Origin: Thermoplasmata archaeon
GTDB lineage: Archaea; Thermoplasmatota; Thermoplasmata; Thermoplasmatales; Thermoplasmataceae
DNA: 64,000 nt
Direction: 5' to 3'
Assembly (NCBI GenBank): GCA_021797555.1
Contig: JAJZZM010000004.1
Coordinates: forward strand, 62,001-126,000
Under the pieces are notes generated by a model. The model had not been told where the DNA came from. It ran no database searches and was given only the letters and a program-made list of their open reading frames with translations. How positions within the stretch are numbered: position 1 is the first letter of the stretch; each line of letters starts with the position of its first letter. Below, piece after piece: positions 1 to 64,000 of the stretch. A program made the position numbers and the translations under genes.

Positions 1-456
1 CCTGGTGTGGGTTCATTTGATTATGTAAATTCTATAATAATGCCGGTAAAAAATATAATATTAAATAAAATAAATGATGGTACCCCATATTTAGGAATAT
101 GCCTGGGTTTGGAAATATTATTTGAAGGTTCTGAAGAAGGTGTTTCAGAGGGGTTAAAAATATTTACCGGTAAAATAAAAAAGTTTGATAATGCAAAAAA
201 AGTGCATATGGGCTGGAATACTATTGATATAACAAATAATACATTGCTATTTAATAATATAACAAATAATTCATATTTCTATTTCATGCATTCATATTAT
301 AATGAAATTAATGATAATACAGTGGCAGAAACTGAGTTCACTGTAAAATTCTCATCAGCAATAAATAAGGATAATGTTTATGCCGTTCAGTTCCATCCCG
401 AGAAATCAGGAGAAAATGGGATAAGATTGTTAAAAAATTTCAGGGATTTAATATGA
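1..456 (+). CDS. hisH: HisH, glutaminase subunit of imidazole glycerol phosphate synthase (5' end outside window)
   Basis: Class I glutamine amidotransferase that makes ammonia for HisF in histidine biosynthesis; cytoplasmic. The window opens inside the gene at PGVGSF, a motif that lies roughly 50 residues into HisH, so the N-terminus is missing. The nucleophile elbow GICLGLE carries the catalytic Cys, and the C-terminal QFHPEKSG supplies the His and Glu of the triad. The stop overlaps the hisA ATG in ATGA, showing translational coupling. A GTG at position 7 is only an internal codon, not a start. The assignment is secure from the motifs and from the following hisA-hisF-hisIE order. Confidence 0.95.
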   Translation, partial: PGVGSFDYVNSIIMPVKNIILNKINDGTPYLGICLGLEILFEGSEEGVSEGLKIFTGKIKKFDNAKKVHMGWNTIDITNNTLLFNNITNNSYFYFMHSYYNEINDNTVAETEFTVKFSSAINKDNVYAVQFHPEKSGENGIRLLKNFRDLI

Positions 457-1136
457 TAGATATATATCCTGCAATTGATATTTATAACGGAAAGGCGGTT
501 TCATTAACTAATGGCAGCATTAAAAATAAAAACGTATACGGTGATCCTGTAGAATTTGCGATAAAATTTACTGAAAAAATAAAAAAGCTTCATGTAATAG
601 ATTTAAACGGTGCATTAACAGGAAATAAAAAAAATATAAAAATCATAAAAGAAATAATAGATAATGTAGATGCCTCTGTACAGGTTGGGGGTGGATTCAG
701 GACATTAAATGATATAAATTACGGTTACAGCATAGGCGCAGATAGCGTTATAATAGGTACATCTGCTTTAAATAATGAAATAATTAAAAATGTTTCATAT
801 AATAATATAACAGTTAGCATTGATGTTTACAACAATAATCTAAAAATTAAAGGCTGGAAGGAAGACTCATATATAAATTATAATGATTTTTATAACAATT
901 TAAATAAAAAAATTAACAGGTTTATCTATACATCCATAAAAAATGATGGTACAAAAAATATAGAAAATGTCAAAAAATTCTGGAATAATGAATATTTTAT
1001 GTATGCTGGCGGAGTCAATAAAATAAATGATATTATAAACATCAAGAATTCAGGTTTCTCCGGGGTTATAATAGGCAAAGCAATATATGAAAACAATATA
1101 AAAATGGAGGATTTAATATGCCTGCAAAAAGAATAA
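453..1136 (+). CDS. hisA: HisA, ProFAR isomerase
   Basis: Phosphoribosylformimino-5-aminoimidazole carboxamide ribotide isomerase, the fourth step of histidine biosynthesis. It is a 227-residue (beta-alpha)8 barrel, slightly short for the family. The N-terminal PAIDI places the catalytic Asp at residue 9, and SIDV gives the second at about 124. QVGGGFR and a later GVIIGKAIYE are the two phosphate-binding repeats expected in HisA/HisF barrels. It starts at an ATG overlapping the hisH stop by 4 nt and ends 19 nt inside hisF. The known alternative, a bifunctional PriA, cannot be excluded from sequence alone, but a separate Trp-pathway role is not suggested here. Confidence 0.95.
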   Translation: MIDIYPAIDIYNGKAVSLTNGSIKNKNVYGDPVEFAIKFTEKIKKLHVIDLNGALTGNKKNIKIIKEIIDNVDASVQVGGGFRTLNDINYGYSIGADSVIIGTSALNNEIIKNVSYNNITVSIDVYNNNLKIKGWKEDSYINYNDFYNNLNKKINRFIYTSIKNDGTKNIENVKKFWNNEYFMYAGGVNKINDIINIKNSGFSGVIIGKAIYENNIKMEDLICLQKE

Positions 1137-1870
1137 TAGCAGCACTGGATGTAATCAATAACTCTGTTGTCAAAGGCATAAATTTTGAAAACATAAAAAA
1201 TGTTGATAACCCTGTTGAACTTGCAAAGAGGTATGAAATGGAGGGCATAGATGAGATAGTATTCCTGGATATTACTGCAACGAATGAAAAAAGGAATATA
1301 TTAAAAAATTTAGTAAAAAATGTAGCGTCAGAAATTTATATTCCATTTACAGCCGGCGGTGGAATAAACTCGGTAGAAAATGCATTGGATATAATAAGAA
1401 ACGGCGCAGATAAAATATTTATTAATACATATGCTATAGAAAACCCGGCAATAGTTAGAAAATTATCTGATGTTCTTGGTTCCGCAAATACTGTAGTAGC
1501 AATAGATGCAAAATATGAAAATAATAATTATTATGTATATTCACACGGTGGAAAAATAAATACAGGTAAAAATGTAATAGAATGGGCAAAAAACGTTGAT
1601 GATTACGGTGCAGGTGAAGTATTAATAACATCAATAAATTCTGATGGCACAATGAAAGGCTATGATAATAATCTAATAGAATTATTAAGCAATAAAATAA
1701 ATATACCGGTAATAGCCTCAGGTGGTGCCGGAAAGCCAGAGGATTTTTTAAATGCTTTTAAATCAGGAGCAGATGGTGCATTAGCAGCGTCAGTATTCCA
1801 TTATAAAAAATACAGCGTAAAAGAAATTAAAAATTATTTAAAGGAGAATGGTATAAATGTCAGGTTATGA
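1118..1870 (+). CDS. hisF: HisF, cyclase subunit of imidazole glycerol phosphate synthase
   Basis: Partner of HisH: it joins ammonia to PRFAR, giving IGP and AICAR. The 250 residues match the family length. The catalytic aspartates fall exactly where expected, D11 in AALDV and D130 in VAIDAK. FTAGGG at about 77-82 and ASGGAGKPED near residue 200 are the phosphate loops. GGAGG lies about 8 nt before the ATG, and the gene begins inside the end of hisA, so it is a translationally coupled member of the his operon. Its end overlaps the start of hisIE. Confidence 0.96.
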   Translation: MPAKRIIAALDVINNSVVKGINFENIKNVDNPVELAKRYEMEGIDEIVFLDITATNEKRNILKNLVKNVASEIYIPFTAGGGINSVENALDIIRNGADKIFINTYAIENPAIVRKLSDVLGSANTVVAIDAKYENNNYYVYSHGGKINTGKNVIEWAKNVDDYGAGEVLITSINSDGTMKGYDNNLIELLSNKINIPVIASGGAGKPEDFLNAFKSGADGALAASVFHYKKYSVKEIKNYLKENGINVRL

Positions 1871-2471
1871 TTTAAAGTTTGATGAAAATAGTTTAATACC
1901 TGTAATAATACAGGATTATGATAATAATGAAGTTTTAACATTAGGATACATGGATATAAATGCTTTTAATAAAAGCATTGAAACTGGATATGTACATTAT
2001 TATTCAAGGTCCAAGGAAAGAATACGGATAAAGGGCGAGGTAAGTGGAAATACACAGGAAATAAAAAATATAATGATAGACTGCGATAATGATTCCCTAC
2101 TGATTAAGGTCATACAGAAGGGCAATGCATGCCACCTGGGCAATAAAAGCTGCTTCAGGAATTTAGATGAAAAAATAAATAAAAATTATATAGATTATTC
2201 TTTAGAGGTTTTATTAAACCTTGAGGATCTAATTTATAAAACAAAGGAAAATCCCAGGGAAAATTCATACACAACATATTTATTTAATTCCGGAGAAGAG
2301 AATATAAGGAAAAAGGTAGGCGAAGAAGCTGTTGAAACAATTCTGGCAAAAACAAATGATCGGATAATATATGAAACATCTGATTTACTATACCATTTAC
2401 TTGTTTATTTATCCTACAATAATATAAAAATATATGATATCATGAACGAATTAAATAAAAGAAAAAAATAA
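1857..2471 (+). CDS. hisI: HisIE, phosphoribosyl-AMP cyclohydrolase / phosphoribosyl-ATP pyrophosphatase fusion
   Basis: Bifunctional enzyme for the second and third steps of histidine biosynthesis. Residues 1-105 form the HisI cyclohydrolase: the metal motifs DCDND (about 75-79) and CHLGNKSC (92-99) are intact, while the usual W of the LWxKGETSG motif is changed (RIKGEVSG). The C-terminal 95 residues are the HisE pyrophosphatase, with EEAVET and ETSDLLYHLLVYL, an all-alpha NTP-pyrophosphatase signature. AAGGAGA stands about 11 nt before the ATG. It is the last gene of the his operon visible here and is followed by a convergent 236-nt gap with no recognised element. Confidence 0.95.
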   Translation: MSGYDLKFDENSLIPVIIQDYDNNEVLTLGYMDINAFNKSIETGYVHYYSRSKERIRIKGEVSGNTQEIKNIMIDCDNDSLLIKVIQKGNACHLGNKSCFRNLDEKINKNYIDYSLEVLLNLEDLIYKTKENPRENSYTTYLFNSGEENIRKKVGEEAVETILAKTNDRIIYETSDLLYHLLVYLSYNNIKIYDIMNELNKRKK

Positions 2472-2707
2472 TTAACTGAATGGAATATATACATAAAAAA
2501 TTTTATTAAATTATCCTGGATAATACAATAGGAATTTAATAATACAGCTGTGTTTGTATTATTAATATTATTTCTTATTTCGTATATTATTAAATATTTT
2601 TTTTATCTTTATCTGAATTTTCAGGACGTTTTAAATTCAATTTTAAATCGTTTAATGCATACATAAATCAAAAATATAATAATATTTAATTATTTATTAA
2701 TAAAATA

Positions 2708-4354
2708 TTACTGGTTATCCTTCCAGTCCTTTGCCCCTTCCTTTGTATAAAGTTCTTCTGTGAAATCCTTATGTATAAACTGTTTTTTAAATCCTGATAA
2801 AACACCAAGTGGATATATTACAAAGATACAGAAGAGAAATGTTATCAACGTTCCTTCCAAGTAACCGAAATATTGTGGGAATATCGCTGAGGATAATCCG
2901 TCGTGGCTTGTTGCAACCATAAATGTTACAAATGCTATAAATAAAACATACCATATTACATTTTTTGCACCTATTTTTACCTTGGATATTATACCGAATA
3001 ACACTGCCCCTGCTGCTATTAATAAAACCGCATACGGCTCAGAAGGCCAGCCTGTCCAGAATACGATCAGGCCTGATGCACCTGTTGCTAAAGGCGCTAC
3101 TATATTCATACCCCTAACCATGTCCTCCTTTTTAGTTATTCCCTGCCTTCTTGTCACAATCAATGCTATTGGCGTTGCAATTAGACCTATATAACCGGCC
3201 GCCGTGGCATCATCAATAAATGTATATATGCTTGGGTCCGGTGCTGCTACAAATACAAGCAATACACCGACAACTGCGAATATCAGCAATGAAACCAAGG
3301 GTATATGGTGTTTCTCATCTATTGTTTTTAATGATTTGCTTATATATCCAGATCTTCCCATTGAGAATAAAACCCTTGTTCCACTGCCCAAGTATATATA
3401 ACCGGTTACAAATGGGGCCAAAACTCCTGTAACAACTGCTGCTATAAATACAAACATATTTGTCTGCCTTCCAAGTATAAAGAAAGGGTTATCTCCGTGG
3501 AAAGCTGGAACAAGCTGGTTGAAATGCCCTGGTAATACATTGAGCAGTGACCAGTTTGTACCCATAAGAATTGCAAATGCAACACTTATATAAATTAACG
3601 TTTCAAGGAATATTACCAAACCTATGGCTCTTGGTATTTTATCTTTCATGTTTGTTTCTTCAGCCAAATCTGGAATAACCCTTATAGCACCGAAATCATA
3701 CATTGCAAATGGCATTATTGCAAATATTGCTGTAGGCCCATATGGAAAAACTCCATATGCAGATAAATTATGATAATCAAATACAAAGAATATCAATCCC
3801 AAGGACATTGCCAGATAGAAGAATATTTTTACAATACCAGTATATAATGATGACCTGCCAAACTGTTTCACACCGTAGTAATTAAAAGGTATTAAACCAA
3901 CCATCAGTAAAAGTCCTACACCGGCACCTATATATGTTGGCGCACCCGTTACTGTTAAAAATATAGGATCAAAATAGTTAAAACCAGCTACAATTGCTAT
4001 AACCTCAATAGGTGGTATAAAAATATACCATATAATATCTGACATTGCGTTAATAATGTTTGTCCACCGGCCGTGCGTGTATATTGTATACCTTGTTGGT
4101 CCACCGGCCTCAGGATATACCTTTGCCAGTTCCATATAGCTAAAACCAACAGATGAATATATTATGGCGCCAAGAACAAATGCAAGTATTGCTTCAGGTC
4201 CTGCACCGGCAACCATTGTAACTGTACCAAACAATGCACCGTTACCGAATGATCCGACCAAACCTATCATTAGCATTTCATTAAATGTTAGATCTTTTTT
4301 TAGTCTGGGCTTTCTCTTTAATATATTATGTTTTGTAGTGTTTATGTTTTCCAT
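2708..4354 (-). CDS. APC-family amino acid permease
   Basis: 548-residue integral membrane protein, probably an amino acid or amine importer driven by the steep proton gradient of an acidophile (inference). A short basic N-terminus is followed by LMIGLVGSFGNGALFGT, the glycine-rich first helix of APC transporters, then GFSYMELAKVYPEAGGPTRY, the conserved family region after helix 2. Around a dozen or more hydrophobic segments follow. The C-terminal 30 residues are hydrophilic and charged. Substrate cannot be read from the sequence. It is convergent with hisIE, and its own TATA-like element lies about 25 nt upstream of the ATG. Confidence 0.88.
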   Translation of the reverse strand: MENINTTKHNILKRKPRLKKDLTFNEMLMIGLVGSFGNGALFGTVTMVAGAGPEAILAFVLGAIIYSSVGFSYMELAKVYPEAGGPTRYTIYTHGRWTNIINAMSDIIWYIFIPPIEVIAIVAGFNYFDPIFLTVTGAPTYIGAGVGLLLMVGLIPFNYYGVKQFGRSSLYTGIVKIFFYLAMSLGLIFFVFDYHNLSAYGVFPYGPTAIFAIMPFAMYDFGAIRVIPDLAEETNMKDKIPRAIGLVIFLETLIYISVAFAILMGTNWSLLNVLPGHFNQLVPAFHGDNPFFILGRQTNMFVFIAAVVTGVLAPFVTGYIYLGSGTRVLFSMGRSGYISKSLKTIDEKHHIPLVSLLIFAVVGVLLVFVAAPDPSIYTFIDDATAAGYIGLIATPIALIVTRRQGITKKEDMVRGMNIVAPLATGASGLIVFWTGWPSEPYAVLLIAAGAVLFGIISKVKIGAKNVIWYVLFIAFVTFMVATSHDGLSSAIFPQYFGYLEGTLITFLFCIFVIYPLGVLSGFKKQFIHKDFTEELYTKEGAKDWKDNQ

Positions 4355-4375
4355 AATAGGGTATTATTGTATTGT

Positions 4376-4386
4376 ATTATATTATG
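4376..4386 (-). promoter_or_regulatory. TATA-like box for the APC permease
   Basis: An A/T-only stretch (TATTATATTAT on the plus strand) is centred about 26 nt before the permease ATG on the minus strand. There is no Shine-Dalgarno between it and the start, so a leaderless transcript is likely. The call rests on spacing and composition only. Confidence 0.4.
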
Positions 4387-4496
4387 ATTTTCAAAAAGGT
4401 TAAAATATAATGAAACAAAAACTGCAAAATTGGTATTTATAAAAATATATTTATATTAATATATTATAATTTTAAAATGTGTAACATAATTATTTA

Positions 4497-5531
4497 TCAG
4501 TGTGCGCCAGGTGGAAATATAATACTGTCAAAATCGTGGTACGCTGTTTCATCAAATCTCAATAGATCCGGATTTACATTTTTTTCTACAGCAAGGTAAT
4601 ATGCAAAATAATACAGTGGTACAATGTTTAATACTGGATCCAGATATTCATCAAGTTCCGGAGTATTAATGTTGAAATCACCGTCGCCATTTACTGTTAA
4701 TGTTTTTGTTTTAACAACTTTACATGCATTTACAATATCCTTTTGCCTTGGACTCACAGTTTTATTATTTAATATTATTAATAAGGATTTATCATCTATT
4801 ATTGATGTGCATCCATGATTAAATTCTTCTAGTTCTATTCCCTCTGAATTTATATGTGTTGATTCCTTTAATTTCTGTGCGACTTCACGTGCAACCGGGT
4901 ATTCAGGGCCTGCACCAAGAACAAATATTGCATTTACATATGATAATTCTTTTGCAATTTTATGCATTTTATCATCCATTGTTTTTATTAAATCTTTTAT
5001 TATATCTATTATTTTATTTATATTTATATCTAGATGTGAATAATTTTTTGCTATATACATTGAGGCTATTGCATTATCAAAAAATGATTTTGTATTGCAT
5101 AATGATTTGTCGTCGGAATCTATTATTATGCTTTTATCTGATATTTTATCCATGGGTGTATCCTTATAATGTGTTATTCCGGCAACATATGCATATTTTT
5201 TAAAATATATCATTGAATCTATACTTGATTTTGTCTTCCCGCTGTTTGATATTCCTATTAATGTTCCATGTGATGGTAATTCATAATTTAATAATTCATA
5301 TGATTGTATAAATTTATAATCAAGGTTTGTTTTTTTTAAAAAACCCGCACCTATCTGTGCGGCATGGTAGGCTGTTCCATTTCCTGTAAAAATCAATGGT
5401 GAATTCAAAAATGAATAATCAAGATTTTCCATAACATTTCTTGTTATATCCAATGATTCCGGTGTTTCTCTCATCATATCGTACATAAAATACGGATGCT
5501 TATTTCTCTTTTCAGGTATTATATCGGTCAT
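4497..5531 (-). CDS. Double-SIS-domain sugar-phosphate isomerase (GlmS isomerase-like, no glutaminase domain)
   Basis: 344 residues with two SIS domains. The N-terminus HPYFMYDMMRETPES resembles the linker before the isomerase half of glucosamine-6-phosphate synthase. SIS 1 (about 40-180) shows GNGTAYHAAQIG and ISNSGKTKSS, the phosphosugar loop. SIS 2 (about 200-330) shows LGAGPEYPVAREVAQKLKES and ELEEFNHG, the latter near the catalytic Glu/His of GlmS. The N-terminal Cys-dependent glutaminase of GlmS is absent, so the enzyme must use free ammonia, another amidotransferase, or act as a deaminase or plain isomerase (AgaS/FrlB-like). It stands alone between the permease and the chelatase operon. 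Confidence 0.82.
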   Translation of the reverse strand: MTDIIPEKRNKHPYFMYDMMRETPESLDITRNVMENLDYSFLNSPLIFTGNGTAYHAAQIGAGFLKKTNLDYKFIQSYELLNYELPSHGTLIGISNSGKTKSSIDSMIYFKKYAYVAGITHYKDTPMDKISDKSIIIDSDDKSLCNTKSFFDNAIASMYIAKNYSHLDININKIIDIIKDLIKTMDDKMHKIAKELSYVNAIFVLGAGPEYPVAREVAQKLKESTHINSEGIELEEFNHGCTSIIDDKSLLIILNNKTVSPRQKDIVNACKVVKTKTLTVNGDGDFNINTPELDEYLDPVLNIVPLYYFAYYLAVEKNVNPDLLRFDETAYHDFDSIIFPPGAH

Positions 5532-5586
5532 AACTACTGTATTTATGAATTATTTATATTTATTTCTAAAATAAATTTTTATGAAA

Positions 5587-7440
5587 TTAATTTATTTTTA
5601 TATCACGGATATTATTTATCAATTTGCCATTAGAATATTCTGCAATTAATCTATTGTATGATGGCAAATATTCATTTGTTTCTGTATTTATTATATATAA
5701 ATTTGATACATTTTTTATTTTTCCTGATATCTCTTTCAAATCACTGTATGGATTGTTATTAAATATATTTCCCCTGCCATCTGTTATTAATATGCTTAAG
5801 GTTTTTATTTTTTCATATGCCGATAACGTGTATATATTATATAATGCATCATATAATGGTGTTTTACCTGAACTTTTTATATTATTTATTTCGTTTTCCA
5901 GTTCTGTAAAATTCTTTGAAAAATTTAAAATAAGCTTTGAATTGTTACCGGAAAATGATAATAATGCAACTTTACTTCTTATTAAATACATCTTTTTTAA
6001 TAATAGATTTGAAATATCCTTTGCAATATTTATTCTAGAATTAAAATTCATAGATTTACTTGAATCTATTGCTATTATAACTGGAATTGAGCCTTTAGAA
6101 TGAACATCTTTCATTATAATTGCATTATAATTAATTTTTTTATACCCTGATATGCCTGAATTTAATATGGAAGATCTCAAATCAATCTTTTTGCCATTTT
6201 TAATTCCCATATTTTTATAAGTATTTGAAATACCAGATTTTCCTGATTTTTTTGTTTTAATTTTACGGTTTATATTTAATTCCATATTTTTTATACCATC
6301 CTCATTGCTTTTTTTATCCTTATTATCCTTATTATTCCGACCACCTGAACTATTATTGTCCCTGTTATTATCCTGACTATAATTATTATTTAAATTGTTA
6401 TTATATTTGCTTTTGTTTTCATTATTTTCATTGTTATTATTTTCATTATTTTCTCCATTATTAAAGTTATAGTCGGGTTTGCTTTTTCCCTTTTCCTTTA
6501 ATCTATGGTTTAACGCAAATTCTAAAGCCTTTTTTACATCCTCTGAATTTACATTTTTCCTGTTATTATATGCTGCTATTGCCTTTGAAGCTTTTATTGT
6601 GCTTATCATTGTTCTATTGCTCAATGAATTTTTTATAATAATTTCGGCTATGAACTTTAAATATTTATCCTCTATGCTTACGTCATTTAATATAGATATT
6701 GCATTTTTTATCCTATTTTTTATTTTGTTGTCTTTATCCTTATATTTTTCAATAAATTTTTCAGGATTTAAATCAAATTCCTCAACTCTTTTTGATATTT
6801 CTATTAATTTTTCAGGTTCATCCGGCAATTTTCCCTCAACCGATATACCGAATCTATCCAGCAACTGTGGCCTTAATTCACCCTCTTCAGGATTCATTGT
6901 ACCTACTAAAATAAATCCTGCAGGATGTATATACGATACACCTTCACGCTCAACTATGTTTATTCCTGATGCTGCAGAATCAAGTATTGAATCAACTATT
7001 GAGTCATCTAATAAATTGACCTCATCTATATACAGAATCCCCCTGTTAGCTTCACCAAGCAGACCCTCCCTTAAAACTGCCTTTCCTTTAATAGCATTTT
7101 TAATATCCAAGGACCCGACAACACGATCCAAGGTTGCACTATTAGGTAAATTAATTATTTTTATTTTTATCTTTTCTATTACTAAATCATTATTTTTTTT
7201 CCTTTCTAGGCATTCATCACACAAATTGCCATCAGGGGAACAGTGAAATCTGCAGTTTTTAACCGCGTTTATTTCAGGCAATATTGCAGATAAAGACCTT
7301 ACCATTGTAGACTTTGCTATGCCTTTGGGCCCTGTTATTAAAATGCCACCAATTTTTGGGTCTATTGCATTTATTATTAATCCCAACTTCATATCATCGT
7401 CATCAACTATTGCAGAAAACGGAAATTCATATGTTCTCAT
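5587..7440 (-). CDS. ChlI/ChlD-type chelatase AAA+ ATPase with C-terminal VWA domain
   Basis: Motor subunit of a class I metal chelatase. Residues 1-330 are a BchI/ChlI AAA+ module with Walker A GPKGIAKST near 40, a family-typical cysteine cluster (HCSPDGNLCDEC, about 65-77) and Walker B GILYIDEVN near 135. A low-complexity linker dominated by Asn follows (about 345-400). The C-terminal 170 residues are a von Willebrand A domain with the MIDAS motif DSSKS near 450. It fuses the I and D subunits. Its ATG overlaps the cobN stop by 4 nt behind GAGGGTG, so the two are made together; the partner points to cobalt insertion into corrin precursors. Confidence 0.9.
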   Translation of the reverse strand: MRTYEFPFSAIVDDDDMKLGLIINAIDPKIGGILITGPKGIAKSTMVRSLSAILPEINAVKNCRFHCSPDGNLCDECLERKKNNDLVIEKIKIKIINLPNSATLDRVVGSLDIKNAIKGKAVLREGLLGEANRGILYIDEVNLLDDSIVDSILDSAASGINIVEREGVSYIHPAGFILVGTMNPEEGELRPQLLDRFGISVEGKLPDEPEKLIEISKRVEEFDLNPEKFIEKYKDKDNKIKNRIKNAISILNDVSIEDKYLKFIAEIIIKNSLSNRTMISTIKASKAIAAYNNRKNVNSEDVKKALEFALNHRLKEKGKSKPDYNFNNGENNENNNNENNENKSKYNNNLNNNYSQDNNRDNNSSGGRNNKDNKDKKSNEDGIKNMELNINRKIKTKKSGKSGISNTYKNMGIKNGKKIDLRSSILNSGISGYKKINYNAIIMKDVHSKGSIPVIIAIDSSKSMNFNSRINIAKDISNLLLKKMYLIRSKVALLSFSGNNSKLILNFSKNFTELENEINNIKSSGKTPLYDALYNIYTLSAYEKIKTLSILITDGRGNIFNNNPYSDLKEISGKIKNVSNLYIINTETNEYLPSYNRLIAEYSNGKLINNIRDIKIN

Positions 7441-10400
7441 TCATTTTCACCCTCAATTTCCATATATTCATTTTCTAATTTATTTTTAATGTCATCATCT
7501 GCATTCCATATATTCCTTTTATACGCCTCAATCAATCTTGATGTTATTTCAGACAATGCCCATGGATTTTCGTTTTTAAACCATTCCTTCATATCATTAT
7601 TTAAAACAAATTTATTTGCTATATTATTAAATATATTGTCATTAACCATTTTTGTTGTGGCAGCCCAGCCATATAAATGCTCTATTTTTTTAAGCATTTC
7701 AGTGGCACCACGATAGCCGAAATTTTTCTGTGCATTGATCCATGAATCATTTAGCAATTTCCCAATAGCAGTTCTTTCTATTTCCTCTTTCATTGTCCTT
7801 ACTTTTGGCTTGTTTGGATTAAATGTATCCTCAAACATCAAATTTGGTTTAGAACCTGATTTTTTAGCCATTAAATAAAAACCTCCGGCATATGAATAAT
7901 TGCAGGAATCGTCATTTATATCTATTTCATCTATTTCACGTTTATGTACTATTGTTTCTATATTCTTCGATATAGATAATAATTCATTTTTCGATTCCTT
8001 TCCAAAATTATTATTCCCATATGAATAGCCCATCCATTCAATAAAAACATCCGCCAGATCATTTTCAGTTTTCCATTTTGATGATTCTATGGCATTGCTT
8101 ACACCGGAACCATATGATCCGGGCTTTGATGAGAATACCCTGTATAAATGGTTATATTTTTTATAATGTTTTATTATATAATTTGTATCCTCATCTTCAT
8201 TTAAATTTGCAACCTTTTTTACTGCCATGTCTATCAATTCTATTATATTAAATAAATTATCACGGACTATTCCACTTGATTCAATTACAACATCAATTCT
8301 TGGCCTCTTTAAAACGTCTAAGGATATTACTTTAACATCCTTTATTTTTTTTGTGCCCTCCTGCCATACCGGCTCTACACCTATTGTATATAAAATCTGT
8401 GAAATTAATTCGCCATCGGATCTATAAGCATCCGTAGACCACAGAACAAATCCTATAGTTTCCGGGAATTTGTTATCTTTTTTGTATTCATTTTCAATTA
8501 ATTTATTTGCAAGTATGACACCTATCTGCCATGCAGAATAGCTGGGTATTTTAAATGGGTCAACCGCATAGAAATTCCTACCTGAAGGCAGAACATCATA
8601 TCTCCCCCGGGATAATGAACCTGATACCCCTGATTCTATATATTCACCGTTTAATGCCTTTAATAAATTTATTTTTTCATTTTCAGGTGAAAATTTCAAT
8701 TTGTTTATAATATCTTTTTCAGGTTCATTTATGTCATTATTATTTTTTAAATAATCATTTATAATTTCCTTGGCTTTGTCCTTCCCGTATTTTTTATATA
8801 ATGAATCATCAAATCTTGTTGCTGTTATAACATAATCGGATATATCATTGTCATCTATATTATTTGAATAAACATATAATCCTTTGGATATTATTGAATC
8901 CTTAAATAAATTTAATCTGTGCTCTATTTCATGTGTGGCCTTATGGTAATCATCGAAATCTATTGTTAATCCTATTTTTGATGTTATATCTTTTATTTCA
9001 TTTATTATCATATTTTCCCGGGCTTCATTCTCTGCCTTCTCTGATTCCTCATAGTCATCTATTAAATCTTCCAGCTTTTTTACATCATCGGGCACATCAT
9101 CATATTCTGTGGGTGGCGTTATGTAATCCAATAATACGGCATAGCTTCTTCTCTTTGCTATTATTCCTTCGCCTGGCACATTTGTTGAATATAAATATAA
9201 ATTTGGCATCTCACCTATAGAAATTTCAGGAAAATCGGATGGTGACAACCCCAATCCCTTGCCCGGTGTAAATTCCAGTGTTCCGTGTGTACCCACATGA
9301 ATTATAGCATCCGCCTTAAATATATTCTGAATATATTTATAGAAGGCTAACCAGTAATGTGTTACTGGCGTTAAGGAATCATGTATTGTTCTTATGCTGT
9401 TGGCATTGTCTGAAAACGTTATCCTTTTTGGCTGTATTCCGATAAATACATTATTAAACAATATGCCGGTTATGTAAAAATTATTGTTTAAAACCATGTA
9501 ATCTCTTTCATTGTTTATGTTTCCCCACTTATTTATAATCATTTTTCTTGAATCTTCAGGAATTTCCGAAAATATTTTATTATATTCATTTAAATTCATT
9601 TTATAAACATAACCGTTTTTATTTATTATATCATCTATAGATGTCCATTTTCCTTCAGGTATTGCCTTCTTATCCATTATAATTTTTATTAATGATTCAC
9701 CGTTATCAGGCACATCATTAATATTATAGCCATTATTTTTCAGTATTTTCATTATGTTTGTTACAGAATTCAATGTGTCCAGGCCCGTAGCAGTACCAAT
9801 ATTTGCCTCTAAATCCTTAAATGAAGAGCCTGAATGCAGTATAATAGCTATTTTTTTATCATAATTATTTTTATATTTTAAATTGATCCAATTATTTATT
9901 CTATTTACCATGTAATTTACCTGTTCTTTAACAGGAATTAATTCACGGAATACTGTATTTTTTTCGGTTACTTTTTTGATTAATCCTATTAATACTGGCT
10001 CTATTGTGCCATCCATTTCAGGAAGCATCGCACTCATTATTGTTGATACAACATCCAGTCCAGAAGAATCGATCCACTCATTATATTCCTTATAATAATA
10101 GATTAAACCCTGAAATACCGGAACATCTAACTTTAATAATGTTGATTTGTCCTCTTTTTTAATTAATGAAAATGATAATAAATTTATTACGGAATCAACA
10201 ATTTTTTTATTATTATGATAAAAATATTCATTTATGCATTCCTCTGCACTTTTTATATTCCTGGATTTATCACCGAATCCATTTGTAAATACAGGTATTG
10301 CCGATATATTTTTTTCATTTAATTTATCTATAATATAATTTATTATTTTTGTATCGTTATCAACCCATGCCGTTCTATAAAATAATATTCCGACCTTTTT

Positions 10401-10877
10401 ATTAAAATTCTGTTTTCCATAATTGTAGACGCCTGAGAAGGGCAATTCCTTTGGGTCTTCATATTTATTTTTATCAAATATACCCTGAATAAATAATACC
10501 ATATTCTTTATATTCTCATAACCACCATAGAAATAGTAATTTGAAACCTTTTCCTCTATAAATTTATTTACAGTTGAATATTTGCTTAATATTGGATCTA
10601 TAGCTATAACATATTTTTTATTTTTTAAAATATTTTCTATTCTTTCCATAATATTATTGTAAATATTTTCACCTGAAAAATGATGTATGAAAATTGCATC
10701 GGCATTTTTCATAAAATCAATAAAATCATCATCTATGGGATCTAACCTTGGATATTTTATTTTAATTTCATTACCTGTTTCTTCTCCTGCCTTTAAAAAT
10801 GATTTTATTACAGATCCGTTCCAGCCTATAAGTACAGCAAACTTCATAAAATTAAAGTTAATTTTAGTATATAACAT
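7437..10877 (-). CDS. cobN: CobN-like cobaltochelatase large subunit
   Basis: 1146-residue CobN/BchH-family protein, the porphyrinoid-binding subunit that inserts cobalt using the adjacent ChlI/D ATPase. The region HVGTHGTLEFTPGKGLGLS is the family core motif, and the C-terminal GYRGATEMLKKIEHLYGW is typical of CobN. Two starts are possible: ATG at 10877, or ATG at 10847 giving MKFAVLIGW, which begins directly with a beta strand as in relatives. Each has an A/T-rich TATA-like element about 25-29 nt upstream, so the start is undecided. Magnesium chelation is possible by family, but the corrin genes at 46853-50705 favour cobalt. Confidence 0.92.
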   Translation of the reverse strand: MLYTKINFNFMKFAVLIGWNGSVIKSFLKAGEETGNEIKIKYPRLDPIDDDFIDFMKNADAIFIHHFSGENIYNNIMERIENILKNKKYVIAIDPILSKYSTVNKFIEEKVSNYYFYGGYENIKNMVLFIQGIFDKNKYEDPKELPFSGVYNYGKQNFNKKVGILFYRTAWVDNDTKIINYIIDKLNEKNISAIPVFTNGFGDKSRNIKSAEECINEYFYHNNKKIVDSVINLLSFSLIKKEDKSTLLKLDVPVFQGLIYYYKEYNEWIDSSGLDVVSTIMSAMLPEMDGTIEPVLIGLIKKVTEKNTVFRELIPVKEQVNYMVNRINNWINLKYKNNYDKKIAIILHSGSSFKDLEANIGTATGLDTLNSVTNIMKILKNNGYNINDVPDNGESLIKIIMDKKAIPEGKWTSIDDIINKNGYVYKMNLNEYNKIFSEIPEDSRKMIINKWGNINNERDYMVLNNNFYITGILFNNVFIGIQPKRITFSDNANSIRTIHDSLTPVTHYWLAFYKYIQNIFKADAIIHVGTHGTLEFTPGKGLGLSPSDFPEISIGEMPNLYLYSTNVPGEGIIAKRRSYAVLLDYITPPTEYDDVPDDVKKLEDLIDDYEESEKAENEARENMIINEIKDITSKIGLTIDFDDYHKATHEIEHRLNLFKDSIISKGLYVYSNNIDDNDISDYVITATRFDDSLYKKYGKDKAKEIINDYLKNNNDINEPEKDIINKLKFSPENEKINLLKALNGEYIESGVSGSLSRGRYDVLPSGRNFYAVDPFKIPSYSAWQIGVILANKLIENEYKKDNKFPETIGFVLWSTDAYRSDGELISQILYTIGVEPVWQEGTKKIKDVKVISLDVLKRPRIDVVIESSGIVRDNLFNIIELIDMAVKKVANLNEDEDTNYIIKHYKKYNHLYRVFSSKPGSYGSGVSNAIESSKWKTENDLADVFIEWMGYSYGNNNFGKESKNELLSISKNIETIVHKREIDEIDINDDSCNYSYAGGFYLMAKKSGSKPNLMFEDTFNPNKPKVRTMKEEIERTAIGKLLNDSWINAQKNFGYRGATEMLKKIEHLYGWAATTKMVNDNIFNNIANKFVLNNDMKEWFKNENPWALSEITSRLIEAYKRNIWNADDDIKNKLENEYMEIEGENE

Positions 10878-10921
10878 TTTGTACAGTAATTTAATTTATT
10901 TTTATATCATTAACATTATAA

Positions 10922-12178
10922 TTACCTTGGATGTATTACCGCGCCAGAAGGAGCTCCTGCACCCTTCGGCTTAAATAATATTGATAGCACATGATTGTTT
11001 CTGCCACCTGTATCTATCTCCTTTAATGATTTAAAAAGGAATGATGATAAAAATCTTCCGGAAAACACAATTAAATATGATAATACCAGTGCAAATCTTA
11101 AAGGCTCGAATGATAAAAACAATGTTAAAATATATCCACCTGAAAGTGCACCAAAGAAATAAACCATGCCATTAAAACCGTTCAGTATTGATATATATTC
11201 TGCCTTATTGTTCTGTGGCACAATATCTAATGTATATGATGTTGTAACTGTATTCTGAATTGAACCTATAAAGCCGCTGTAAACTTCAAGTACAATAAAC
11301 AGTGGCAGAATATTAAAAAATGCATACATTAACGGTATACCGCTGAGCATTATTTTATTTAAAAATATTACCGGCACACGGTTAACCTTATCTATAAATT
11401 TACCTATTATATACTGTGTCAGTAACATTGTCAAGGTTGATGATATTGTTAACAGTGCCACTATTTCCAACGAAAAATGCATTATTGAAACTATTGTTAT
11501 TGGAAACATTGGCCATGCCATGGACCAGAAAAATGACTGCACATTTGTTGCCATAAAATATTTATAGAAAATATTATTATTTTTTAAATTTTTTAATGTT
11601 TTATATAAATTTCTAGTCATAACAGTTTTACTTTTTGATTCCTTTAATTTGAATACCGTTATTGCCGAAAGAATGTATGAACCGGAGGCCGCAGTAAATG
11701 GTATTAAAACATCATCAGGATTTTTGCTTAGAACAAATATCATGGCTATTAATGATACAATTGTTCCTGCAGATGCGATATTATTTATAACTGTTAAAAA
11801 TCTTCCACGCTCTGATATAATATTATCTGCAATAAATGAATACCAGTTAACGGTTATCATAGCTGAAAATATTGATATTAAAGAGTATAAAATTATTAAA
11901 TTAACCGGAGTTCGTGAATATGGAAGCATAAACCATAAAACTGCAAGTATAATGCTTCCAGTAACAAGGAATGGAGCCCTTTTGCCTACCTTATCGCTTA
12001 TTCTTCCCCAGAGAATCTGACCTAAATTGCTTAATGAATTTGAGGATGATTGAAGCCATCCCATTTCTGCTGCAGTTGCACCGATCATAACACCAAATAC
12101 ACCAACAAATGATGCTGCAACGGTTGCACCAGCCGCAATTACCAGAGACCTGAATGCTATAAGCTTTCTGTTGTCCAT
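10922..12178 (-). CDS. Major facilitator superfamily transporter
   Basis: 418-residue polytopic membrane protein with about 12 hydrophobic segments. The motif GRISDKVGKRAPFL near residues 60-72 is the MFS loop 2-3 signature (GxxxDxxGRR), repeated weakly in the second half as GKFIDKVNRVPV. The C-terminal tail is hydrophilic and ends with a proline/glycine-rich stretch. Substrate is unknown. It lies 44 nt upstream of cobN on the same strand, so co-transcription is possible, yet an A/T-rich element in that gap could serve cobN separately. A role in metal or corrinoid transport would be speculation. Confidence 0.82.
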   Translation of the reverse strand: MDNRKLIAFRSLVIAAGATVAASFVGVFGVMIGATAAEMGWLQSSSNSLSNLGQILWGRISDKVGKRAPFLVTGSIILAVLWFMLPYSRTPVNLIILYSLISIFSAMITVNWYSFIADNIISERGRFLTVINNIASAGTIVSLIAMIFVLSKNPDDVLIPFTAASGSYILSAITVFKLKESKSKTVMTRNLYKTLKNLKNNNIFYKYFMATNVQSFFWSMAWPMFPITIVSIMHFSLEIVALLTISSTLTMLLTQYIIGKFIDKVNRVPVIFLNKIMLSGIPLMYAFFNILPLFIVLEVYSGFIGSIQNTVTTSYTLDIVPQNNKAEYISILNGFNGMVYFFGALSGGYILTLFLSFEPLRFALVLSYLIVFSGRFLSSFLFKSLKEIDTGGRNNHVLSILFKPKGAGAPSGAVIHPR

Positions 12179-12228
12179 TTATCCGTAGCTTAATGCATAA
12201 AAATATTTTAATGTATGTATTAAAACGT

Positions 12229-12585
12229 TTACATATTGGGCTGGAATGTCATTGATACATTTATTCCACCTGGAATTCCTACTGCTATTGAAAAATATAA
12301 AACTCCAATTTTCTTGGCTATTTTGCCTATATCATTTTTTTCCCTTTCAAACAGATTAGATATCATTGAAATCAAATCTGGCCTTTTACTTAAAATTGAA
12401 TTGATAAAACTGTTTATTTTTAAAATGTTAAAATATGCCTTATAAGGACTTAAATCTTTTATTATGTCTATTTTCATTTCATTATATAATTTTTCTATAA
12501 ATTCAGGTAAATCCATAAAATCCGATTTAAAATCATCATCATTTAAACTATTGTTTTCCCATTTTTTATACACATCATCTATCAT
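12229..12585 (-). CDS. Hypothetical protein, 118 aa
   Basis: Not recognised. The protein is soluble and probably mostly helical in its first 90 residues, which are rich in Asp, Lys and Ile. It ends in a less charged segment, YFSIAVGIPGGINVSMTF, that could be a beta hairpin or a membrane-contacting tail. It starts at an ATG on the minus strand and ends 51 nt before the MFS gene, so the two may share a transcript. Codon use matches the neighbours, which supports a real gene, but no motif assigns a function. Confidence 0.6.
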   Translation of the reverse strand: MIDDVYKKWENNSLNDDDFKSDFMDLPEFIEKLYNEMKIDIIKDLSPYKAYFNILKINSFINSILSKRPDLISMISNLFEREKNDIGKIAKKIGVLYFSIAVGIPGGINVSMTFQPNM

Positions 12586-12975
12586 ATCAGATTATTATAT
12601 TTACCATATTTAAATCATCGTTTTTTAACCATGTTAAATGCCTTAGCAGTATAAGAAATAAAAGGTAAAAATAAAATTTTACACTATAGATAGATATAGA
12701 CAATGATTATGGTCATTATATTTTAAACAAAACCTAAGAGATATAAATAATTCATCTTAAATACAAATAAGCCGATTTATTGCTACTAATCTAATGTTGT
12801 ATTTAAGATAATTACAAATTAAATAATGTAATGAATATAAAACAATACACTAGAAAGACAATAAAATATAGCTTTTTATTGATATAATAATTATAATAAG
12901 TACAATATATATTTTCCTTGTCTAAATACAGATTGCAGAAAAATAAAATGCTGCCGGCTATAAATAGAAAGAAAG
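12586..12975. other. Non-coding stretch between the hypothetical gene and vapB
   Basis: About 390 nt with no convincing gene. It holds a perfect 13-bp inverted repeat, listed separately, and otherwise A/T-rich sequence. A 60-codon hydrophobic frame on the minus strand is judged spurious. Confidence 0.5.
12754..12809. repeat. 13-bp perfect inverted repeat, 30-nt spacer
   Basis: ATCTTAAATACAA at 12754-12766 is matched exactly in reverse complement at 12797-12809. The long spacer makes a simple terminator unlikely. It may be the footprint of a lost mobile element or a binding site pair. No coding sequence lies between the arms. Confidence 0.6.
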
Positions 12976-13006
12976 TTTTATATTTAATACACACATATAT
13001 GTGTGT
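12976..13006 (+). promoter_or_regulatory. vapBC promoter and 18-bp palindromic operator
   Basis: A TATA-like GTTTTATATT at about 12975-12984 precedes a perfect 18-bp palindrome, ACACACATATATGTGTGT, at 12989-13006. The vapB ATG is at 13013. The palindrome covers the position where transcription should start (about 25 nt after the TATA element), exactly where a toxin-antitoxin complex would bind to repress its own operon. Autoregulation is the known pattern for VapBC; its use here is inference. Confidence 0.6.
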
Positions 13007-13012
13007 GGTTAT

Positions 13013-13252
13013 ATGGGAAGCAAAAATATATCTATTTCTGATGAAGCATATTTAAGGCTATCAGAACTAAAGTCCAAAAATGAAAGTTTCACAGATGTTA
13101 TATACAGACTTACAAAAAGAACTAATATATTAGATTTAAAGGGTATTATAAGTGAGGAGGAAGGAAATGCTTTAGAAAAAAACATCGAGGACTCAAGGAA
13201 GCTAAGTATGGAAAAAATAAATAAAATTACAAAGGAGTTATATAAACCATGA
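13013..13252 (+). CDS. vapB: VapB antitoxin (DUF217 family)
   Basis: 79-residue antitoxin. The N-terminus MGSKNISISDEAYLRLSELK is a ribbon-helix-helix-like, DNA-binding start typical of archaeal DUF217 antitoxins, followed by SFTDVIYRLT. The C-terminal half is helical and charged and would wrap the toxin. A GTG at 13001 is in frame, but it lies inside the operator palindrome and would add only CGY, so the ATG at 13013 is preferred. The stop overlaps the vapC ATG by 4 nt. It is expected to bind VapC and repress the operon. Confidence 0.85.
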   Translation: MGSKNISISDEAYLRLSELKSKNESFTDVIYRLTKRTNILDLKGIISEEEGNALEKNIEDSRKLSMEKINKITKELYKP

Positions 13253-13641
13253 TAGCTGACACTTCATTTCTTATAGACATAATGAAATCCGATAAAGGAG
13301 CATTAAAAAAAGCAGAAGAAATTGAGAACAATGGAAATACTATTGTTATTACCTCCATTTCAATTTTTGAATTATTTGTTGGAGTTTACCTCACGATAAA
13401 TAAGGATAAGGAAAGAAATAAGATAGCTAGGCTTCTTAATGGCTTATCAACAATAAACTTCGATGACGACTCTGCAAGAGAAGCAGGAAAAATATTTGCA
13501 CAAAAAAGAAAGGATGGATTAATAATAGACCCCGAGGACTCCATGATTGCAGGAGTATGTGTAAGAAGAAATGAAACTCTAATCACACGCAACATAAAGC
13601 ATTTCACCGATATAGATGGTGTGAGAATAGAAAATTATTAA
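13249..13641 (+). CDS. vapC: VapC toxin, PIN-domain ribonuclease
   Basis: 130-residue PIN-domain endoribonuclease. The acidic metal-binding residues are all present: D4 in MIADTSFLID, E41 in ISIFELFVG, and D97 in DPEDSMIAGV, plus the late TRNIKHF with the conserved Thr/Asn region. Known family members cleave tRNA or rRNA when freed from VapB. It is coupled to vapB by a 4-nt overlap with AAAGGAG upstream, so the toxin is translated only after the antitoxin. The gene appears intact, so the module could be active. Its base composition is slightly richer in G+C than the flanking DNA. Confidence 0.92.
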   Translation: MIADTSFLIDIMKSDKGALKKAEEIENNGNTIVITSISIFELFVGVYLTINKDKERNKIARLLNGLSTINFDDDSAREAGKIFAQKRKDGLIIDPEDSMIAGVCVRRNETLITRNIKHFTDIDGVRIENY

Positions 13642-13836
13642 AAATATGAAGCTTGATATAATATTATATTAAAACTTTAATCGAAACCTTTTCTGTTGGA
13701 AGGGATAGTGTAATATCCTTACTATAAATTCAGATGAATCTTTGGTTATTGTTCGTTCAAAGTTAAACAAACCTAAAGAGCCCTATATAATTAACGAAAT
13801 TTAATTAAATAATAAAATAAATTATATAAACTAAAT

Positions 13837-14667
13837 TTATAATAAAAAGTACATTATAATTAAAATTGTTGAAATTATCTGTATAATAACTATTTCATTA
13901 GTTTTTCTTGATATTTTTAACTGGTTTCCCTTTATTGTAATAAAATGTAATATTGATATTATTATAGCGGGTATTAAGAATATAAATAATTTAATATTGT
14001 AGAGCTGTATTATAAAGCCTGAAAATAATATTAAAACATATATTAACTTAAAATTTTTTACCCGGTTACTTTCCTTTTTATCCTCTGTTATATGATGTAA
14101 AAACCTTATTGCCGAGGCAAGAAAACCCAGCAATATTGCTATTAATATTATTTTTATATTTATAATCTCACTGAAAACAATAAATGCCCCTATTAAAGAA
14201 AATATGCCGAATGAAAAAAATGTTGAAATTTCACCTAAACCCCTGGCATCAAGCTTAAATGGTGGCAGAACATATATTAATGAAACAAAAACCGCTAAAA
14301 AACCAATTAATATTAAAATGTATTTACCTGTAAATATTATTAAAAAAATACCTGCAATTATAGAGATTATTAATGATATCAAAAATGCTTTTTTTAAATA
14401 TTCTGGTTTAACATTCATATTTTTTATTAAATATGGCCCAACCGGAAATAATGTATCCTTATTTTTTACACCAAGGTTATTCAAATTATCAAAATAATCC
14501 ATTGATAAATTCAGTGCAGCCTGCATGAAAAATACAATTACAACCATCAATATAAACAAAAAATAATTTTTAAATAAATTAAATGACCATGCAATTAAAA
14601 TAGGAGATATTGATGTAAAATACAGTGGCAATTTCAGACCTTTTGCTACATCATTAAATTTTATCAT
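13837..14667 (-). CDS. UbiA-family prenyltransferase (MenA-like, divergent)
   Basis: 276-residue membrane protein with about 8-9 hydrophobic helices, of the UbiA superfamily that attaches a prenyl chain to an aromatic or other acceptor. The first Asp-rich motif is NLSMDYFDN near residue 53, and the second is HHITEDKKES near 185, weaker than in standard MenA. The loop after helix 4 contains YVLPPFKLDARGLGE, like the MenA YSxPPxKL loop. Candidate products are menaquinone (Thermoplasma-type quinone) or an archaeal lipid such as digeranylgeranylglyceryl phosphate; the sequence does not decide. It is divergent from the second prenyltransferase, with only 89 nt between starts. Confidence 0.78.
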   Translation of the reverse strand: MIKFNDVAKGLKLPLYFTSISPILIAWSFNLFKNYFLFILMVVIVFFMQAALNLSMDYFDNLNNLGVKNKDTLFPVGPYLIKNMNVKPEYLKKAFLISLIISIIAGIFLIIFTGKYILILIGFLAVFVSLIYVLPPFKLDARGLGEISTFFSFGIFSLIGAFIVFSEIINIKIILIAILLGFLASAIRFLHHITEDKKESNRVKNFKLIYVLILFSGFIIQLYNIKLFIFLIPAIIISILHFITIKGNQLKISRKTNEIVIIQIISTILIIMYFLL

Positions 14668-14729
14668 AGGGTTGAATTATTAACTACATTATATTTTTAA
14701 TGATAATATTTTAATTTTTGATAACCAAT

Positions 14730-14738
14730 AAATATATT
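14730..14738 (+). promoter_or_regulatory. TATA-like box for the menA-like gene
   Basis: AAATATATT begins 27 nt before the ATG at 14757, right for a leaderless archaeal transcript, and there is no Shine-Dalgarno. This spacing favours the ATG at 14757 over the in-frame TTG at 14718. Confidence 0.45.
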
Positions 14739-14756
14739 AATAATATCACATATTTA

Positions 14757-15992
14757 ATGAACAATAATATATTAAAATTAATACAAAAATCAAAATATGT
14801 AATAATTTCATATAATGGATATAAAAATAAGGTTTCATATGCCCTTGACAATGGCATTATATTTTTAATAAAAAAAGAAGAAATAAACACTATTAATGAA
14901 AAGGAACTAAAATTTGAGATTCCCAATAATAAAATAAAAATAAATGGTTCAGGAAAATTATCTATAGTAGGTGACCCATTAACAAATGACCATGAGAGAT
15001 CAGTATTGCTATATAAAAATCCCGAAAATATATTACTATTAAAATGTAAGGATATGTTGATTGCAAAATTAATAACAGATGAAACCACTGTAAATAATAA
15101 AAAATTTATAAATTTAAATGAGGTGAATGAAAAACAGCATCCAGTAATAAGGTCAATGAGGCCGTGGAGCTTTCAACAGAGTATTGCTGCTATTATACTG
15201 GGGTCAATTTTAGCATATAAAATAAATGTTATATTTTTATTTCTTACATTATTTGCAGTTTTGATTTCACAGGGGTCATTCAATATATTAAATGGATATT
15301 TTGATTTTAAAACCGGCAATGATAATAAATTATCAATGACCAGCACAAGGGTTTTTATTGATAAAATAGTACCGGTAAAAAAAGTATTGATTTTCTCTGT
15401 TATAATGCTTATTATTTCTGTTTTAATTGGAATATACTTTTCAATTATAAACCATATTATATTATTATTCCTTTTAATAGGAATTCTCAGTGGTATTTTA
15501 TACAGCCTGCCAAAATATGGGTTTAAAAAACTTGCACTTGGCGATTTATCTGTTTTTATAATATGGTCATTAATATTTCTTGGAAGTTATGTTCTCCAGC
15601 ATGGAATAATTAACATATCAATTCTTCTTGTGTCGTTTTCAATAGGAATATTAACGGTAAATATACTCCACGCAAACAACTGGCGTGATATTAATGATGA
15701 TAAAAATGCAGGTGTTAAAACAGTGGCATTATTAGCGGGAGAAAAGGGATCTGAGATATATTATATGTTACTGTTGTATTTACCTTATATACTTATAGTA
15801 ATGGCAATCCTATTGAATTTATATTTATATCCTCTTATTGTTATTGTTATAACCATACCTATGGCATATGAATTAACAAAAACAGCACTGAATAAAAAAA
15901 ATATTAATATGCTTGATATGTTTACTGCAAGATATACATTATTTTTTGCTATAACCGCAATAGTGCCGTATTTTTTAATAAAATATTTATAG
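14757..15992 (+). CDS. MenA-like prenyltransferase with an extra N-terminal domain
   Basis: 411 residues. The last 280 are a UbiA/MenA membrane domain: the first motif NILNGYFDFKTGND and the second NNWRDINDDKNAGVKT match 1,4-dihydroxy-2-naphthoate polyprenyltransferase closely. The loop YSLPKYGFKKLALGDL also fits. The first 125 residues are soluble and beta-rich (for example INGSGKLSIVGDP) and are not part of normal MenA, which is near 300 residues. A flavin split-barrel-like fold is one guess, without proof. The gene stands about 120 nt before the hydrogenase-like operon, on the same strand, suggesting a quinone link. Start is chosen at 14757 by promoter spacing. Confidence 0.8.
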   Translation: MNNNILKLIQKSKYVIISYNGYKNKVSYALDNGIIFLIKKEEINTINEKELKFEIPNNKIKINGSGKLSIVGDPLTNDHERSVLLYKNPENILLLKCKDMLIAKLITDETTVNNKKFINLNEVNEKQHPVIRSMRPWSFQQSIAAIILGSILAYKINVIFLFLTLFAVLISQGSFNILNGYFDFKTGNDNKLSMTSTRVFIDKIVPVKKVLIFSVIMLIISVLIGIYFSIINHIILLFLLIGILSGILYSLPKYGFKKLALGDLSVFIIWSLIFLGSYVLQHGIINISILLVSFSIGILTVNILHANNWRDINDDKNAGVKTVALLAGEKGSEIYYMLLLYLPYILIVMAILLNLYLYPLIVIVITIPMAYELTKTALNKKNINMLDMFTARYTLFFAITAIVPYFLIKYL

Positions 15993-16050
15993 AGCTTATT
16001 TTAAAATTATGGTACATTACGTTTTTAAATTTTAATATTTGAAAATAAGA

Positions 16051-16060
16051 TTTAAATATA
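16051..16060 (+). promoter_or_regulatory. TATA-like box for the hydrogenase-related operon
   Basis: TTTAAATATA stands 65 nt before the first ATG, so the transcript should have a leader of about 30-50 nt. The leader contains GGCGT (16086) and ACGCC (16118), which could form a small hairpin. Evidence is spacing and sequence only. Confidence 0.35.
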
Positions 16061-16115
16061 CGTAAGCGATACCTTTACATGGAATGGCGTCTCCACATAG
16101 CCTTGAAAAAGGATA

Positions 16116-17081
16116 ATGACGCCTGTAATAGGTGTTAGAATGTTAACATTAATAGTGGAGACGTTATCGCAGTATTTATTCGTTTTATTAACAGCACCAT
16201 TATTTATTGGAATATACGAAAAATTAAAGGCGAATATAGAATCAAGAAGGGGCCCATCAATTTTTCAGCCATATTATGACTTATTCAAACTATTTAAAAA
16301 AGAAACAGTAATTTCAAAGGATTCATCAAAAATATTTTTATATGCACCCTATTTTGCTTTTGGAATTTATTCTTTAATAGCATTGATAATACCTGTATTT
16401 ATGTCAGAGCCAATAATTTTTACGGCTTCGGGTGACTTCTTTACGGGTGCCATTTTATTTTCTTTGGCAGCCTTTGTTAAAATAATAGGTACAATGGATT
16501 CAAAAAGTAATTTTTCATCTATGGGTGCCTCAAGATTAATGTCCTTCAATTTTTTCAGTGAAGCGGCATTAATAACTGTATTCTTTGCAGTTGCTTTAAT
16601 AACTGGAACAGATAATCCATACACAACAAACCACTATCTAATAGACTATCCATTATCAAATTTAAGCTTAGTACATATATTTGCAGTGTTTGCATTTTTC
16701 ATGGTGTTTTTATACGAATTCGGAAAAATACCCACACAGAGCGAGGGGAACCAAGAAATGGGCATGATAGATTCAGGCATAGATTATGAATACAGTGGGA
16801 AGCTTCTGGGAATAAATAAGTGGTCATCGTATATGAAGATATATTTATTAGGATCTGTATTATTAAATGTGTTTTTAATACCCTGGGGCATAATAAATAC
16901 ATTTCCGTATTTCTTTTTAAATATAATCACAATGATATTAAAATGGCTATTATTAATTATAATAATTCTGATTATAGATACATCTATGGCAAAACTAAGG
17001 CTGTTTAAGGTTGTAGATTATTTAGCGGTTGCATTTATATTTTCAATACTGTTTTTAATATTAACCGAGGTGATATCATGA
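16116..17081 (+). CDS. HyfC/NuoH-like membrane subunit of a hydrogenase-related complex
   Basis: 321-residue polytopic protein of the NuoH/HycD/HyfC family, the membrane arm subunit next to the quinone or ferredoxin module. Family marks are ESRRGPSIFQPYYDLFKLFKK near 45-65 and FLYEFGKIPTQSEGNQEMG near 203-220, the Glu-rich loop of NuoH. The hydrogenase-type wording (RRGPSIFQPYYDL) points to group 4 enzymes rather than to true complex I. A second possible start is ATG 16140, preceded by AGGTG. It is the first gene of a six-gene overlapping operon; its stop overlaps the next ATG by 4 nt. Confidence 0.88.
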   Translation: MTPVIGVRMLTLIVETLSQYLFVLLTAPLFIGIYEKLKANIESRRGPSIFQPYYDLFKLFKKETVISKDSSKIFLYAPYFAFGIYSLIALIIPVFMSEPIIFTASGDFFTGAILFSLAAFVKIIGTMDSKSNFSSMGASRLMSFNFFSEAALITVFFAVALITGTDNPYTTNHYLIDYPLSNLSLVHIFAVFAFFMVFLYEFGKIPTQSEGNQEMGMIDSGIDYEYSGKLLGINKWSSYMKIYLLGSVLLNVFLIPWGIINTFPYFFLNIITMILKWLLLIIIILIIDTSMAKLRLFKVVDYLAVAFIFSILFLILTEVIS

Positions 17082-17719
17082 ATATAATATATACAATCAT
17101 TTATCTGGTAACAGCCTTAATAGCGGTAAGTGGATTTTACATACAGGGCAATAAATATATAAGGTCAATGGCAATGACACAGGGATTTCAATCGTTGCTG
17201 ATAGCCATAGTGTCATTTATGCTTGGCTTCGTTCTGAAAGAGTATACATTTTTTATTTTAGGGGTATTAGTAATAATACTGAGGGTATTTTTAGTAACAT
17301 ATTTTTTAATAAATAAAATACCAAAAAATAAAAGCTATTTATATGAATCAAAATTGGGGACTACATATCTATTAATAATAGATTTAATATTTATTATCAT
17401 ATCAATATTTATTGTATATTCAATTTCATTTGTATATATAAAAACTGTTACATTTCCAGTAAGCAATATATTATTATTTCCCCTGCTCTTATTCTTCCAG
17501 GGTTTGTTCTTGATAGCCTCGAGAAGGAGAACCATAGCACAGGTTTTAGGCTATATAGAGGAGGAAAATTCATTGATTTTGCTGGGTGTTTTTATACTGC
17601 CGGTGCCAATAATAATAGAAAGCAGTGTTTTTCTGGATGTGCTTATTTTAGTTGTAATATTTTCTGTGATAAGCATAGAAAAGCCCGTACATGAAAAAAT
17701 GGAGGAACTGAGAGGATGA
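17078..17719 (+). CDS. HyfE-like (NuoK-related) membrane subunit
   Basis: 213 residues, six or seven predicted membrane helices, no soluble domain. The opening, with SMAMTQGFQSLLIAIVSFML, and the C-terminal block EENSLILLGVFILPVPIIIE are typical of hydrogenase-4 component E, whose second half resembles NuoK. The acidic residues in EENS and IIE correspond to the proton-path region of NuoK-like proteins (inference). ATG overlaps the stop of the preceding gene by 4 nt, and its own stop overlaps the next ATG by 4 nt, so the subunits are made in step. Confidence 0.85.
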   Translation: MNIIYTIIYLVTALIAVSGFYIQGNKYIRSMAMTQGFQSLLIAIVSFMLGFVLKEYTFFILGVLVIILRVFLVTYFLINKIPKNKSYLYESKLGTTYLLIIDLIFIIISIFIVYSISFVYIKTVTFPVSNILLFPLLLFFQGLFLIASRRRTIAQVLGYIEEENSLILLGVFILPVPIIIESSVFLDVLILVVIFSVISIEKPVHEKMEELRG

Positions 17720-19041
17720 TAATAAATATATTAATTTTAATAATTCCATTAATTGCTTCGATTTTCTATAAAAAAATAAAAACCTCAAGCATTATTGTAT
17801 CCATAATAGAGATGTTTCTGTTAATATTATTATATTTCAGTAAAACATATAATGGGTTTTTCTTTGTTGACAACATATCATTTATTTTTATATTAATGGT
17901 TGATTCTATATATCTTTTATCATTATTATATTCAAAAAAATATGTACACAGCATAAAAAATAAGGGAATATCTGAAAACTTCTATTATTTATTAATGAAT
18001 TTTTTCTATGTTTCAATGGTTTTTGCATTAATGGTAAATAATTATGGATTTATGTGGGTTGGAATAGAAACAACAACAATATCATCTGCATTATTATTAA
18101 TAACCGAAAAATCAGATACGTCCTTAGAAGCAACATGGAGGTATATAATTATAGTTTCTGCCGGCGTTACCTTTGCTTTTATTTCTGTTATACTAATTTA
18201 TTATTCATTCCACACATTAACAGTTACTGCAATAATATATTCAAAGGCGAAGGATACAATAGCCGTTAGATTGGCAGTGGGAATAGCATTAGTGGGTTTT
18301 GGAACAAAAGTCGGTGTTTTTCCTATGCATACATGGCTGCCGGATGCCCACAGTGAGGCGCCTGCTCCGGTAAGTGCCATGTTTTCCGGTGTTTTACTGC
18401 CCGTTGCATTATATGTTCTATACAGGATATATGAAATATTTCCAATGAGGGAATTATTTGTATGGGCAGGCACAGTATCTGTACTGTTCGCAGCATTATT
18501 TTTAGGTTACCAGAAGAATTACAAGAGAATGTTTGCATATTCTACAATGGAAAACATGAACATAGCATTAATTGGCTTAAGTACATTTACTTATATAGGT
18601 TTAATCGGTGCATTGCTGTTATTACTATCACACAGCTTTGGAAAGGCGGGTGCATTTTATTCATCAGGAAATATATATAAAATGAGCGATACAAAGGATA
18701 TCAACAGTATAAAGGGTTTAATCAATAATAAAATGTCATCCGCATCATTATTATTATCATCATTTGCAGTAACAGGCACACCACCTTACGGTACATTCTT
18801 TGGTGAATTCTTAATATTGTATTCTGTTTTTAGTATACATTTCTATGCACAGTTCATAATAATTGTATTATCATTATTTTTAGCATTTGTGTCAATAAAT
18901 TTCAATGTATCAAAGATGATTTTTAAAGGAAAATCAGATTATAGTGAAAATAATGTTAACACATTAATACCTCTGATAGCAGCAATTATTTCAATAGCTG
19001 TTGGTGTTATATTCCTGGTGGTTTACAATGAAATATTATAA
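17716..19041 (+). CDS. HyfF/NuoM-like proton-pumping subunit
   Basis: 441-residue antiporter-like membrane protein (Mrp/NuoL-M-N superfamily). The conserved Glu of helix 5 lies in MWVGIETTTISSALL, and the pump-family signature GTKVGVFPMHTWLPDAHSEA with Lys and His is fully present. About 13-14 helices are expected, and the length fits a HyfF/MbhH-type subunit without the long lateral helix of NuoL. It probably moves H+ or Na+ through the membrane arm. GGTGG precedes the next ATG, which starts inside this gene. Confidence 0.88.
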   Translation: MIINILILIIPLIASIFYKKIKTSSIIVSIIEMFLLILLYFSKTYNGFFFVDNISFIFILMVDSIYLLSLLYSKKYVHSIKNKGISENFYYLLMNFFYVSMVFALMVNNYGFMWVGIETTTISSALLLITEKSDTSLEATWRYIIIVSAGVTFAFISVILIYYSFHTLTVTAIIYSKAKDTIAVRLAVGIALVGFGTKVGVFPMHTWLPDAHSEAPAPVSAMFSGVLLPVALYVLYRIYEIFPMRELFVWAGTVSVLFAALFLGYQKNYKRMFAYSTMENMNIALIGLSTFTYIGLIGALLLLLSHSFGKAGAFYSSGNIYKMSDTKDINSIKGLINNKMSSASLLLSSFAVTGTPPYGTFFGEFLILYSVFSIHFYAQFIIIVLSLFLAFVSINFNVSKMIFKGKSDYSENNVNTLIPLIAAIISIAVGVIFLVVYNEIL

Positions 19042-20185
19042 ATTTGGAGATAAAAATGGAAGGTATATCGGAAGCAATGATAAATACGATGTATATGAAA
19101 ATACAATTGCCAGTAGGATTGCTGAAAATAATGAGAAAATAAAAAAGGAACCATATGAAATGTATTTTAATTATGGGCCTTCGGCAGGTGGATTAAGGGA
19201 ATCAGTAAATTTTAATATTGTTACTCCTGGGGAAACCATAAGGGATATTACTGTAAATTCATATTATAAGAGAAGAAGGATAAAAATTATAAATGATGAT
19301 ATAGATACTGCATTATTAAAGGTAGAAAGGATAAATGGCTTTCATTCAGCCTCAAATACTGTATGCTTTCTGCTTGCTGTTGAGGATGCTTTGAATATAG
19401 ATAATCATAATTCAAATAATAAAAGAATAATTGAAATAGAACTGGAAAGAATAAGGTCTAATCTTGATGTTATAAAGGGCTTATGTGAATCTGCGGGTTT
19501 TTCAGTTCCTGAAAAACAGTTGCTATATTTAATGGAAAAAGTAACAAGGATAATATCAGATACATTTAATCATAGATATTTCTTCTCAGCCAATTATATT
19601 AATAATGTTTACGGCAATTTTGACAGTATTAAATTGGATGATATTTATAAGGAATTTAATGAAATTTACAATGGCCTATTAGAATCAAAAATATTCATGG
19701 ACAGAATACAGGAAAACGGAATTGTAAAGGATGCAAACTCAACAGGCCCGGCTGCAAGGGCTTCTGGATATAAATACGATGCAAGAATAGATTCAAAATC
19801 ACTGGTTTATAATAATTATAATATATTTGCTATGGAGGATGGCGATACATTTTCAAGGTTTATGGTCAGGTCAAATGAAATTTTCTCATCAATAGAAATA
19901 ATAAATAATAATTTAAATAAAATAAATAATAATAAAAATGATGTTAAAATTGAAAATAAGTCCGGTGAAGGTGCGGCAAGAATAGAATCACCACAGGGTG
20001 ATATATTCTATTATGCAAACATAGAAAATAATAAAATAAAGGAATTATCCATAATATCGCCCTCATATTTAAATATAGAATTATTCAAAAAAGCAATAAA
20101 AAATAATAATATACTTACGGATTTCTTCTTTGTATGGAATAGTTTTGGTATATGGATCTCAGAACTGGAGGTGGATTTTATATGA
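19028..20185 (+). CDS. Hydrogenase/NuoD-like large subunit lacking the Ni-Fe ligands
   Basis: 385-residue catalytic-type subunit of the NuoCD / group 4 hydrogenase large subunit family. In true hydrogenases the first Ni-binding motif is RICGxC. Here residues 101-106 read RINGFH, replacing both cysteines. The C-terminal motif DPCxxC is also gone: the protein ends NSFGIWISELEVDFI. All four metal ligands are therefore missing, as in complex I and in Ehr-type hydrogenase-related complexes. The surrounding fold (AVEDAL, NHRYFFSANY) is kept. The ATG at 19028 follows GGTGG and is preferred over a TTG at 19001. The substrate or electron acceptor is unknown; quinone is a reasonable guess. Confidence 0.85.
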   Translation: MKYYKFGDKNGRYIGSNDKYDVYENTIASRIAENNEKIKKEPYEMYFNYGPSAGGLRESVNFNIVTPGETIRDITVNSYYKRRRIKIINDDIDTALLKVERINGFHSASNTVCFLLAVEDALNIDNHNSNNKRIIEIELERIRSNLDVIKGLCESAGFSVPEKQLLYLMEKVTRIISDTFNHRYFFSANYINNVYGNFDSIKLDDIYKEFNEIYNGLLESKIFMDRIQENGIVKDANSTGPAARASGYKYDARIDSKSLVYNNYNIFAMEDGDTFSRFMVRSNEIFSSIEIINNNLNKINNNKNDVKIENKSGEGAARIESPQGDIFYYANIENNKIKELSIISPSYLNIELFKKAIKNNNILTDFFFVWNSFGIWISELEVDFI

Positions 20186-20787
20186 TGTGGTTCCTTAAAG
20201 GTATAAAAAAAAGAATTAAAACCGAAAATTTAAACGACAAATACAAAATCAAATATCCATCTGTGCTTGAAGGCAAAAGCGATTACAATTGCCCTACAGG
20301 TGCCATAGAGAATAATAAATGGGTAAAAGAAAAGTGCATATTCTGTGAAAAATGTGATTTAAAGCCAACGTATAAACAGGATATGTATAATATAAACAAT
20401 AATATACCGGATATATTTAAAAAATCATTTTATTTATACCCTATAGATTCGGGAACATGCGGTGCATGCAATACTGAATTTAATACAATTTTTTCACCAC
20501 AGTATGATATAAATAGATTTAAAATATTCTTATCCAACACACCGCGGCATGCGGATGCTCTTGTAATAATGGGGGTTTATACAGAAAATATGGATAAAGT
20601 AATAGAAAATGCATACGATGCAATGCCTGAACCGAAATTATTAATAGGTTTAGGTGCATGCTCAGTTTCCGGTGGCATTATAGGTGAAAAAATTAGCAAA
20701 AAATTTGATATAGAAATTTTAGGATGCCCCCCAAGCCCATATACAATAATAAACGCAATATTAAAGGCGAGAGGTAATGTAAAATGA
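20182..20787 (+). CDS. Ferredoxin-motif / NuoB-like small subunit fusion
   Basis: 201 residues. The C-terminal 110 are a NuoB/HyfI-type small subunit: GTCGACNTE (C93, C96), GACSVSGG (C160) and GCPPSP (C182) supply the four ligands of the proximal [4Fe-4S] cluster. Before it lie NCPTGAI (C37) and KCIFCEKC (C52, C55, C58), the ligand set of one ferredoxin-type [4Fe-4S] cluster, so part of a HyfH/NuoI-like subunit appears fused here. No separate two-cluster ferredoxin subunit is present in the operon. GGAGGTGG lies about 8 nt before ATG 20182, which overlaps the preceding stop in ATGA and so decides the start. Confidence 0.87.
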   Translation: MMWFLKGIKKRIKTENLNDKYKIKYPSVLEGKSDYNCPTGAIENNKWVKEKCIFCEKCDLKPTYKQDMYNINNNIPDIFKKSFYLYPIDSGTCGACNTEFNTIFSPQYDINRFKIFLSNTPRHADALVIMGVYTENMDKVIENAYDAMPEPKLLIGLGACSVSGGIIGEKISKKFDIEILGCPPSPYTIINAILKARGNVK

Positions 20788-22538
20788 TTTTTAATGTATT
20801 GTATTATCTGCCATTAATATTAATATTCATTGCTGCAATAATTTCATATAAATTTAATAAAATCGGGTATATATTAACAATAATATCATCAATAATATTT
20901 TTTATATTTACATTTAAAATTTATGATTATATAACATATTTTTATTTAATAGCTGCAATAGTATGGATTATTACATCATTATTCTCAATAACATATTCAA
21001 AAAATTATGGCAGGTGGCTATCACCTATGTTTATATTAACAGTAGCCGGCATGATGGTTATATTATATTCAACAAATTTTTTAATTTTTATAACCGGATG
21101 GGAAATAATGTCAATACCGGCATATTTAACCGTTGCAATAAATAAAAGAAATGATACAGAAGCATATGTTTTTATGTTTTTCTCGGAAATAAGCACTATT
21201 TTAATAATTACTTCAGGTGTATTATCATTTTATTACACGGGTACATTTAGTTTTGTAAAAATCAATAATGATATTGTTTTATTAATATTTGCCATAGGCG
21301 CAATGTCAAAGATGGGATTAACACCATTTATGATATCCGAATGGCTGCCCATAGCACATGGCAGTGCACCTGCAAATTCATCAGCAATATTCAGTGCAAC
21401 AATGACATTAATGGGTGTATACGGAATAACAAAACTTGCATTACTGTCAGATGTGTCATTATATATAGGAATATTATTTATAATAATAGGAATAATTTCG
21501 GTATTATTCGGCGCATTATATGCATATATATCTGAAAATATGAAATCTTTGGGTGGCTTCAGCACAATAGAGAATAATGGAACAATATTGTCCGCGATAG
21601 GTTTGTTTGTGGCCGTTAATAATACCATATTAAGAACCTTTATTCTGATAACAATTGTGATATATGCAATGGCACATTCAATAGCAAAAACAGGGTTATT
21701 TATAAGTATAGGCTATACAAGGTCTGAATATTTCAGTGAAATAGACAATGTAAAAAATAATGAAAATTCCTTGGGAAAATTCCTTATATTATCATCCCTG
21801 TCAGGATTATTCCCGTCATTGGGCGGTTTAGCAACATGGATGGTAATAGAATCATTTTTTATGGCAGCGTTTCTTCATGGTGCTTTAGGTGTAACGGCCA
21901 TAATAGCAGGTTCTTTAATTGCAATGGGTGAAGGGTTTGCAACTGCAGCAATGCTAAAAATATTTTATTTTACAAATAATGGCAGTAAAAAGCATATAAA
22001 ATATGAAAATCACATAATATTATTAAATGGCATAATTTTAGTATTGTTATTCATTATATCACCATTAATTATAGGTAAATATTACATATCAGGCATACCA
22101 TCTGTTTTTGTGTTCAATGGCTTTATGATAGAGTCAAAATTTTCTAATGCAGATTTTGGCCTAATCTCACCATTTTATATTTTTATATTAATATTAATAT
22201 TTACGGTTGTGGCATATATAATATTCAGAAAACCGAAAATCCGTGTCTCCGGAAGATGGAATGGTGGTGTTGAAAATAATGAATATTATAATTCGTTTAT
22301 TTATTCAAATAATATAAGATTAATATTAAAAAATATATTAAGAACAAAATATGAAAATAATCAATTAATACAGACAGTTGATTTATTCTGGTTAGTTATG
22401 ATTGATATAGCGGAGGCATACAGAAAATTAGCAAAATATACTGCATATAAAATTATGAATAGTTCAATATCAATGTATATAATATATATGATACTGGCAT
22501 TTATATTAATTATAATTACCGTTTCCATAATCTATTAA
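20784..22538 (+). CDS. HyfB/NuoL-like antiporter-type membrane subunit
   Basis: 584-residue polytopic protein of the same superfamily as the HyfF-like subunit. FITGWEIMSIPAYL holds the helix-5 Glu, and MGLTPFMISEWLPIAHGSAP is the pump signature with a Ser-Ala-Pro variant and no Asp before His. The C-terminal 120 residues, with RWNGGVE near 490, are soluble-looking and then end in one more hydrophobic helix, as in HyfB. It completes the complex: two pump-type subunits, one H-type, one E/K-type and two redox subunits. The ATG overlaps the preceding stop by 4 nt. Last gene of the operon. Confidence 0.87.
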   Translation: MIFNVLYYLPLILIFIAAIISYKFNKIGYILTIISSIIFFIFTFKIYDYITYFYLIAAIVWIITSLFSITYSKNYGRWLSPMFILTVAGMMVILYSTNFLIFITGWEIMSIPAYLTVAINKRNDTEAYVFMFFSEISTILIITSGVLSFYYTGTFSFVKINNDIVLLIFAIGAMSKMGLTPFMISEWLPIAHGSAPANSSAIFSATMTLMGVYGITKLALLSDVSLYIGILFIIIGIISVLFGALYAYISENMKSLGGFSTIENNGTILSAIGLFVAVNNTILRTFILITIVIYAMAHSIAKTGLFISIGYTRSEYFSEIDNVKNNENSLGKFLILSSLSGLFPSLGGLATWMVIESFFMAAFLHGALGVTAIIAGSLIAMGEGFATAAMLKIFYFTNNGSKKHIKYENHIILLNGIILVLLFIISPLIIGKYYISGIPSVFVFNGFMIESKFSNADFGLISPFYIFILILIFTVVAYIIFRKPKIRVSGRWNGGVENNEYYNSFIYSNNIRLILKNILRTKYENNQLIQTVDLFWLVMIDIAEAYRKLAKYTAYKIMNSSISMYIIYMILAFILIIITVSIIY

Positions 22539-22558
22539 CTTATTTATTGGTATCTACT

Positions 22559-22570
22559 AAAATATTAAAT
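22559..22570 (+). promoter_or_regulatory. TATA-like box for the riboflavin operon
   Basis: An AT-only AAATATTAAATA-like stretch lies about 25-30 nt before the ribB ATG at 22592, with no Shine-Dalgarno between. Leaderless initiation at 22592 is the simplest reading; no FMN riboswitch is seen in the 53-nt gap. Confidence 0.4.
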
Positions 22571-22591
22571 AACATATTACAATTACATTTT

Positions 22592-23769
<1,178 letters not shown>

Positions 23770-23778
23770 GGTGATAAA

Positions 23779-24183
23779 ATGAAAATAGGAATGGTAGTTG
23801 CAGAATTTAATTATGATATAACAATGATGATGTTAGAGAGAGCTAAAGATCATGCAGATTTTCTTGGTGTGGAATACAAGATTCTTAAGGTGCCAGGAAC
23901 ATTTGATATACCATTGGGTATCAAGAAATTATTAGAATTGAAGGATATCGACGGTGCAGTAGCCATAGGGGCAGTTATAAAGGGTGAAACAGACCATCAT
24001 AGAATAATAATGGACAATGCTGCAAGAAAAATAACGGATCTATCACTGGAATATGAGAAACCTGTTGCTTTAGGCATATCAGGCCCGGGAGAGTCAAGAT
24101 TACAGGCAGAAGCTAGAATCGAAATGGCAAAGGAAGCGCTGGAAAGCTGTGTTAAAATGGTCAAATCCTTAAAAAATTTATAA
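23779..24183 (+). CDS. ribH: RibH, lumazine synthase
   Basis: Condenses the ribB product with the pyrimidine intermediate to form the lumazine precursor of riboflavin. 134 residues, family-typical. VPGTFDIPLGIK, AIGAVIKGETDHHR (with the catalytic His pair) and ALGISGPGE are the diagnostic motifs. GGTGAT stands in the 9-nt gap before the ATG. It ends the rib operon. Immediately downstream, on the opposite strand, is the decayed start of a surface-protein gene. Confidence 0.95.
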   Translation: MKIGMVVAEFNYDITMMMLERAKDHADFLGVEYKILKVPGTFDIPLGIKKLLELKDIDGAVAIGAVIKGETDHHRIIMDNAARKITDLSLEYEKPVALGISGPGESRLQAEARIEMAKEALESCVKMVKSLKNL

Positions 24184-24193
24184 AATAATATTT

Positions 24194-24247
24194 TTATAAT
24201 ATAAATATAATATAAATTATTATTTTATAATGGGATTTCAGATTTAT
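24194..24247 (-). pseudogene. Decayed N-terminus of a fourth surface-protein paralogue
   Basis: Reading the minus strand from 24247 gives NLKSHYKIIIYIIFIL after an ATA codon, then a stop. This matches the opening of the two neighbouring genes (NLKSHYKIIIS, NIKSHYKIIIS). The flanking TGATTTATTATRAAT is also shared with the junction at 25970-25985, where the start is ATG. So a fourth gene has lost its start codon (ATG to ATA) and all but about 16 codons. Seen directly; the deletion history is inference. Confidence 0.7.
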
Positions 24248-24253
24248 AATAAA

Positions 24254-25117
24254 TCACATAAATATATCCTCTAATAATGATTCCATATAGGGAGGAGAAC
24301 TAATTGAACCAGCTTTGACAATTCCTTTGTTGCTATTCATGTAAAAGCATTTTAATGTATTATTGCTTATATAATATAAGTTATATGAATCTCTAGGAAC
24401 TGTAAAGAAATAATATTCTCCATTGGTTATGTTTACAATATTATATCTTCCTGTATTATCATTATAAACAAACATTGTTGAATTCATTGTGTAATCCTGT
24501 GTCTGTGATTTGTTGCTTAATCCAACTGTTCCGTATATTGCACTCTCCTTTAATGTATTGATATAAAATATATTGTATAATTTACCTGATGATATTTTAA
24601 TTGTAAAATTGTAATAATTATCATTTAAATAATTATTAAAACATGGAATGTAAACACAAATATTATTTAAATTATTGTTTTTATTTATTTTAAATACTGT
24701 TTGATTATTATTTAATGTATGTGTATTGTTTATGCCTACTAAATGTGGATATAAATTATTATGATTATAATCTGATATTGTAATATAAACATAATTATTG
24801 TTTATATTTTTTAGATTTATTTTTAAATATGATGTAAATCCATTGCATGGATAATAGAATGGATTTATCAATGTGGAATTTAGGTATGATATCTTATTGT
24901 TATTTATTGAATATGATGATAATGAATAATTATTAAAAGTGTTATAAAAATAATTATTGATTCTATCCATATTATTGAAATATTTTATTTCTATATTCTT
25001 GCCATTGTTATAATAGTATGTATTATTATGGGGATAAAAATAGATAATTAATGATGATACTAATATTATTATGATTATAATCGAAATTATTATTTTATAA
25101 TGGGATTTTAGATTCAT
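24254..25117 (-). CDS. Membrane-anchored Asn/Tyr-rich surface protein (paralogue 1)
   Basis: 287 residues if started at ATG 25117 (MNLKSHYK), as in its paralogue; an ATG three codons upstream, at 25126, overlaps the previous stop. A basic tip and one hydrophobic helix (IIIIIILVSSLIIYF, about 8-26) act as signal or anchor; the rest is exterior, rich in Asn, Tyr and Ser. The C-terminal 120 residues contain IKISSGKLYNIFYIN and SAIYGTVG, followed by NGEYYFFTVP, the layout of a carboxypeptidase-regulatory-like beta sandwich. Function unknown; a cell-envelope role is inferred. It lies in a three-gene set reading from 28074. Confidence 0.72.
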   Translation of the reverse strand: MNLKSHYKIIISIIIIIILVSSLIIYFYPHNNTYYYNNGKNIEIKYFNNMDRINNYFYNTFNNYSLSSYSINNNKISYLNSTLINPFYYPCNGFTSYLKINLKNINNNYVYITISDYNHNNLYPHLVGINNTHTLNNNQTVFKINKNNNLNNICVYIPCFNNYLNDNYYNFTIKISSGKLYNIFYINTLKESAIYGTVGLSNKSQTQDYTMNSTMFVYNDNTGRYNIVNITNGEYYFFTVPRDSYNLYYISNNTLKCFYMNSNKGIVKAGSISSPPYMESLLEDIFM

Positions 25118-25122
25118 ATTAA

Positions 25123-25977
25123 TCACTCATAAATATTATATTGAATTGATTCTATTTTTAATGGAGTATTAATTAATGTAATATTTTTGCCATCATTGTA
25201 CTTAAATAATGTTAAATTATTATTGTTTAAATAATACATTTTATATGAATCACCGGGAACTGTAAAGAAATAATAATTACCATTTGTTATGTTTACAATA
25301 TTATATTTACTTTCATTAACATTATAAACAAACATGATTGAATTAAGTGATGTATCATAACCATTATTATTATCCGAACATCCTGGTTTTAGTCCTACTG
25401 TTCCGTATATTGCACTCTCCTTTAATGTATTGATATAAAATATATTGTATAATTTACCTGATGATATTTTAATTGTAAAATTATAATAATTGTTATTTAA
25501 ATAATTACCTAAATATAATGAGTATATGCTATAATGAACTTTATTTGAATTATTTATTTTATATATTATATTATTATTCTTTATTTTTTCAGAAGAATAA
25601 TTATTTATTCCTGAGAAATATTTATTATCATTGCCTGTTATTGTAATGTAAATATATTTATTTTTTAAATTATTAACTATATTAATTCCAAAATATATAC
25701 CTAAACTATTATATGGAAGAACTCTTGGATTTATTATTGTAGAATTTAAGTATGATGTTTTATTGTTATTTATTGAATATGATGATAATGAGTAATTATT
25801 TTTATTGTATGGAAATGTATATCCTACATTAAAATATTTTACATCAATGCTCTTACCATTGTTATAATATGATGTATTGTTTTTATTATTTATATTATAA
25901 TAAATAATTACAGATGATACTAATATTATTATGATTACGATCGAAATTATTATTTTATAATGGGATTTAATATTCAT
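25123..25977 (-). CDS. Membrane-anchored Asn/Tyr-rich surface protein (paralogue 2)
   Basis: 284 residues with the same plan as the next gene downstream: MNIKSHYK, one N-terminal hydrophobic helix, a divergent Asn-rich middle, then IKISSGKLYNIFYIN, SAIYGTVGL and NGNYYFFTVP. DNA of the shared region is identical over 80 bp between 25403-25482 and 24531-24610, while the middle parts differ strongly. That pattern suggests recent duplication or gene conversion of the C-terminal part with fast change in the exposed middle. An insert, KPGCSDNNNGYDTSLNS, is shared instead with the large protein at 25984-28074, so segments have been exchanged among all three. Confidence 0.72.
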   Translation of the reverse strand: MNIKSHYKIIISIVIIIILVSSVIIYYNINNKNNTSYYNNGKSIDVKYFNVGYTFPYNKNNYSLSSYSINNNKTSYLNSTIINPRVLPYNSLGIYFGINIVNNLKNKYIYITITGNDNKYFSGINNYSSEKIKNNNIIYKINNSNKVHYSIYSLYLGNYLNNNYYNFTIKISSGKLYNIFYINTLKESAIYGTVGLKPGCSDNNNGYDTSLNSIMFVYNVNESKYNIVNITNGNYYFFTVPGDSYKMYYLNNNNLTLFKYNDGKNITLINTPLKIESIQYNIYE

Positions 25978-25983
25978 AATAAA

Positions 25984-28074
25984 TCACTCATATAAACCAG
26001 TTAATATGGATTCTCCAGGATTACCAGATTCTATATATGATATTATTGTACCGGAATTATTTTTAAAATTTTTAAATTCTCCAGTAGATTTATCATAATA
26101 AAATAATTCATATTTAGTGTTTGGTTCTGCAAAGAATAAATAATGTCCATTCTTAATAGGAACTTTATAGAAATTACCGTTATTAACATCCTCTATGTAA
26201 ATTGTTGAATTAAGTGATGTATTATAATCATTATTATTATCAGAACATCCTGGTTTTAACCCAACTGTTCCGTATATTGCAGATGATGTAACAGCATTTA
26301 TTACCTGTGTTGTGGATGCTTTTATCCCGGAATTTATTGGGCATTTATATTCTGTACCGTACGTTATATCAACAGTAAAATTATTATTTAAATCTGAATT
26401 TGGTATTTTTAATGTGGCATAATCTCCTGCGGAATATAGATTCTGCCCCTCAGAACCATGTGGCAAATTCCCGCCTGTTATAATAAATGATATTTCAGAT
26501 GGTTCGTCGTCGGTTGATGTTCCCGATATTTTATATGGATTATTAACATTATGTATTAAATTTTCAGCAGTTCCTGCTGCCTGCTCTGCAGTTACAGCAT
26601 AACCATAATATGGTATAAGTGAAAATGCATCATTTATAAGAGAGGCTATATCATCAATCTCTGCTATATTTTTTGAATTTATATTTGTTATATTATAACC
26701 ACCATATTTTGAATTATACATATTAATGCATGCATAATCTGCATTATCTGTTTGCATTTTTATTATTAGTTTGTATGGCTCATAATAATAAGAACCTTCC
26801 CTAGAACAAAATAATTCCTGATGACCTGCTCCAGTATTTGTAAGATTAAATATTACATAAAGGTTTGATCCGGAATCATATTCAGTAAATGATGATTCTC
26901 CTATATCTATACTATTATTTGCAATGCCATTGCCCATATATTCTGATTTAGAACATAATATTGTAGTCTGACCATAAATTCCATATGTTGGCTGGTGACA
27001 TATATTTGATAAATATATTGTGTTATTACCATCATAGCCAATGTAATTATATAAATGATGATTATAATAATATGAACCTCCGGTGTATGATGTCGATGTT
27101 GAAACGTCTGTTCTTGCATAATCTGGATTGCAGTGTATATATGTTGTAACCTTTCTATATGATGTATATGAAACATCAACAGGTATCTTTCCATTTGCAT
27201 CGCATGATAATGAAAATTTAAAAACTCCAGTTCCGGATACCTGGAAATTATATGGTGTATGCCCATAAAGACATATACGTGCATTTGCAGCAGAACCAGA
27301 TGATGATGAAAATGATGTTACATGGAATTCCATTTCAACATCTGATCCGTTTAATGACATTGTCCCATTTAAATTATATTTTGAATACAAATCTGTGTAT
27401 CCTGATAATGACCATGTGCATTCCTTTGTTGTTACATGGCATGAACCGGAACCACTTGATCCCCCTCCTGGATTGCATGGATTTCCAGGGCATATTATTG
27501 GGTCTATTACATACATATAACCCTTATTGAGATGAAATTCATATGGTATTTTAAGATCATTAAATCCATCAATTGATGTAATAACAGGATTTAAATTTGT
27601 ATTATAAAATACATATGGCCCAATATTTACATTTTTTATTTTATTATTTATAATTTCACAGTATGAATAGTTTTCATGATTATAATTATATGATTCAACA
27701 TTAAATATTACATAATAATTTGCATTTATATTGGATATAATATAAACATATGATTTTATCCCACCATATTTTAAAAATATATTATTTTCAAACATTGTAA
27801 AATTATTATTTTTGTATATAAATGTATTATAATTATTTACATTATTATAATAAACTAAATTAACACTTTGAAGATTATTATTTATGTAAACACACCATGA
27901 AAAATTTAATGATGAATTGTCCATATTATAAGTATTATCATATACATAAAAATTGTTATTTAATGCATCATTATTGATAATATTGCTATTATTATCAATA
28001 TTTTCTGAAAATGATATCATAACAAACATTAGAACAATCACCATAGTTATAATTATTATAATTTTATTATGCAT
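25984..28074 (-). CDS. Large secreted or surface protein, 696 aa, Asn/Tyr-rich
   Basis: Begins with a hydrophobic stretch (IIIIITMVIVLMFVMISF, about 5-22) that serves as signal peptide or anchor; no C-terminal membrane helix is seen. A Cys/Gly/Ser segment with CPGNPCNPGGGSSGSGSC near 195-213 looks like a disulfide-bonded hinge. It separates an Asn-rich N-terminal part from beta-rich repeats. The end carries SAIYGTVGLKPGCSDNN and NGHYLFFAEP, the same terminal domain as the two smaller paralogues. No protease or glycosidase motif was found. It heads the three-gene unit and has a TATAA microsatellite in its promoter. Function unknown. Confidence 0.75.
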   Translation of the reverse strand: MHNKIIIIITMVIVLMFVMISFSENIDNNSNIINNDALNNNFYVYDNTYNMDNSSLNFSWCVYINNNLQSVNLVYYNNVNNYNTFIYKNNNFTMFENNIFLKYGGIKSYVYIISNINANYYVIFNVESYNYNHENYSYCEIINNKIKNVNIGPYVFYNTNLNPVITSIDGFNDLKIPYEFHLNKGYMYVIDPIICPGNPCNPGGGSSGSGSCHVTTKECTWSLSGYTDLYSKYNLNGTMSLNGSDVEMEFHVTSFSSSSGSAANARICLYGHTPYNFQVSGTGVFKFSLSCDANGKIPVDVSYTSYRKVTTYIHCNPDYARTDVSTSTSYTGGSYYYNHHLYNYIGYDGNNTIYLSNICHQPTYGIYGQTTILCSKSEYMGNGIANNSIDIGESSFTEYDSGSNLYVIFNLTNTGAGHQELFCSREGSYYYEPYKLIIKMQTDNADYACINMYNSKYGGYNITNINSKNIAEIDDIASLINDAFSLIPYYGYAVTAEQAAGTAENLIHNVNNPYKISGTSTDDEPSEISFIITGGNLPHGSEGQNLYSAGDYATLKIPNSDLNNNFTVDITYGTEYKCPINSGIKASTTQVINAVTSSAIYGTVGLKPGCSDNNNDYNTSLNSTIYIEDVNNGNFYKVPIKNGHYLFFAEPNTKYELFYYDKSTGEFKNFKNNSGTIISYIESGNPGESILTGLYE

Positions 28075-28080
28075 AAATAA

Positions 28081-28110
28081 TATAATATAATATAATATAA
28101 TATAATATAT
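28081..28110. repeat. TATAA pentanucleotide microsatellite in a surface-protein promoter
   Basis: Five perfect tandem TATAA units followed by a degenerate sixth fill the region from 7 to 36 nt before the ATG of the 696-residue protein (minus strand). This is where the archaeal TATA box must lie. Change in unit number by slippage could alter promoter strength. Confidence 0.8.
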
Positions 28111-28404
28111 AAATATTTCTATTTATTGTGTATATAATATATATAAATATGCAAAAGGAATAAATAATTATCTTACCAGTTTCCAATATTAAAACCTTTC
28201 TTTACCGTTACTCCATTAATCTATTCCTGTTTAACTTCTAATTCATGATAATTATTATCATAGAGAACCCAATGATAAATAATTTTATACAAAATAAAGA
28301 AAGAATATTGAAAATATAGAAAATTCTTAAATAAAAGTTTATAATATTTACTGGACGATGTGTAAGGCATTCCCATATGGGGATGCCGTACCTATTTATT
28401 TTAA
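28111..28404. other. Intergenic stretch with hairpin, between surface-protein promoter and transposase remnant
   Basis: About 290 nt with no convincing gene. It contains a near palindrome at 28366-28387, listed separately. Together with the microsatellite, the gap between genes is 330 nt. A short minus-strand reading GVTVKKGFNIGNW before a stop (about 28160-28220) may be debris of a coding sequence, unproven. Confidence 0.4.
28366..28387. repeat. 22-bp near-perfect palindrome beside the transposase remnant
   Basis: GGCATTCCCATATGGGGATG followed by CC folds on itself with a single T/G mismatch pair. It lies 18 nt past the transposase stop. It may be an end structure of the old insertion sequence or a transcription terminator for it. 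Confidence 0.6.
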
Positions 28405-28935
28405 CTATATTTTAGATAAATCAATACTGTAAATATTATTGAAGTATCTTATATTTCCATGCCTTATACCTCTTATGATTTCAGGGAATGAAACTATAAT
28501 TCCTATTGATTCCATTATCATGTTCACAATAATATACGCAATCATGTATGAGAATACCTGTATTATCATTCCATTTAATGATTTTGATAATAAATGGTCT
28601 ATTTTAAGCTGTGACTTCATTCTTTTAAATAACTCCTCTATGTTCCATCTCAAATTATATGCATAGTAAATATACTTATCAGGCAAATTCATTATATCAG
28701 TGATATATCTGTATTCAATCCCCTCAACATTCACCCTTGCAATGCGTAAATTCAATCCATTATTCATTCTTGCCATTTCATGGCCATTGACTGTTCCGGA
28801 TCCAGAGTAAACAGCATTCTTTTTTATCCTGGATACAAATAATATATTCCTATCAGCAAGCTCCTTAAATCTCTTTAAGTTATAGTACCCTAAATCAAAT
28901 ACCAGTATTGATGAGTACAGTATTTTACTATCCAT
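28405..28935 (-). pseudogene. 5'-truncated IS4/ISH3-like DDE transposase
   Basis: 176 residues correspond to the C-terminal half of a DDE transposase. VFDLGYYN carries the second catalytic Asp, and YNLRWNIEELFKRMK gives the Y-R-E-K motif with the catalytic Glu. The first Asp and the N-terminal domain are missing. The reading frame is cut just downstream of the stop codon of the MFS gene at 28964, so the element was broken at that junction. It cannot be an active transposase by itself. An in-frame ATG at 28935 exists but is an internal codon. Confidence 0.82.
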
Positions 28936-28963
28936 ATCTTTTATAATATTATCAAGATGTCTT

Positions 28964-30142
28964 CTATGAATTTATTCCAAATATTTTATTGTCATTCCAG
29001 TATTTTTTTATTATTATCAAAACAGAAATAATCACGGGTATTATAAGAATTGCAAATGTTTTTTCGAATCCTATATATGGAATAATTGCTGCAAATATTA
29101 GTGGTATAACCATAAATAAGGCCATATTGTATGAATAAAAATATGAATTGACTGCGTTTCTTTCCTCTACTGATGTGCCCCTGGATATTTCTATTGTTGA
29201 TAACGGGAATATTGACCCATGCGGTATGCCTAAAAACATCATTACACCAACAAATGCAAAATAATTGGGCAAAAATGGGAATATTATCAATGCTATAACT
29301 GTAATTGTAGGTGCTATTATTAATGGATATCTTATATTTTTAATGGGCCTTATGCTTAAGTATATCCTTGTAAATAATGAGACAGTAAAAAAGAATACAA
29401 ATGGTAAATATGCCATGTAACTGCTTACATGGAATCTTGTTTCAGCAAATATTACAAGAAAAACAGTAAGTGCAGCAAATGGTACATTATACGTTGTTAT
29501 TGTTAAAATTGCTGACCACAGCCCTGAATTATGCTTTATTGATGAACCGTGTGTTTCTTTTTTATTATTTTTCGGGAATTCCATAAAAAATGATGTAATA
29601 AATCCAATAATGCCTATAGGTGCAAAAAATAGGAATACTGTTCTATAATTAATAAACGTCAATAAATATGTTTCTAATGATGGGCCAAATACTAAGCTAA
29701 AGCTTAACCCAACCGAATATATGGCCAATAATCTTTCCCTGCCAGTTTTATCCGGATATAAACTTGCAGATGTTACAATATTTGGCAGTATTATCCCATA
29801 GGCTATCCCTATGAAAAATGATACTATAAATATGCTAATACTGCTGGATAAGTAATATAATACCAGTAATATAATTATCATAAAATTTGCAAATATAAAT
29901 ACATTTCTTCTTAATTTGGAATTCATTAAGGGATTCAAGAATGTTGTTGCAAGTACCGTTCCTAAATAAACTATTGCAGTTACCAGTGCAGATAATATAT
30001 ATGAAAAATGCAGTAAATATTTACCAAATGGAGAAACTGTTGTAACCACCATATCATTGGTCGCCCTCATAGATACTGCCATTAAAATCAGAATTATAGA
30101 GTATAACAGGAATAAATGCTTATTACTGGATAATTTCCTCAT
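28964..30142 (-). CDS. Major facilitator superfamily transporter
   Basis: 392-residue polytopic protein with about 12 membrane helices in two halves separated by a hydrophilic loop (EFPKNNKKETHGSSIKHNSG, near 190-209). The loop after helix 2 (NPLMNSKLRRNVFI) is a weak MFS signature, and GIPHGSIFPLSTIEISRG in the second half is family-like. Substrate unknown. The last codons abut the broken transposase, so the extreme C-terminus (FGINS) could be altered, though the protein length is normal. Upstream lies a 249-nt gap without recognised features. Confidence 0.78.
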   Translation of the reverse strand: MRKLSSNKHLFLLYSIILILMAVSMRATNDMVVTTVSPFGKYLLHFSYILSALVTAIVYLGTVLATTFLNPLMNSKLRRNVFIFANFMIIILLVLYYLSSSISIFIVSFFIGIAYGIILPNIVTSASLYPDKTGRERLLAIYSVGLSFSLVFGPSLETYLLTFINYRTVFLFFAPIGIIGFITSFFMEFPKNNKKETHGSSIKHNSGLWSAILTITTYNVPFAALTVFLVIFAETRFHVSSYMAYLPFVFFFTVSLFTRIYLSIRPIKNIRYPLIIAPTITVIALIIFPFLPNYFAFVGVMMFLGIPHGSIFPLSTIEISRGTSVEERNAVNSYFYSYNMALFMVIPLIFAAIIPYIGFEKTFAILIIPVIISVLIIIKKYWNDNKIFGINS

Positions 30143-30391
30143 AGGGAGTTATTTAACAGCAATATTAATTATTTATCCATAATAAATAAATATATATAGG
30201 AATTAATAGCCGGATATTGCAATTAATAATTATCAATTATTTAAAAACATTAGTTATCTCTGGACTGTTTTTAATGCTATTACCAATGTATCCTATAACA
30301 GGCACGGATATTTACCATATTAGTATTTATATATAAAGAGTGAGCAATGGCAATAAAAAAACCAGAAATATAAAGCTTAAAAACTTAAAAA

Positions 30392-30856
30392 TCATTCCTT
30401 TATTAAATCAGAAGCTTTTTTATAAAATATATCCCTTAACATTAGCAAAGCATCAAAATTTTCTACTGTAAATCTTTTTTTGTAATCATCCTTTTTTGAT
30501 AATCTTCTGTAATAATATAATAATTCTACTGTCTTTGTGCACGCCCTAAATGCAACCTTGGCAGCCCTGTTATCACTTAATATAATGTTATAGTCATCCT
30601 TCCACCCTTTTTCCTGCGGCAATGATTTCATAAAATCAAAGTTGCTGGCTTTCTCTCCCATTATTATAAAATTTTCTAAAGACCTTATATAATCAACAAT
30701 ATTTTTATAGTTGCCAGAAAATTCCGTATCAAGTTTCATTAAATTTGATGTTATGCTTGCAAGTTCGTATTCTTTTACAAAATATAACTGTATATCATTA
30801 TCATAGTCTTCATCTTTATCATTTACCATGCAGTGAAACTTTTTAAATTCTTCCAT
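30392..30856 (-). CDS. Hypothetical protein, 154 aa
   Basis: Not recognised. The protein is soluble, charged and probably all-helical, without membrane segments or cysteine clusters (one Cys near the start, one near 107). Helices such as VAFRACTKTVELLYYYRRLS could form a bundle. It reads in the same direction as the EamA permease upstream with a 30-nt gap and may share its transcript. Codon use is like that of neighbours, supporting expression. No function is proposed. Confidence 0.6.
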   Translation of the reverse strand: MEEFKKFHCMVNDKDEDYDNDIQLYFVKEYELASITSNLMKLDTEFSGNYKNIVDYIRSLENFIIMGEKASNFDFMKSLPQEKGWKDDYNIILSDNRAAKVAFRACTKTVELLYYYRRLSKKDDYKKRFTVENFDALLMLRDIFYKKASDLIKE

Positions 30857-30886
30857 AATTATGCATTAATTTATTAGATAAATACT

Positions 30887-31705
30887 TTATTTTTTAATTT
30901 TTATATTTGAAATTGTTATGCTTATTATTATAATAATAGCACCTATAAATTGAAATTCGGTTAAAGTTTCATGAATAATAAAAAATGCCAGTATAATTGT
31001 AAAAACAGGCTCCATGGAAGAAATCATCATTGATAAAGAAGAATCAAGTTTTTTCATTCCGCGATAAAATAAATAATATGGAACTATTTCGGCGAATATC
31101 GCAAGGTATAAACCTCCGGAAATTGAATATACATTATAATTAACATCTACAAAAAATGATACTAAGAATATTAAGGGTATTGACCAGACAACTTCCGCCG
31201 CGATAATCATGTTGTTATCTATTCCAGAAAACTGTAATTTTTTTGAAAATGATATTAATAATCCATATGTTAATCCTGACAATAATCCTAAAATTACAAA
31301 ATAAAAGTTAACTGTTCCTAAATACGTTAAATATAGGCCAAAAATTATTAAAAATGCGGATATTATTTTCATTTTTGTAATCTTCTCTTTTATAAATAAA
31401 AATGAAAATATAATAACAAATAATATTGATGTATACAGCATTACAGCCATAAAAGGTGCTCCGGCAATAGTTATTGAAACAACAAATATTTCAATAAAAA
31501 TGCCATTTAATACTCCTATTATGAGCAATTTAAAATTTATAAGCCCTTTAAAATCTCTATAAAACAATAAAAAAATTAATCCGAATATTGACCTGAATAA
31601 TACCATGGAAAAGGGATTCCCGCCCAGAGGGTATAAAAGATCTACAACTATACCCATTGTTCCCCAGAGAAACGCGGCTCCGAGTATATCAATTTTCTCT
31701 TTCAT
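30887..31705 (-). CDS. EamA/DMT-family transporter
   Basis: 272-residue drug/metabolite transporter with ten hydrophobic helices formed by two EamA repeats. The first repeat opens LGAAFLWGTMGIVVDLLYPL, and the second ends with SSMEPVFTIILAFFIIHETL, the EPxxA-type signature of DMT proteins. The start is placed at ATG 31705 (MKEKID); a TTG at 31723 would add six residues. Probable exporter of a metabolite; substrate not readable. It is divergent from the class V aminotransferase, with 60 nt between starts. Confidence 0.82.
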   Translation of the reverse strand: MKEKIDILGAAFLWGTMGIVVDLLYPLGGNPFSMVLFRSIFGLIFLLFYRDFKGLINFKLLIIGVLNGIFIEIFVVSITIAGAPFMAVMLYTSILFVIIFSFLFIKEKITKMKIISAFLIIFGLYLTYLGTVNFYFVILGLLSGLTYGLLISFSKKLQFSGIDNNMIIAAEVVWSIPLIFLVSFFVDVNYNVYSISGGLYLAIFAEIVPYYLFYRGMKKLDSSLSMMISSMEPVFTIILAFFIIHETLTEFQFIGAIIIIISITISNIKIKK

Positions 31706-31765
31706 TGCAATAGCATTAAACAAACGTTAAAATAAATTTATATTCTATAATATATTATTATATAT

Positions 31766-32920
31766 ATGAACAGAAAATTATTGATGCATGTTGGCCCAAC
31801 AATAATAGATATGGATGTTTTACTGGCAGGAGTAAGAAACAACACGGGATTTGCCTCACCGGAATTTATACCTGCAATGAAAAATTCTTTAGACGGATTA
31901 AAATATGTTATGAATGCAAAGAACTACCAGCCATTTATATTGCCCGGAAGTGGTACATTAGGAATGGAAAGCATGACATCATTACTAAAGAAAAATGATA
32001 ATGTTTTAGTAATAAGTTCCGGTGTTTTCGGGGATCGCTGGAAAGCGATATTCAATAAATATGAAGTTAACTGTACATTATTGAGATCAGAGCCAGGAAA
32101 AATTGTAAGTGAAGATAGGATTATGGAGGAATTAGATAAAAAGCATTATAAAATGGTAACAATGACACAGGTAGAAACAAGTACCGGTGTTAGATTTCCC
32201 GTAAAGGAAATAGCCAAAAAAATAAGGGATAAAACAGATTTAATTGTTGTCGATGCAGTTGCAAGTGCTGGAGCCGAAGAATTGAACGTACATGACTGGG
32301 ATATAGATGTATGCTTAACTGCAAGCCAGAAGGCTTTAGCAACACCTCCCGGTGCTTCACTGCTTGTATTGTCTGAAAATGCATTATCATATTTATCAGA
32401 TGATTCATTATCAGGTTTTTATACAGATTTAAATCAGTGGAAGAATATAATGAATAACTTTGAAAGCAATAAATCAGGTTATTATACAACATTGCCTGTG
32501 CATTTAATATTTTCATTAGAAAAATCATTTGATTTAATAAAAGAGGAAACCATGGAAAATAGAATAAAAAGACATAAGATAGTTTCAGGTGCAATAAGAT
32601 CAGGATTAAATGCAATGGATATGGATATAATGGCATATGAAAAATATTACAGCAATACAGTAACAGCAATGATGTTAAACAATATAAATATGAATGAATT
32701 TTTAAATTATTGCCTAAACAATGGAATAGAAATGGCAACAGGAATAATACCAGAATATGCAGGAAAATACATAAGGATAGGCCATATGGGCTGGATTAAT
32801 GAAAATGATGCAATATCAACAATAGCTGTTATTGAAAGGGCACTTAATAAATTTGGTAAAAAAATAAAATATGGAACAGGAATAACTGCTGCACAGGAAT
32901 ATATTGAAGATTTTAAGTGA
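31766..32920 (+). CDS. Class V aminotransferase (alanine/serine-glyoxylate or serine-pyruvate type)
   Basis: 384-residue PLP enzyme of fold type I. The cofactor Lys is in TASQKALATPPG near residue 191; TMTQVETSTGVRFPV and LIVVDAVASAGAEE (the Asp that holds the pyridine nitrogen) are the other family motifs. Relatives convert glyoxylate or pyruvate with alanine, serine or related amino acids; the exact pair is unknown. A TATA-like ATTTATATTC lies about 25-30 nt before the ATG, indicating a leaderless transcript. Its 3' end overlaps lipB on the other strand by 8 nt. Confidence 0.88.
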   Translation: MNRKLLMHVGPTIIDMDVLLAGVRNNTGFASPEFIPAMKNSLDGLKYVMNAKNYQPFILPGSGTLGMESMTSLLKKNDNVLVISSGVFGDRWKAIFNKYEVNCTLLRSEPGKIVSEDRIMEELDKKHYKMVTMTQVETSTGVRFPVKEIAKKIRDKTDLIVVDAVASAGAEELNVHDWDIDVCLTASQKALATPPGASLLVLSENALSYLSDDSLSGFYTDLNQWKNIMNNFESNKSGYYTTLPVHLIFSLEKSFDLIKEETMENRIKRHKIVSGAIRSGLNAMDMDIMAYEKYYSNTVTAMMLNNINMNEFLNYCLNNGIEMATGIIPEYAGKYIRIGHMGWINENDAISTIAVIERALNKFGKKIKYGTGITAAQEYIEDFK

Positions 32921-33542
32921 TACTATTTTTTATTGTATAATCAATTATATTGAATTTTTTTAATGTAATTTCAATAAATTTTTCCTTTATTGCATTTAAA
33001 TCATATTTTTTGCCTGTAATTTTTTCCATGGATGTCATTATATCAGGATTAAAATTGCATGGATTTATTATGCTGAATTTTTTTAAATCCGTGGAAACGT
33101 TAAGTGCCATGCCATGATACGTTGAAAACTTATTTATTGCAATGCCTATAGAAGCTATCTTTTTATTTTCATGCCATATACCTGTTTTCTCATTATATAA
33201 AGGATATGAATCAATATTATAATCTTTTAATAATTCAATAACTGATTCCTGTATAATTTTTATTAAATCAAGTGCATTCATTTTTCTATCCTTCAAGTTT
33301 ATTATATAATATGCTATTAACTGACCTTTGCCATGATATGTTACATAGCCACCACGGTCTGTTTTTATTATATTGTTTAAATCACCCTTATAATGTATGC
33401 CTGCAGTGTAAACATCATCATGTTCCGGAAATATAAATGAATCTTCGATTTTATTATTATTCCTTAAATCATTTAATTTTTTCTGGAATTCTGTGCATGT
33501 ATTATAATCAATTTTGGATAAATTATATATAAAGGATTTCAT
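32913..33542 (-). CDS. lipB: LipB, octanoyl-[acyl-carrier/lipoyl-domain] transferase
   Basis: 209-residue LipB-type enzyme that transfers an octanoyl group to lipoyl domains of 2-oxoacid dehydrogenases or glycine cleavage H protein. RGGYVTYHGKGQ near 64-75 and KIASIGIAI, YHGMALNV are the family blocks; the catalytic Cys lies in IINPCNF near 160, with the Lys in KIASIG. The usual PCG is PCN here. It is a single gene convergent with the aminotransferase, so no operon context is available. No lipoyl synthase is in the window. Confidence 0.9.
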   Translation of the reverse strand: MKSFIYNLSKIDYNTCTEFQKKLNDLRNNNKIEDSFIFPEHDDVYTAGIHYKGDLNNIIKTDRGGYVTYHGKGQLIAYYIINLKDRKMNALDLIKIIQESVIELLKDYNIDSYPLYNEKTGIWHENKKIASIGIAINKFSTYHGMALNVSTDLKKFSIINPCNFNPDIMTSMEKITGKKYDLNAIKEKFIEITLKKFNIIDYTIKNSIT

Positions 33543-33642
33543 TGTGTATAATATGAAGAAGAGATAAAAATTTATTTATAATATTTCTTAATAGTAACAT
33601 TTTGCCAATAAATTATTTTTTGGTAAACATTTAAATATTACA

Positions 33643-34512
33643 ATGCAATTAAAAGTCATGGAAAATGCATTGAAAAAAAATCAAGAAAATGATAGTGATT
33701 TTAATCAATTTAAAGTATCACTGAAATATCAATTTCTTTCATACATAAGAACAAGAAGATTTATCGGCCTTGCAATATTTTCACTTGCAATGTCAATACT
33801 AGTAATGGCCTTAATGCTGCATACAGAGTACAGCACATTAAAAGCGGCAGACTCTGTTTCATTTTTTTATCAGTATTTATCGGAATTTACTGTATTATTT
33901 ACATTATTAATCTCAGCATTTTTTGGCGGTGATTTAATATCAACAGATACCGGAACAAATGCTGCATATTACACGCTGGTTCAGCCGGTAAGAAGATCTG
34001 TTTTATTTTTAGGCAGATTTATTGCAGCAATAATAGCCGCATTTATTGTAATATTCTTATATTTTCTTGTAGGAATATTATCATCATTATACCTTTACGG
34101 TACAGTTTCTGTATTAATATTAAACAGTTTAGGTCTTTTAGTTCTATTTATAGCTGCAGGAATAGCATTTTCTTCATTGTTTTCAGGTATATTTAAAAGC
34201 CCATCAAACGGAATAGTTGTATCAATACTAATATTTGTTTTAGGTTTCAGCATTATTGATGAAATATTAGGTGCATTAGAAGGCATAGAACCCTTATTCA
34301 GCATTTATTTTGTTGGGGAAATTGTTTATCTTGTTTTTGATAATAATTATCCTACAAAAGTTATTTCGAGCAGTAGGTTTGGTCCACATGGCGTAACAAC
34401 ATACACATTTTTGCCATCAATTCCGCAGGGGATATATGTATTGCTGGCATATATAATATTATTCGGCATATTATCCATATTAATTTATACAAGGAGGCAA
34501 ATAGAGGGATAA
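33643..34512 (+). CDS. ABC-2 type transporter permease
   Basis: 289-residue membrane subunit with about six helices, of the ABC-2 exporter class. A hydrophilic start is followed by a first helix, then SAFFGGDLISTDTGTNAAYY, the family's conserved loop after helix 2, and more helices. It is followed after 2 nt by its ATPase. Two starts are possible: ATG 33643 or ATG 33658; TTTAAATATT at 33629-33638 lies at the right distance for a leaderless start at 33658, which would remove MQLKV. Cargo unknown. Confidence 0.82.
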   Translation: MQLKVMENALKKNQENDSDFNQFKVSLKYQFLSYIRTRRFIGLAIFSLAMSILVMALMLHTEYSTLKAADSVSFFYQYLSEFTVLFTLLISAFFGGDLISTDTGTNAAYYTLVQPVRRSVLFLGRFIAAIIAAFIVIFLYFLVGILSSLYLYGTVSVLILNSLGLLVLFIAAGIAFSSLFSGIFKSPSNGIVVSILIFVLGFSIIDEILGALEGIEPLFSIYFVGEIVYLVFDNNYPTKVISSSRFGPHGVTTYTFLPSIPQGIYVLLAYIILFGILSILIYTRRQIEG

Positions 34513-34514
34513 AC

Positions 34515-35429
34515 ATGGAAATATCATTTAAAGGCATATCAAAAAGTTATAGTAAATTTAAGGCTTTAGACAATATATCATTTAATTTTAATGAACATGG
34601 AGCCATAGGATATCTGGGGCCTAATGGAGCCGGAAAAACAACAACATTAAAAATAATGACAAATCTAATAAGGCCATCAAAAGGCACAGTTGAATTAAAT
34701 GGCATAAACGTAACAAAAAATCCAAAAAAAGCATTATTCAATGTTGGTTCAATGATTGAAACGCCAACACCATATCCATATTTAACGGTAAAAGAATCTT
34801 TAGAATTCATAGGCGAATTGCGTGGCATAGATAAAAAAACAATCCATTCAGAAATAGATGAATTTGCAGAAGCACTGAAATTACCACCACTGACATCAAA
34901 AATGGGGCAATTATCAAAAGGGCAGAGGCAAAGAGCCGTTTTTGCATCTGTTTTAATTCCAGATCCTTCCATAGTAATTTTGGATGAGCCTACAAGCGGA
35001 TTGGATCCATTTGAAAGAAAAATATTCCGTGATTTTATATTAAAATTAAAAAAGGATAAGCTTGTGTTTTTCTCATCACATATATTATCAGAAGTATCTG
35101 AAACCTGCGATGATGTAATATTTTTAAATAAAGGCAAAATATTGAAACAGGGAAATATAGATATAATATCAAGGGAATTCAATACCAATGCAGTATCGGT
35201 AGAATTTATAAAGCCCATTGATGATGCAATAAAAAGATCTATTGAATCCTTAAACCATGAAATAATAAGCATTAATAATAAGATAGCTGTTCTAAAATAT
35301 TCCGGTGATAATGATGACCGTGCGGACCTGTTAAAAGGATTAATAAAGATCTCGCCAGTGGTTTCATACAGTACATACGGTTCTGACTTAGAATCTGCAT
35401 ATATATCTATTCTTGGAGAAAAAAGTTAA
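34515..35429 (+). CDS. ABC transporter ATPase, ABC-2 partner
   Basis: 304-residue cytoplasmic ATPase. Walker A GPNGAGKTTTLKIM (about 36-49), signature LSKGQRQRA, Walker B VILDEPTSGLDP and switch His in FFSSHIL are complete. The C-terminal 90 residues form the extra domain usual for this exporter class. GAGGG precedes the ATG, and the gene follows the permease directly, so they make one exporter. Possible cargoes are drugs, lipids or peptides; nothing here selects among them. Confidence 0.92.
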   Translation: MEISFKGISKSYSKFKALDNISFNFNEHGAIGYLGPNGAGKTTTLKIMTNLIRPSKGTVELNGINVTKNPKKALFNVGSMIETPTPYPYLTVKESLEFIGELRGIDKKTIHSEIDEFAEALKLPPLTSKMGQLSKGQRQRAVFASVLIPDPSIVILDEPTSGLDPFERKIFRDFILKLKKDKLVFFSSHILSEVSETCDDVIFLNKGKILKQGNIDIISREFNTNAVSVEFIKPIDDAIKRSIESLNHEIISINNKIAVLKYSGDNDDRADLLKGLIKISPVVSYSTYGSDLESAYISILGEKS

Positions 35430-35458
35430 AATTTAAACCTTTGGTGTAATTAATATTT

Positions 35459-36913
35459 ATGTTAAGAAAATTTAAAGATAATTTTTTGTTCGGAACAGCA
35501 ATAAGTGCTTTTCAAACGGAGATGGGACATAACAAAGAATCAATATCAGAGAATAGCGACTGGTATTTATGGACGCATGACGAATATACCAAAAAATTAA
35601 ATTACGTAAGCGGTGATTTGCCTGAGGATGGCCCTGATTTCTGGGATAGATATAAGGAATATATAGATAATGCATTATATATGAATAATAATTCAATAAG
35701 ATTGGGCATTGACTGGGCAAGAATATTTAAAAACTCAACGGAAAACATTAGTGTAAATTATAAAGAAAATGATAAAAATGATATTTATGCCGTTGAATTT
35801 AATGATGATGTTTTTAATGAATTGAATAAAATAGCAGATAATAATGCCGTTAACCATTATAAAGAAATTTTTAGTTATATAAAATCAAAAAATATTAAAA
35901 TTTTACTGACATTATACCACTGGCCACTGCCATTATGGATCCATGATCCAATTCAGTGCAATAAGGATATTGCAAAAACTGATAAAACCGGCTGGCTAAA
36001 TAAAAAAACAGTTTTAGAATTTGCTAAGTATACGTATTTTATTTATAAAGAATTTAATGAATACATAGATATATGGCATACAATTAACGAACCCAACATT
36101 ATAGCTATAAATGGTTATTTATATGGCAATTTGGAAAATTTTCCCCCGGGATTGTCTGATTATGATTATACAATAAAGGTTCTAAGGAATTTAGCATATG
36201 CCCATAATATAGCATATAAAACAATAAAAAACATAAATAAAAATGCATATGTTGGAATTAATATTGCAATGCCATACTTTGAACCGGAAAAAAACGATGA
36301 AAATAATATTTTTATAAATAATTATGTTAATTATCTGTCTAATGAATTATACTTGGATTCGGCGCTTTATGGGAATTTCGATAATTCATTATCTGGCATA
36401 TTTGATGAATCAAGGCCATATGAGTTTTCAGGAACGGATTTTATTGGAATAGATTATTATAATAGAATTAAGGTAAGATATGTAAATAATGATTATGTTG
36501 ATATAAGGCTAAGGTACGCGTTTTTGCCATGCAGTAAATGTTCTGACAATTACTGGGATATATATCCTGAAGGCATAAGAAAGGTTTCAAATATAATATT
36601 CAATAAATACCATAAGCCCATAATAATAATGGAAAATGGGGTTGCCGATGCCGATGATAAATTCAGGTATGATTTTATTAAAGATCATTTAATTGAAATT
36701 CATAAGGCGATAAAAATTGATAATGTGCATATAAAAGGATATTATCACTGGTCATTAATGGACAATTATGAATGGGTATATGGATTCAAATATAAATTTG
36801 GACTGTATAAAATTGAAAATAATAATATAATAAAAACAAGGGCAGTTGATTTATATAAGGATATATGTTCAAAAAATGGTGTAGAAGACGAATCATATAT
36901 GGAATATTACTAA
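35459..36913 (+). CDS. Glycoside hydrolase family 1 beta-glycosidase
   Basis: 484-residue GH1 enzyme, like the archaeal beta-galactosidase/beta-glucosidase LacS. The acid/base Glu is E211 in TINEPN, and the nucleophile is E392 in IMENGVAD. DNFLFGTAISAFQTE at the start and YYHWSLMDNYEW at the end are diagnostic. No signal peptide is present, so it acts in the cytoplasm on imported or recycled glycosides. A TATA-like AAAATTTAAAC about 25-30 nt before the ATG suggests its own leaderless transcript after the ABC genes. Confidence 0.93.
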   Translation: MLRKFKDNFLFGTAISAFQTEMGHNKESISENSDWYLWTHDEYTKKLNYVSGDLPEDGPDFWDRYKEYIDNALYMNNNSIRLGIDWARIFKNSTENISVNYKENDKNDIYAVEFNDDVFNELNKIADNNAVNHYKEIFSYIKSKNIKILLTLYHWPLPLWIHDPIQCNKDIAKTDKTGWLNKKTVLEFAKYTYFIYKEFNEYIDIWHTINEPNIIAINGYLYGNLENFPPGLSDYDYTIKVLRNLAYAHNIAYKTIKNINKNAYVGINIAMPYFEPEKNDENNIFINNYVNYLSNELYLDSALYGNFDNSLSGIFDESRPYEFSGTDFIGIDYYNRIKVRYVNNDYVDIRLRYAFLPCSKCSDNYWDIYPEGIRKVSNIIFNKYHKPIIIMENGVADADDKFRYDFIKDHLIEIHKAIKIDNVHIKGYYHWSLMDNYEWVYGFKYKFGLYKIENNNIIKTRAVDLYKDICSKNGVEDESYMEYY

Positions 36914-36933
36914 AAAATAAATAACATAAATAC

Positions 36934-37557
36934 ATGTTATTGAATATGGATATCGAGAATTACATAAATTCCGGTGAGATAAAAAAAATATCAGATGAAA
37001 TATTAAATACCAATTTTGTAAGGGAAATGGCATCAGGCTATTTAACTGATGATAAATTCAGGTATTATTTAATTCAGGATGACATTTATTTAAAATATTA
37101 TAAAATAGCTGGATCAAATATTAAAAAACTGACAGAAAATGATGAAATCAAAAATTTGTATAATATTATTGGCGATGGGGAACCTGAATTACATGAATAT
37201 ATGCTAAAAAAGTTTAATGTAAATAAAAAAGATATAAGTGAAAATATGATTAATCGTACAACTTATTCATATGTAAACCATTTATTAAGGTGGTCCATAG
37301 ATAATGATATTAATGGCATGTACTCAATGTTTGCATGCCAGTGGTCATATGAATTCATAGCAGAAAATATAAATAAAATAAATGATAAATATAAATTCTG
37401 GTTTGATTTTTATAAAAGTGATAAATATACCGGTATAACTGAACTATATTTTAAAATATTAAATAAATTGGATATAAATAATTTGCAGAAAATTATATTT
37501 AAATATGGATTATTATATGAGTTAAATTACTGGATAGATTCATACAATACAATATAG
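36934..37557 (+). CDS. tenA: TenA/thiaminase II-family protein
   Basis: 207-residue all-alpha TenA-family protein, in relatives an aminopyrimidine aminohydrolase used in thiamin salvage. FRYYLIQDDIYLKYYKI near 47-63 is the family's QDxxYL motif with the active Asp. MFACQWSYEFIAENI near 129-143 keeps the reactive Cys and the Trp-x-Tyr pair; a final Glu is in YELNYWIDSY. The family's Pro-Cys is Ala-Cys. ATG 36946 (MDIENY) is an alternative start. It lies 20 nt after the GH1 gene and may be cotranscribed, though no functional link is apparent. Confidence 0.8.
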   Translation: MLLNMDIENYINSGEIKKISDEILNTNFVREMASGYLTDDKFRYYLIQDDIYLKYYKIAGSNIKKLTENDEIKNLYNIIGDGEPELHEYMLKKFNVNKKDISENMINRTTYSYVNHLLRWSIDNDINGMYSMFACQWSYEFIAENINKINDKYKFWFDFYKSDKYTGITELYFKILNKLDINNLQKIIFKYGLLYELNYWIDSYNTI

Positions 37558-37589
37558 CAGTATAAATATCTGATTAGCATTAAGTACCA

Positions 37590-38876
37590 ATGATTGAAGA
37601 AACCTTAAATTATCTATACAATTTAAAAAGGGAAGGCATAAAGCTAAATCTTGATGCTACAAGAGATTTTGCAGACCGTTTAAATAATCCACAGAACAAT
37701 TTTAAAAGTATACATATAGCAGGTACAAACGGGAAAGGATCAATTTCATCATATACATACAATATATTAAGGCAAAAATACAATACTGGATTATACACAT
37801 CGCCGCATTTAATAGATTTTAATGAGAGATTTATATTTAATAGGGAAATGATAAGCAATGAATATATAGCTAATTTTATAAATGAAAATAAAAAATATAT
37901 AGAGGAATTAGGCATTGAAAAGAGAAATCCCACATTTTTCGAAACAACAACGGTAATGGCGTTTAAATATTTCTCGGATAAAAAAGCTGATTATGCATCA
38001 ATAGAAGTAGGTTTGGGTGGGAGGTTAGACTCAACAAATATAATAAATCCTGAAGTTAGCATTATAGGGCAAATCGGCTATGAACATTATCAGAGGCTGG
38101 GGTGTTCATTAACGTCAATAGCATATGAAAAGGGTGGCATAATAAAGGAAAACAAACCTGCTGTATTGCTTGACAATAAGCCCGAGGTTGTAAAAGAAAT
38201 AAAAAAATTATCAGAAATAAGGAACTCAAAATTAATTTTAATAGATAATTACTGCAGGGTTTCTAATTTGGATTATAATATATCAAATCTGTCATTCACA
38301 TTAAAAACAGAATATAATGAATATGATATAAATACCGCCAATTCCGGGCTATTCCAGATAAAAAATATAGAGGCAGCAATAAGTGCCATAGAAACGCTAA
38401 ATGAAAATAAAATAAATAAAAAAGATATTGAAAAGGGCATAAATGAATCAAGATGGCCTGCACGTTTTGAGGTTGTATCCACGGACCCATTGATAATAAT
38501 GGACTCATCACATAATCCTCCTGCTGCAAATGCTTTGGTAAGGTCATTCAAAGAAATAGTAAACAAAAAACCATTACTATTAATAGGGATGTTATCTGAT
38601 AAGGATTTCTTTTCATATTTATCTATAATGAGTAATTTATCTGATAGCATTATATTAACAAGGCCGGATGAACCTGAAAGATCAATGGATCCCTATGAAA
38701 TAAAGAAATATGCAAATGGATTATTCAAAAACATAACAGTTATAGATGATCCTATAAAAGCATATGACTATGCAGTAAAAAATAGCTCCTGCATCCTTGT
38801 AACTGGCTCCATGTACCTTGTCGGGCTGCTAAAAAAGTACATAAAATCTCCGGTAATGCCCTTTGATATTAATTAA
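37590..38876 (+). CDS. folC: FolC-like folylpolyglutamate / dihydrofolate synthase
   Basis: 428-residue Mur-ligase-type enzyme that adds glutamate to folate or a related pterin. HIAGTNGKGSISS is the ATP loop; GLYTSPHLIDFNERF and EVGLGGRLDSTN are the family signatures; the later SRWPARFEV and DSSHNPPA begin the C-terminal domain. In archaea related enzymes can add glutamates to other pterins or cofactors, so dihydrofolate is not certain. It stands 32 nt after tenA and 83 nt before the Orc1/Cdc6 gene. Confidence 0.9.
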   Translation: MIEETLNYLYNLKREGIKLNLDATRDFADRLNNPQNNFKSIHIAGTNGKGSISSYTYNILRQKYNTGLYTSPHLIDFNERFIFNREMISNEYIANFINENKKYIEELGIEKRNPTFFETTTVMAFKYFSDKKADYASIEVGLGGRLDSTNIINPEVSIIGQIGYEHYQRLGCSLTSIAYEKGGIIKENKPAVLLDNKPEVVKEIKKLSEIRNSKLILIDNYCRVSNLDYNISNLSFTLKTEYNEYDINTANSGLFQIKNIEAAISAIETLNENKINKKDIEKGINESRWPARFEVVSTDPLIIMDSSHNPPAANALVRSFKEIVNKKPLLLIGMLSDKDFFSYLSIMSNLSDSIILTRPDEPERSMDPYEIKKYANGLFKNITVIDDPIKAYDYAVKNSSCILVTGSMYLVGLLKKYIKSPVMPFDIN

Positions 38877-38883
38877 TCTATCG

Positions 38884-38952
38884 GTTAAATAGTAAGTAAT
38901 AAAGTCAGTTAAAAAATATTTTTGTATAGTTAAAATATATACAATACTTACT
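38884..38952 (+). promoter_or_regulatory. Upstream region of orc1/cdc6: repeats and TATA-like box
   Basis: Within 83 nt are three GTTAAA repeats (38884, 38908, 38929), an 8-bp inverted pair AGTAAGTA/TACTTACT (38891-38898 and 38945-38952), and a TATA-like AAAATATATA at 38932-38941, about 25 nt before the ATG. No canonical origin recognition box was seen. A promoter is well supported; a replication origin is not. Confidence 0.4.
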
Positions 38953-38959
38953 GATATTT

Positions 38960-40225
38960 ATGGACAACCCCTTTATAAAATACAATAAAACCAAGGATTA
39001 CGTTATAGGAGATTTAAAGAAATTGAGTAGTTCATACATACCGGATAATTTTCCACATAGGGAAGTACAGATAGATGCTATTGTAAAGATTTTAAGCTCA
39101 ATAATAAATGGTGGCATACCCTCAAATATTTTATTGTATGGCAAATCTGGATCAGGCAAAACATCATCTGCAATATATGTTACAAATTTATTATCCGAGG
39201 CCGTTTCCGGCAATTTAAACGTTATTTACATAAACTGTGAAATACATGATTCGCAGTATTCAATACTTGTTTATATGGTTAATTCAATAAGTCCCGCAGA
39301 GGATCAGATCCCATCCCTTGGGCTGCCATTGGATAAAATCTATTTTGAACTTGTTAAAAGGTTAAAAAAATCAAACAGATACACACTTATTATTATGGAT
39401 GAAATTGATAAGCTTGTTCAAAAAAGTAGCAGTGATGCATTATATGTAATATTAAAATTGATATCCGATTCGAATAGTTCAATTATAGGCATAACAAATG
39501 ATGCGTCTTTTGTAACAAAGTTGGATGCAAGGGTTCAGAGCAGGCTAAATCAGGAGAGTGTTATATTTCCACCATATAATGCTGTTGAACTAAGGGACAT
39601 ATTAAATTTTAGAATAAATGGAATAATTAAACGTGAATTTATTGATGATTCCGCAATAAATTTATGCGCTGCACTTGGTGCACAGGAGCACGGCGATGCA
39701 CGTAAATCTATAGACTTATTAAGGATTGCAGTAGATTCAGCATTGCGCGATGAAAAAGATATTGTACTAGCAGAGGATATTTACAGGGCAAGAGATAGAT
39801 TCGATATGAACGTTTTAAAGGAATCAATTAAAACATTGCCAATCCATTCAAAGATGGTTTTATTAAGTGCAACACTTACACAGGAAACGGATATGGATTT
39901 ATCTGTTACCGGAGAAATATATGAGAATTACAGGAATATATGCAATGAACTTGGTTTTCAGCCACTGACAATGAGGAGGATTTCGGATTTATTATCAGAT
40001 TTAGAAGATATTGGTTTATTGACAACAAATACAAGGTCTTTGGGCAGATATGGAAGGACAAAATTTATACGTGTTATGGGATCAATTGCAAATATCAAAA
40101 CTTATATAATGAGCGATCAGATGTTTTCAAATTTCCAGGGGTCAAAAATTGTTAAGCAGTCAAAGCTAAGAACAAATTTTGATGGTTATATAGACAATTA
40201 TAAGGATTCTGAAGATAAATTTTAA
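38960..40225 (+). CDS. cdc6: Orc1/Cdc6-type replication initiator
   Basis: 421-residue archaeal initiator that binds origins and loads MCM helicase. AAA+ domain with Walker A YGKSGSGKTSS (about 60-70), Walker B LIIMDEIDKL near 145, sensor 1 IIGITND, and the family's ARKSIDLLRIA sensor 2 region. The last 110 residues form a winged helix (PLTMRRISDLLSDLEDIGLL) that would contact DNA. Length is usual. It is followed by a small hypothetical gene and a kinase. An origin near the gene is common in archaea but not proven here. Confidence 0.95.
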   Translation: MDNPFIKYNKTKDYVIGDLKKLSSSYIPDNFPHREVQIDAIVKILSSIINGGIPSNILLYGKSGSGKTSSAIYVTNLLSEAVSGNLNVIYINCEIHDSQYSILVYMVNSISPAEDQIPSLGLPLDKIYFELVKRLKKSNRYTLIIMDEIDKLVQKSSSDALYVILKLISDSNSSIIGITNDASFVTKLDARVQSRLNQESVIFPPYNAVELRDILNFRINGIIKREFIDDSAINLCAALGAQEHGDARKSIDLLRIAVDSALRDEKDIVLAEDIYRARDRFDMNVLKESIKTLPIHSKMVLLSATLTQETDMDLSVTGEIYENYRNICNELGFQPLTMRRISDLLSDLEDIGLLTTNTRSLGRYGRTKFIRVMGSIANIKTYIMSDQMFSNFQGSKIVKQSKLRTNFDGYIDNYKDSEDKF

Positions 40226-40259
40226 AAATATTTAATAAATAAATAGCAATATATGGATA

Positions 40260-40550
40260 ATGTTTAAGGTATATGAATTGAGCAAGGAGAATAGAAATAT
40301 TATCGATAAACTAATGGCAGATGATGTTATTGGCAGGCAGAGCATAACGTATAAGGATGGAACAAACTATGGCTATGATTCTAAATTTTTATTGATAATT
40401 GAAGGTTCACCGGATATATTCACAAGAGTAAACGATTTAAAGGAAACGGAATTAAAAGAATTGCCTGAGAAAAAAGCCGATGAAGTTTATAAAAAAGTAA
40501 AAAATGAAGAAAATAATTCCCAGGATGGTATGGGATTTCTTTTTGGATAG
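40260..40550 (+). CDS. Hypothetical protein, 96 aa
   Basis: Not recognised. It is a small, charged, soluble protein; the centre (FLLIIEGSPDIFTRV) is a likely beta-alpha unit, and the C-terminus, with PEKKADEVYKKVKNEE, is a basic helix. A copy of its last 28 codons lies at 42166-42250 as a decayed fragment. Starts at ATG 34 nt after the initiator gene and ends 2 nt before the kinase gene, so the two are probably one transcript. A link to replication is only positional. Confidence 0.65.
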   Translation: MFKVYELSKENRNIIDKLMADDVIGRQSITYKDGTNYGYDSKFLLIIEGSPDIFTRVNDLKETELKELPEKKADEVYKKVKNEENNSQDGMGFLFG

Positions 40551-40552
40551 AT

Positions 40553-41107
40553 ATGTTAATTATAACCGGCATGCCAGGGTCCGGAAAGGATGAATTTGTA
40601 AAGGTCGCCAAAAAATTTGGCTTTCTGGATGTTCATATGGGAAACACAGTAAAGAAATACGCAAATGAGAATAATATTGAATTGACAGATAAAACAATAG
40701 GTGCATTTGCAACAGGTGAAAGAAATAATTATGGTATGGATATATGGGCAAAACGTACATCAATATATATAAAAGACCCGGATATAACAGTAGTTGATGG
40801 CTTAAGAAATTATGAAGAGTTATTATATTTTAAAAATAATTACAAAAATGTATTTGTTATTGCCGTTTTTGCAAATGCAGATGATAGGCTTAGTAGAATC
40901 ATAAAAAGAAACAGGGAAGATGATTTCCATGATTATAACGGCTTTGAAAATCGTGATTCCCGTGAATTATCATGGGGAATCGGCAAGGTAATTTCACTGG
41001 CAGATTATATGATTGTAAACGATTCAACTTTAGAGGAATACCATAAAAACGTTCAATTACTTCTTAATGATATTATAAAAAGGCATAATATAAAATTAAA
41101 GCAATAA
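40553..41107 (+). CDS. UPF0200-type nucleotide kinase-like protein
   Basis: 184-residue P-loop protein of a conserved archaeal family (UPF0200), related to dephospho-CoA and adenylate kinases. Walker A is ITGMPGSGKDE at 4-14; MGNTVKKYA and TGERNNYGMDIWAKR follow, then VVDGLRNYEE, which resembles the kinase lid and Walker B region. The substrate is not known. The gene starts 2 nt after the hypothetical gene. The final 25 residues are basic. Confidence 0.82.
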   Translation: MLIITGMPGSGKDEFVKVAKKFGFLDVHMGNTVKKYANENNIELTDKTIGAFATGERNNYGMDIWAKRTSIYIKDPDITVVDGLRNYEELLYFKNNYKNVFVIAVFANADDRLSRIIKRNREDDFHDYNGFENRDSRELSWGIGKVISLADYMIVNDSTLEEYHKNVQLLLNDIIKRHNIKLKQ

Positions 41108-41469
41108 GCCTATCAACTATTATATATTTTTTAGGAATATAATCAAGGAATGCAAACAAAGAATAAAGTTAAGTGATAATGATATAAAATATATATAGGA
41201 TACATAATTCACGGTCAAATGCAAAACTGGGCAGTTAAAGAATTAATATATGCTATAATACGTGTAAGAAATCAATATATTATTATAAATTCAATGGGAA
41301 TATGGCACTGCCCATAGATGAAATATATAGTAATACAATCTATGAGATGTGAGGAAAATAGAGCTTAAATGTTAAAAAAACAATAAAATAGGTATGGTAA
41401 CTAATTTCAGGATGCCACATTATAATATCCAGTTCATAATATTTATATTATATATTCTTTTAATACTGT
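41108..41469. other. Intergenic stretch with a possible tiny gene
   Basis: 362 nt between the kinase and the DUF998 gene. It holds one 32-codon open frame (41219-41317), described separately, and a 7-bp inverted pair GGGCAGT/ACTGCCC at 41229-41235 and 41307-41313. A TATA-like region near 41448-41458 precedes the DUF998 gene. Nothing else is recognised. Confidence 0.4.
41219..41317 (+). CDS. Possible 32-aa small protein
   Basis: ATG to TAG, 32 codons, reading MQNWAVKELIYAIIRVRNQY in its first 20. A TATATATA-like sequence at about 41188-41196 is 25-30 nt upstream, the spacing for a leaderless gene. The peptide is basic and amphipathic and could be a small helix. The same stretch contains a 7-bp inverted repeat, so it could also be a structured RNA or debris of a larger gene. 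Weak evidence. Confidence 0.2.
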   Translation: MQNWAVKELIYAIIRVRNQYIIINSMGIWHCP

Positions 41470-42024
41470 ATGGAAAAATACAATACAAATAAGGCAGGAT
41501 CATTATTTCTGCTTGCCGGTTTGATCGAGTTTTTTATTTTTTTGAACATAGCAGCATTCGTTGATAAGGGATACAGTATTTCAAACAATACAATAAGTCA
41601 TCTTGGAATAGATGGTACACCGTATATTTTTAATATTTCAATAATAATTCTAGGAATATTCGAAATTATCTCTGGGCTTCTTTTATATAAATATTCTAAG
41701 ATATTTACTCTGTTATTACTAATAGGCGGCATTGGAGCAGCAGGCGTTGGTATATTTAATGAGCATTTTGGAATGCTACACCTGGCATTTGCCATTCTGG
41801 CTTTTCTTTCACCCTCTATTTTATCATATTTTGCCATGTCCCGGTTCAGAAACATGCTTGGATATGAATGGGGCTTTATGGGGTCACTCGCTATAATTGC
41901 ACTGGTATTATTTGCTTCCGGCAATTATTTCGGACTTGGAGATGGCGGTATGGAGAGACTAATACTCATACCAAATTTGATCTGGGCTTTCCAGTTTTCT
42001 GCTGCTCTATATAATAAAAAATAG
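41470..42024 (+). CDS. DUF998-family membrane protein
   Basis: 184 residues with six predicted membrane helices. The pattern NTISHLGIDGTPYIFNISI after helix 1, then GIFNEHFGMLHLAFA with a conserved Glu/His pair, matches the DUF998 family found in many archaea and bacteria. Function unknown. TATA-like sequence lies about 20-25 nt before the ATG, so a leaderless single-gene transcript is likely. Its base composition is a little richer in G+C than its flanks. Confidence 0.8.
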   Translation: MEKYNTNKAGSLFLLAGLIEFFIFLNIAAFVDKGYSISNNTISHLGIDGTPYIFNISIIILGIFEIISGLLLYKYSKIFTLLLLIGGIGAAGVGIFNEHFGMLHLAFAILAFLSPSILSYFAMSRFRNMLGYEWGFMGSLAIIALVLFASGNYFGLGDGGMERLILIPNLIWAFQFSAALYNKK

Positions 42025-42096
42025 GTTAAAGATTATTAATGTTATAATTATTAATGCAATTTATTATATTTCTATAATTATTATTTGTGCACGTAA

Positions 42097-42250
42097 GGCG
42101 ATTTAATCAACAAAACATTACTTGTCGCAGAAGGCGTAAAGGGTATAGGAAAAATAATATCAAAATGCCTGAGAAAAAAGCCGATGAAGTTTATAAAAAA
42201 GTAAAAAATAAGGAAAATAATTCCATGTATGGCATTGGATTCCTCTATAA
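42097..42250 (+). pseudogene. Composite gene debris: SDR-like start joined to a copy of the 96-aa gene's 3' end
   Basis: Positions 42097-42165 read GDLINKTLLVAEGVKGIGKI and on, close to the nucleotide-binding start of short-chain dehydrogenases (TGxxxGIG), with the first glycine loop altered. At 42166 the sequence changes to a copy of 40462-40546: 44 nt are identical, then diverge, encoding PEKKADEVYKKVKNKE in a different frame. No complete gene spans the two pieces. They appear to be leftovers of recombination or deletion. Confidence 0.65.
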
Positions 42251-42269
42251 AAATTTGCAATGTATTATA

Positions 42270-43055
42270 TCATAAAACTAAATTTTTTGTATAATCATAT
42301 AATGATTTAAAGAAGTATTCACCTGTTCCTTTTTCATAGTAAATATTATCATTCATAAGCTGGTAATTATAATAAACACGCTCTGGATGTGGCATTAACC
42401 CTATTACATTGCCATATTTATTCGACAATGATGCAATATCCATTACTGACCCATTAGGATTCCAGGGGTATCCTGAATTATTGCCGGTTATATCCGTATA
42501 TTTAAAAATTACCTGATCGTTATTTAATACTTCATCAAGTATATTATCATCCATAAATTTAACTTTACCCTCTAAATGTGCTACCGGTACCTGAAAAATT
42601 TTATTGCTGAAATATTTTTTAAAAATTTTATTCTTTGAGGTATATTTTATATACGTATATCTGCATTCAAATTTATTTGAATCATTTATTGCAAGTGCCA
42701 TTGTCCTGTTCTTATTATTGCCGGTATCCGGCAGTAAGCCCAATTCACTTAAAACCTGGAAACCATTGCATACTCCAATTAAAAGCTTATCTGAATCTAT
42801 AAATTTATTTATATCTTTCATAAAAGGCCTCAACCTTGCGGCAAATAATGCACCGGCCCTTATGTAGTCTCCTGCAGAAAAACCACCCGGAATGAAAATT
42901 AACTCATAATCATTTATATTTTTTTTATTGTTTAATTCACTTATATGAATATAATCTGGATCGAAACCTGCCCTTTTTAATGATAAAAAAGCTTCTTCTT
43001 CGTTGTTGGTTCCCTCCATACGGAGGACCCCTGCTTTTAAACTATCATTTTGCAC
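42270..43055 (-). CDS. purQ: PurQ, FGAM synthase glutaminase subunit
   Basis: 261-residue class I amidotransferase that supplies ammonia for phosphoribosylformylglycinamidine synthesis in purine biosynthesis. [15 protein letters not shown] is the N-terminus, the nucleophile Cys is in [13 protein letters not shown], and the triad ends at MPHPERVY. The start is a GTG at 43055 behind GGAGAG; the next ATG (43019) would remove the first beta strand. It overlaps the stop of the tiny ribosomal protein gene rpl40e by 11 nt, so translation is coupled to it. purL and purS are not in the window. Confidence 0.93.
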
Positions 43056-43194
43056 TCTTTCTCTCCTTTGATTTAACTCTTAAACCTGTGTAACCACATT
43101 TTCTGCATCTTGTTGCATATATCGAATTTCTTGCATAGCATCTCATGCATATTTTTCTATTTAATCTTCTTTCTATAGCTTCTGCGAAAGGCAT
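43045..43194 (-). CDS. rpl40e: Ribosomal protein L40e
   Basis: A 49-residue gene. The protein is a zinc-ribbon L40e: C16-x2-C19 and C30-x2-C33 in [10 protein letters not shown] and [13 protein letters not shown], with the basic ending KSKERKSAK. Archaeal L40e is about this size and has no ubiquitin fusion. The ATG at 43194 has a possible TATA-like TTTAAAGA about 26 nt upstream. It precedes purQ in an overlapping pair, linking ribosome production and purine synthesis in expression. Seen directly in the minus-strand reading. Confidence 0.93.
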
Positions 43195-43313
43195 AAAATC
43201 ACTCTTTCCTTATCTTTAAAGCATATTTTAACTTTGTTATTCAAAATGATCTTAATAATTAAAATTGACAATACTAAAAAATAATAAATCTTTATTAAAA
43301 TAAAAAATAATTT

Positions 43314-44459
43314 TTATCTCTCTACTTTCATTTCTGACTGTGCACCCTTATCCTCTATTCTCTCAAATTTTGGTGCCAGTTTTTCCAGTATTCTTGGCAA
43401 TGCTGTATATTCCATATCTTCATCAGGTAATCTATGTGGTTCAAATACTCCCATTCTTCTTATGTAATTTGCCATCTGCAATGCCTCATTTCTCGCAAAG
43501 TCGAATCCCACATCATCAAACAGGTCTACAGGTCCATTTAATTTTCCATCCTTCAAGGTAAAGCCCAATGCCCTGACTTTAGGTGGCCCATCAAATCTTA
43601 CCATTTTTGAATCCCTCTCACCAACAGGCATCATCGGACCGTTGAATGACCCTCTCATCCAGCCAGATACTAAATATGAGTTTGCAAATGGCTCTACTGC
43701 CTCTCCTTCTGCAGGCAATCCTGACTGCAGTCTTACTATGCCTGCTGGGTCATCCTTGCCAACGTATTCCCCGGCTATAAATGATAATTTATCTGTGGTT
43801 ATTACCGCAACGTTTTCATCAGGTAGTTTTTCATGTTCTTTCTTGGTAAATACCCTTTTTATAACATATTTTCCCTTGGATCCTATCAATGCCAGCAAAT
43901 CATATGTATCCTCCGGCAATGATAGGTAAACCTTTTTACCGTTGTATATATCCCAGACCTCAAACCTGAATCCCATATGCATGTTTGGGTCTATTACAAG
44001 CCCTGGTGTATTAAACGGGTCCCCGAACATTTTATATATGGGGTAATTAAATGCCCCTGGTTCTGTTTTATCCATCATGTATACTATAAATGGCTCGGCT
44101 TTCCTTGGAGTTATTTCTAATTCTGCAACTCCCGGGCCCATGCCTTTTATATTTCCTGAAAATGCATCCTTTAATAAATCCTGGCCTGCTCCATACAATC
44201 CGACCTTCTTTGCTATTTCTGTTCCAGCTTTAAAAGCATTCCATGCCAGTTCATGTATCTCTGGATTGTCTGTGCCCTTTTTATGCACCATTGTTATCTG
44301 TATATCATCACCAATATGTGATATCCTGTAATCTGAAATTAAACCGCTTGAATTGTTTTTTATATAACCATCAACTGCATCTACTACCGGTTGATATACG
44401 GTTGTATGCCCTGGCAAACTACCAATATCCGCTTTTATATGTGAAATTGTTACTTTCAT
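43314..44459 (-). CDS. fbp: Archaeal fructose-1,6-bisphosphate aldolase/phosphatase
   Basis: 381-residue bifunctional gluconeogenic enzyme of the archaeal type (class V FBPase). ISHIKADIGSLPGHT at the start supplies metal-binding Asp; DDIQITMVHK, the PGxFNYP region (PGAFNYPIYKMFGDPFNTPG), and FDGPPKVRALGF are characteristic. Both aldolase Lys/Tyr and phosphatase Asp residues belong to these blocks in known enzymes; I infer they are conserved. Higher G+C and a more regular codon use than neighbours suggest high expression. A TATA-like GATAAAAG lies about 20-25 nt upstream. Confidence 0.95.
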   Translation of the reverse strand: MKVTISHIKADIGSLPGHTTVYQPVVDAVDGYIKNNSSGLISDYRISHIGDDIQITMVHKKGTDNPEIHELAWNAFKAGTEIAKKVGLYGAGQDLLKDAFSGNIKGMGPGVAELEITPRKAEPFIVYMMDKTEPGAFNYPIYKMFGDPFNTPGLVIDPNMHMGFRFEVWDIYNGKKVYLSLPEDTYDLLALIGSKGKYVIKRVFTKKEHEKLPDENVAVITTDKLSFIAGEYVGKDDPAGIVRLQSGLPAEGEAVEPFANSYLVSGWMRGSFNGPMMPVGERDSKMVRFDGPPKVRALGFTLKDGKLNGPVDLFDDVGFDFARNEALQMANYIRRMGVFEPHRLPDEDMEYTALPRILEKLAPKFERIEDKGAQSEMKVER

Positions 44460-44648
44460 ATATAATATATTACTTTTATCCTTATTAAACGTTTTGTTAA
44501 CTTTCTTTATAATACAATATATATTTTTTTAAATGGAAATAAATTGCATAATATAATTTTACAGGGCCAGAGCATTTAATTTTATTAAAAAATTATATAT
44601 ATTTGTTTTTAATAATGTTGAAACTTTTGTTTCCAGTAATTCATATTA

Positions 44649-45641
44649 TTATATGGACCTTGCATAATTTGCACTTAAAGCTATTGCCACTTTTTTTATA
44701 AATTTTGCAACGTTGCCCTTTATAAATGAATTATTTACACTGCCAAAATAATTATTGCCTATTTCTACAATATTTACATAATTGTTAGCCCTGAATTCTT
44801 TCATATTGCCCATGGCATTGTACATTGCAGTTATTCCTGATGACCTTGCTATTATTGCAGACATAGGGATATTATGGTAATTTTCCACAGACATTGAATC
44901 ACCGCAGGCATAAACGTCTGGGTAATCCAAGGACCTTAAATATTTATCAACAACTATTTTAGAATTTTTATTTGTTATATTTAAATTGCCTATAATTCTA
45001 TTGCCAGTTAATCCACCTGCAAATAGTGTTAAATCAGATTCATATTCCTTATCTGAGGTAATTACTTTATCTTTTGCTACAGATTTTACCGAGGAATTAT
45101 ATATTATTTTTACATTGTTTTTCTTTAAAATCTTTTCGGCACATATGTGGAAATTATCAGGCAAGCCTGTTAAAAGACGTTTATCCCGCTCTATTATTGT
45201 AATATTTTTATTTTTAATGGTACCTGCTATTTCAATGCCTAAATAGCCACCACCAATTATAACTATATTATCCGAAGTTTTAAATTTTTCACGTATTTTT
45301 ATAGCATCTTCAATAGATGATAAGCCATATATGTACTGACTGCCATTTATAAATGAATAATTCTGGGATGCGCCTAAAGCTATAATCAATTTTTCATAGT
45401 TTACTGTGTTATTGTCTAAAATTACGCTCTTATTTTTAAAATCTATATTTTTTACATTATCAATTATATCGGCATTTCTATTTATCATTGCATGTTCTTC
45501 AGGATAGCCTGAAAGAATATCTATAAGCCGGGGTGCCATTATCATATATTTACTTTTATCTATAAGTAATGCGTTTTTATTAATCAATTTCGCAGATATT
45601 CCCGCAATACCTCCGCCAAGAATTACTATTTTTCCTTTCAT
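44649..45641 (-). CDS. NDH-2-like FAD-dependent oxidoreductase
   Basis: 330-residue flavoprotein with two Rossmann nucleotide loops: the FAD loop KIVILGGGIAGISA (4-17) and the NAD(P)H loop IVIIGGGYLGIEIAG near 145-160; VYACGD near 245 is the second FAD contact. It resembles type II NADH dehydrogenase or sulfide:quinone reductase, but the SQR cysteines are not evident. The C-terminal helix (FIKKVAIALSANYARSI) is amphipathic and could touch the membrane, as in NDH-2. Electron donor and acceptor are not certain. Single gene, divergent from the coiled-coil protein. Confidence 0.8.
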   Translation of the reverse strand: MKGKIVILGGGIAGISAKLINKNALLIDKSKYMIMAPRLIDILSGYPEEHAMINRNADIIDNVKNIDFKNKSVILDNNTVNYEKLIIALGASQNYSFINGSQYIYGLSSIEDAIKIREKFKTSDNIVIIGGGYLGIEIAGTIKNKNITIIERDKRLLTGLPDNFHICAEKILKKNNVKIIYNSSVKSVAKDKVITSDKEYESDLTLFAGGLTGNRIIGNLNITNKNSKIVVDKYLRSLDYPDVYACGDSMSVENYHNIPMSAIIARSSGITAMYNAMGNMKEFRANNYVNIVEIGNNYFGSVNNSFIKGNVAKFIKKVAIALSANYARSI

Positions 45642-45802
45642 TATAACTCAGGGCTATATTTTATAAATAATTATAAATTTTACTTTATTAAAATATCAGT
45701 TATATAAAACATGTAAATTATTTCATTCAGTTTCCAGTTTATAGAGTTTGTTTTTATGTATAGTCTATATAATTATTAAATAGAATGAAATAATAAGTAA
45801 TT

Positions 45803-46864
45803 ATGAATGAATATGATTCGAATTTATTAAACAGCATTCTTACATATCTTGTTGATTCTGTTTCTTATATAAATGACATGGAATCCAAAAAAGATCAGAT
45901 AACTAGCATAAATGAAAAATTGAAAGAGGAAAAATCAAATATTGAATCATTAAAATCTAAAATATCTGAATTAATGAATAGTTATAGCAATGATTACAAA
46001 GATTTTCTGCCATACAAAGAAAAAATAGATAATTACATAGCAACATCCATTGATCAGTTTTTCTCATTAATGTCAAATGAAACGGTATCATCAATAGCAG
46101 ATATTACAAAAAAAATAGAAAATGATATAAAATATGCTATTGAAAACGTAAAATTGTTTTTAATCAATAATCCATTAAAAATACTGGAAGAATCGATAAA
46201 AATAAAAAATGATAATAATTCACTTTTATCAATAGCTTCATATAAATGTGTATTAAATATTGAATATGAATTTCTACTGGAAAATAAGGATTTGGGTTTT
46301 ACGCAGAACCCGCACTTTTTAACATTGACGCCCGGAATTAAAATCCCGGTTAAATTATCCGAGAATGGTGAGATTTTATACGAAAAATTAGATATGTATT
46401 CATTATATAATGCAGAATTATTAGACAATAATATGGTAGCCGAATTCCGTGATAATAATAAATCATTTAAATTTGAATATTTGATCAATAACTCTATAAA
46501 ATCAATATTATATTCTACTGATAATAATACAACAGATTTAATATCAGATAAAAAATTAATGAATAACATTAATATGGATTTAATGGCAAATGCCATGAAA
46601 AAATTATATAAAGTATTTATAGACCTTGAAAATACAAAAATACAGTTATTGTCTCTAAAAATGGATGGTGTAGACTTAATCGAAAATACATTATTTGATA
46701 AATTGTTATGTAAATTAATAGAATCGGATTATATAAAAAACATTGTTAGGGAATTGCCAGAAAAAAGCAATGAAACAAATGTTATAACAAAGGAACTTAT
46801 AAAAAATAGAATAAATACAATAGGAAATAACTGCGATAAATTAAATAATATACTATTTGATTGA
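45803..46864 (+). CDS. Hypothetical coiled-coil protein, 353 aa
   Basis: Not recognised. The first 75 residues are a helical, heptad-like region (SKKDQITSINEKLKEEKSNI and on) typical of a coiled coil. The rest mixes helices and beta strands with many Asn and Ile and two or three cysteines. No signal peptide or membrane helix. It overlaps the 3' end of cbiF on the other strand by 12 nt. A scaffold or cytoskeletal role is only a guess. Confidence 0.6.
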   Translation: MNEYDSNLLNSILTYLVDSVSYINDMESKKDQITSINEKLKEEKSNIESLKSKISELMNSYSNDYKDFLPYKEKIDNYIATSIDQFFSLMSNETVSSIADITKKIENDIKYAIENVKLFLINNPLKILEESIKIKNDNNSLLSIASYKCVLNIEYEFLLENKDLGFTQNPHFLTLTPGIKIPVKLSENGEILYEKLDMYSLYNAELLDNNMVAEFRDNNKSFKFEYLINNSIKSILYSTDNNTTDLISDKKLMNNINMDLMANAMKKLYKVFIDLENTKIQLLSLKMDGVDLIENTLFDKLLCKLIESDYIKNIVRELPEKSNETNVITKELIKNRINTIGNNCDKLNNILFD

Positions 46865-47605
46865 TTTTCTGAACAAATGTGTAAATTCAGGATTATATAA
46901 AAACGATTTTTTATCCGATGAAAATGATATATTGCCACCTATTAATAATAATGCCTGCCTATTTATTCTATTGACAAATATTGAATTCTCCAGATTTTCA
47001 AGGTCCGTGAATATTATTTTTTCATCCGGCCATGAAATTTTATAGGCAATTATTATTTTATCAGTTTTTGAATATCCTGCATTTAATAATTTCTCCTTTA
47101 CCTTCGAAATATTTGATGCACTTAAAAATATAGCCAGTGATGTTTTATGCTTTGCTATTACTGATAAATCTTCATTTTCGAATTTTTCAGTCCTTCTGGG
47201 TACCCTTGTTAATATAACTGTCTGTGTTGTTCCCGGTGATGTTAGTTCGATTTTCAATTTTGCCGCTGCAGCAAAAACGGAGCTTATTCCGGGTATTATT
47301 TCATAATCCATATTGTTATCCTCAAAAAATGAAATTTCATCATTTATTGCACCGTATATTGATGGATCGCCACTATGCAATCTCGATATATCATAGTTTT
47401 TATCGTAATACTCCTTTATTATTGATGTTATCTCATTTATATTTAACTCTGATGTTTTTATAATTTTTTTTGCATTTGAATTTTTTAGAACCCCGTCATT
47501 TACTAAAGAATCCGCATATAATATTACATCTGTTTTTCCAATTATTTTATATGCCTTTAAGGTCAATAATTCAGGGTCTCCAGGACCAGCACCAATTATA
47601 TGTAT
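46853..47605 (-). CDS. cbiF: CbiF/CobM, precorrin-4 C11-methyltransferase, probable ATA start
   Basis: SAM-dependent methyltransferase of corrin ring synthesis, 250 residues. RLHSGDPSIYGA and LTSPGTTQTVILTRVPRR are CbiF marks. The essential first motif HIIGAGPGDPELLTLKAY is encoded upstream of the first ATG/GTG/TTG available (a TTG at 47566 would delete it). The frame is open back to a stop near 47635 without a standard start. A doubled GGTGAT (47612-47623) ends 6 nt before ATA 47605, which gives the normal length, so ATA is the best start candidate. It overlaps cbiL by 10 nt. Confidence 0.88.
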   Translation of the reverse strand: MHIIGAGPGDPELLTLKAYKIIGKTDVILYADSLVNDGVLKNSNAKKIIKTSELNINEITSIIKEYYDKNYDISRLHSGDPSIYGAINDEISFFEDNNMDYEIIPGISSVFAAAAKLKIELTSPGTTQTVILTRVPRRTEKFENEDLSVIAKHKTSLAIFLSASNISKVKEKLLNAGYSKTDKIIIAYKISWPDEKIIFTDLENLENSIFVNRINRQALLLIGGNISFSSDKKSFLYNPEFTHLFRKSIK

Positions 47606-48255
47606 CGTTTTATCACCATCACCGTCATGTAATCCTTTATATCATCAATGTTATAATAAATTTTTTGCTCATCCATAGATACATAGCTCATTATATAATA
47701 ATTTTTTATATTTAATTCATTTATTATTCTTTTTATTATCTCCTTGGCTCTTGTTATCTTTAATAATGCTATATTATCTGCAGATAATATTTTCTCCTTC
47801 ATATAATCATAATCATTGATTGCAGGTATTACTAACAAGGTTTCATTTTTTGTTGATAAAATAATTTTTAACTGTGCTGATAAACCGTTTATTGAGCTTA
47901 TTCCTGGAATAACATTAAAATCAAAATCTACATATTTCATTATATCTATGAATGTGCTGTATAATAAAGGCTCACCCTCAACAGCATAAACAACATTTCT
48001 GTTATCATTTAAATATTTTTTAATTAACAGTGCATAATCCCTGAATATATGATCAATGTTTTCTGATCCTATAGGGAAATTTAATGGGTAAAGCCTGCCT
48101 TTATCTATATTATAATTACCTATTATTTTTTCTGCAATTTTCAATGAAGTTCCAGGATAAAATATTATATCTGAATCTATTAATTTTTTATAGCCCTTTA
48201 ATGTTATCAATTCAGGGTCCCCGGGGCCAAGCCCAACAACTGTAAAATCACTCAT
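47596..48255 (-). CDS. cbiL: CbiL/CobI, precorrin-2 C20-methyltransferase
   Basis: 219-residue SAM methyltransferase acting on precorrin-2 or cobalt-factor II. VVGLGPGDPELITLKGYK at the start, FYPGTSLKIA and AVEGEPLLYST are the family marks distinguishing it from the other ring methyltransferases. GGTG precedes ATG 48255; a GTG at 48264 is in frame but lies upstream of the site indicated by the Shine-Dalgarno. The gene begins 8 nt inside the end of cbiET and ends 10 nt inside cbiF: a tightly overlapping operon. Confidence 0.92.
   Translation of the reverse strand: MSDFTVVGLGPGDPELITLKGYKKLIDSDIIFYPGTSLKIAEKIIGNYNIDKGRLYPLNFPIGSENIDHIFRDYALLIKKYLNDNRNVVYAVEGEPLLYSTFIDIMKYVDFDFNVIPGISSINGLSAQLKIILSTKNETLLVIPAINDYDYMKEKILSADNIALLKITRAKEIIKRIINELNIKNYYIMSYVSMDEQKIYYNIDDIKDYMTVMVIKRYI
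47612..47623 (-). promoter_or_regulatory. Doubled Shine-Dalgarno GGTGATGGTGAT before cbiF
   Basis: Two copies of GGTGAT, each complementary to the 3' end of archaeal 16S rRNA (AUCACC), lie in the last codons of cbiL. The second is 6 nt before the ATA proposed as the cbiF start. The doubling may compensate for a poor start codon. Confidence 0.6.
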
Positions 48256-49447
48256 TTTTAACACCTTTTACCACATATACCTGATTTAATGGAGCAAATC
48301 TTGTTAAATTATTTATATCTCTGCTCCTTGATACATTTATCTGCTTTATATTTACACCCATATCTAGTTTTTTCATTTTATTATATGCCTTTACCATATT
48401 CTCTATTGTTGCTGTATTTACAATTATAATGCCATTGCTTTTTAATCTTTTGTGTGAGTATTCTATTATGCTTTCAATTTTTGATGACGACCCGCCTATG
48501 AATACTATATCCGGGTCATCGGTTATATTATACAATATAGCTGGCGCCTCTCCATTGATAACTTCTAGGTCTGTAGAAAAACCTTTCATGTTTTTTATTA
48601 TGTTATTATATGATTCAACATCCTTTTCAATTGAGTATATTTTTCCATCTTTATTGTAGAATGATGCCTCTATTGATATAGACCCAGTTCCAGATCCTAT
48701 ATCCCATATAGTAGAATTATTTTTTATATCCATTTCGGAAATATCTATATTCCTTATCTCTTTTTTTGTAATATTATTATTTTTTTTAATAAAATTATTA
48801 TCATCCAGGCTTATTGTATTATCCTTATATTTTTTTAATAAAATTGCATTTAAATCGCTAAATTCCATATTTATTAAATCGTTTATATTATATTTACCTA
48901 TTTTTTCATTTTTATATCCTAAGTTTTCAAACACATATGCAGTAAAATTATTTAAATTGAAATCAAGTAAATATTTTGCAATATTTGATGGAGAATTTAT
49001 TTTGTCTGTGAATAAAAATATTTTATTATGGCATCTTATCTTCTGTGCAAGGCCCTTTATTGGCCTTCCATGCAGGCTTATTACCTTTATATCGTTATAT
49101 TCCTCTTTTATTTTAGCCATTGCTATCTGCAATGCGCCTATATTCGGTATTATATCTATAAATCTTTTATCAAAATTATCTATTATTAATTTGCCTATGC
49201 CATAAAATAAAGGATCGCCAGACGCTATTACTGTTATTTTTTTATTATCATTAAAATATTCATTTAACTGGATTAAAAATTTATTTATATCCATTATTTC
49301 TATCTTATTTTTATCTATATTATTTAACAGATTAATATTTCTTCTGCCAGAAAATATTACATCACTATTATTAATGCAGTATAATTCATTATCGCTGAAT
49401 CTTTTACATGGATTTATCCCAATAATATTAATCCTGTTCAACTTCAT
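48248..49447 (-). CDS. cbiE: CbiE-CbiT fusion (CobL-like precorrin-6Y methylase/decarboxylase)
   Basis: 399 residues. The first 200 are CbiE, a tetrapyrrole methylase (INIIGINPC, VIASGDPLFYGIGK, KVISLHGRP). The last 180 are CbiT, a class I methyltransferase with the SAM loop WDIGSGTGSISIEAS and FIGGSSSKI. Together they methylate C5 and C15 and remove the C12 acetate carboxyl in corrin synthesis. Start ATG 49447 is followed by KLNRINIIG; an upstream TTG would extend it by eight residues. The gene begins within the end of cobA by about 20 nt. Fused CobL is known in bacteria; separate genes are common in archaea. Confidence 0.92.
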   Translation of the reverse strand: MKLNRINIIGINPCKRFSDNELYCINNSDVIFSGRRNINLLNNIDKNKIEIMDINKFLIQLNEYFNDNKKITVIASGDPLFYGIGKLIIDNFDKRFIDIIPNIGALQIAMAKIKEEYNDIKVISLHGRPIKGLAQKIRCHNKIFLFTDKINSPSNIAKYLLDFNLNNFTAYVFENLGYKNEKIGKYNINDLINMEFSDLNAILLKKYKDNTISLDDNNFIKKNNNITKKEIRNIDISEMDIKNNSTIWDIGSGTGSISIEASFYNKDGKIYSIEKDVESYNNIIKNMKGFSTDLEVINGEAPAILYNITDDPDIVFIGGSSSKIESIIEYSHKRLKSNGIIIVNTATIENMVKAYNKMKKLDMGVNIKQINVSRSRDINNLTRFAPLNQVYVVKGVKNE

Positions 49448-50705
49448 CACCAAAAAAATTTTTAATGTCATTATCCATAAATATTTTTTTATTTTTAATG
49501 ATATCCTGTAAACTGTCAGTTATTTTATATGTATCATCCATAAATAAAATATAATCAGATTTTTTTATGTGTTCCTTTACATAATTATTTATCCCAATAT
49601 TTTCTTTATTGATTAATTTTAAATTTTCATTATTATATCCAATTATAATATCATCATTGCTTATTCTATAATTATTTATGTTATAAACATTGAATATGCA
49701 GTATTTTTTTAAATAATTTATTCCATAGTTATCTGTTATTATATTTTTAATATTCCTTATATCAAATTTATTTATTTCAAATAATTCCATAAGATATCTT
49801 ATATAAAATCCATTTATAACAATATTTTTATTTTTCAGATATTCAGGATTAATTTTGTTAATGGTTATATCAGATGACCTTATTTTAAATACAGTTAATC
49901 CCTTATTCTCCAAACTTTCAGTATCTATTTCGGATGTTTCATAAAAAACCGTAAGTATTTTGCCTGAATACTTTCTTTTTTCAAAATATCCAAAATATTC
50001 GTGATATTTAACTGTATTTCCTATCACTATCAGTGATGGGGATTCATCATAATTATAATTAAAATTATTTAATGTTCCAACTAAAGTTTCCTGATAATTA
50101 TATGTCCCGTTCCTAATCAGGGCTATTTTTGTGTTTTCATTATATCCCAGTAATAATAATCTTTTTATTATTTCGTTTATATTGTGAGAACCCATAAAAA
50201 TTATCAATGTATATGCATCGCAGTTAAAATACCTGCAATCCGGTATATTAACATTTTCTATGTTATTACCTGTTGTTACAATAATGCCATGATTAACATT
50301 CCTGTGTGTCAGAGGTATACCGGAATATGCCGGCACGGCAAGCAGGGAGGATATTCCTGGAATTAATTCGTATTTTATACTGTTTTTTATTAACTCCTCT
50401 ATTTCCTCCCCGCCCCTGCCAAATAGAAATGGGTCTCCACCCTTTAATCTTACAATTATATTATATTTTAATGAATATTCTATCAATAATTTATTTATTT
50501 CTTCCTGGCTTATCCTTTTTTTATATGGAATTTTCCCAACATATACCCTTATGCATCCATCTTTCAAAAGGTTCAATATTCCGGGGTTAATCAAATGGTC
50601 ATATATCACAACATCTGCCTTTTTTATTATATTATACGCTTTTAATGTTAATAATTCAGGGTCTCCGGGCCCTGATCCAACAATATATACCGTCATTAGA
50701 ACCAT
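49428..50705 (-). CDS. cobA: CobA uroporphyrinogen-III methyltransferase with HemD-like C-terminal domain
   Basis: 425 residues. The first 240 are SUMT, making precorrin-2: YIVGSGPGDPELLTLKAY, VVIYDHLI, RLKGGDPFLFGRGGEE, GIPLTHR and TLIIFMG are complete. The remaining 180 (from KILTVFYETSEIDTESLEN) have the weak repeats of uroporphyrinogen-III synthase, a highly divergent family, so HemD function is plausible but unproven. Its size and placement match CobA-HemD fusions. Start may be ATG 50705 or ATG 50696. It is the first gene of the corrin operon cobA-cbiET-cbiL-cbiF. Confidence 0.88.
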   Translation of the reverse strand: MVLMTVYIVGSGPGDPELLTLKAYNIIKKADVVIYDHLINPGILNLLKDGCIRVYVGKIPYKKRISQEEINKLLIEYSLKYNIIVRLKGGDPFLFGRGGEEIEELIKNSIKYELIPGISSLLAVPAYSGIPLTHRNVNHGIIVTTGNNIENVNIPDCRYFNCDAYTLIIFMGSHNINEIIKRLLLLGYNENTKIALIRNGTYNYQETLVGTLNNFNYNYDESPSLIVIGNTVKYHEYFGYFEKRKYSGKILTVFYETSEIDTESLENKGLTVFKIRSSDITINKINPEYLKNKNIVINGFYIRYLMELFEINKFDIRNIKNIITDNYGINYLKKYCIFNVYNINNYRISNDDIIIGYNNENLKLINKENIGINNYVKEHIKKSDYILFMDDTYKITDSLQDIIKNKKIFMDNDIKNFFGDEVEQD

Positions 50706-50916
50706 ATTTATAATTAATATTTGTTTTTATTTGTAATTAACGATATGCCAAAATCATTATTTATGCTATATGAATAATTTCCAAAACCGGTACATGATTT
50801 TATGGCGTGACAACAGGTATAATCATGCAAACAGCAAAAATAAAAAAATAATAATTATACGACATGATATAAGAACAACAATAAACAATACCACAAATAA
50901 AATACAAATAAAATAC

Positions 50917-51903
50917 TATGATATCCTGAAATGAGTTCCCATATATACTTATTGTTTTTTAACATCCAATTTACCTCCTTTTTCCTCATACGCCATTGAT
51001 GGTGTTACAACAGGCCTCCCATCTATGGATAATGACATATGCCTTCTCTTGTAATTATAATAGTAAATTACTTCATCCCATGTGGAGAAGTATGGCTTCA
51101 ATGGTTTTACTGTGCCATTCAGTCTTTCTAATTTACCATTGGTCTGTGGATGATCTATTCTTGCTAATATATGTTTTATTCCATTGTTATCCAGATATTC
51201 CTGGAACTTGTTATGATCTCCAGGCATTCCATTCTTGCCATTGGAAAAGAACTGTGTACCATGGTCTGTTAATATCTCTAAAGGCTTTCCGTATAACTCT
51301 ATTGCATGAATCAATGTATTTATTGTATTATCTATGGTTTCCTCACTGTATACTCCCAAACTTACTATAAATCTGGATGCATCATCCTCTATAATTATTA
51401 ATTTCTCATCATCACTGTATTTACTCCAGTCTATATGCCATAGTGTATTGCTGTGCTTTCTCTCATACTTTACATACTTCCTCTGCTTCCTCTTGTTAAT
51501 GCTCTGATCCACCATATTATATTTCAATAATACTTTGTATATAATATTGTGGGATACCTCAATTCCTGAATCCTTAAGGTAGTTCTCTATTGCCATTGGT
51601 CCTGACAATGGATAGTTATCCCTTATGCTTATTATCAGTTCCTCTGTATCTTCATCTGTAATCTTTGATTTTCTTCCAGTTTTATATAATTCCGTTTTAT
51701 TGTAGTTGATGTAATTGTAATAAATCTTGTTGATGTATCTTATACTCACCCTGTATATTGCTGCTAATTCAGCAGATGATGTTCCCTTCTTTTTCTGATT
51801 TATTATGTATTTTAATTTCTTATTGTTTAACTTCACCCTGGGTTTAGGATTTCTACCTATATTTAAGCGATCTTTAAATAAGAACTCAATTCGGGATAAC
51901 ATA
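50917..51903 (-). mobile_element. Complete IS481-like insertion sequence with inverted and direct repeats
   Basis: About 990 bp containing one transposase gene. Imperfect inverted ends are TATGATATCCTGAAATGAGT (from 50917) and, in reverse complement from 51903, TATGTTATCCCGAATTGAGT; 18 of the 22 bases of each end pair. Just outside, AAATAAAATAC occurs at 50906-50916 and again at 51908-51918, an 11-bp direct repeat (15 bp if CACAAATAAAATACA is compared at 50892 and 51905). Direct flanks mean a fairly recent insertion. Exact ends are uncertain by about 4 bp on the right. Confidence 0.8.
50949..51902 (-). CDS. Integrase-core (rve, DDE) transposase
   Basis: 317 residues started at ATG 51902, which lies at the inner edge of the right inverted repeat; longer readings run into the next gene and are rejected. 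An N-terminal helix-turn-helix (TSSAELAAIYRVSIRYINKI, 41-60) is followed by the integrase core: D158 in WHIDWSKY, D213 in LTDHGTQF, E259 in GKLERLNG. The spacing D213-E259 is longer than the usual 35 because of an insert (NGKNGMPGDH). RRHMSL near 293 fits the family. The frame is intact, so the element may still be active. It reads toward the corrin operon. Confidence 0.9.
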   Translation of the reverse strand: MLSRIEFLFKDRLNIGRNPKPRVKLNNKKLKYIINQKKKGTSSAELAAIYRVSIRYINKIYYNYINYNKTELYKTGRKSKITDEDTEELIISIRDNYPLSGPMAIENYLKDSGIEVSHNIIYKVLLKYNMVDQSINKRKQRKYVKYERKHSNTLWHIDWSKYSDDEKLIIIEDDASRFIVSLGVYSEETIDNTINTLIHAIELYGKPLEILTDHGTQFFSNGKNGMPGDHNKFQEYLDNNGIKHILARIDHPQTNGKLERLNGTVKPLKPYFSTWDEVIYYYNYKRRHMSLSIDGRPVVTPSMAYEEKGGKLDVKKQ

Positions 51904-51953
51904 ACACAAATAAAATACAGTAATATTTTAATATCAGTTAAAAATGAACAGTT

Positions 51954-53084
51954 ATGTCCGATGTCAACGTTGTTATTATTGGGGATGCCAATGCAGGAAT
52001 AATAACTGCAAATAAATTGAGAATGCATACCGATAATAATGTAAAGATAAAAATTATAGGCAATTCAGAAAAGATATATTTTAAGCCAGATGGTGTTTTA
52101 ATACCATTTAATGATATAAATTATAAGGAAACCTTAAAAAATACAGATGCAGTGTTAACATATGGCATAGAAAGAATAAGGGCACTGGCAACAAAAATAA
52201 ATCCTGAAGATAAATATGTATCCTTAGATAATGGGAAAACACTGCCATATGATTATTTAGTAATAGCAACAGGCGATCGTTTAGTCCCAGAGGATGTTCC
52301 AGGCTATAATGATGATGTATACCATTATTATGATCTCAACAATGCAATGAAAACAAAGGAAGGATTAAATAATTTTAAGGGCGGTAAAATTGTTATAGGC
52401 CCCGCAAGCATGCCATTTCAGTGCCCTGTGGCACCATCGGAATTTGTCTTTGAATTGGATAAATTTTTAACCGGGCGCAATTTAAGGGATAAAACAGAAA
52501 TAACCTTAATAATGCCATCCGATGATGTACTGCCATTTAAACCTGTTTCGGATTTTATAAGAAATGGCTTTTCTGAGAAAAAGATAAATTTTATACCGAA
52601 ATTTAAAGATCCTGTTATAGATGGAAAAACAAAGGAAATAACATCAGGAGACAATAAATTAAAATATGATATGCTGGTTTTAATACCACCACATAAGGGC
52701 CAGAAATTTATTACGGATTCCGGCTTAGCAGATGAAACAGGATATATAAATGTTGATAAATTTAAATTAAATTATAAAGATTATGATAACATTTATGCTG
52801 TTGGTGATGCTATAAATTTCCCATTTAAGGTTGGCGCCCTTGGCCATTCAGAAGCCTCATATGTTGCCAATACGATAGCTAAGGATATAAATGGCAATTT
52901 AACCAGTGACCTGTATGATGGCTTTATGGGATGCTCAACAGTTTTTATGGATAACTCAGGTTTTACATTATCCTTTGATTATAATTCAAAGCCTACTGTC
53001 AATTACGCAGGCAAAACCGATTATTTTTTAAAATACATATCCGCCAATGTTTATTTCTCTTCAATATTAAGTGGTATATTATGA
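51954..53084 (+). CDS. Sulfide:quinone oxidoreductase-like flavoprotein
   Basis: 376-residue FAD protein. The FAD loop VNVVIIGDANAGIITANK has DAN in place of the usual GGG. GPASMPFQCPVAPSEF near 145-160 is the SQR-type cysteine segment, and DNIYAVGDAINFP is the second FAD motif. A further Cys lies in DGFMGCSTVF. Sulfide oxidation is therefore suggested but unproven; relatives also act as NADH or other quinone reductases. A TATA-like ATTTTAATATC is about 25 nt before the ATG. The insertion sequence ends 50 nt upstream. The next gene is its usual partner, DUF1641. Confidence 0.8.
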   Translation: MSDVNVVIIGDANAGIITANKLRMHTDNNVKIKIIGNSEKIYFKPDGVLIPFNDINYKETLKNTDAVLTYGIERIRALATKINPEDKYVSLDNGKTLPYDYLVIATGDRLVPEDVPGYNDDVYHYYDLNNAMKTKEGLNNFKGGKIVIGPASMPFQCPVAPSEFVFELDKFLTGRNLRDKTEITLIMPSDDVLPFKPVSDFIRNGFSEKKINFIPKFKDPVIDGKTKEITSGDNKLKYDMLVLIPPHKGQKFITDSGLADETGYINVDKFKLNYKDYDNIYAVGDAINFPFKVGALGHSEASYVANTIAKDINGNLTSDLYDGFMGCSTVFMDNSGFTLSFDYNSKPTVNYAGKTDYFLKYISANVYFSSILSGIL

Positions 53085-53094
53085 GGTGGTAAAA

Positions 53095-53556
53095 ATGAAG
53101 GAAGATTTTAATTATGATGATATAGAAAATATAATATCTAAAATGAACGAAAATAAGGATTTAATAAATGCAATGCTAAAACTGTTAGAAAAATTAAAGG
53201 ATGCAGGTGCGGTGGAATCACTAAATCACATAACAGATGTATTGCCCGACAATCTTGATTTTTTTGTGAGGTCATTCACATCCCCTAGTTTTATAGAAAC
53301 GTTATCAAAATCAGGGAATACCTTAATGTCACTGTTATTTTTATTATCAAATGATGAAATGTCAGATATTATCAGGGCAATATCATTTAATTCGCAGGGC
53401 ATTGCAGAATCAATGGTAGATAATGCCTCATCTGCACAACCCATGTCCCTGTTTAAATTAATGTCATTATTCAAGGATCCTGAAGTAGCAGCAGGATTAA
53501 ATGCATTTATTGGTGCTTTGAAGGTACTTGGCAATTCATTAAAAAAATTAAAATGA
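53095..53556 (+). CDS. DUF1641-family protein, partner of the SQR-like protein
   Basis: 153-residue helical protein. The pattern LLEKLKDAGAVESLNHI and later GLNAFIGALKVLGNSLKK are those of DUF1641, commonly found next to sulfide:quinone reductases and formate dehydrogenases. Function unknown. GAGGTGG precedes ATG 53095, which is 10 nt after the flavoprotein stop; an upstream in-frame start would overlap that stop and is not preferred. Its end overlaps the VWA gene on the other strand by 9 nt. Confidence 0.82.
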   Translation: MKEDFNYDDIENIISKMNENKDLINAMLKLLEKLKDAGAVESLNHITDVLPDNLDFFVRSFTSPSFIETLSKSGNTLMSLLFLLSNDEMSDIIRAISFNSQGIAESMVDNASSAQPMSLFKLMSLFKDPEVAAGLNAFIGALKVLGNSLKKLK

Positions 53557-54828
53557 TTTTGCTATGCTTAATAATTTCAGTGCACCCTCTTCATTTAATT
53601 TTGCATTTAAATATTTCTCACTTATTTTTTTAAGACCTTCATTATAGCCATTTATCATTACACTTATTATATTTACATCAATTTTTGATAATTCCCTTGA
53701 AACTATATCTGTATTTATTTTATCCTCACCATCTGTAATAATTATTATTGTATTCGTTTTTGATGATAATTTGGTATTTTTCAAATCACGTATGGATGTT
53801 ATTAATGCAGTTTCAATGCATGTGCCCTTATTTGCTTCTATGGTTAAAAGCGCATTTATTATATCATATGGGTTATCCATTAATTCATGTGGCCTATTAT
53901 CAAAAAACCTTAAAAAGTATTTTCTATTTTTCATTTTTGCAATCTTGAATAATGAAAGTGCAACAGACCTTGACCATACTGTTTTGTCACCCTCGTACAT
54001 GCTTCCACTTTTATCCAAAAGTATATAATATGCACCTTCACTCAAAAGCATTTTTTCTTTACCTGTAAATCCATTTATTATCCTTGAATAAAATATTTCA
54101 TCAGGCATTGCCAGTTCACGGGATAAAACATTTGATATATGCAGCGTTTTATAATATCCCCCGAGTTCACCCGTATTTGATCTGCTCTTCATTTTTTTTG
54201 TGAATTTGGGCATTATATCAAATAGTTTATTTGCTGTTGAGATAATTTTATCTGCATTTTCGACATTTAACACCCTGTCTGTAAGATCCATCAATTCATC
54301 AAGCGGTATCTCATCTTTATTTGCTAATCTACCACCGGGCTGGTTGGTTTTCATCAACCTTTCTATTTTATCTGCAGTTTCTATTTTCCTTGACGCATCC
54401 TTCATGGCATCGTTTACCATTCCATTCATATCGTTATTTCCTGAATTCTGGTTTTTCTCCTGATTTTTTTTGATATTTTCATTTAATTTTTTTATAAAAT
54501 CTATGCTGTAAAGCATTGATAACTTATCGTTTAACCCGGTGTATATTTTTTCCTTTTTAAATTCATCTGATTTTTCTAATTTTATCATATTATTCCTTAT
54601 ATTTTCAAGGAATCCATTGTTATTTTTTTCATTTTTTATATATGAAAGTGATGAATAATATAAAAAATAAAGGTCTGCGGCTGCAGTTTTCATATTTTCT
54701 TTTATATTGTTATCCACGCTTAAATGTTTTATTATCCTCTCCCTTGTTGTCTTATATATGCTGCTCAATGAATCTATGCCTTTTATATTGCTATTATTTT
54801 TATTATAATATTCATTTAATATATCCAT
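53548..54828 (-). CDS. VWA-domain protein, partner of MoxR ATPase
   Basis: 426 residues. The first 220 are helical, charged and without known domain. The last 190 form a von Willebrand A domain: MIDAS motif LLDKSGSMYEGD (DxSxS), then KGTCIETAL with the conserved Thr and IIIITDGEDK with the last Asp. Proteins of this design work with MoxR AAA+ ATPases as chaperones for assembling or activating metalloenzymes. It starts 1 nt after the MoxR stop, so the pair is surely cotranscribed. Client unknown; respiratory enzymes nearby are candidates (inference). Confidence 0.88.
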   Translation of the reverse strand: MDILNEYYNKNNSNIKGIDSLSSIYKTTRERIIKHLSVDNNIKENMKTAAADLYFLYYSSLSYIKNEKNNNGFLENIRNNMIKLEKSDEFKKEKIYTGLNDKLSMLYSIDFIKKLNENIKKNQEKNQNSGNNDMNGMVNDAMKDASRKIETADKIERLMKTNQPGGRLANKDEIPLDELMDLTDRVLNVENADKIISTANKLFDIMPKFTKKMKSRSNTGELGGYYKTLHISNVLSRELAMPDEIFYSRIINGFTGKEKMLLSEGAYYILLDKSGSMYEGDKTVWSRSVALSLFKIAKMKNRKYFLRFFDNRPHELMDNPYDIINALLTIEANKGTCIETALITSIRDLKNTKLSSKTNTIIIITDGEDKINTDIVSRELSKIDVNIISVMINGYNEGLKKISEKYLNAKLNEEGALKLLSIAKSF

Positions 54829-54829
54829 T

Positions 54830-55996
54830 TTATTTCGCCTTTAATTTTTCATATCTTGAACCTGCATAATCTAAAGAATGATTTATCTTGCTTACTATAT
54901 CCTTATGGTACGGATTATTATCACTGTTTAAGTCAATTTTTATTTTTTCCAGTTTTTTTATGTATACCTGCAGCAAGGTTAATTTATCAAGAACCTGGTT
55001 ATATGGCAAATTCTTATTTATTGAATCCTCTGTATTTTCTATGCACGATTTTGTTTCCTCTATAAGCGTCAGTGCATCATTAATCATCTGTGCATTATTT
55101 TCAAGTTTTGAATCTATTATTGCCGCCTCTATTTTAGGCAAATCCTCCTCATAATCTGCGCTATAACGTAATGCCATGGCAATATCATTTCCTGTTATTT
55201 TATTTGAACCCATCAATATGCTAAAGGCAGAGGCTATTTTTAATAATTTTATTTTTCTTCTGTCACTTAAAAATACATTATTTTCCTCAAGCTGAAATAA
55301 TGCATCTATATAGCGGGTTAAAACTTCATTATCATTATTTCTCATAGTTTCTAATCTTATTACCGCCGCTTCCTGTATATATAATATTTCATTTATATCA
55401 ATCATGGGTTTTTTTGCATCATTGCTGTTCATTAAACTGATGCCATGATCCAGTAAATCAGTTATCAATGTTTTTTCTATATATTTATGGAATACCTTTA
55501 TTGGATACCTGTCATATAATGCCATATCCTCTTCGTCTGTTGATATTTCATTGCTTGCAGAATATATTCCTAATATATTTAGGGATAACATTTTATCGCC
55601 ATTTGGCAGTCTTTTGTTAAGCATTATATCTAACAAGGTATTCCTTATTGCGGAGCTTGCCTTGAATATTTCATCCAGGAATATTATATTTGCATCGGGC
55701 AATTTTCCTTTTGTTATATTTTTATATTCCCCATTTTTTAATGCGTTTATATCTATTGGGCCTAACAATTCCTCCGGTTCTGTAAATTTTGTCAATAAAT
55801 AGTAGAAATATTTTGCATTGATTAATCTGCTCATTGTATCTATTATCGAAGTTTTTGCCGTTCCAGGTGGACCAATTAACAGTGTGGGCTCTCCCGATAT
55901 TAAACCAGCCATAACACCGTTTATTACATCATCCCTGCCAACAAAGTTGTTTGATAGATAATTTTTTATTTCAGAAATCCTGTTTATATCCTTCAT
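54830..55996 (-). CDS. MoxR-type AAA+ ATPase
   Basis: 388 residues, with the MoxR/RavA core in the first 280: Walker A LIGPPGTAKTS near 37-47, Walker B IIFLDEIFKASS, sensor 1 YSASNEI, and the arginine-finger region LYDRYPIKV. The C-terminal 100 residues are helical, as in RavA-like members, and may bind the VWA partner. It forms a two-gene unit with the downstream VWA protein. A MoxR/VWA pair in bacteria supports cofactor insertion or complex assembly; the client here is unknown. Confidence 0.9.
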   Translation of the reverse strand: MKDINRISEIKNYLSNNFVGRDDVINGVMAGLISGEPTLLIGPPGTAKTSIIDTMSRLINAKYFYYLLTKFTEPEELLGPIDINALKNGEYKNITKGKLPDANIIFLDEIFKASSAIRNTLLDIMLNKRLPNGDKMLSLNILGIYSASNEISTDEEDMALYDRYPIKVFHKYIEKTLITDLLDHGISLMNSNDAKKPMIDINEILYIQEAAVIRLETMRNNDNEVLTRYIDALFQLEENNVFLSDRRKIKLLKIASAFSILMGSNKITGNDIAMALRYSADYEEDLPKIEAAIIDSKLENNAQMINDALTLIEETKSCIENTEDSINKNLPYNQVLDKLTLLQVYIKKLEKIKIDLNSDNNPYHKDIVSKINHSLDYAGSRYEKLKAK

Positions 55997-56117
55997 TATT
56001 ATTAATAATTAAAACCATGCAATATAAAGTTTTCTAAATTTAATAAACTATTTTGGCATGAAATGTAAATATTATTATAAAAACTATAATATTTTTATTA
56101 AATTTTGTTAAATAATT

Positions 56118-57272
56118 TCACTGTTTTTTGCTATCGCTGTTTTTTATATTATTATATGCATTTTCAAATAATAGATTTATTCTATTTATATTATCCATAA
56201 TATCCTCTGATTTATCATATTCAAAGTTTGCAGAGAATATATTTGTACCCCCTGTCTTTGATATAAGGTAAACCTTAATTTTATTATCTGACTTATTTAC
56301 ATTTTCTATAATTTTTTCTGCTGGCACATCGGAGTTCAACGTAACCGCCAAAGGATAAACATTATTTACCTTGTTATACTGGTATAATGTATTATTTCCC
56401 ACTGATAACATTTCTGATTTTATATCCCAGTATGCCTTATCTACAATTTCATTTATTTCGGATGTTTTCTTATTTATATCCAAAACATCATCAAATTTAA
56501 TAAAGGCAAGCAGAATATTTGTAGCTCCGGATTTTGCTGATAAATAAATATCTATGTCGCTATTATAATTTTTTACGTATTCTATAATTTTATCCACGGG
56601 AACATCATAATATACTGTAACGCTAACAGGGTAAATATACTTTGATTCCTCCTTATTAAATTCTATAATGACTCCACTGCCAAGAAGTGCAGAATTGGGT
56701 ATGCTTATAATATTATTGTCCTTGGTTAATATCTTTGAAAATAATGTTTTTATGTCTATTATTCTGCCCGTTGTTTCTATGCTCCATATCCATGAATTTA
56801 TGCTTATAATATCACCATATTTCAATGTCCTTGTTGATGTTATAAATATACCTGCTAATAAATTTGATGCTACGGTCTGTACGGCTAAACCTAAAACAAC
56901 ACCGCCAATTGCACTGCCTGCCAGTAATCCTGTTATGTCTACATGGAATACAGATAAAACAAATGCCAGTATAATTATATACATTACTATCCTTATTATT
57001 AATGATATGCCATATAGTTCTCTTCTTGTTGTTGATAATTTGAATTCTATATACCTTATTATCGATCCTGTGACCATAAAGCCGATTATAAGTATTATGG
57101 CTCCACGTACTCCCTCATTTATATAAGTTTCATATGATTTATATGCTGGCAGGAATACCCTTATAAAAAAATCCAGCATGAAACCTATTATTATTGATAA
57201 TATTATACCTATTATTATTTCAATAGCTATTTTTAATAACTCATTTTTTCTCTGTTTAACATTTCTTTGCAT
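56118..57272 (-). CDS. MscS-family mechanosensitive channel
   Basis: 384-residue membrane protein with three or four N-terminal helices and a cytoplasmic C-terminal part. The pore helix TGLLAGSAIGGVVLGLAVQT near 119-138 is the glycine/alanine-packed TM3 of MscS; the beta domain with NNIISIPNSALLG follows. The C-terminal 150 residues have a second beta-alpha unit repeated (VDKIIEYVKN and AEKIIENVNK), longer than basic MscS. It would release solutes on osmotic downshock. Its ATG is immediately next to the serS stop, so the genes are cotranscribed. Confidence 0.85.
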   Translation of the reverse strand: MQRNVKQRKNELLKIAIEIIIGIILSIIIGFMLDFFIRVFLPAYKSYETYINEGVRGAIILIIGFMVTGSIIRYIEFKLSTTRRELYGISLIIRIVMYIIILAFVLSVFHVDITGLLAGSAIGGVVLGLAVQTVASNLLAGIFITSTRTLKYGDIISINSWIWSIETTGRIIDIKTLFSKILTKDNNIISIPNSALLGSGVIIEFNKEESKYIYPVSVTVYYDVPVDKIIEYVKNYNSDIDIYLSAKSGATNILLAFIKFDDVLDINKKTSEINEIVDKAYWDIKSEMLSVGNNTLYQYNKVNNVYPLAVTLNSDVPAEKIIENVNKSDNKIKVYLISKTGGTNIFSANFEYDKSEDIMDNINRINLLFENAYNNIKNSDSKKQ

Positions 57273-58601
57273 TTAATCATCGCCAACTATTCTATCAAAT
57301 CCGGTATACGGTATTAAAACATCAGGGATTTTTATATAATTATCCCTCTGGTAATTTTCAAGTATTGCCACTAAAATTCTTTCTGTGGCAATTGCCGTGC
57401 TGTTCAAGGTATTTACAAATTTATTGCCATCCTTTGTTCTATATTTTATATTCAGTGATCTTGCCTGATAATCGGTGTCGTTTGATGCCGAAACGATTTC
57501 CCTGAATTTTCCCTGTGATGGGTACCATGCCTCTATGTCGTATTTTTTTGCTGCAAGGCTGCCAAGTTCTCCGGAACATATATTTACAATTCTGTATGGT
57601 ATTTCCAAACTTTTATAGATATCCTCAGAATTTTTTACAAGTTCATCAAAGAAATCCCATGAATCTTCTGGTTTACAGAATATAAACTGCTCTATTTTAT
57701 TGAACTGGTGTACCCTGAATATGCCTTTGGTATCCTTGCCATGTGCACCGGCCTCCCTTCTAAAGCATGGAGAAACGCCGGAAACTCTTATTGGCAGTTC
57801 ATCCTCATTTAATATTTCATTTGAGAGCATTGATGCCAATGGGTGCTCTGCCGTTGCTATTAAATATAAGTCATCGCCTTCTATTTTATATAATGACTCC
57901 TTAAAAGTTTCAATGTCGGTGGCACCAGACATTGAAGAATAATTTATCATAAATGGCGGCTCCATTACTGTAAAATTTCTCTGTGATAAAAAGTCAACGG
58001 CATAGTTAATTAAAGCAAGTTCTAACTTAAATAACCTGTTTTTCAGAAAATAAAATCTGGATCCTGCTATTTTGCCCGCCCTTTCAATATCTGCTAAATT
58101 ATATTTATTTAATAAATCTAAATGGCCCTCGGGTTTTTCATCTAATATTTCATAATTATCTGAATTGCCACTATTTTTTTTAAAATAATCAAGGTCTTCG
58201 TTATATACCCTTGCTTTGCCATAATAACGTATAAACTGGCTATTTTCATCTCCTGAGCATATAGGTACATTTTTATCTAATAAGTTAGGTATTAGCCTAA
58301 TAATTTTATTCCTCTCTTCCTCTATATTTTTCTGTTCTATGGATAATTTATTTATATTGTCATTAATTGCTTCAACACTGTTTTTTAAATCATTTATATT
58401 TTCATTATTTTTCATCTTTTTTGCGATTTCCATTGTTATATTATTTTTATCATGCTTTAAATTGTTCAATACTTTTAGGTTTTCCCTCCATTTTTCATCA
58501 AGTTCAAAAAATTTGTCCAGTATTTTTGTATCGAATCCTCTGGCCCTGCAGGAAGCGTAAAATATTTTTTTATCGGACCTTAATAACTTTATATCTATCA
58601 T
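57273..58601 (-). CDS. serS: SerS, seryl-tRNA synthetase
   Basis: 442-residue class II synthetase of the common (not the rare methanogenic) type. A long alpha-helical arm at 30-110 binds the tRNA; the catalytic core holds ATAEHPLAS, motif 2 CFRREAGAHGKDTKGIFRVHQF, and motif 3 NSTAIATERILVAILENYQ in which Arg binds ATP. Length and order of motifs are normal. It is followed directly by mscS. The 69-nt gap to dphB is A/T rich and could hold its promoter. Confidence 0.96.
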   Translation of the reverse strand: MIDIKLLRSDKKIFYASCRARGFDTKILDKFFELDEKWRENLKVLNNLKHDKNNITMEIAKKMKNNENINDLKNSVEAINDNINKLSIEQKNIEEERNKIIRLIPNLLDKNVPICSGDENSQFIRYYGKARVYNEDLDYFKKNSGNSDNYEILDEKPEGHLDLLNKYNLADIERAGKIAGSRFYFLKNRLFKLELALINYAVDFLSQRNFTVMEPPFMINYSSMSGATDIETFKESLYKIEGDDLYLIATAEHPLASMLSNEILNEDELPIRVSGVSPCFRREAGAHGKDTKGIFRVHQFNKIEQFIFCKPEDSWDFFDELVKNSEDIYKSLEIPYRIVNICSGELGSLAAKKYDIEAWYPSQGKFREIVSASNDTDYQARSLNIKYRTKDGNKFVNTLNSTAIATERILVAILENYQRDNYIKIPDVLIPYTGFDRIVGDD

Positions 58602-58670
58602 GTTCTATCATAAATATAAGAAGTGTATTTTATTTTTATGTTTCATTAGATGGTCAATAAAAATATTTTA

Positions 58671-59435
58671 TTATAACATTATTTTACAGAATAAATTTAT
58701 AAACTCTTTTTCCTTGTCATTTAATTCTGATGGCAGAATTATTGATGCAGGGGAGCCACTTATTTTATTTTTTATTGCAGTTCCAACATCTGTATATATT
58801 ATCTGCTCATCTGTACTGGCTATTTTAGTTCCTATTATTATTTTAGTATTATCATTTATTAAATTTTTATTTTTTTTATTTTCCATATAGCTAAGTATCT
58901 GAATTCCGTAATATGGGTCCATTGTTTTATTATCCTTTAAATCCAGTAATAATAAGGTATGCATTTTATTTTCGTAATTGTTATAAATTTTATCGTAAAC
59001 GCTCAAGGGGAAAAAATTTTCATGTATATATGGTATAGATACTATCTGCCCGAATTTATAATTAAATAAACCTGTTTTTGATACAAATGCAGTTATTATA
59101 GACGCATTTTCATAAATTTTTACATCTATACTGTTTTTTAGTGCTTCTTCCCTTATTTCATTGTGTGTTGTTGCAGATAATGCATCCCCTGTTACTATCA
59201 ATGAAACATTTTTTTTAGATGAGTTTTCAATTATCCCATTGGTATTCTCCATGAAATTCCTGTCTGCACCTATTACCTTCTTGCCTGTTATTATATTTAA
59301 ATAATTTAATGTGTTTTCAGGAGAAACCGATGTATATGTTTCAAAATATATTATATCTGAATTTTTTAAAACATCAAATTCCTCCAAAGTTAAACTTTTA
59401 ACTCCACGCAATCCAAGACCTATTATATTTAACAT
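58671..59435 (-). CDS. dphB: DphB, diphthine synthase
   Basis: 254-residue SAM methyltransferase in diphthamide formation on elongation factor 2, an archaeal and eukaryal pathway. It belongs to the tetrapyrrole methylase fold, with IIGLGLRGVKSLTLEEFD, IYFETYTS, GDALSATTH and TLLLLDLK as family marks. It can be mistaken for the corrin methyltransferases above, but GLGLRG and ETYTS are specific. Its ATG overlaps the eno stop by one base (TAATG), so the two are coupled. Confidence 0.94.
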   Translation of the reverse strand: MLNIIGLGLRGVKSLTLEEFDVLKNSDIIYFETYTSVSPENTLNYLNIITGKKVIGADRNFMENTNGIIENSSKKNVSLIVTGDALSATTHNEIREEALKNSIDVKIYENASIITAFVSKTGLFNYKFGQIVSIPYIHENFFPLSVYDKIYNNYENKMHTLLLLDLKDNKTMDPYYGIQILSYMENKKNKNLINDNTKIIIGTKIASTDEQIIYTDVGTAIKNKISGSPASIILPSELNDKEKEFINLFCKIML

Positions 59436-60643
59436 TACTGAATCAAATCCCCCTCAATTCTTATTACTTCATTTAATTTTGCCAATCTTTCACCGCCGAT
59501 AGTCCCTGTTTTTATTAATTTTGAATTAAAACCAGTTGCCAAATGCGCTATGAAATCATCTGTTGTCTCGCCACTTCTATGTGATACAACCGTATCCATT
59601 TTATTTTTTGTAGCAAGTTTTACCGATGTAACAGTATCAGATAATGTACCTATTTGATTTACTTTAATTAAAACTGCATTGGTTGATTTTAATTCTATGC
59701 CTTTTTTGATTCTTTCCGGGTTTGTTGTATATAAATCATCACCCACAATTAATGCATTGTTTCCTATTTTTTTTGTAATTTCCGCAAAACCTTCGAAATC
59801 CTGATCATACAATGGGTCCTCTATGAAATAAAAATTATGTTCCTTATTTAGTGAAACTGCAAAATCTATCTGTTCATCCCTTGATTTATTTCCATTTTTG
59901 TATACATATTTACCATTTTCATAGAATGAATCCGATGCAAAATCAACGCCCACTAATATTTTTATATTGTTCTCCTTTGATATTTCCGATGCGGCCGATT
60001 TTAATATATCTATTGCTTCTTCATCTGAAATATCTGCACTCCATGCCTTTTCATCACCCAATCCAACACTCTGCCCCTTCAATTTTTCTGATAATTTTTC
60101 GCCTACCCTTCTATGGACTAATATATTGTTATATACAGATTCAAAAAATGTTTTGCCCTGTGAAGAAACTAAAAATTCCTGGATGGTTGTGCCATTTTTT
60201 GCATGCTTGCCTCCACCTATAATGTTTCCAATAGGCCGTGGTATTTTAGGATTTAATCCACCGACATATCTATATAATGGAATGTTTAAATATTTTGAAA
60301 CTGCTTTTGCATTTGCAATTGATAATGCCGTTGCTAAATTTCCACCCATAGCAGAAAAATTATCCGTGCCATCTATTTCATGCAGTAATGTATCAAAATT
60401 CTTCTGTGCCATTGCATTGAAACCAATTATTGCATTTCTTACATTCTTATTGTAAAATTCTATACTCTTATCTATATTATTATCCGGATATGCCATTACC
60501 TCTGTTTTTCCTGTACTTGCACCTGCAGGTGCCGAGCATGTGCCACTAATATTGCCAATGTATACTGTTACTTCTACTGCCTGATTACCTCTGGAATCAA
60601 AAATTTTTCTTATCCCGGATCCGGTTATTTCCATATTATTCAT
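59435..60643 (-). CDS. eno: Enolase
   Basis: 402-residue glycolytic/gluconeogenic enzyme converting 2-phosphoglycerate and phosphoenolpyruvate. [13 protein letters not shown] near the start, [11 protein letters not shown] (metal Glu/Asp), [26 protein letters not shown] (base Lys) and [16 protein letters not shown] are complete. The length is slightly short of the 420-430 usual for enolases. ATG 60643 or an ATG three codons downstream (MEITGSG) may be used. Divergent from proC with about 90 nt between starts. Confidence 0.96.
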
Positions 60644-60704
60644 ATAGCACTAATTACTATTTCAATAAAAATTTATCCATATAAACATTTTAAAATACAG
60701 TAAA

Positions 60705-60715
60705 ATAATATATTG
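60705..60715 (+). promoter_or_regulatory. TATA-like box for proC
   Basis: ATAATATATTG lies about 20-29 nt before the proC ATG at 60734, with no Shine-Dalgarno. Leaderless initiation at 60734 is favoured, excluding the TTG at 60713. Confidence 0.4.
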
Positions 60716-60733
60716 TTTAGTCATTATTATACT

Positions 60734-61516
60734 ATGAAAGTATCAATTATTGGTGTTGGAACAATAGGCAAATCAATAGCAGAGGCGATAAATAAGGATT
60801 TTGATGTTTCATTGAGTTCCGGTTCATTTGAAAAATTAAAGGCATGGAATAATAAATATAAAATATTCGACAATAATATCGACAATTCTGAATATGGAGA
60901 GATAATAATACTGGCAATAAGGCCCGGCATTGCGGGAAAGATTTTAAATGAAATTAAAAATAATGTAAAAAATAAAATGGTAATATCCTTTATGGCCGGA
61001 ATAAAAATTGATTATATTAAACAATATTTAACTGATTCAATAATTGTAAGGGCAATGCCAAATATACCCATATTAATAAAAAAATCTGTAACAGCATACT
61101 GTTATGATAATATAGACAATGCCTCGCTTACAAACGTTAAAAAAATATTATCCAAGCTTGGAACATATGTAGAAATAGATGAGAATTACATAGATGCCGT
61201 AACAGGCTTAAGTGGCAGTGGCCCTGCATTTGTTTCTATAATGGTGGATTCCATGATAAATGCAGGAATATATTTGGGCATACCAAAGGATCAGGCAAGG
61301 GAATTGGCAATTAATACATTTTCAAGCACACTGGAATTATTGAATAAAAAAAATATGTCACCATCGGATTTAAGGGATGAGGTTATGACCCCCGGTGGAA
61401 CCACGGTAGCCGGAATATATGAACTTGAAAAGGGAAATATTAGAACGGCTATTACAGATGCAGTTGCAGCTTCATATAAAAAATCTAAGGAAATAAGTGA
61501 GAAATTATATAAATAA
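60734..61516 (+). CDS. proC: ProC, pyrroline-5-carboxylate reductase
   Basis: 260-residue last enzyme of proline synthesis. VSIIGVGTIGKSIAEA is the NADPH loop; SFMAGIKIDYIK and RAMPNIPILI follow; TGLSGSGPAFVSIM and VMTPGGTTVAGIYELE are the C-terminal signature. Start chosen at ATG 60734, which puts Met just before VSIIGVG; a TTG seven codons upstream is not needed. Single gene, convergent with the small membrane proteins of the cytochrome operon, with 26 nt between stops. Confidence 0.95.
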   Translation: MKVSIIGVGTIGKSIAEAINKDFDVSLSSGSFEKLKAWNNKYKIFDNNIDNSEYGEIIILAIRPGIAGKILNEIKNNVKNKMVISFMAGIKIDYIKQYLTDSIIVRAMPNIPILIKKSVTAYCYDNIDNASLTNVKKILSKLGTYVEIDENYIDAVTGLSGSGPAFVSIMVDSMINAGIYLGIPKDQARELAINTFSSTLELLNKKNMSPSDLRDEVMTPGGTTVAGIYELEKGNIRTAITDAVAASYKKSKEISEKLYK

Positions 61517-61542
61517 AAATTATAATAAATTTATTTAAAAAT

Positions 61543-61770
61543 TTATATGTCTTCCTGGCTGAATCCTATTATTAATAATATAAATCCAATAAATGTAAAG
61601 AAGAATGATACCCAGCTTCCAAGCTGATGCGGCCCTATACTTGGGTCATACCTTGGAAACATATCGTAGTCAAGAAATGTTGGTATAGATATTATTAAAA
61701 ATATTATTCCGGTTCCTATTAAATATTTAGAGCTTTTTTTCATTTCCCTTATTTTATCCATTATCATCAT
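61543..61770 (-). CDS. Small membrane protein of the Rieske/cytochrome b operon, 75 aa
   Basis: Two hydrophobic helices, GTGIIFLIISIPTFL and SFFFTFIGFILLIIGF, joined by a polar loop with three prolines (DMFPRYDPSIGP). A basic N-terminus suggests the inside-facing end. No cofactor ligands are recognised. Its ATG overlaps the stop of the preceding gene by 4 nt, so it is translated as the last gene of the set. Probably an accessory subunit; function unknown. Confidence 0.7.
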   Translation of the reverse strand: MMIMDKIREMKKSSKYLIGTGIIFLIISIPTFLDYDMFPRYDPSIGPHQLGSWVSFFFTFIGFILLIIGFSQEDI

Positions 61771-62105
61771 ATTAAAGCCACCCCCAGTGCTATGAATGTA
61801 AAGGCATATAATATCAATGGCGTTATAACTGTTCTATTTGATATTTTTCCGTTTTTGCTTCTATTATGCATTAACGATAATAAATATAGTATTATTGATA
61901 ATGCTATAAATGCCAGTGCTATTACCAGCAGGCCTTCCATGTAAACACCAAAATTCCCGAATACCGGTGACACCATTGTATATGGGTGTTCATGATACAT
62001 CTCACCTATGGGCTTTATCAGTACCGCATATAAAATAAACGGTACACTTCCGAATAAGTAAATTATCATAGAATAATAATATAGGTATACTGATTTTTTA
62101 TCCAT
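61767..62105 (-). CDS. Membrane protein of the cytochrome b operon, 112 aa
   Basis: Three hydrophobic helices separated by loops containing HEHPYTMV and SLMHNRSKNGK. The His-x-His in the first loop is the only metal-like pair seen, too weak for an assignment. It begins 1 nt after the stop of the 64-residue protein and ends in a 4-nt overlap with the 75-residue protein. A GGAG-rich leader (GGAGAGGG) precedes its ATG. Likely a subunit of the same oxidoreductase. Confidence 0.72.
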   Translation of the reverse strand: MDKKSVYLYYYSMIIYLFGSVPFILYAVLIKPIGEMYHEHPYTMVSPVFGNFGVYMEGLLVIALAFIALSIILYLLSLMHNRSKNGKISNRTVITPLILYAFTFIALGVALI

Positions 62106-62106
62106 T

Positions 62107-62301
62107 TTAAACCCTCTCCTTTATTGTTTTTTGCATTATTAAAAACACTATCGCAGCAAACAGAAATAAATTTATAACCAGTGTTATTGTCCATGCCCTC
62201 TCATATCTAAATGGATGTACCTGTGTAAAATACCACATTACCGGATCAACAACAACCAACTGTATTATGCCTATTATATATATTATATTTTTAGTCTCCA
62301 T
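62107..62301 (-). CDS. Small membrane protein of the cytochrome b operon, 64 aa
   Basis: Two hydrophobic helices, IIYIIGIIQLVVVDPVMWYF and ITLVINLFLFAAIVFLIM. The ATG at 62301 is inside the last codons of the cytochrome b gene, with GGTGAT 4 nt before it; an in-frame TTG at 62325 is not preferred. No ligand residues. It resembles the short subunits that stabilise cytochrome b in other quinol oxidases only in size and position. Confidence 0.7.
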   Translation of the reverse strand: METKNIIYIIGIIQLVVVDPVMWYFTQVHPFRYERAWTITLVINLFLFAAIVFLIMQKTIKERV

Positions 62302-63481
62302 TGAAATCACCATCCTTTTTTGCAAATCTCATTGCATATACAGGCAGGAAAGAAACAAGCGTTATTGCCCACCACATATATTCAGTTAATAACCTTGTCT
62401 GTGTTAATCCTGGTTGCGAATATCCCCATATTGTCATAACAGAGATTCCTATAAGTAGATATATCCCAAATGCTGTAATCCATGGTCTTTCAAGTACACC
62501 TTTTTTATGATATCTGTCTATAAACGGTATTATAAGCATGAATATTAATATGCCAATAATTAACGGTACGCCACCTGTGCTTAAACCATATCCGGCAACA
62601 TCCATCAGTTTGTATACCGATGTTATATACCAGTCAGGAACAGGGAAAGTGCCGTATGCCAGTGATCCATAGGCAAGGGTCAGCGTCTGCGGGAATGTTG
62701 CAGAAAATATTAAAACTATTCCTATTAATATTATTGCTGAAAACACTGCATATAATAGGTTTGTCGGGAACCATGGTATCATTTTACCTTTTTCAACTTT
62801 TTCACTTGCTAATCCTGATCTTTCAAAAAGCATAAAATGTGCAGCAAATATGGCAAGCATTAGTGTTGATAATACGGCTACATGCAATGCTAATAAATGT
62901 GAAAATGTTGCCGTTGTTGTGTAATTGCCAACTATTATAGCCTCAATCCAGTTTATAAGTGCTCCCGGCAATATCCTTCCAATAACGCTTCTCTGCATGA
63001 ATAATAATCCTATATGCAGGGCTGCCATTGCTATTGCTGTATTTGCTAACATATACCCAAGAATGGCGGTTAATACCGTTAACAGAAATAAAAACACACC
63101 AAGAATCCACTGTAGCCACCTAAATTTACCCTTATATGAACCAACAAACCACTGCCTCATCATATGGAAATATACTAAACCAATCATTGTGTATGCCATA
63201 TATAAATGTGAAGTTAATATAATATGGCCAAATGGCACATTATTTATTATATACTGTGTGGAAGCATATGGGTCTACCTGGCTATAATAGAAGAATAATA
63301 TTATGCCTGTTACTATCTGGTATATTAATGCAGTGGCAACCCACGCACCCGTCCACTCATCTATTCTATAGCCCTTTTTTGTAACTGATTTAAAACCCAG
63401 CTTATATGTTCCTTCAGGCAAATCCTTTTCTTCCTTCATTAAATCGGTAATATTATAATTGTTTTCCTCAGTTTTTTCCAT
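62291..63481 (-). CDS. Cytochrome b of a Rieske/cytochrome b quinol oxidase
   Basis: 396-residue membrane protein with about nine helices. The four haem ligands are H92 and H106 in helix B and H200 and H215 in helix D. Helix D spacing of 15 is that of cytochrome b6 rather than mitochondrial b (14). VPDWYITSVYKL near 281-292 holds the quinol-site PDWY (PEWY) motif, so b6 and subunit IV parts are in one chain. It reduces the partner Rieske protein by oxidising quinol. It begins 9 nt after the Rieske stop. Confidence 0.9.
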   Translation of the reverse strand: MEKTEENNYNITDLMKEEKDLPEGTYKLGFKSVTKKGYRIDEWTGAWVATALIYQIVTGIILFFYYSQVDPYASTQYIINNVPFGHIILTSHLYMAYTMIGLVYFHMMRQWFVGSYKGKFRWLQWILGVFLFLLTVLTAILGYMLANTAIAMAALHIGLLFMQRSVIGRILPGALINWIEAIIVGNYTTTATFSHLLALHVAVLSTLMLAIFAAHFMLFERSGLASEKVEKGKMIPWFPTNLLYAVFSAIILIGIVLIFSATFPQTLTLAYGSLAYGTFPVPDWYITSVYKLMDVAGYGLSTGGVPLIIGILIFMLIIPFIDRYHKKGVLERPWITAFGIYLLIGISVMTIWGYSQPGLTQTRLLTEYMWWAITLVSFLPVYAMRFAKKDGDFNGD

Positions 63482-63490
63482 CTATACCAC

Positions 63491-64000
63491 CTAAAAAGTA
63501 CCCTTCCAGTTTAATCCGTCCTTATTTTCATTGCTTACAACTGTAGTTTTGTATAATATTATACTTCCGTTGCTCTGGTTCACATCAAGTGATGATGGAC
63601 TTACACTTTCAAGAGATGTGACACTGTATTTATTAAGGCTTGTAGGTGTGGTTCTTGTTGATTGCCTTATTGCAGTACCACCAGTTAGATCCTCGTTTTT
63701 CACGCCTGCACCGTGTGTCTCGCCATCTGGAAATTTCAAATGTGTCCTTATAACCGCATTTGAAGAATTTATCCCATATGCATATATATGATCATTTGAA
63801 TCCGTGGCAAGCATTATCTGTGGCAGTGAATGGTTTGCCGGGCTTGCTGCAGGGCCGTTGTTATATAAATTCCTGCCTCCCCATACAGGATTGTACTGGC
63901 TGCCATGGCATTTACAGTATATTAGTCCATAATCCGGCCATTTCTGTACACCAACACCATCTAATTTATATCCTATTAACTGTGATTCAAACGGTACACT
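63491..64000 (-). CDS. Rieske iron-sulfur protein (5' end outside window)
   Basis: C-terminal 169 codons of a Rieske protein. The second cluster box, YCKCHGSQY, at about 63909-63935 contains Cys and His ligands plus the disulfide Cys. The first box (CTHLGC-like) must lie beyond position 64000. After the cluster domain, a beta-rich tail with SPSSLDVNQSNGS runs about 110 residues. It is the first visible gene of the operon, directly followed by cytochrome b, so the two form a quinol oxidising complex. The N-terminal anchor is not visible. Confidence 0.9.
   Translation of the reverse strand, partial: SVPFESQLIGYKLDGVGVQKWPDYGLIYCKCHGSQYNPVWGGRNLYNNGPAASPANHSLPQIMLATDSNDHIYAYGINSSNAVIRTHLKFPDGETHGAGVKNEDLTGGTAIRQSTRTTPTSLNKYSVTSLESVSPSSLDVNQSNGSIILYKTTVVSNENKDGLNWKGTF

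Follow-up and report, generated by a model that had tools for sequence, protein, structure and literature searches.

The DNA analysed here, a window of 64,000 nucleotides from the genome of a Thermoplasmatales archaeon belonging to the same genus as Ferroplasma acidarmanus, carries at 16116-22538, on the + strand, six genes that each overlap or abut their neighbour (Table 1). Pfam and NCBIfam back the assignment of all six: HyfB, HyfC, HyfE, HyfF, HyfG and HyfI-like subunits are present and NuoEFG are absent, and the HyfF-like and HyfB-like subunits score above the NCBIfam thresholds for subunits F and B of hydrogenase 4. The preliminary description had read the operon as one of hydrogenase-4/group 4 type, and these searches confirm it, as do ~60 archaeal loci in which the same six subunits occur together. 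Gene order is constant in these loci, except in Metallosphaera and some of its relatives, where HyfC-HyfE comes after HyfB. An Rfam search found no RNA elements near the operon. The riboflavin genes directly 3' of it keep this position in the window's two nearest relatives only.

Table 1. Genes of the operon and of its flanks, with the evidence for their assignment
Feature	Position	Strand	Evidence
Second, weaker UbiA/MenA-like gene	13837..14667		
MenA-like prenyltransferase, 424 aa	14718..15992		
HyfC/NuoH-like membrane anchor subunit, 321 aa	16116..17081	+	PF00146 E=2.8e-35
HyfE-like small membrane subunit, 213 aa	17078..17719	+	NF008556 (hydrogenase 4 membrane subunit) E=3.2e-9
HyfF-like antiporter-type subunit, 441 aa	17716..19041	+	NF005042 590 bits, cut-off 437
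HyfG/NuoD-like large subunit, 385 aa, 0 Ni-Fe cysteines, no NuoC domain	19028..20185	+	alignment, phmmer, AlphaFold2
Fusion of one-cluster ferredoxin-like domain (half NuoI) and NuoB/HycG-like small subunit	20182..20787	+	PF01058 E=7.5e-21 (short form)
HyfB-like antiporter-type subunit, 584 aa	20784..22538	+	NF005046 651 bits, cut-off 460
ribB, archaeal ribC, ribH	22547..24183		

Loss of the Ni-Fe ligands and placement of the large subunit

The large-subunit reading frame starts with ATG, and the best phmmer match of its product is the Mbh large subunit (6cfw_L, E=9.3e-13). Its AlphaFold2 model (pLDDT 94) matches best, among PDB folds, E. coli HycE of formate hydrogenlyase (7z0s_E, TM 0.81). 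Where [NiFe] group 4 enzymes have the ligand motifs RxCGxC and DPCxxC, the protein reads RINGFH (101-106) and SFGIWISE (372-379). Alignment to E. coli HycE pairs the ligands C241, C244, C531 and C534 with N103, H106, W376 and E379, and the canopy Asp, D529, with G374. The earlier claim that all four Ni-Fe cysteines are replaced, made from RINGFH and FGIWISE, thus stands; the only cysteines are 113 and 153, and the CxxC pairs elsewhere in the protein that could have overturned it were absent when the whole chain was checked.

The substitutions recur in archaeal homologues: of a non-redundant set of 69, 66 have N, 64 have W, 68 have E and all have G. They thus reflect neither chance nor sequencing error. 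In 20 of the 69, Sulfolobales among them, Phe, Leu or Tyr takes the place of His106. Ni-Fe enzymes and complex I share the canopy Asp of DPC (PMC9474812), and the Ni-Fe and complex I rows of our alignment keep it; all 77 archaeal Ehr rows have Gly in its place. Glu at the position of the fourth cysteine is also what NuoD has. Where NuoD has the His and Tyr that bind the quinone head group, the large subunit has R57 and G104, which, with G374, leaves it without any canonical quinone head-group residue, and a complex I-like head-group site is thus unsupported at the level of residues. The large subunits at three loci (L021, L068 and L071) form a side branch that keeps the first Ni-Fe cysteine (RYCGPL), with the other three gone.

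In a maximum-likelihood tree of 73 large subunits, the cysteine-less proteins form one clade of 52 rows with support of 100/100, and the clade persists (100/99) after deletion of both motif regions. All Cys-bearing group 4 proteins lie outside it. The clade adjoins E. coli HycE and HyfG; complex I NuoD and the Mbs-like proteins are on the other side, and the remaining Ni-Fe group 4 proteins fall between. The bacterial members come from four plasmid operons (Mycobacterium branderi, Rhodococcus, Bradyrhizobium and Allomeiothermus), which serve as stand-ins for Geobacter EhrL. The window protein's neighbours in the clade are Ferroplasma, Acidiplasma and related Thermoplasmatales; Sulfolobales lie close by. 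This is the grouping that had been proposed as a test of membership in the energy-converting hydrogenase-related (Ehr) class, and it upholds the assignment: to judge from the sequences, the six-gene complex is almost certainly the Ehr complex of a thermoacidophile archaeal sub-clade.

Ehr is an established class for which no function has been demonstrated (PMC4378227, PMC10284858, PMC10432482), as the preliminary description also stated; we found no biochemical result for any Ehr in the literature examined, and HydDB excludes the class from hydrogenases (PMC5037454). The window complex is one member of a conserved sub-clade rather than an isolated case. At a threshold of 1e-50 the clade profile matched in 62 of 390 Thermoplasmatota genomes sampled and, within the phylum of the Sulfolobales, in 9 of 300 sampled; at least two of the Thermoplasmatota matches (G496 and G623) still carry intact motifs and are Ni-Fe proteins. 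E-plasma (G011:C3) carries a further, second Ehr operon, whose large-subunit frame is broken into two pieces (L145, 7714-8924).

The thermoacidophile clade has a cavity signature, N..H/F and G-I-W-x-S-E with no canopy Asp, which may mark an Ehr sub-type; no description of it was found in the literature searched, a set that left out Coppi 2005 and Marreiros 2013. The canopy Arg is lost along with the canopy Asp, and the NuoC-like N-terminal domain is absent. Most members have ~40-70 residues ahead of the GP motif, a stretch of 137-222 residues in classic and mycobacterial Ehr and of 190-200 in the E. coli hydrogenases.

Iron-sulfur, proton-path and pump residues

The small subunit probably starts at 20182/20185, preceded by GGAGGTG, rather than at the ATG at 20152 (200-201 aa and 211 aa, respectively), and its fold matches HycG (7z0s_G). 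Its C-terminal NuoB-like part contains CGAC...GAC...GCPP, that is, the proximal-cluster ligands C103, C106, C170 and C192, in agreement with the earlier statement that this partner keeps its cluster cysteines. That statement missed the fusion of this part with an N-terminal one-cluster ferredoxin-like domain, whose motif CP...CxxCxxC supplies four [4Fe-4S] ligands (C47, C62, C65 and C68). In the thermoacidophile clade the two-cluster HycF/NuoI protein is reduced to one cluster. Of 70 relatives, 68 have the whole ferredoxin motif, the exceptions being two Micrarchaeota MAG loci, and each proximal-cluster cysteine is kept in 69-70 of 70 (complete set in 69). Conservation of all eight cysteines at this level indicates that electron transfer is under selection.

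Ehr operons on Micrarchaeota-binned contigs (L050 and L072), where mis-binning is possible, have small subunits without the ferredoxin-like domain, and in a Thaumarchaeota MAG (L067, 10122-10727) Ser replaces one proximal-cluster cysteine. In three Ehr operons the NuoB-like subunit lacks all four proximal cysteines, which read N/D/D/A, T/D/E/S and D/T/D/N; these are on plasmids of Mycobacterium branderi (L076, 10165-10959) and Allomeiothermus silvanus (L077, 10044-10925) and in a Thermoplasmatota genome (L133, 8919-9440; G341). Passage of electrons to the chamber looks impossible there, and redox activity is thus not universal in Ehr.

The proton-path residues of the large subunit are kept throughout the class. 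Neither Glu58, equivalent to the proton-donor Glu of HycE (E193) and MbhL (Glu21), nor R244 (HycE R395) varies among the 86 Ehr rows, and E284 (HycE E437) is kept in 85; the roles of the donor Glu and of the R395/E437 path have been described (PMC9474812, PMC11228991). In the membrane part, E201, E214, E225, D107 and R140 of the HyfC-like subunit are kept in at least 68 of 71 homologues. The HyfE-like subunit has E163 and D187 in 64/64 homologues and E181 in 59/64 (Asp in the other five). The Glu/Lys chain of the HyfF-like subunit (E118, K198, K310 and E364) is kept in 71-74 of 74, and that of the HyfB-like subunit (E107, K176, K302 and E356) in 64-70 of 70. With its Fe-S ligands, Glu58, R244, E284 and antiporter Glu/Lys residues in place, the complex looks redox-active and able to move protons.

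Proposed reaction and its alternatives

From the loss of the Ni-Fe ligands, the kept Fe-S ligands, Glu58, the pump residues and the gene set, which can be read directly in the sequence, we infer a donor, an acceptor, a direction of electron flow and proton pumping. Reduced ferredoxin would be produced by the 2-oxoacid:ferredoxin oxidoreductases of the cell, of which the window genome has two ferredoxin-dependent loci, and would pass its electrons one at a time to the [4Fe-4S] cluster in the small subunit's ferredoxin-like half. This built-in domain is the likely point of entry, since an all-against-all comparison of the flanking ORFs of 60 loci found no conserved donor gene beside the operon, only lineage-local or generic families such as ABC ATPases. 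Electrons would then move to the proximal [4Fe-4S] cluster, with its full cysteine ligation, and finally reach a small acceptor. This would be bound in the emptied Ni-Fe/quinone chamber, which lies between the large subunit, the small subunit and the NuoH-like anchor. The Glu58 route would supply protons for the chamber reaction, and the redox step would power proton transport via HyfC and the antiporter-like HyfF and HyfB. A ferredoxin-fed proton-pumping oxidoreductase, most likely with quinone as its acceptor, is our best explanation of the whole, proposed at somewhat less than even confidence.

The members of the thermoacidophile Ehr clade are mostly respiring organisms, which makes membrane quinone the leading acceptor. 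Taken separately, this part of the proposal, a ferredoxin:quinone oxidoreductase, is more tentative than the whole. The MqnA/MqnD pair and MqnC/MqnE-type enzymes are missing in the window genome and in the two genomes nearest to it and present in other members of the genus, yet the three genomes keep the operon. These species may make or import quinone otherwise, or their acceptor may be something else. Each of the three genomes (G000, the window genome, G002 and G007) is ~99% complete, lacks MqnC/MqnE-type radical-SAM enzymes and has only one PF02621 protein; elsewhere in the genus the futalosine menaquinone set is present in its usual form. By hand count, 27 of the family's 28 Ehr-bearing genomes have PF02621; few outside the family have it, and many Ehr-bearing Thermoplasmatota there have none at all. 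We therefore rejected co-occurrence with menaquinone genes as proof of the acceptor, PF02621 being rare outside the family and the window species lacking the core Mqn genes. A search for MenD gave below-cut-off matches only. Upstream of the operon, the MenA-like prenyltransferase has a ~140-aa N-terminal part without a Pfam match, and of the ten genus genomes only that of the window and those of the two other Mqn-lacking species have a UbiA-family frame of such a size (417-425 aa); the weaker UbiA/MenA-like gene beside it is divergent from it. Nothing usable was found in the expression literature for Ferroplasma or Metallosphaera.

In Ferroplasma the cluster has been annotated as an active NiFe hydrogenase or formate hydrogenlyase. 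The gene set does match hydrogenase 4, and formate dehydrogenase genes are reported for Fer1 (PMC3750248). However, the large subunit has no ligand cysteine, and neither a NiFe large subunit (PF00374) nor HypD, the one protein by which Hyp maturation was judged, was detected in the ten genus genomes searched, although control genomes yielded both. To read the Ferroplasma cluster as a formate hydrogenlyase is thus untenable and the probability of such an enzyme negligible; sequence evidence, as far as it reaches, excludes a Ni-Fe site in the window complex. Absence of Ni motifs from such clusters is already published, including a case within the same genus: Yelton et al. 2013 describe, for Ferroplasma Fer1 and other AMD plasmas, putative group 4 hydrogenases that lack Ni-binding motifs, and already doubted the formate hydrogenlyase reading on that account (PMC3750248). 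The hydrogenase reading of this cluster in acidophilic archaea should accordingly be corrected, and no H2 production should be deduced from it. Another metal or cofactor might be held at the old site by Asn103, His106 and Glu379, the first and last of which are strongly conserved, but the variation at His106, for which we rejected a rebuilt N/H/E site, the bulky Trp at the third ligand position and the lack of a linked maturation gene make this very improbable.

If ferredoxin electrons instead reduced another small molecule in the chamber, such as polysulfide, a disulfide or a soluble carrier, the complex would be a redox pump resembling Mbs, which shows that sulfur reduction is possible in a chamber without Ni-Fe (PMC7684303). 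The missing quinone residues and canopy Asp favour such an acceptor, as do the futalosine genes missing in many Ehr-bearing genomes. The Mbs mechanism, however, requires a three-cysteine proximal cluster, and Mbs has no equivalent of Glu21 (PMC7684303), whereas the window cluster (CGAC...C...C) is complete as in Mbh and the Glu is invariant in Ehr; Mbs-like proteins, moreover, group with Nuo rather than Ehr. Sulfur reduction via an open iron was rejected on account of the four-Cys cluster, and with both features opposite to Mbs, polysulfide reduction of the Mbs kind becomes less likely; a non-quinone acceptor as such we regard as unlikely, at roughly one chance in four. Equally doubtful is a chamber type of the thermoacidophile Ehr's own, in which ferredoxin oxidation and proton pumping would be joined to an acceptor and a head-group chemistry unlike protons, sulfur or canonical quinone; it would, if true, be a further kind of reaction within the complex I superfamily. 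Rather less probable still, the complex might run chiefly backwards or act as a device for ion flux, with the acidophile's steep inward proton gradient driving ferredoxin reduction, or serve in pH homeostasis, the role suggested for Methylacidiphilum Ehr (PMC6688271). The three operons without proximal-cluster ligands suggest that the membrane part can serve without redox chemistry; against this, the near-invariant Fe-S ligands of the thermoacidophile clade would be unnecessary in a pure antiporter, and Ehr is also present in many non-acidophiles (Geobacter, Nitrospira and Mycobacterium).

The ferredoxin-fed, quinone-reducing complex proposed here can be set beside several known systems. Ehr complexes have been described in Geobacter (EhrABCDLS), Sulfobacillus, Nitrospira and AOA (PMC4378227, PMC8691401, PMC10284858, PMC10432482). 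The window complex shares their six-subunit HyfB/C/E/F/G/I set, the absence of the four Ni-Fe cysteines and one tree clade, but differs from classic Ehr, with its S..N/T and N-L-S-Y-A-G, in the cavity signature and in the loss of the NuoC domain and canopy Arg. The same operon is found in Ferroplasma acidarmanus Fer1 (NC_021592.1, L027), whose large subunit is 62% identical to the window's; the Fer1 and AMD plasma clusters of PMC3750248 are from other species, and the consulted part of that paper has no partner, structure or active-site analysis. What is added here is the ferredoxin/NuoB fusion, the kept E58 and antiporter residues, the NuoC loss and the thermoacidophile cavity signature. The residue comparison also parts features kept across the superfamily (proton-path Arg/Glu, Fe-S wire and pump residues) from branch-specific replacements, and so names testable positions.

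E. coli HycE/HycG and HyfG are the nearest Ni-Fe relatives in the tree, and E193, R395 and E437 are kept in the window subunit; the Ni-Fe ligands, the canopy pair R478/D529 and the NuoC domain are not, and in place of the two-cluster HycF-type protein the small subunit carries a fused one-cluster domain. Pyrococcus Mbs, the sulfane sulfur reductase, is likewise a ferredoxin-fed member of the complex I superfamily without Ni-Fe, but it keeps two of the four ligand cysteines (PMC7684303), where the window subunit keeps none. The archaeal complex I NuoD encoded in the window genome (G000:C10) has the same fold and Glu at the fourth-Cys position; it differs in keeping the quinone-site His and Tyr and the canopy Asp, and lies on a separate branch. 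Ehr, though placed beside Ni-Fe group 4 in the tree, lost its metal site separately from complex I, and so represents a second, independent answer to chamber function without Ni-Fe.
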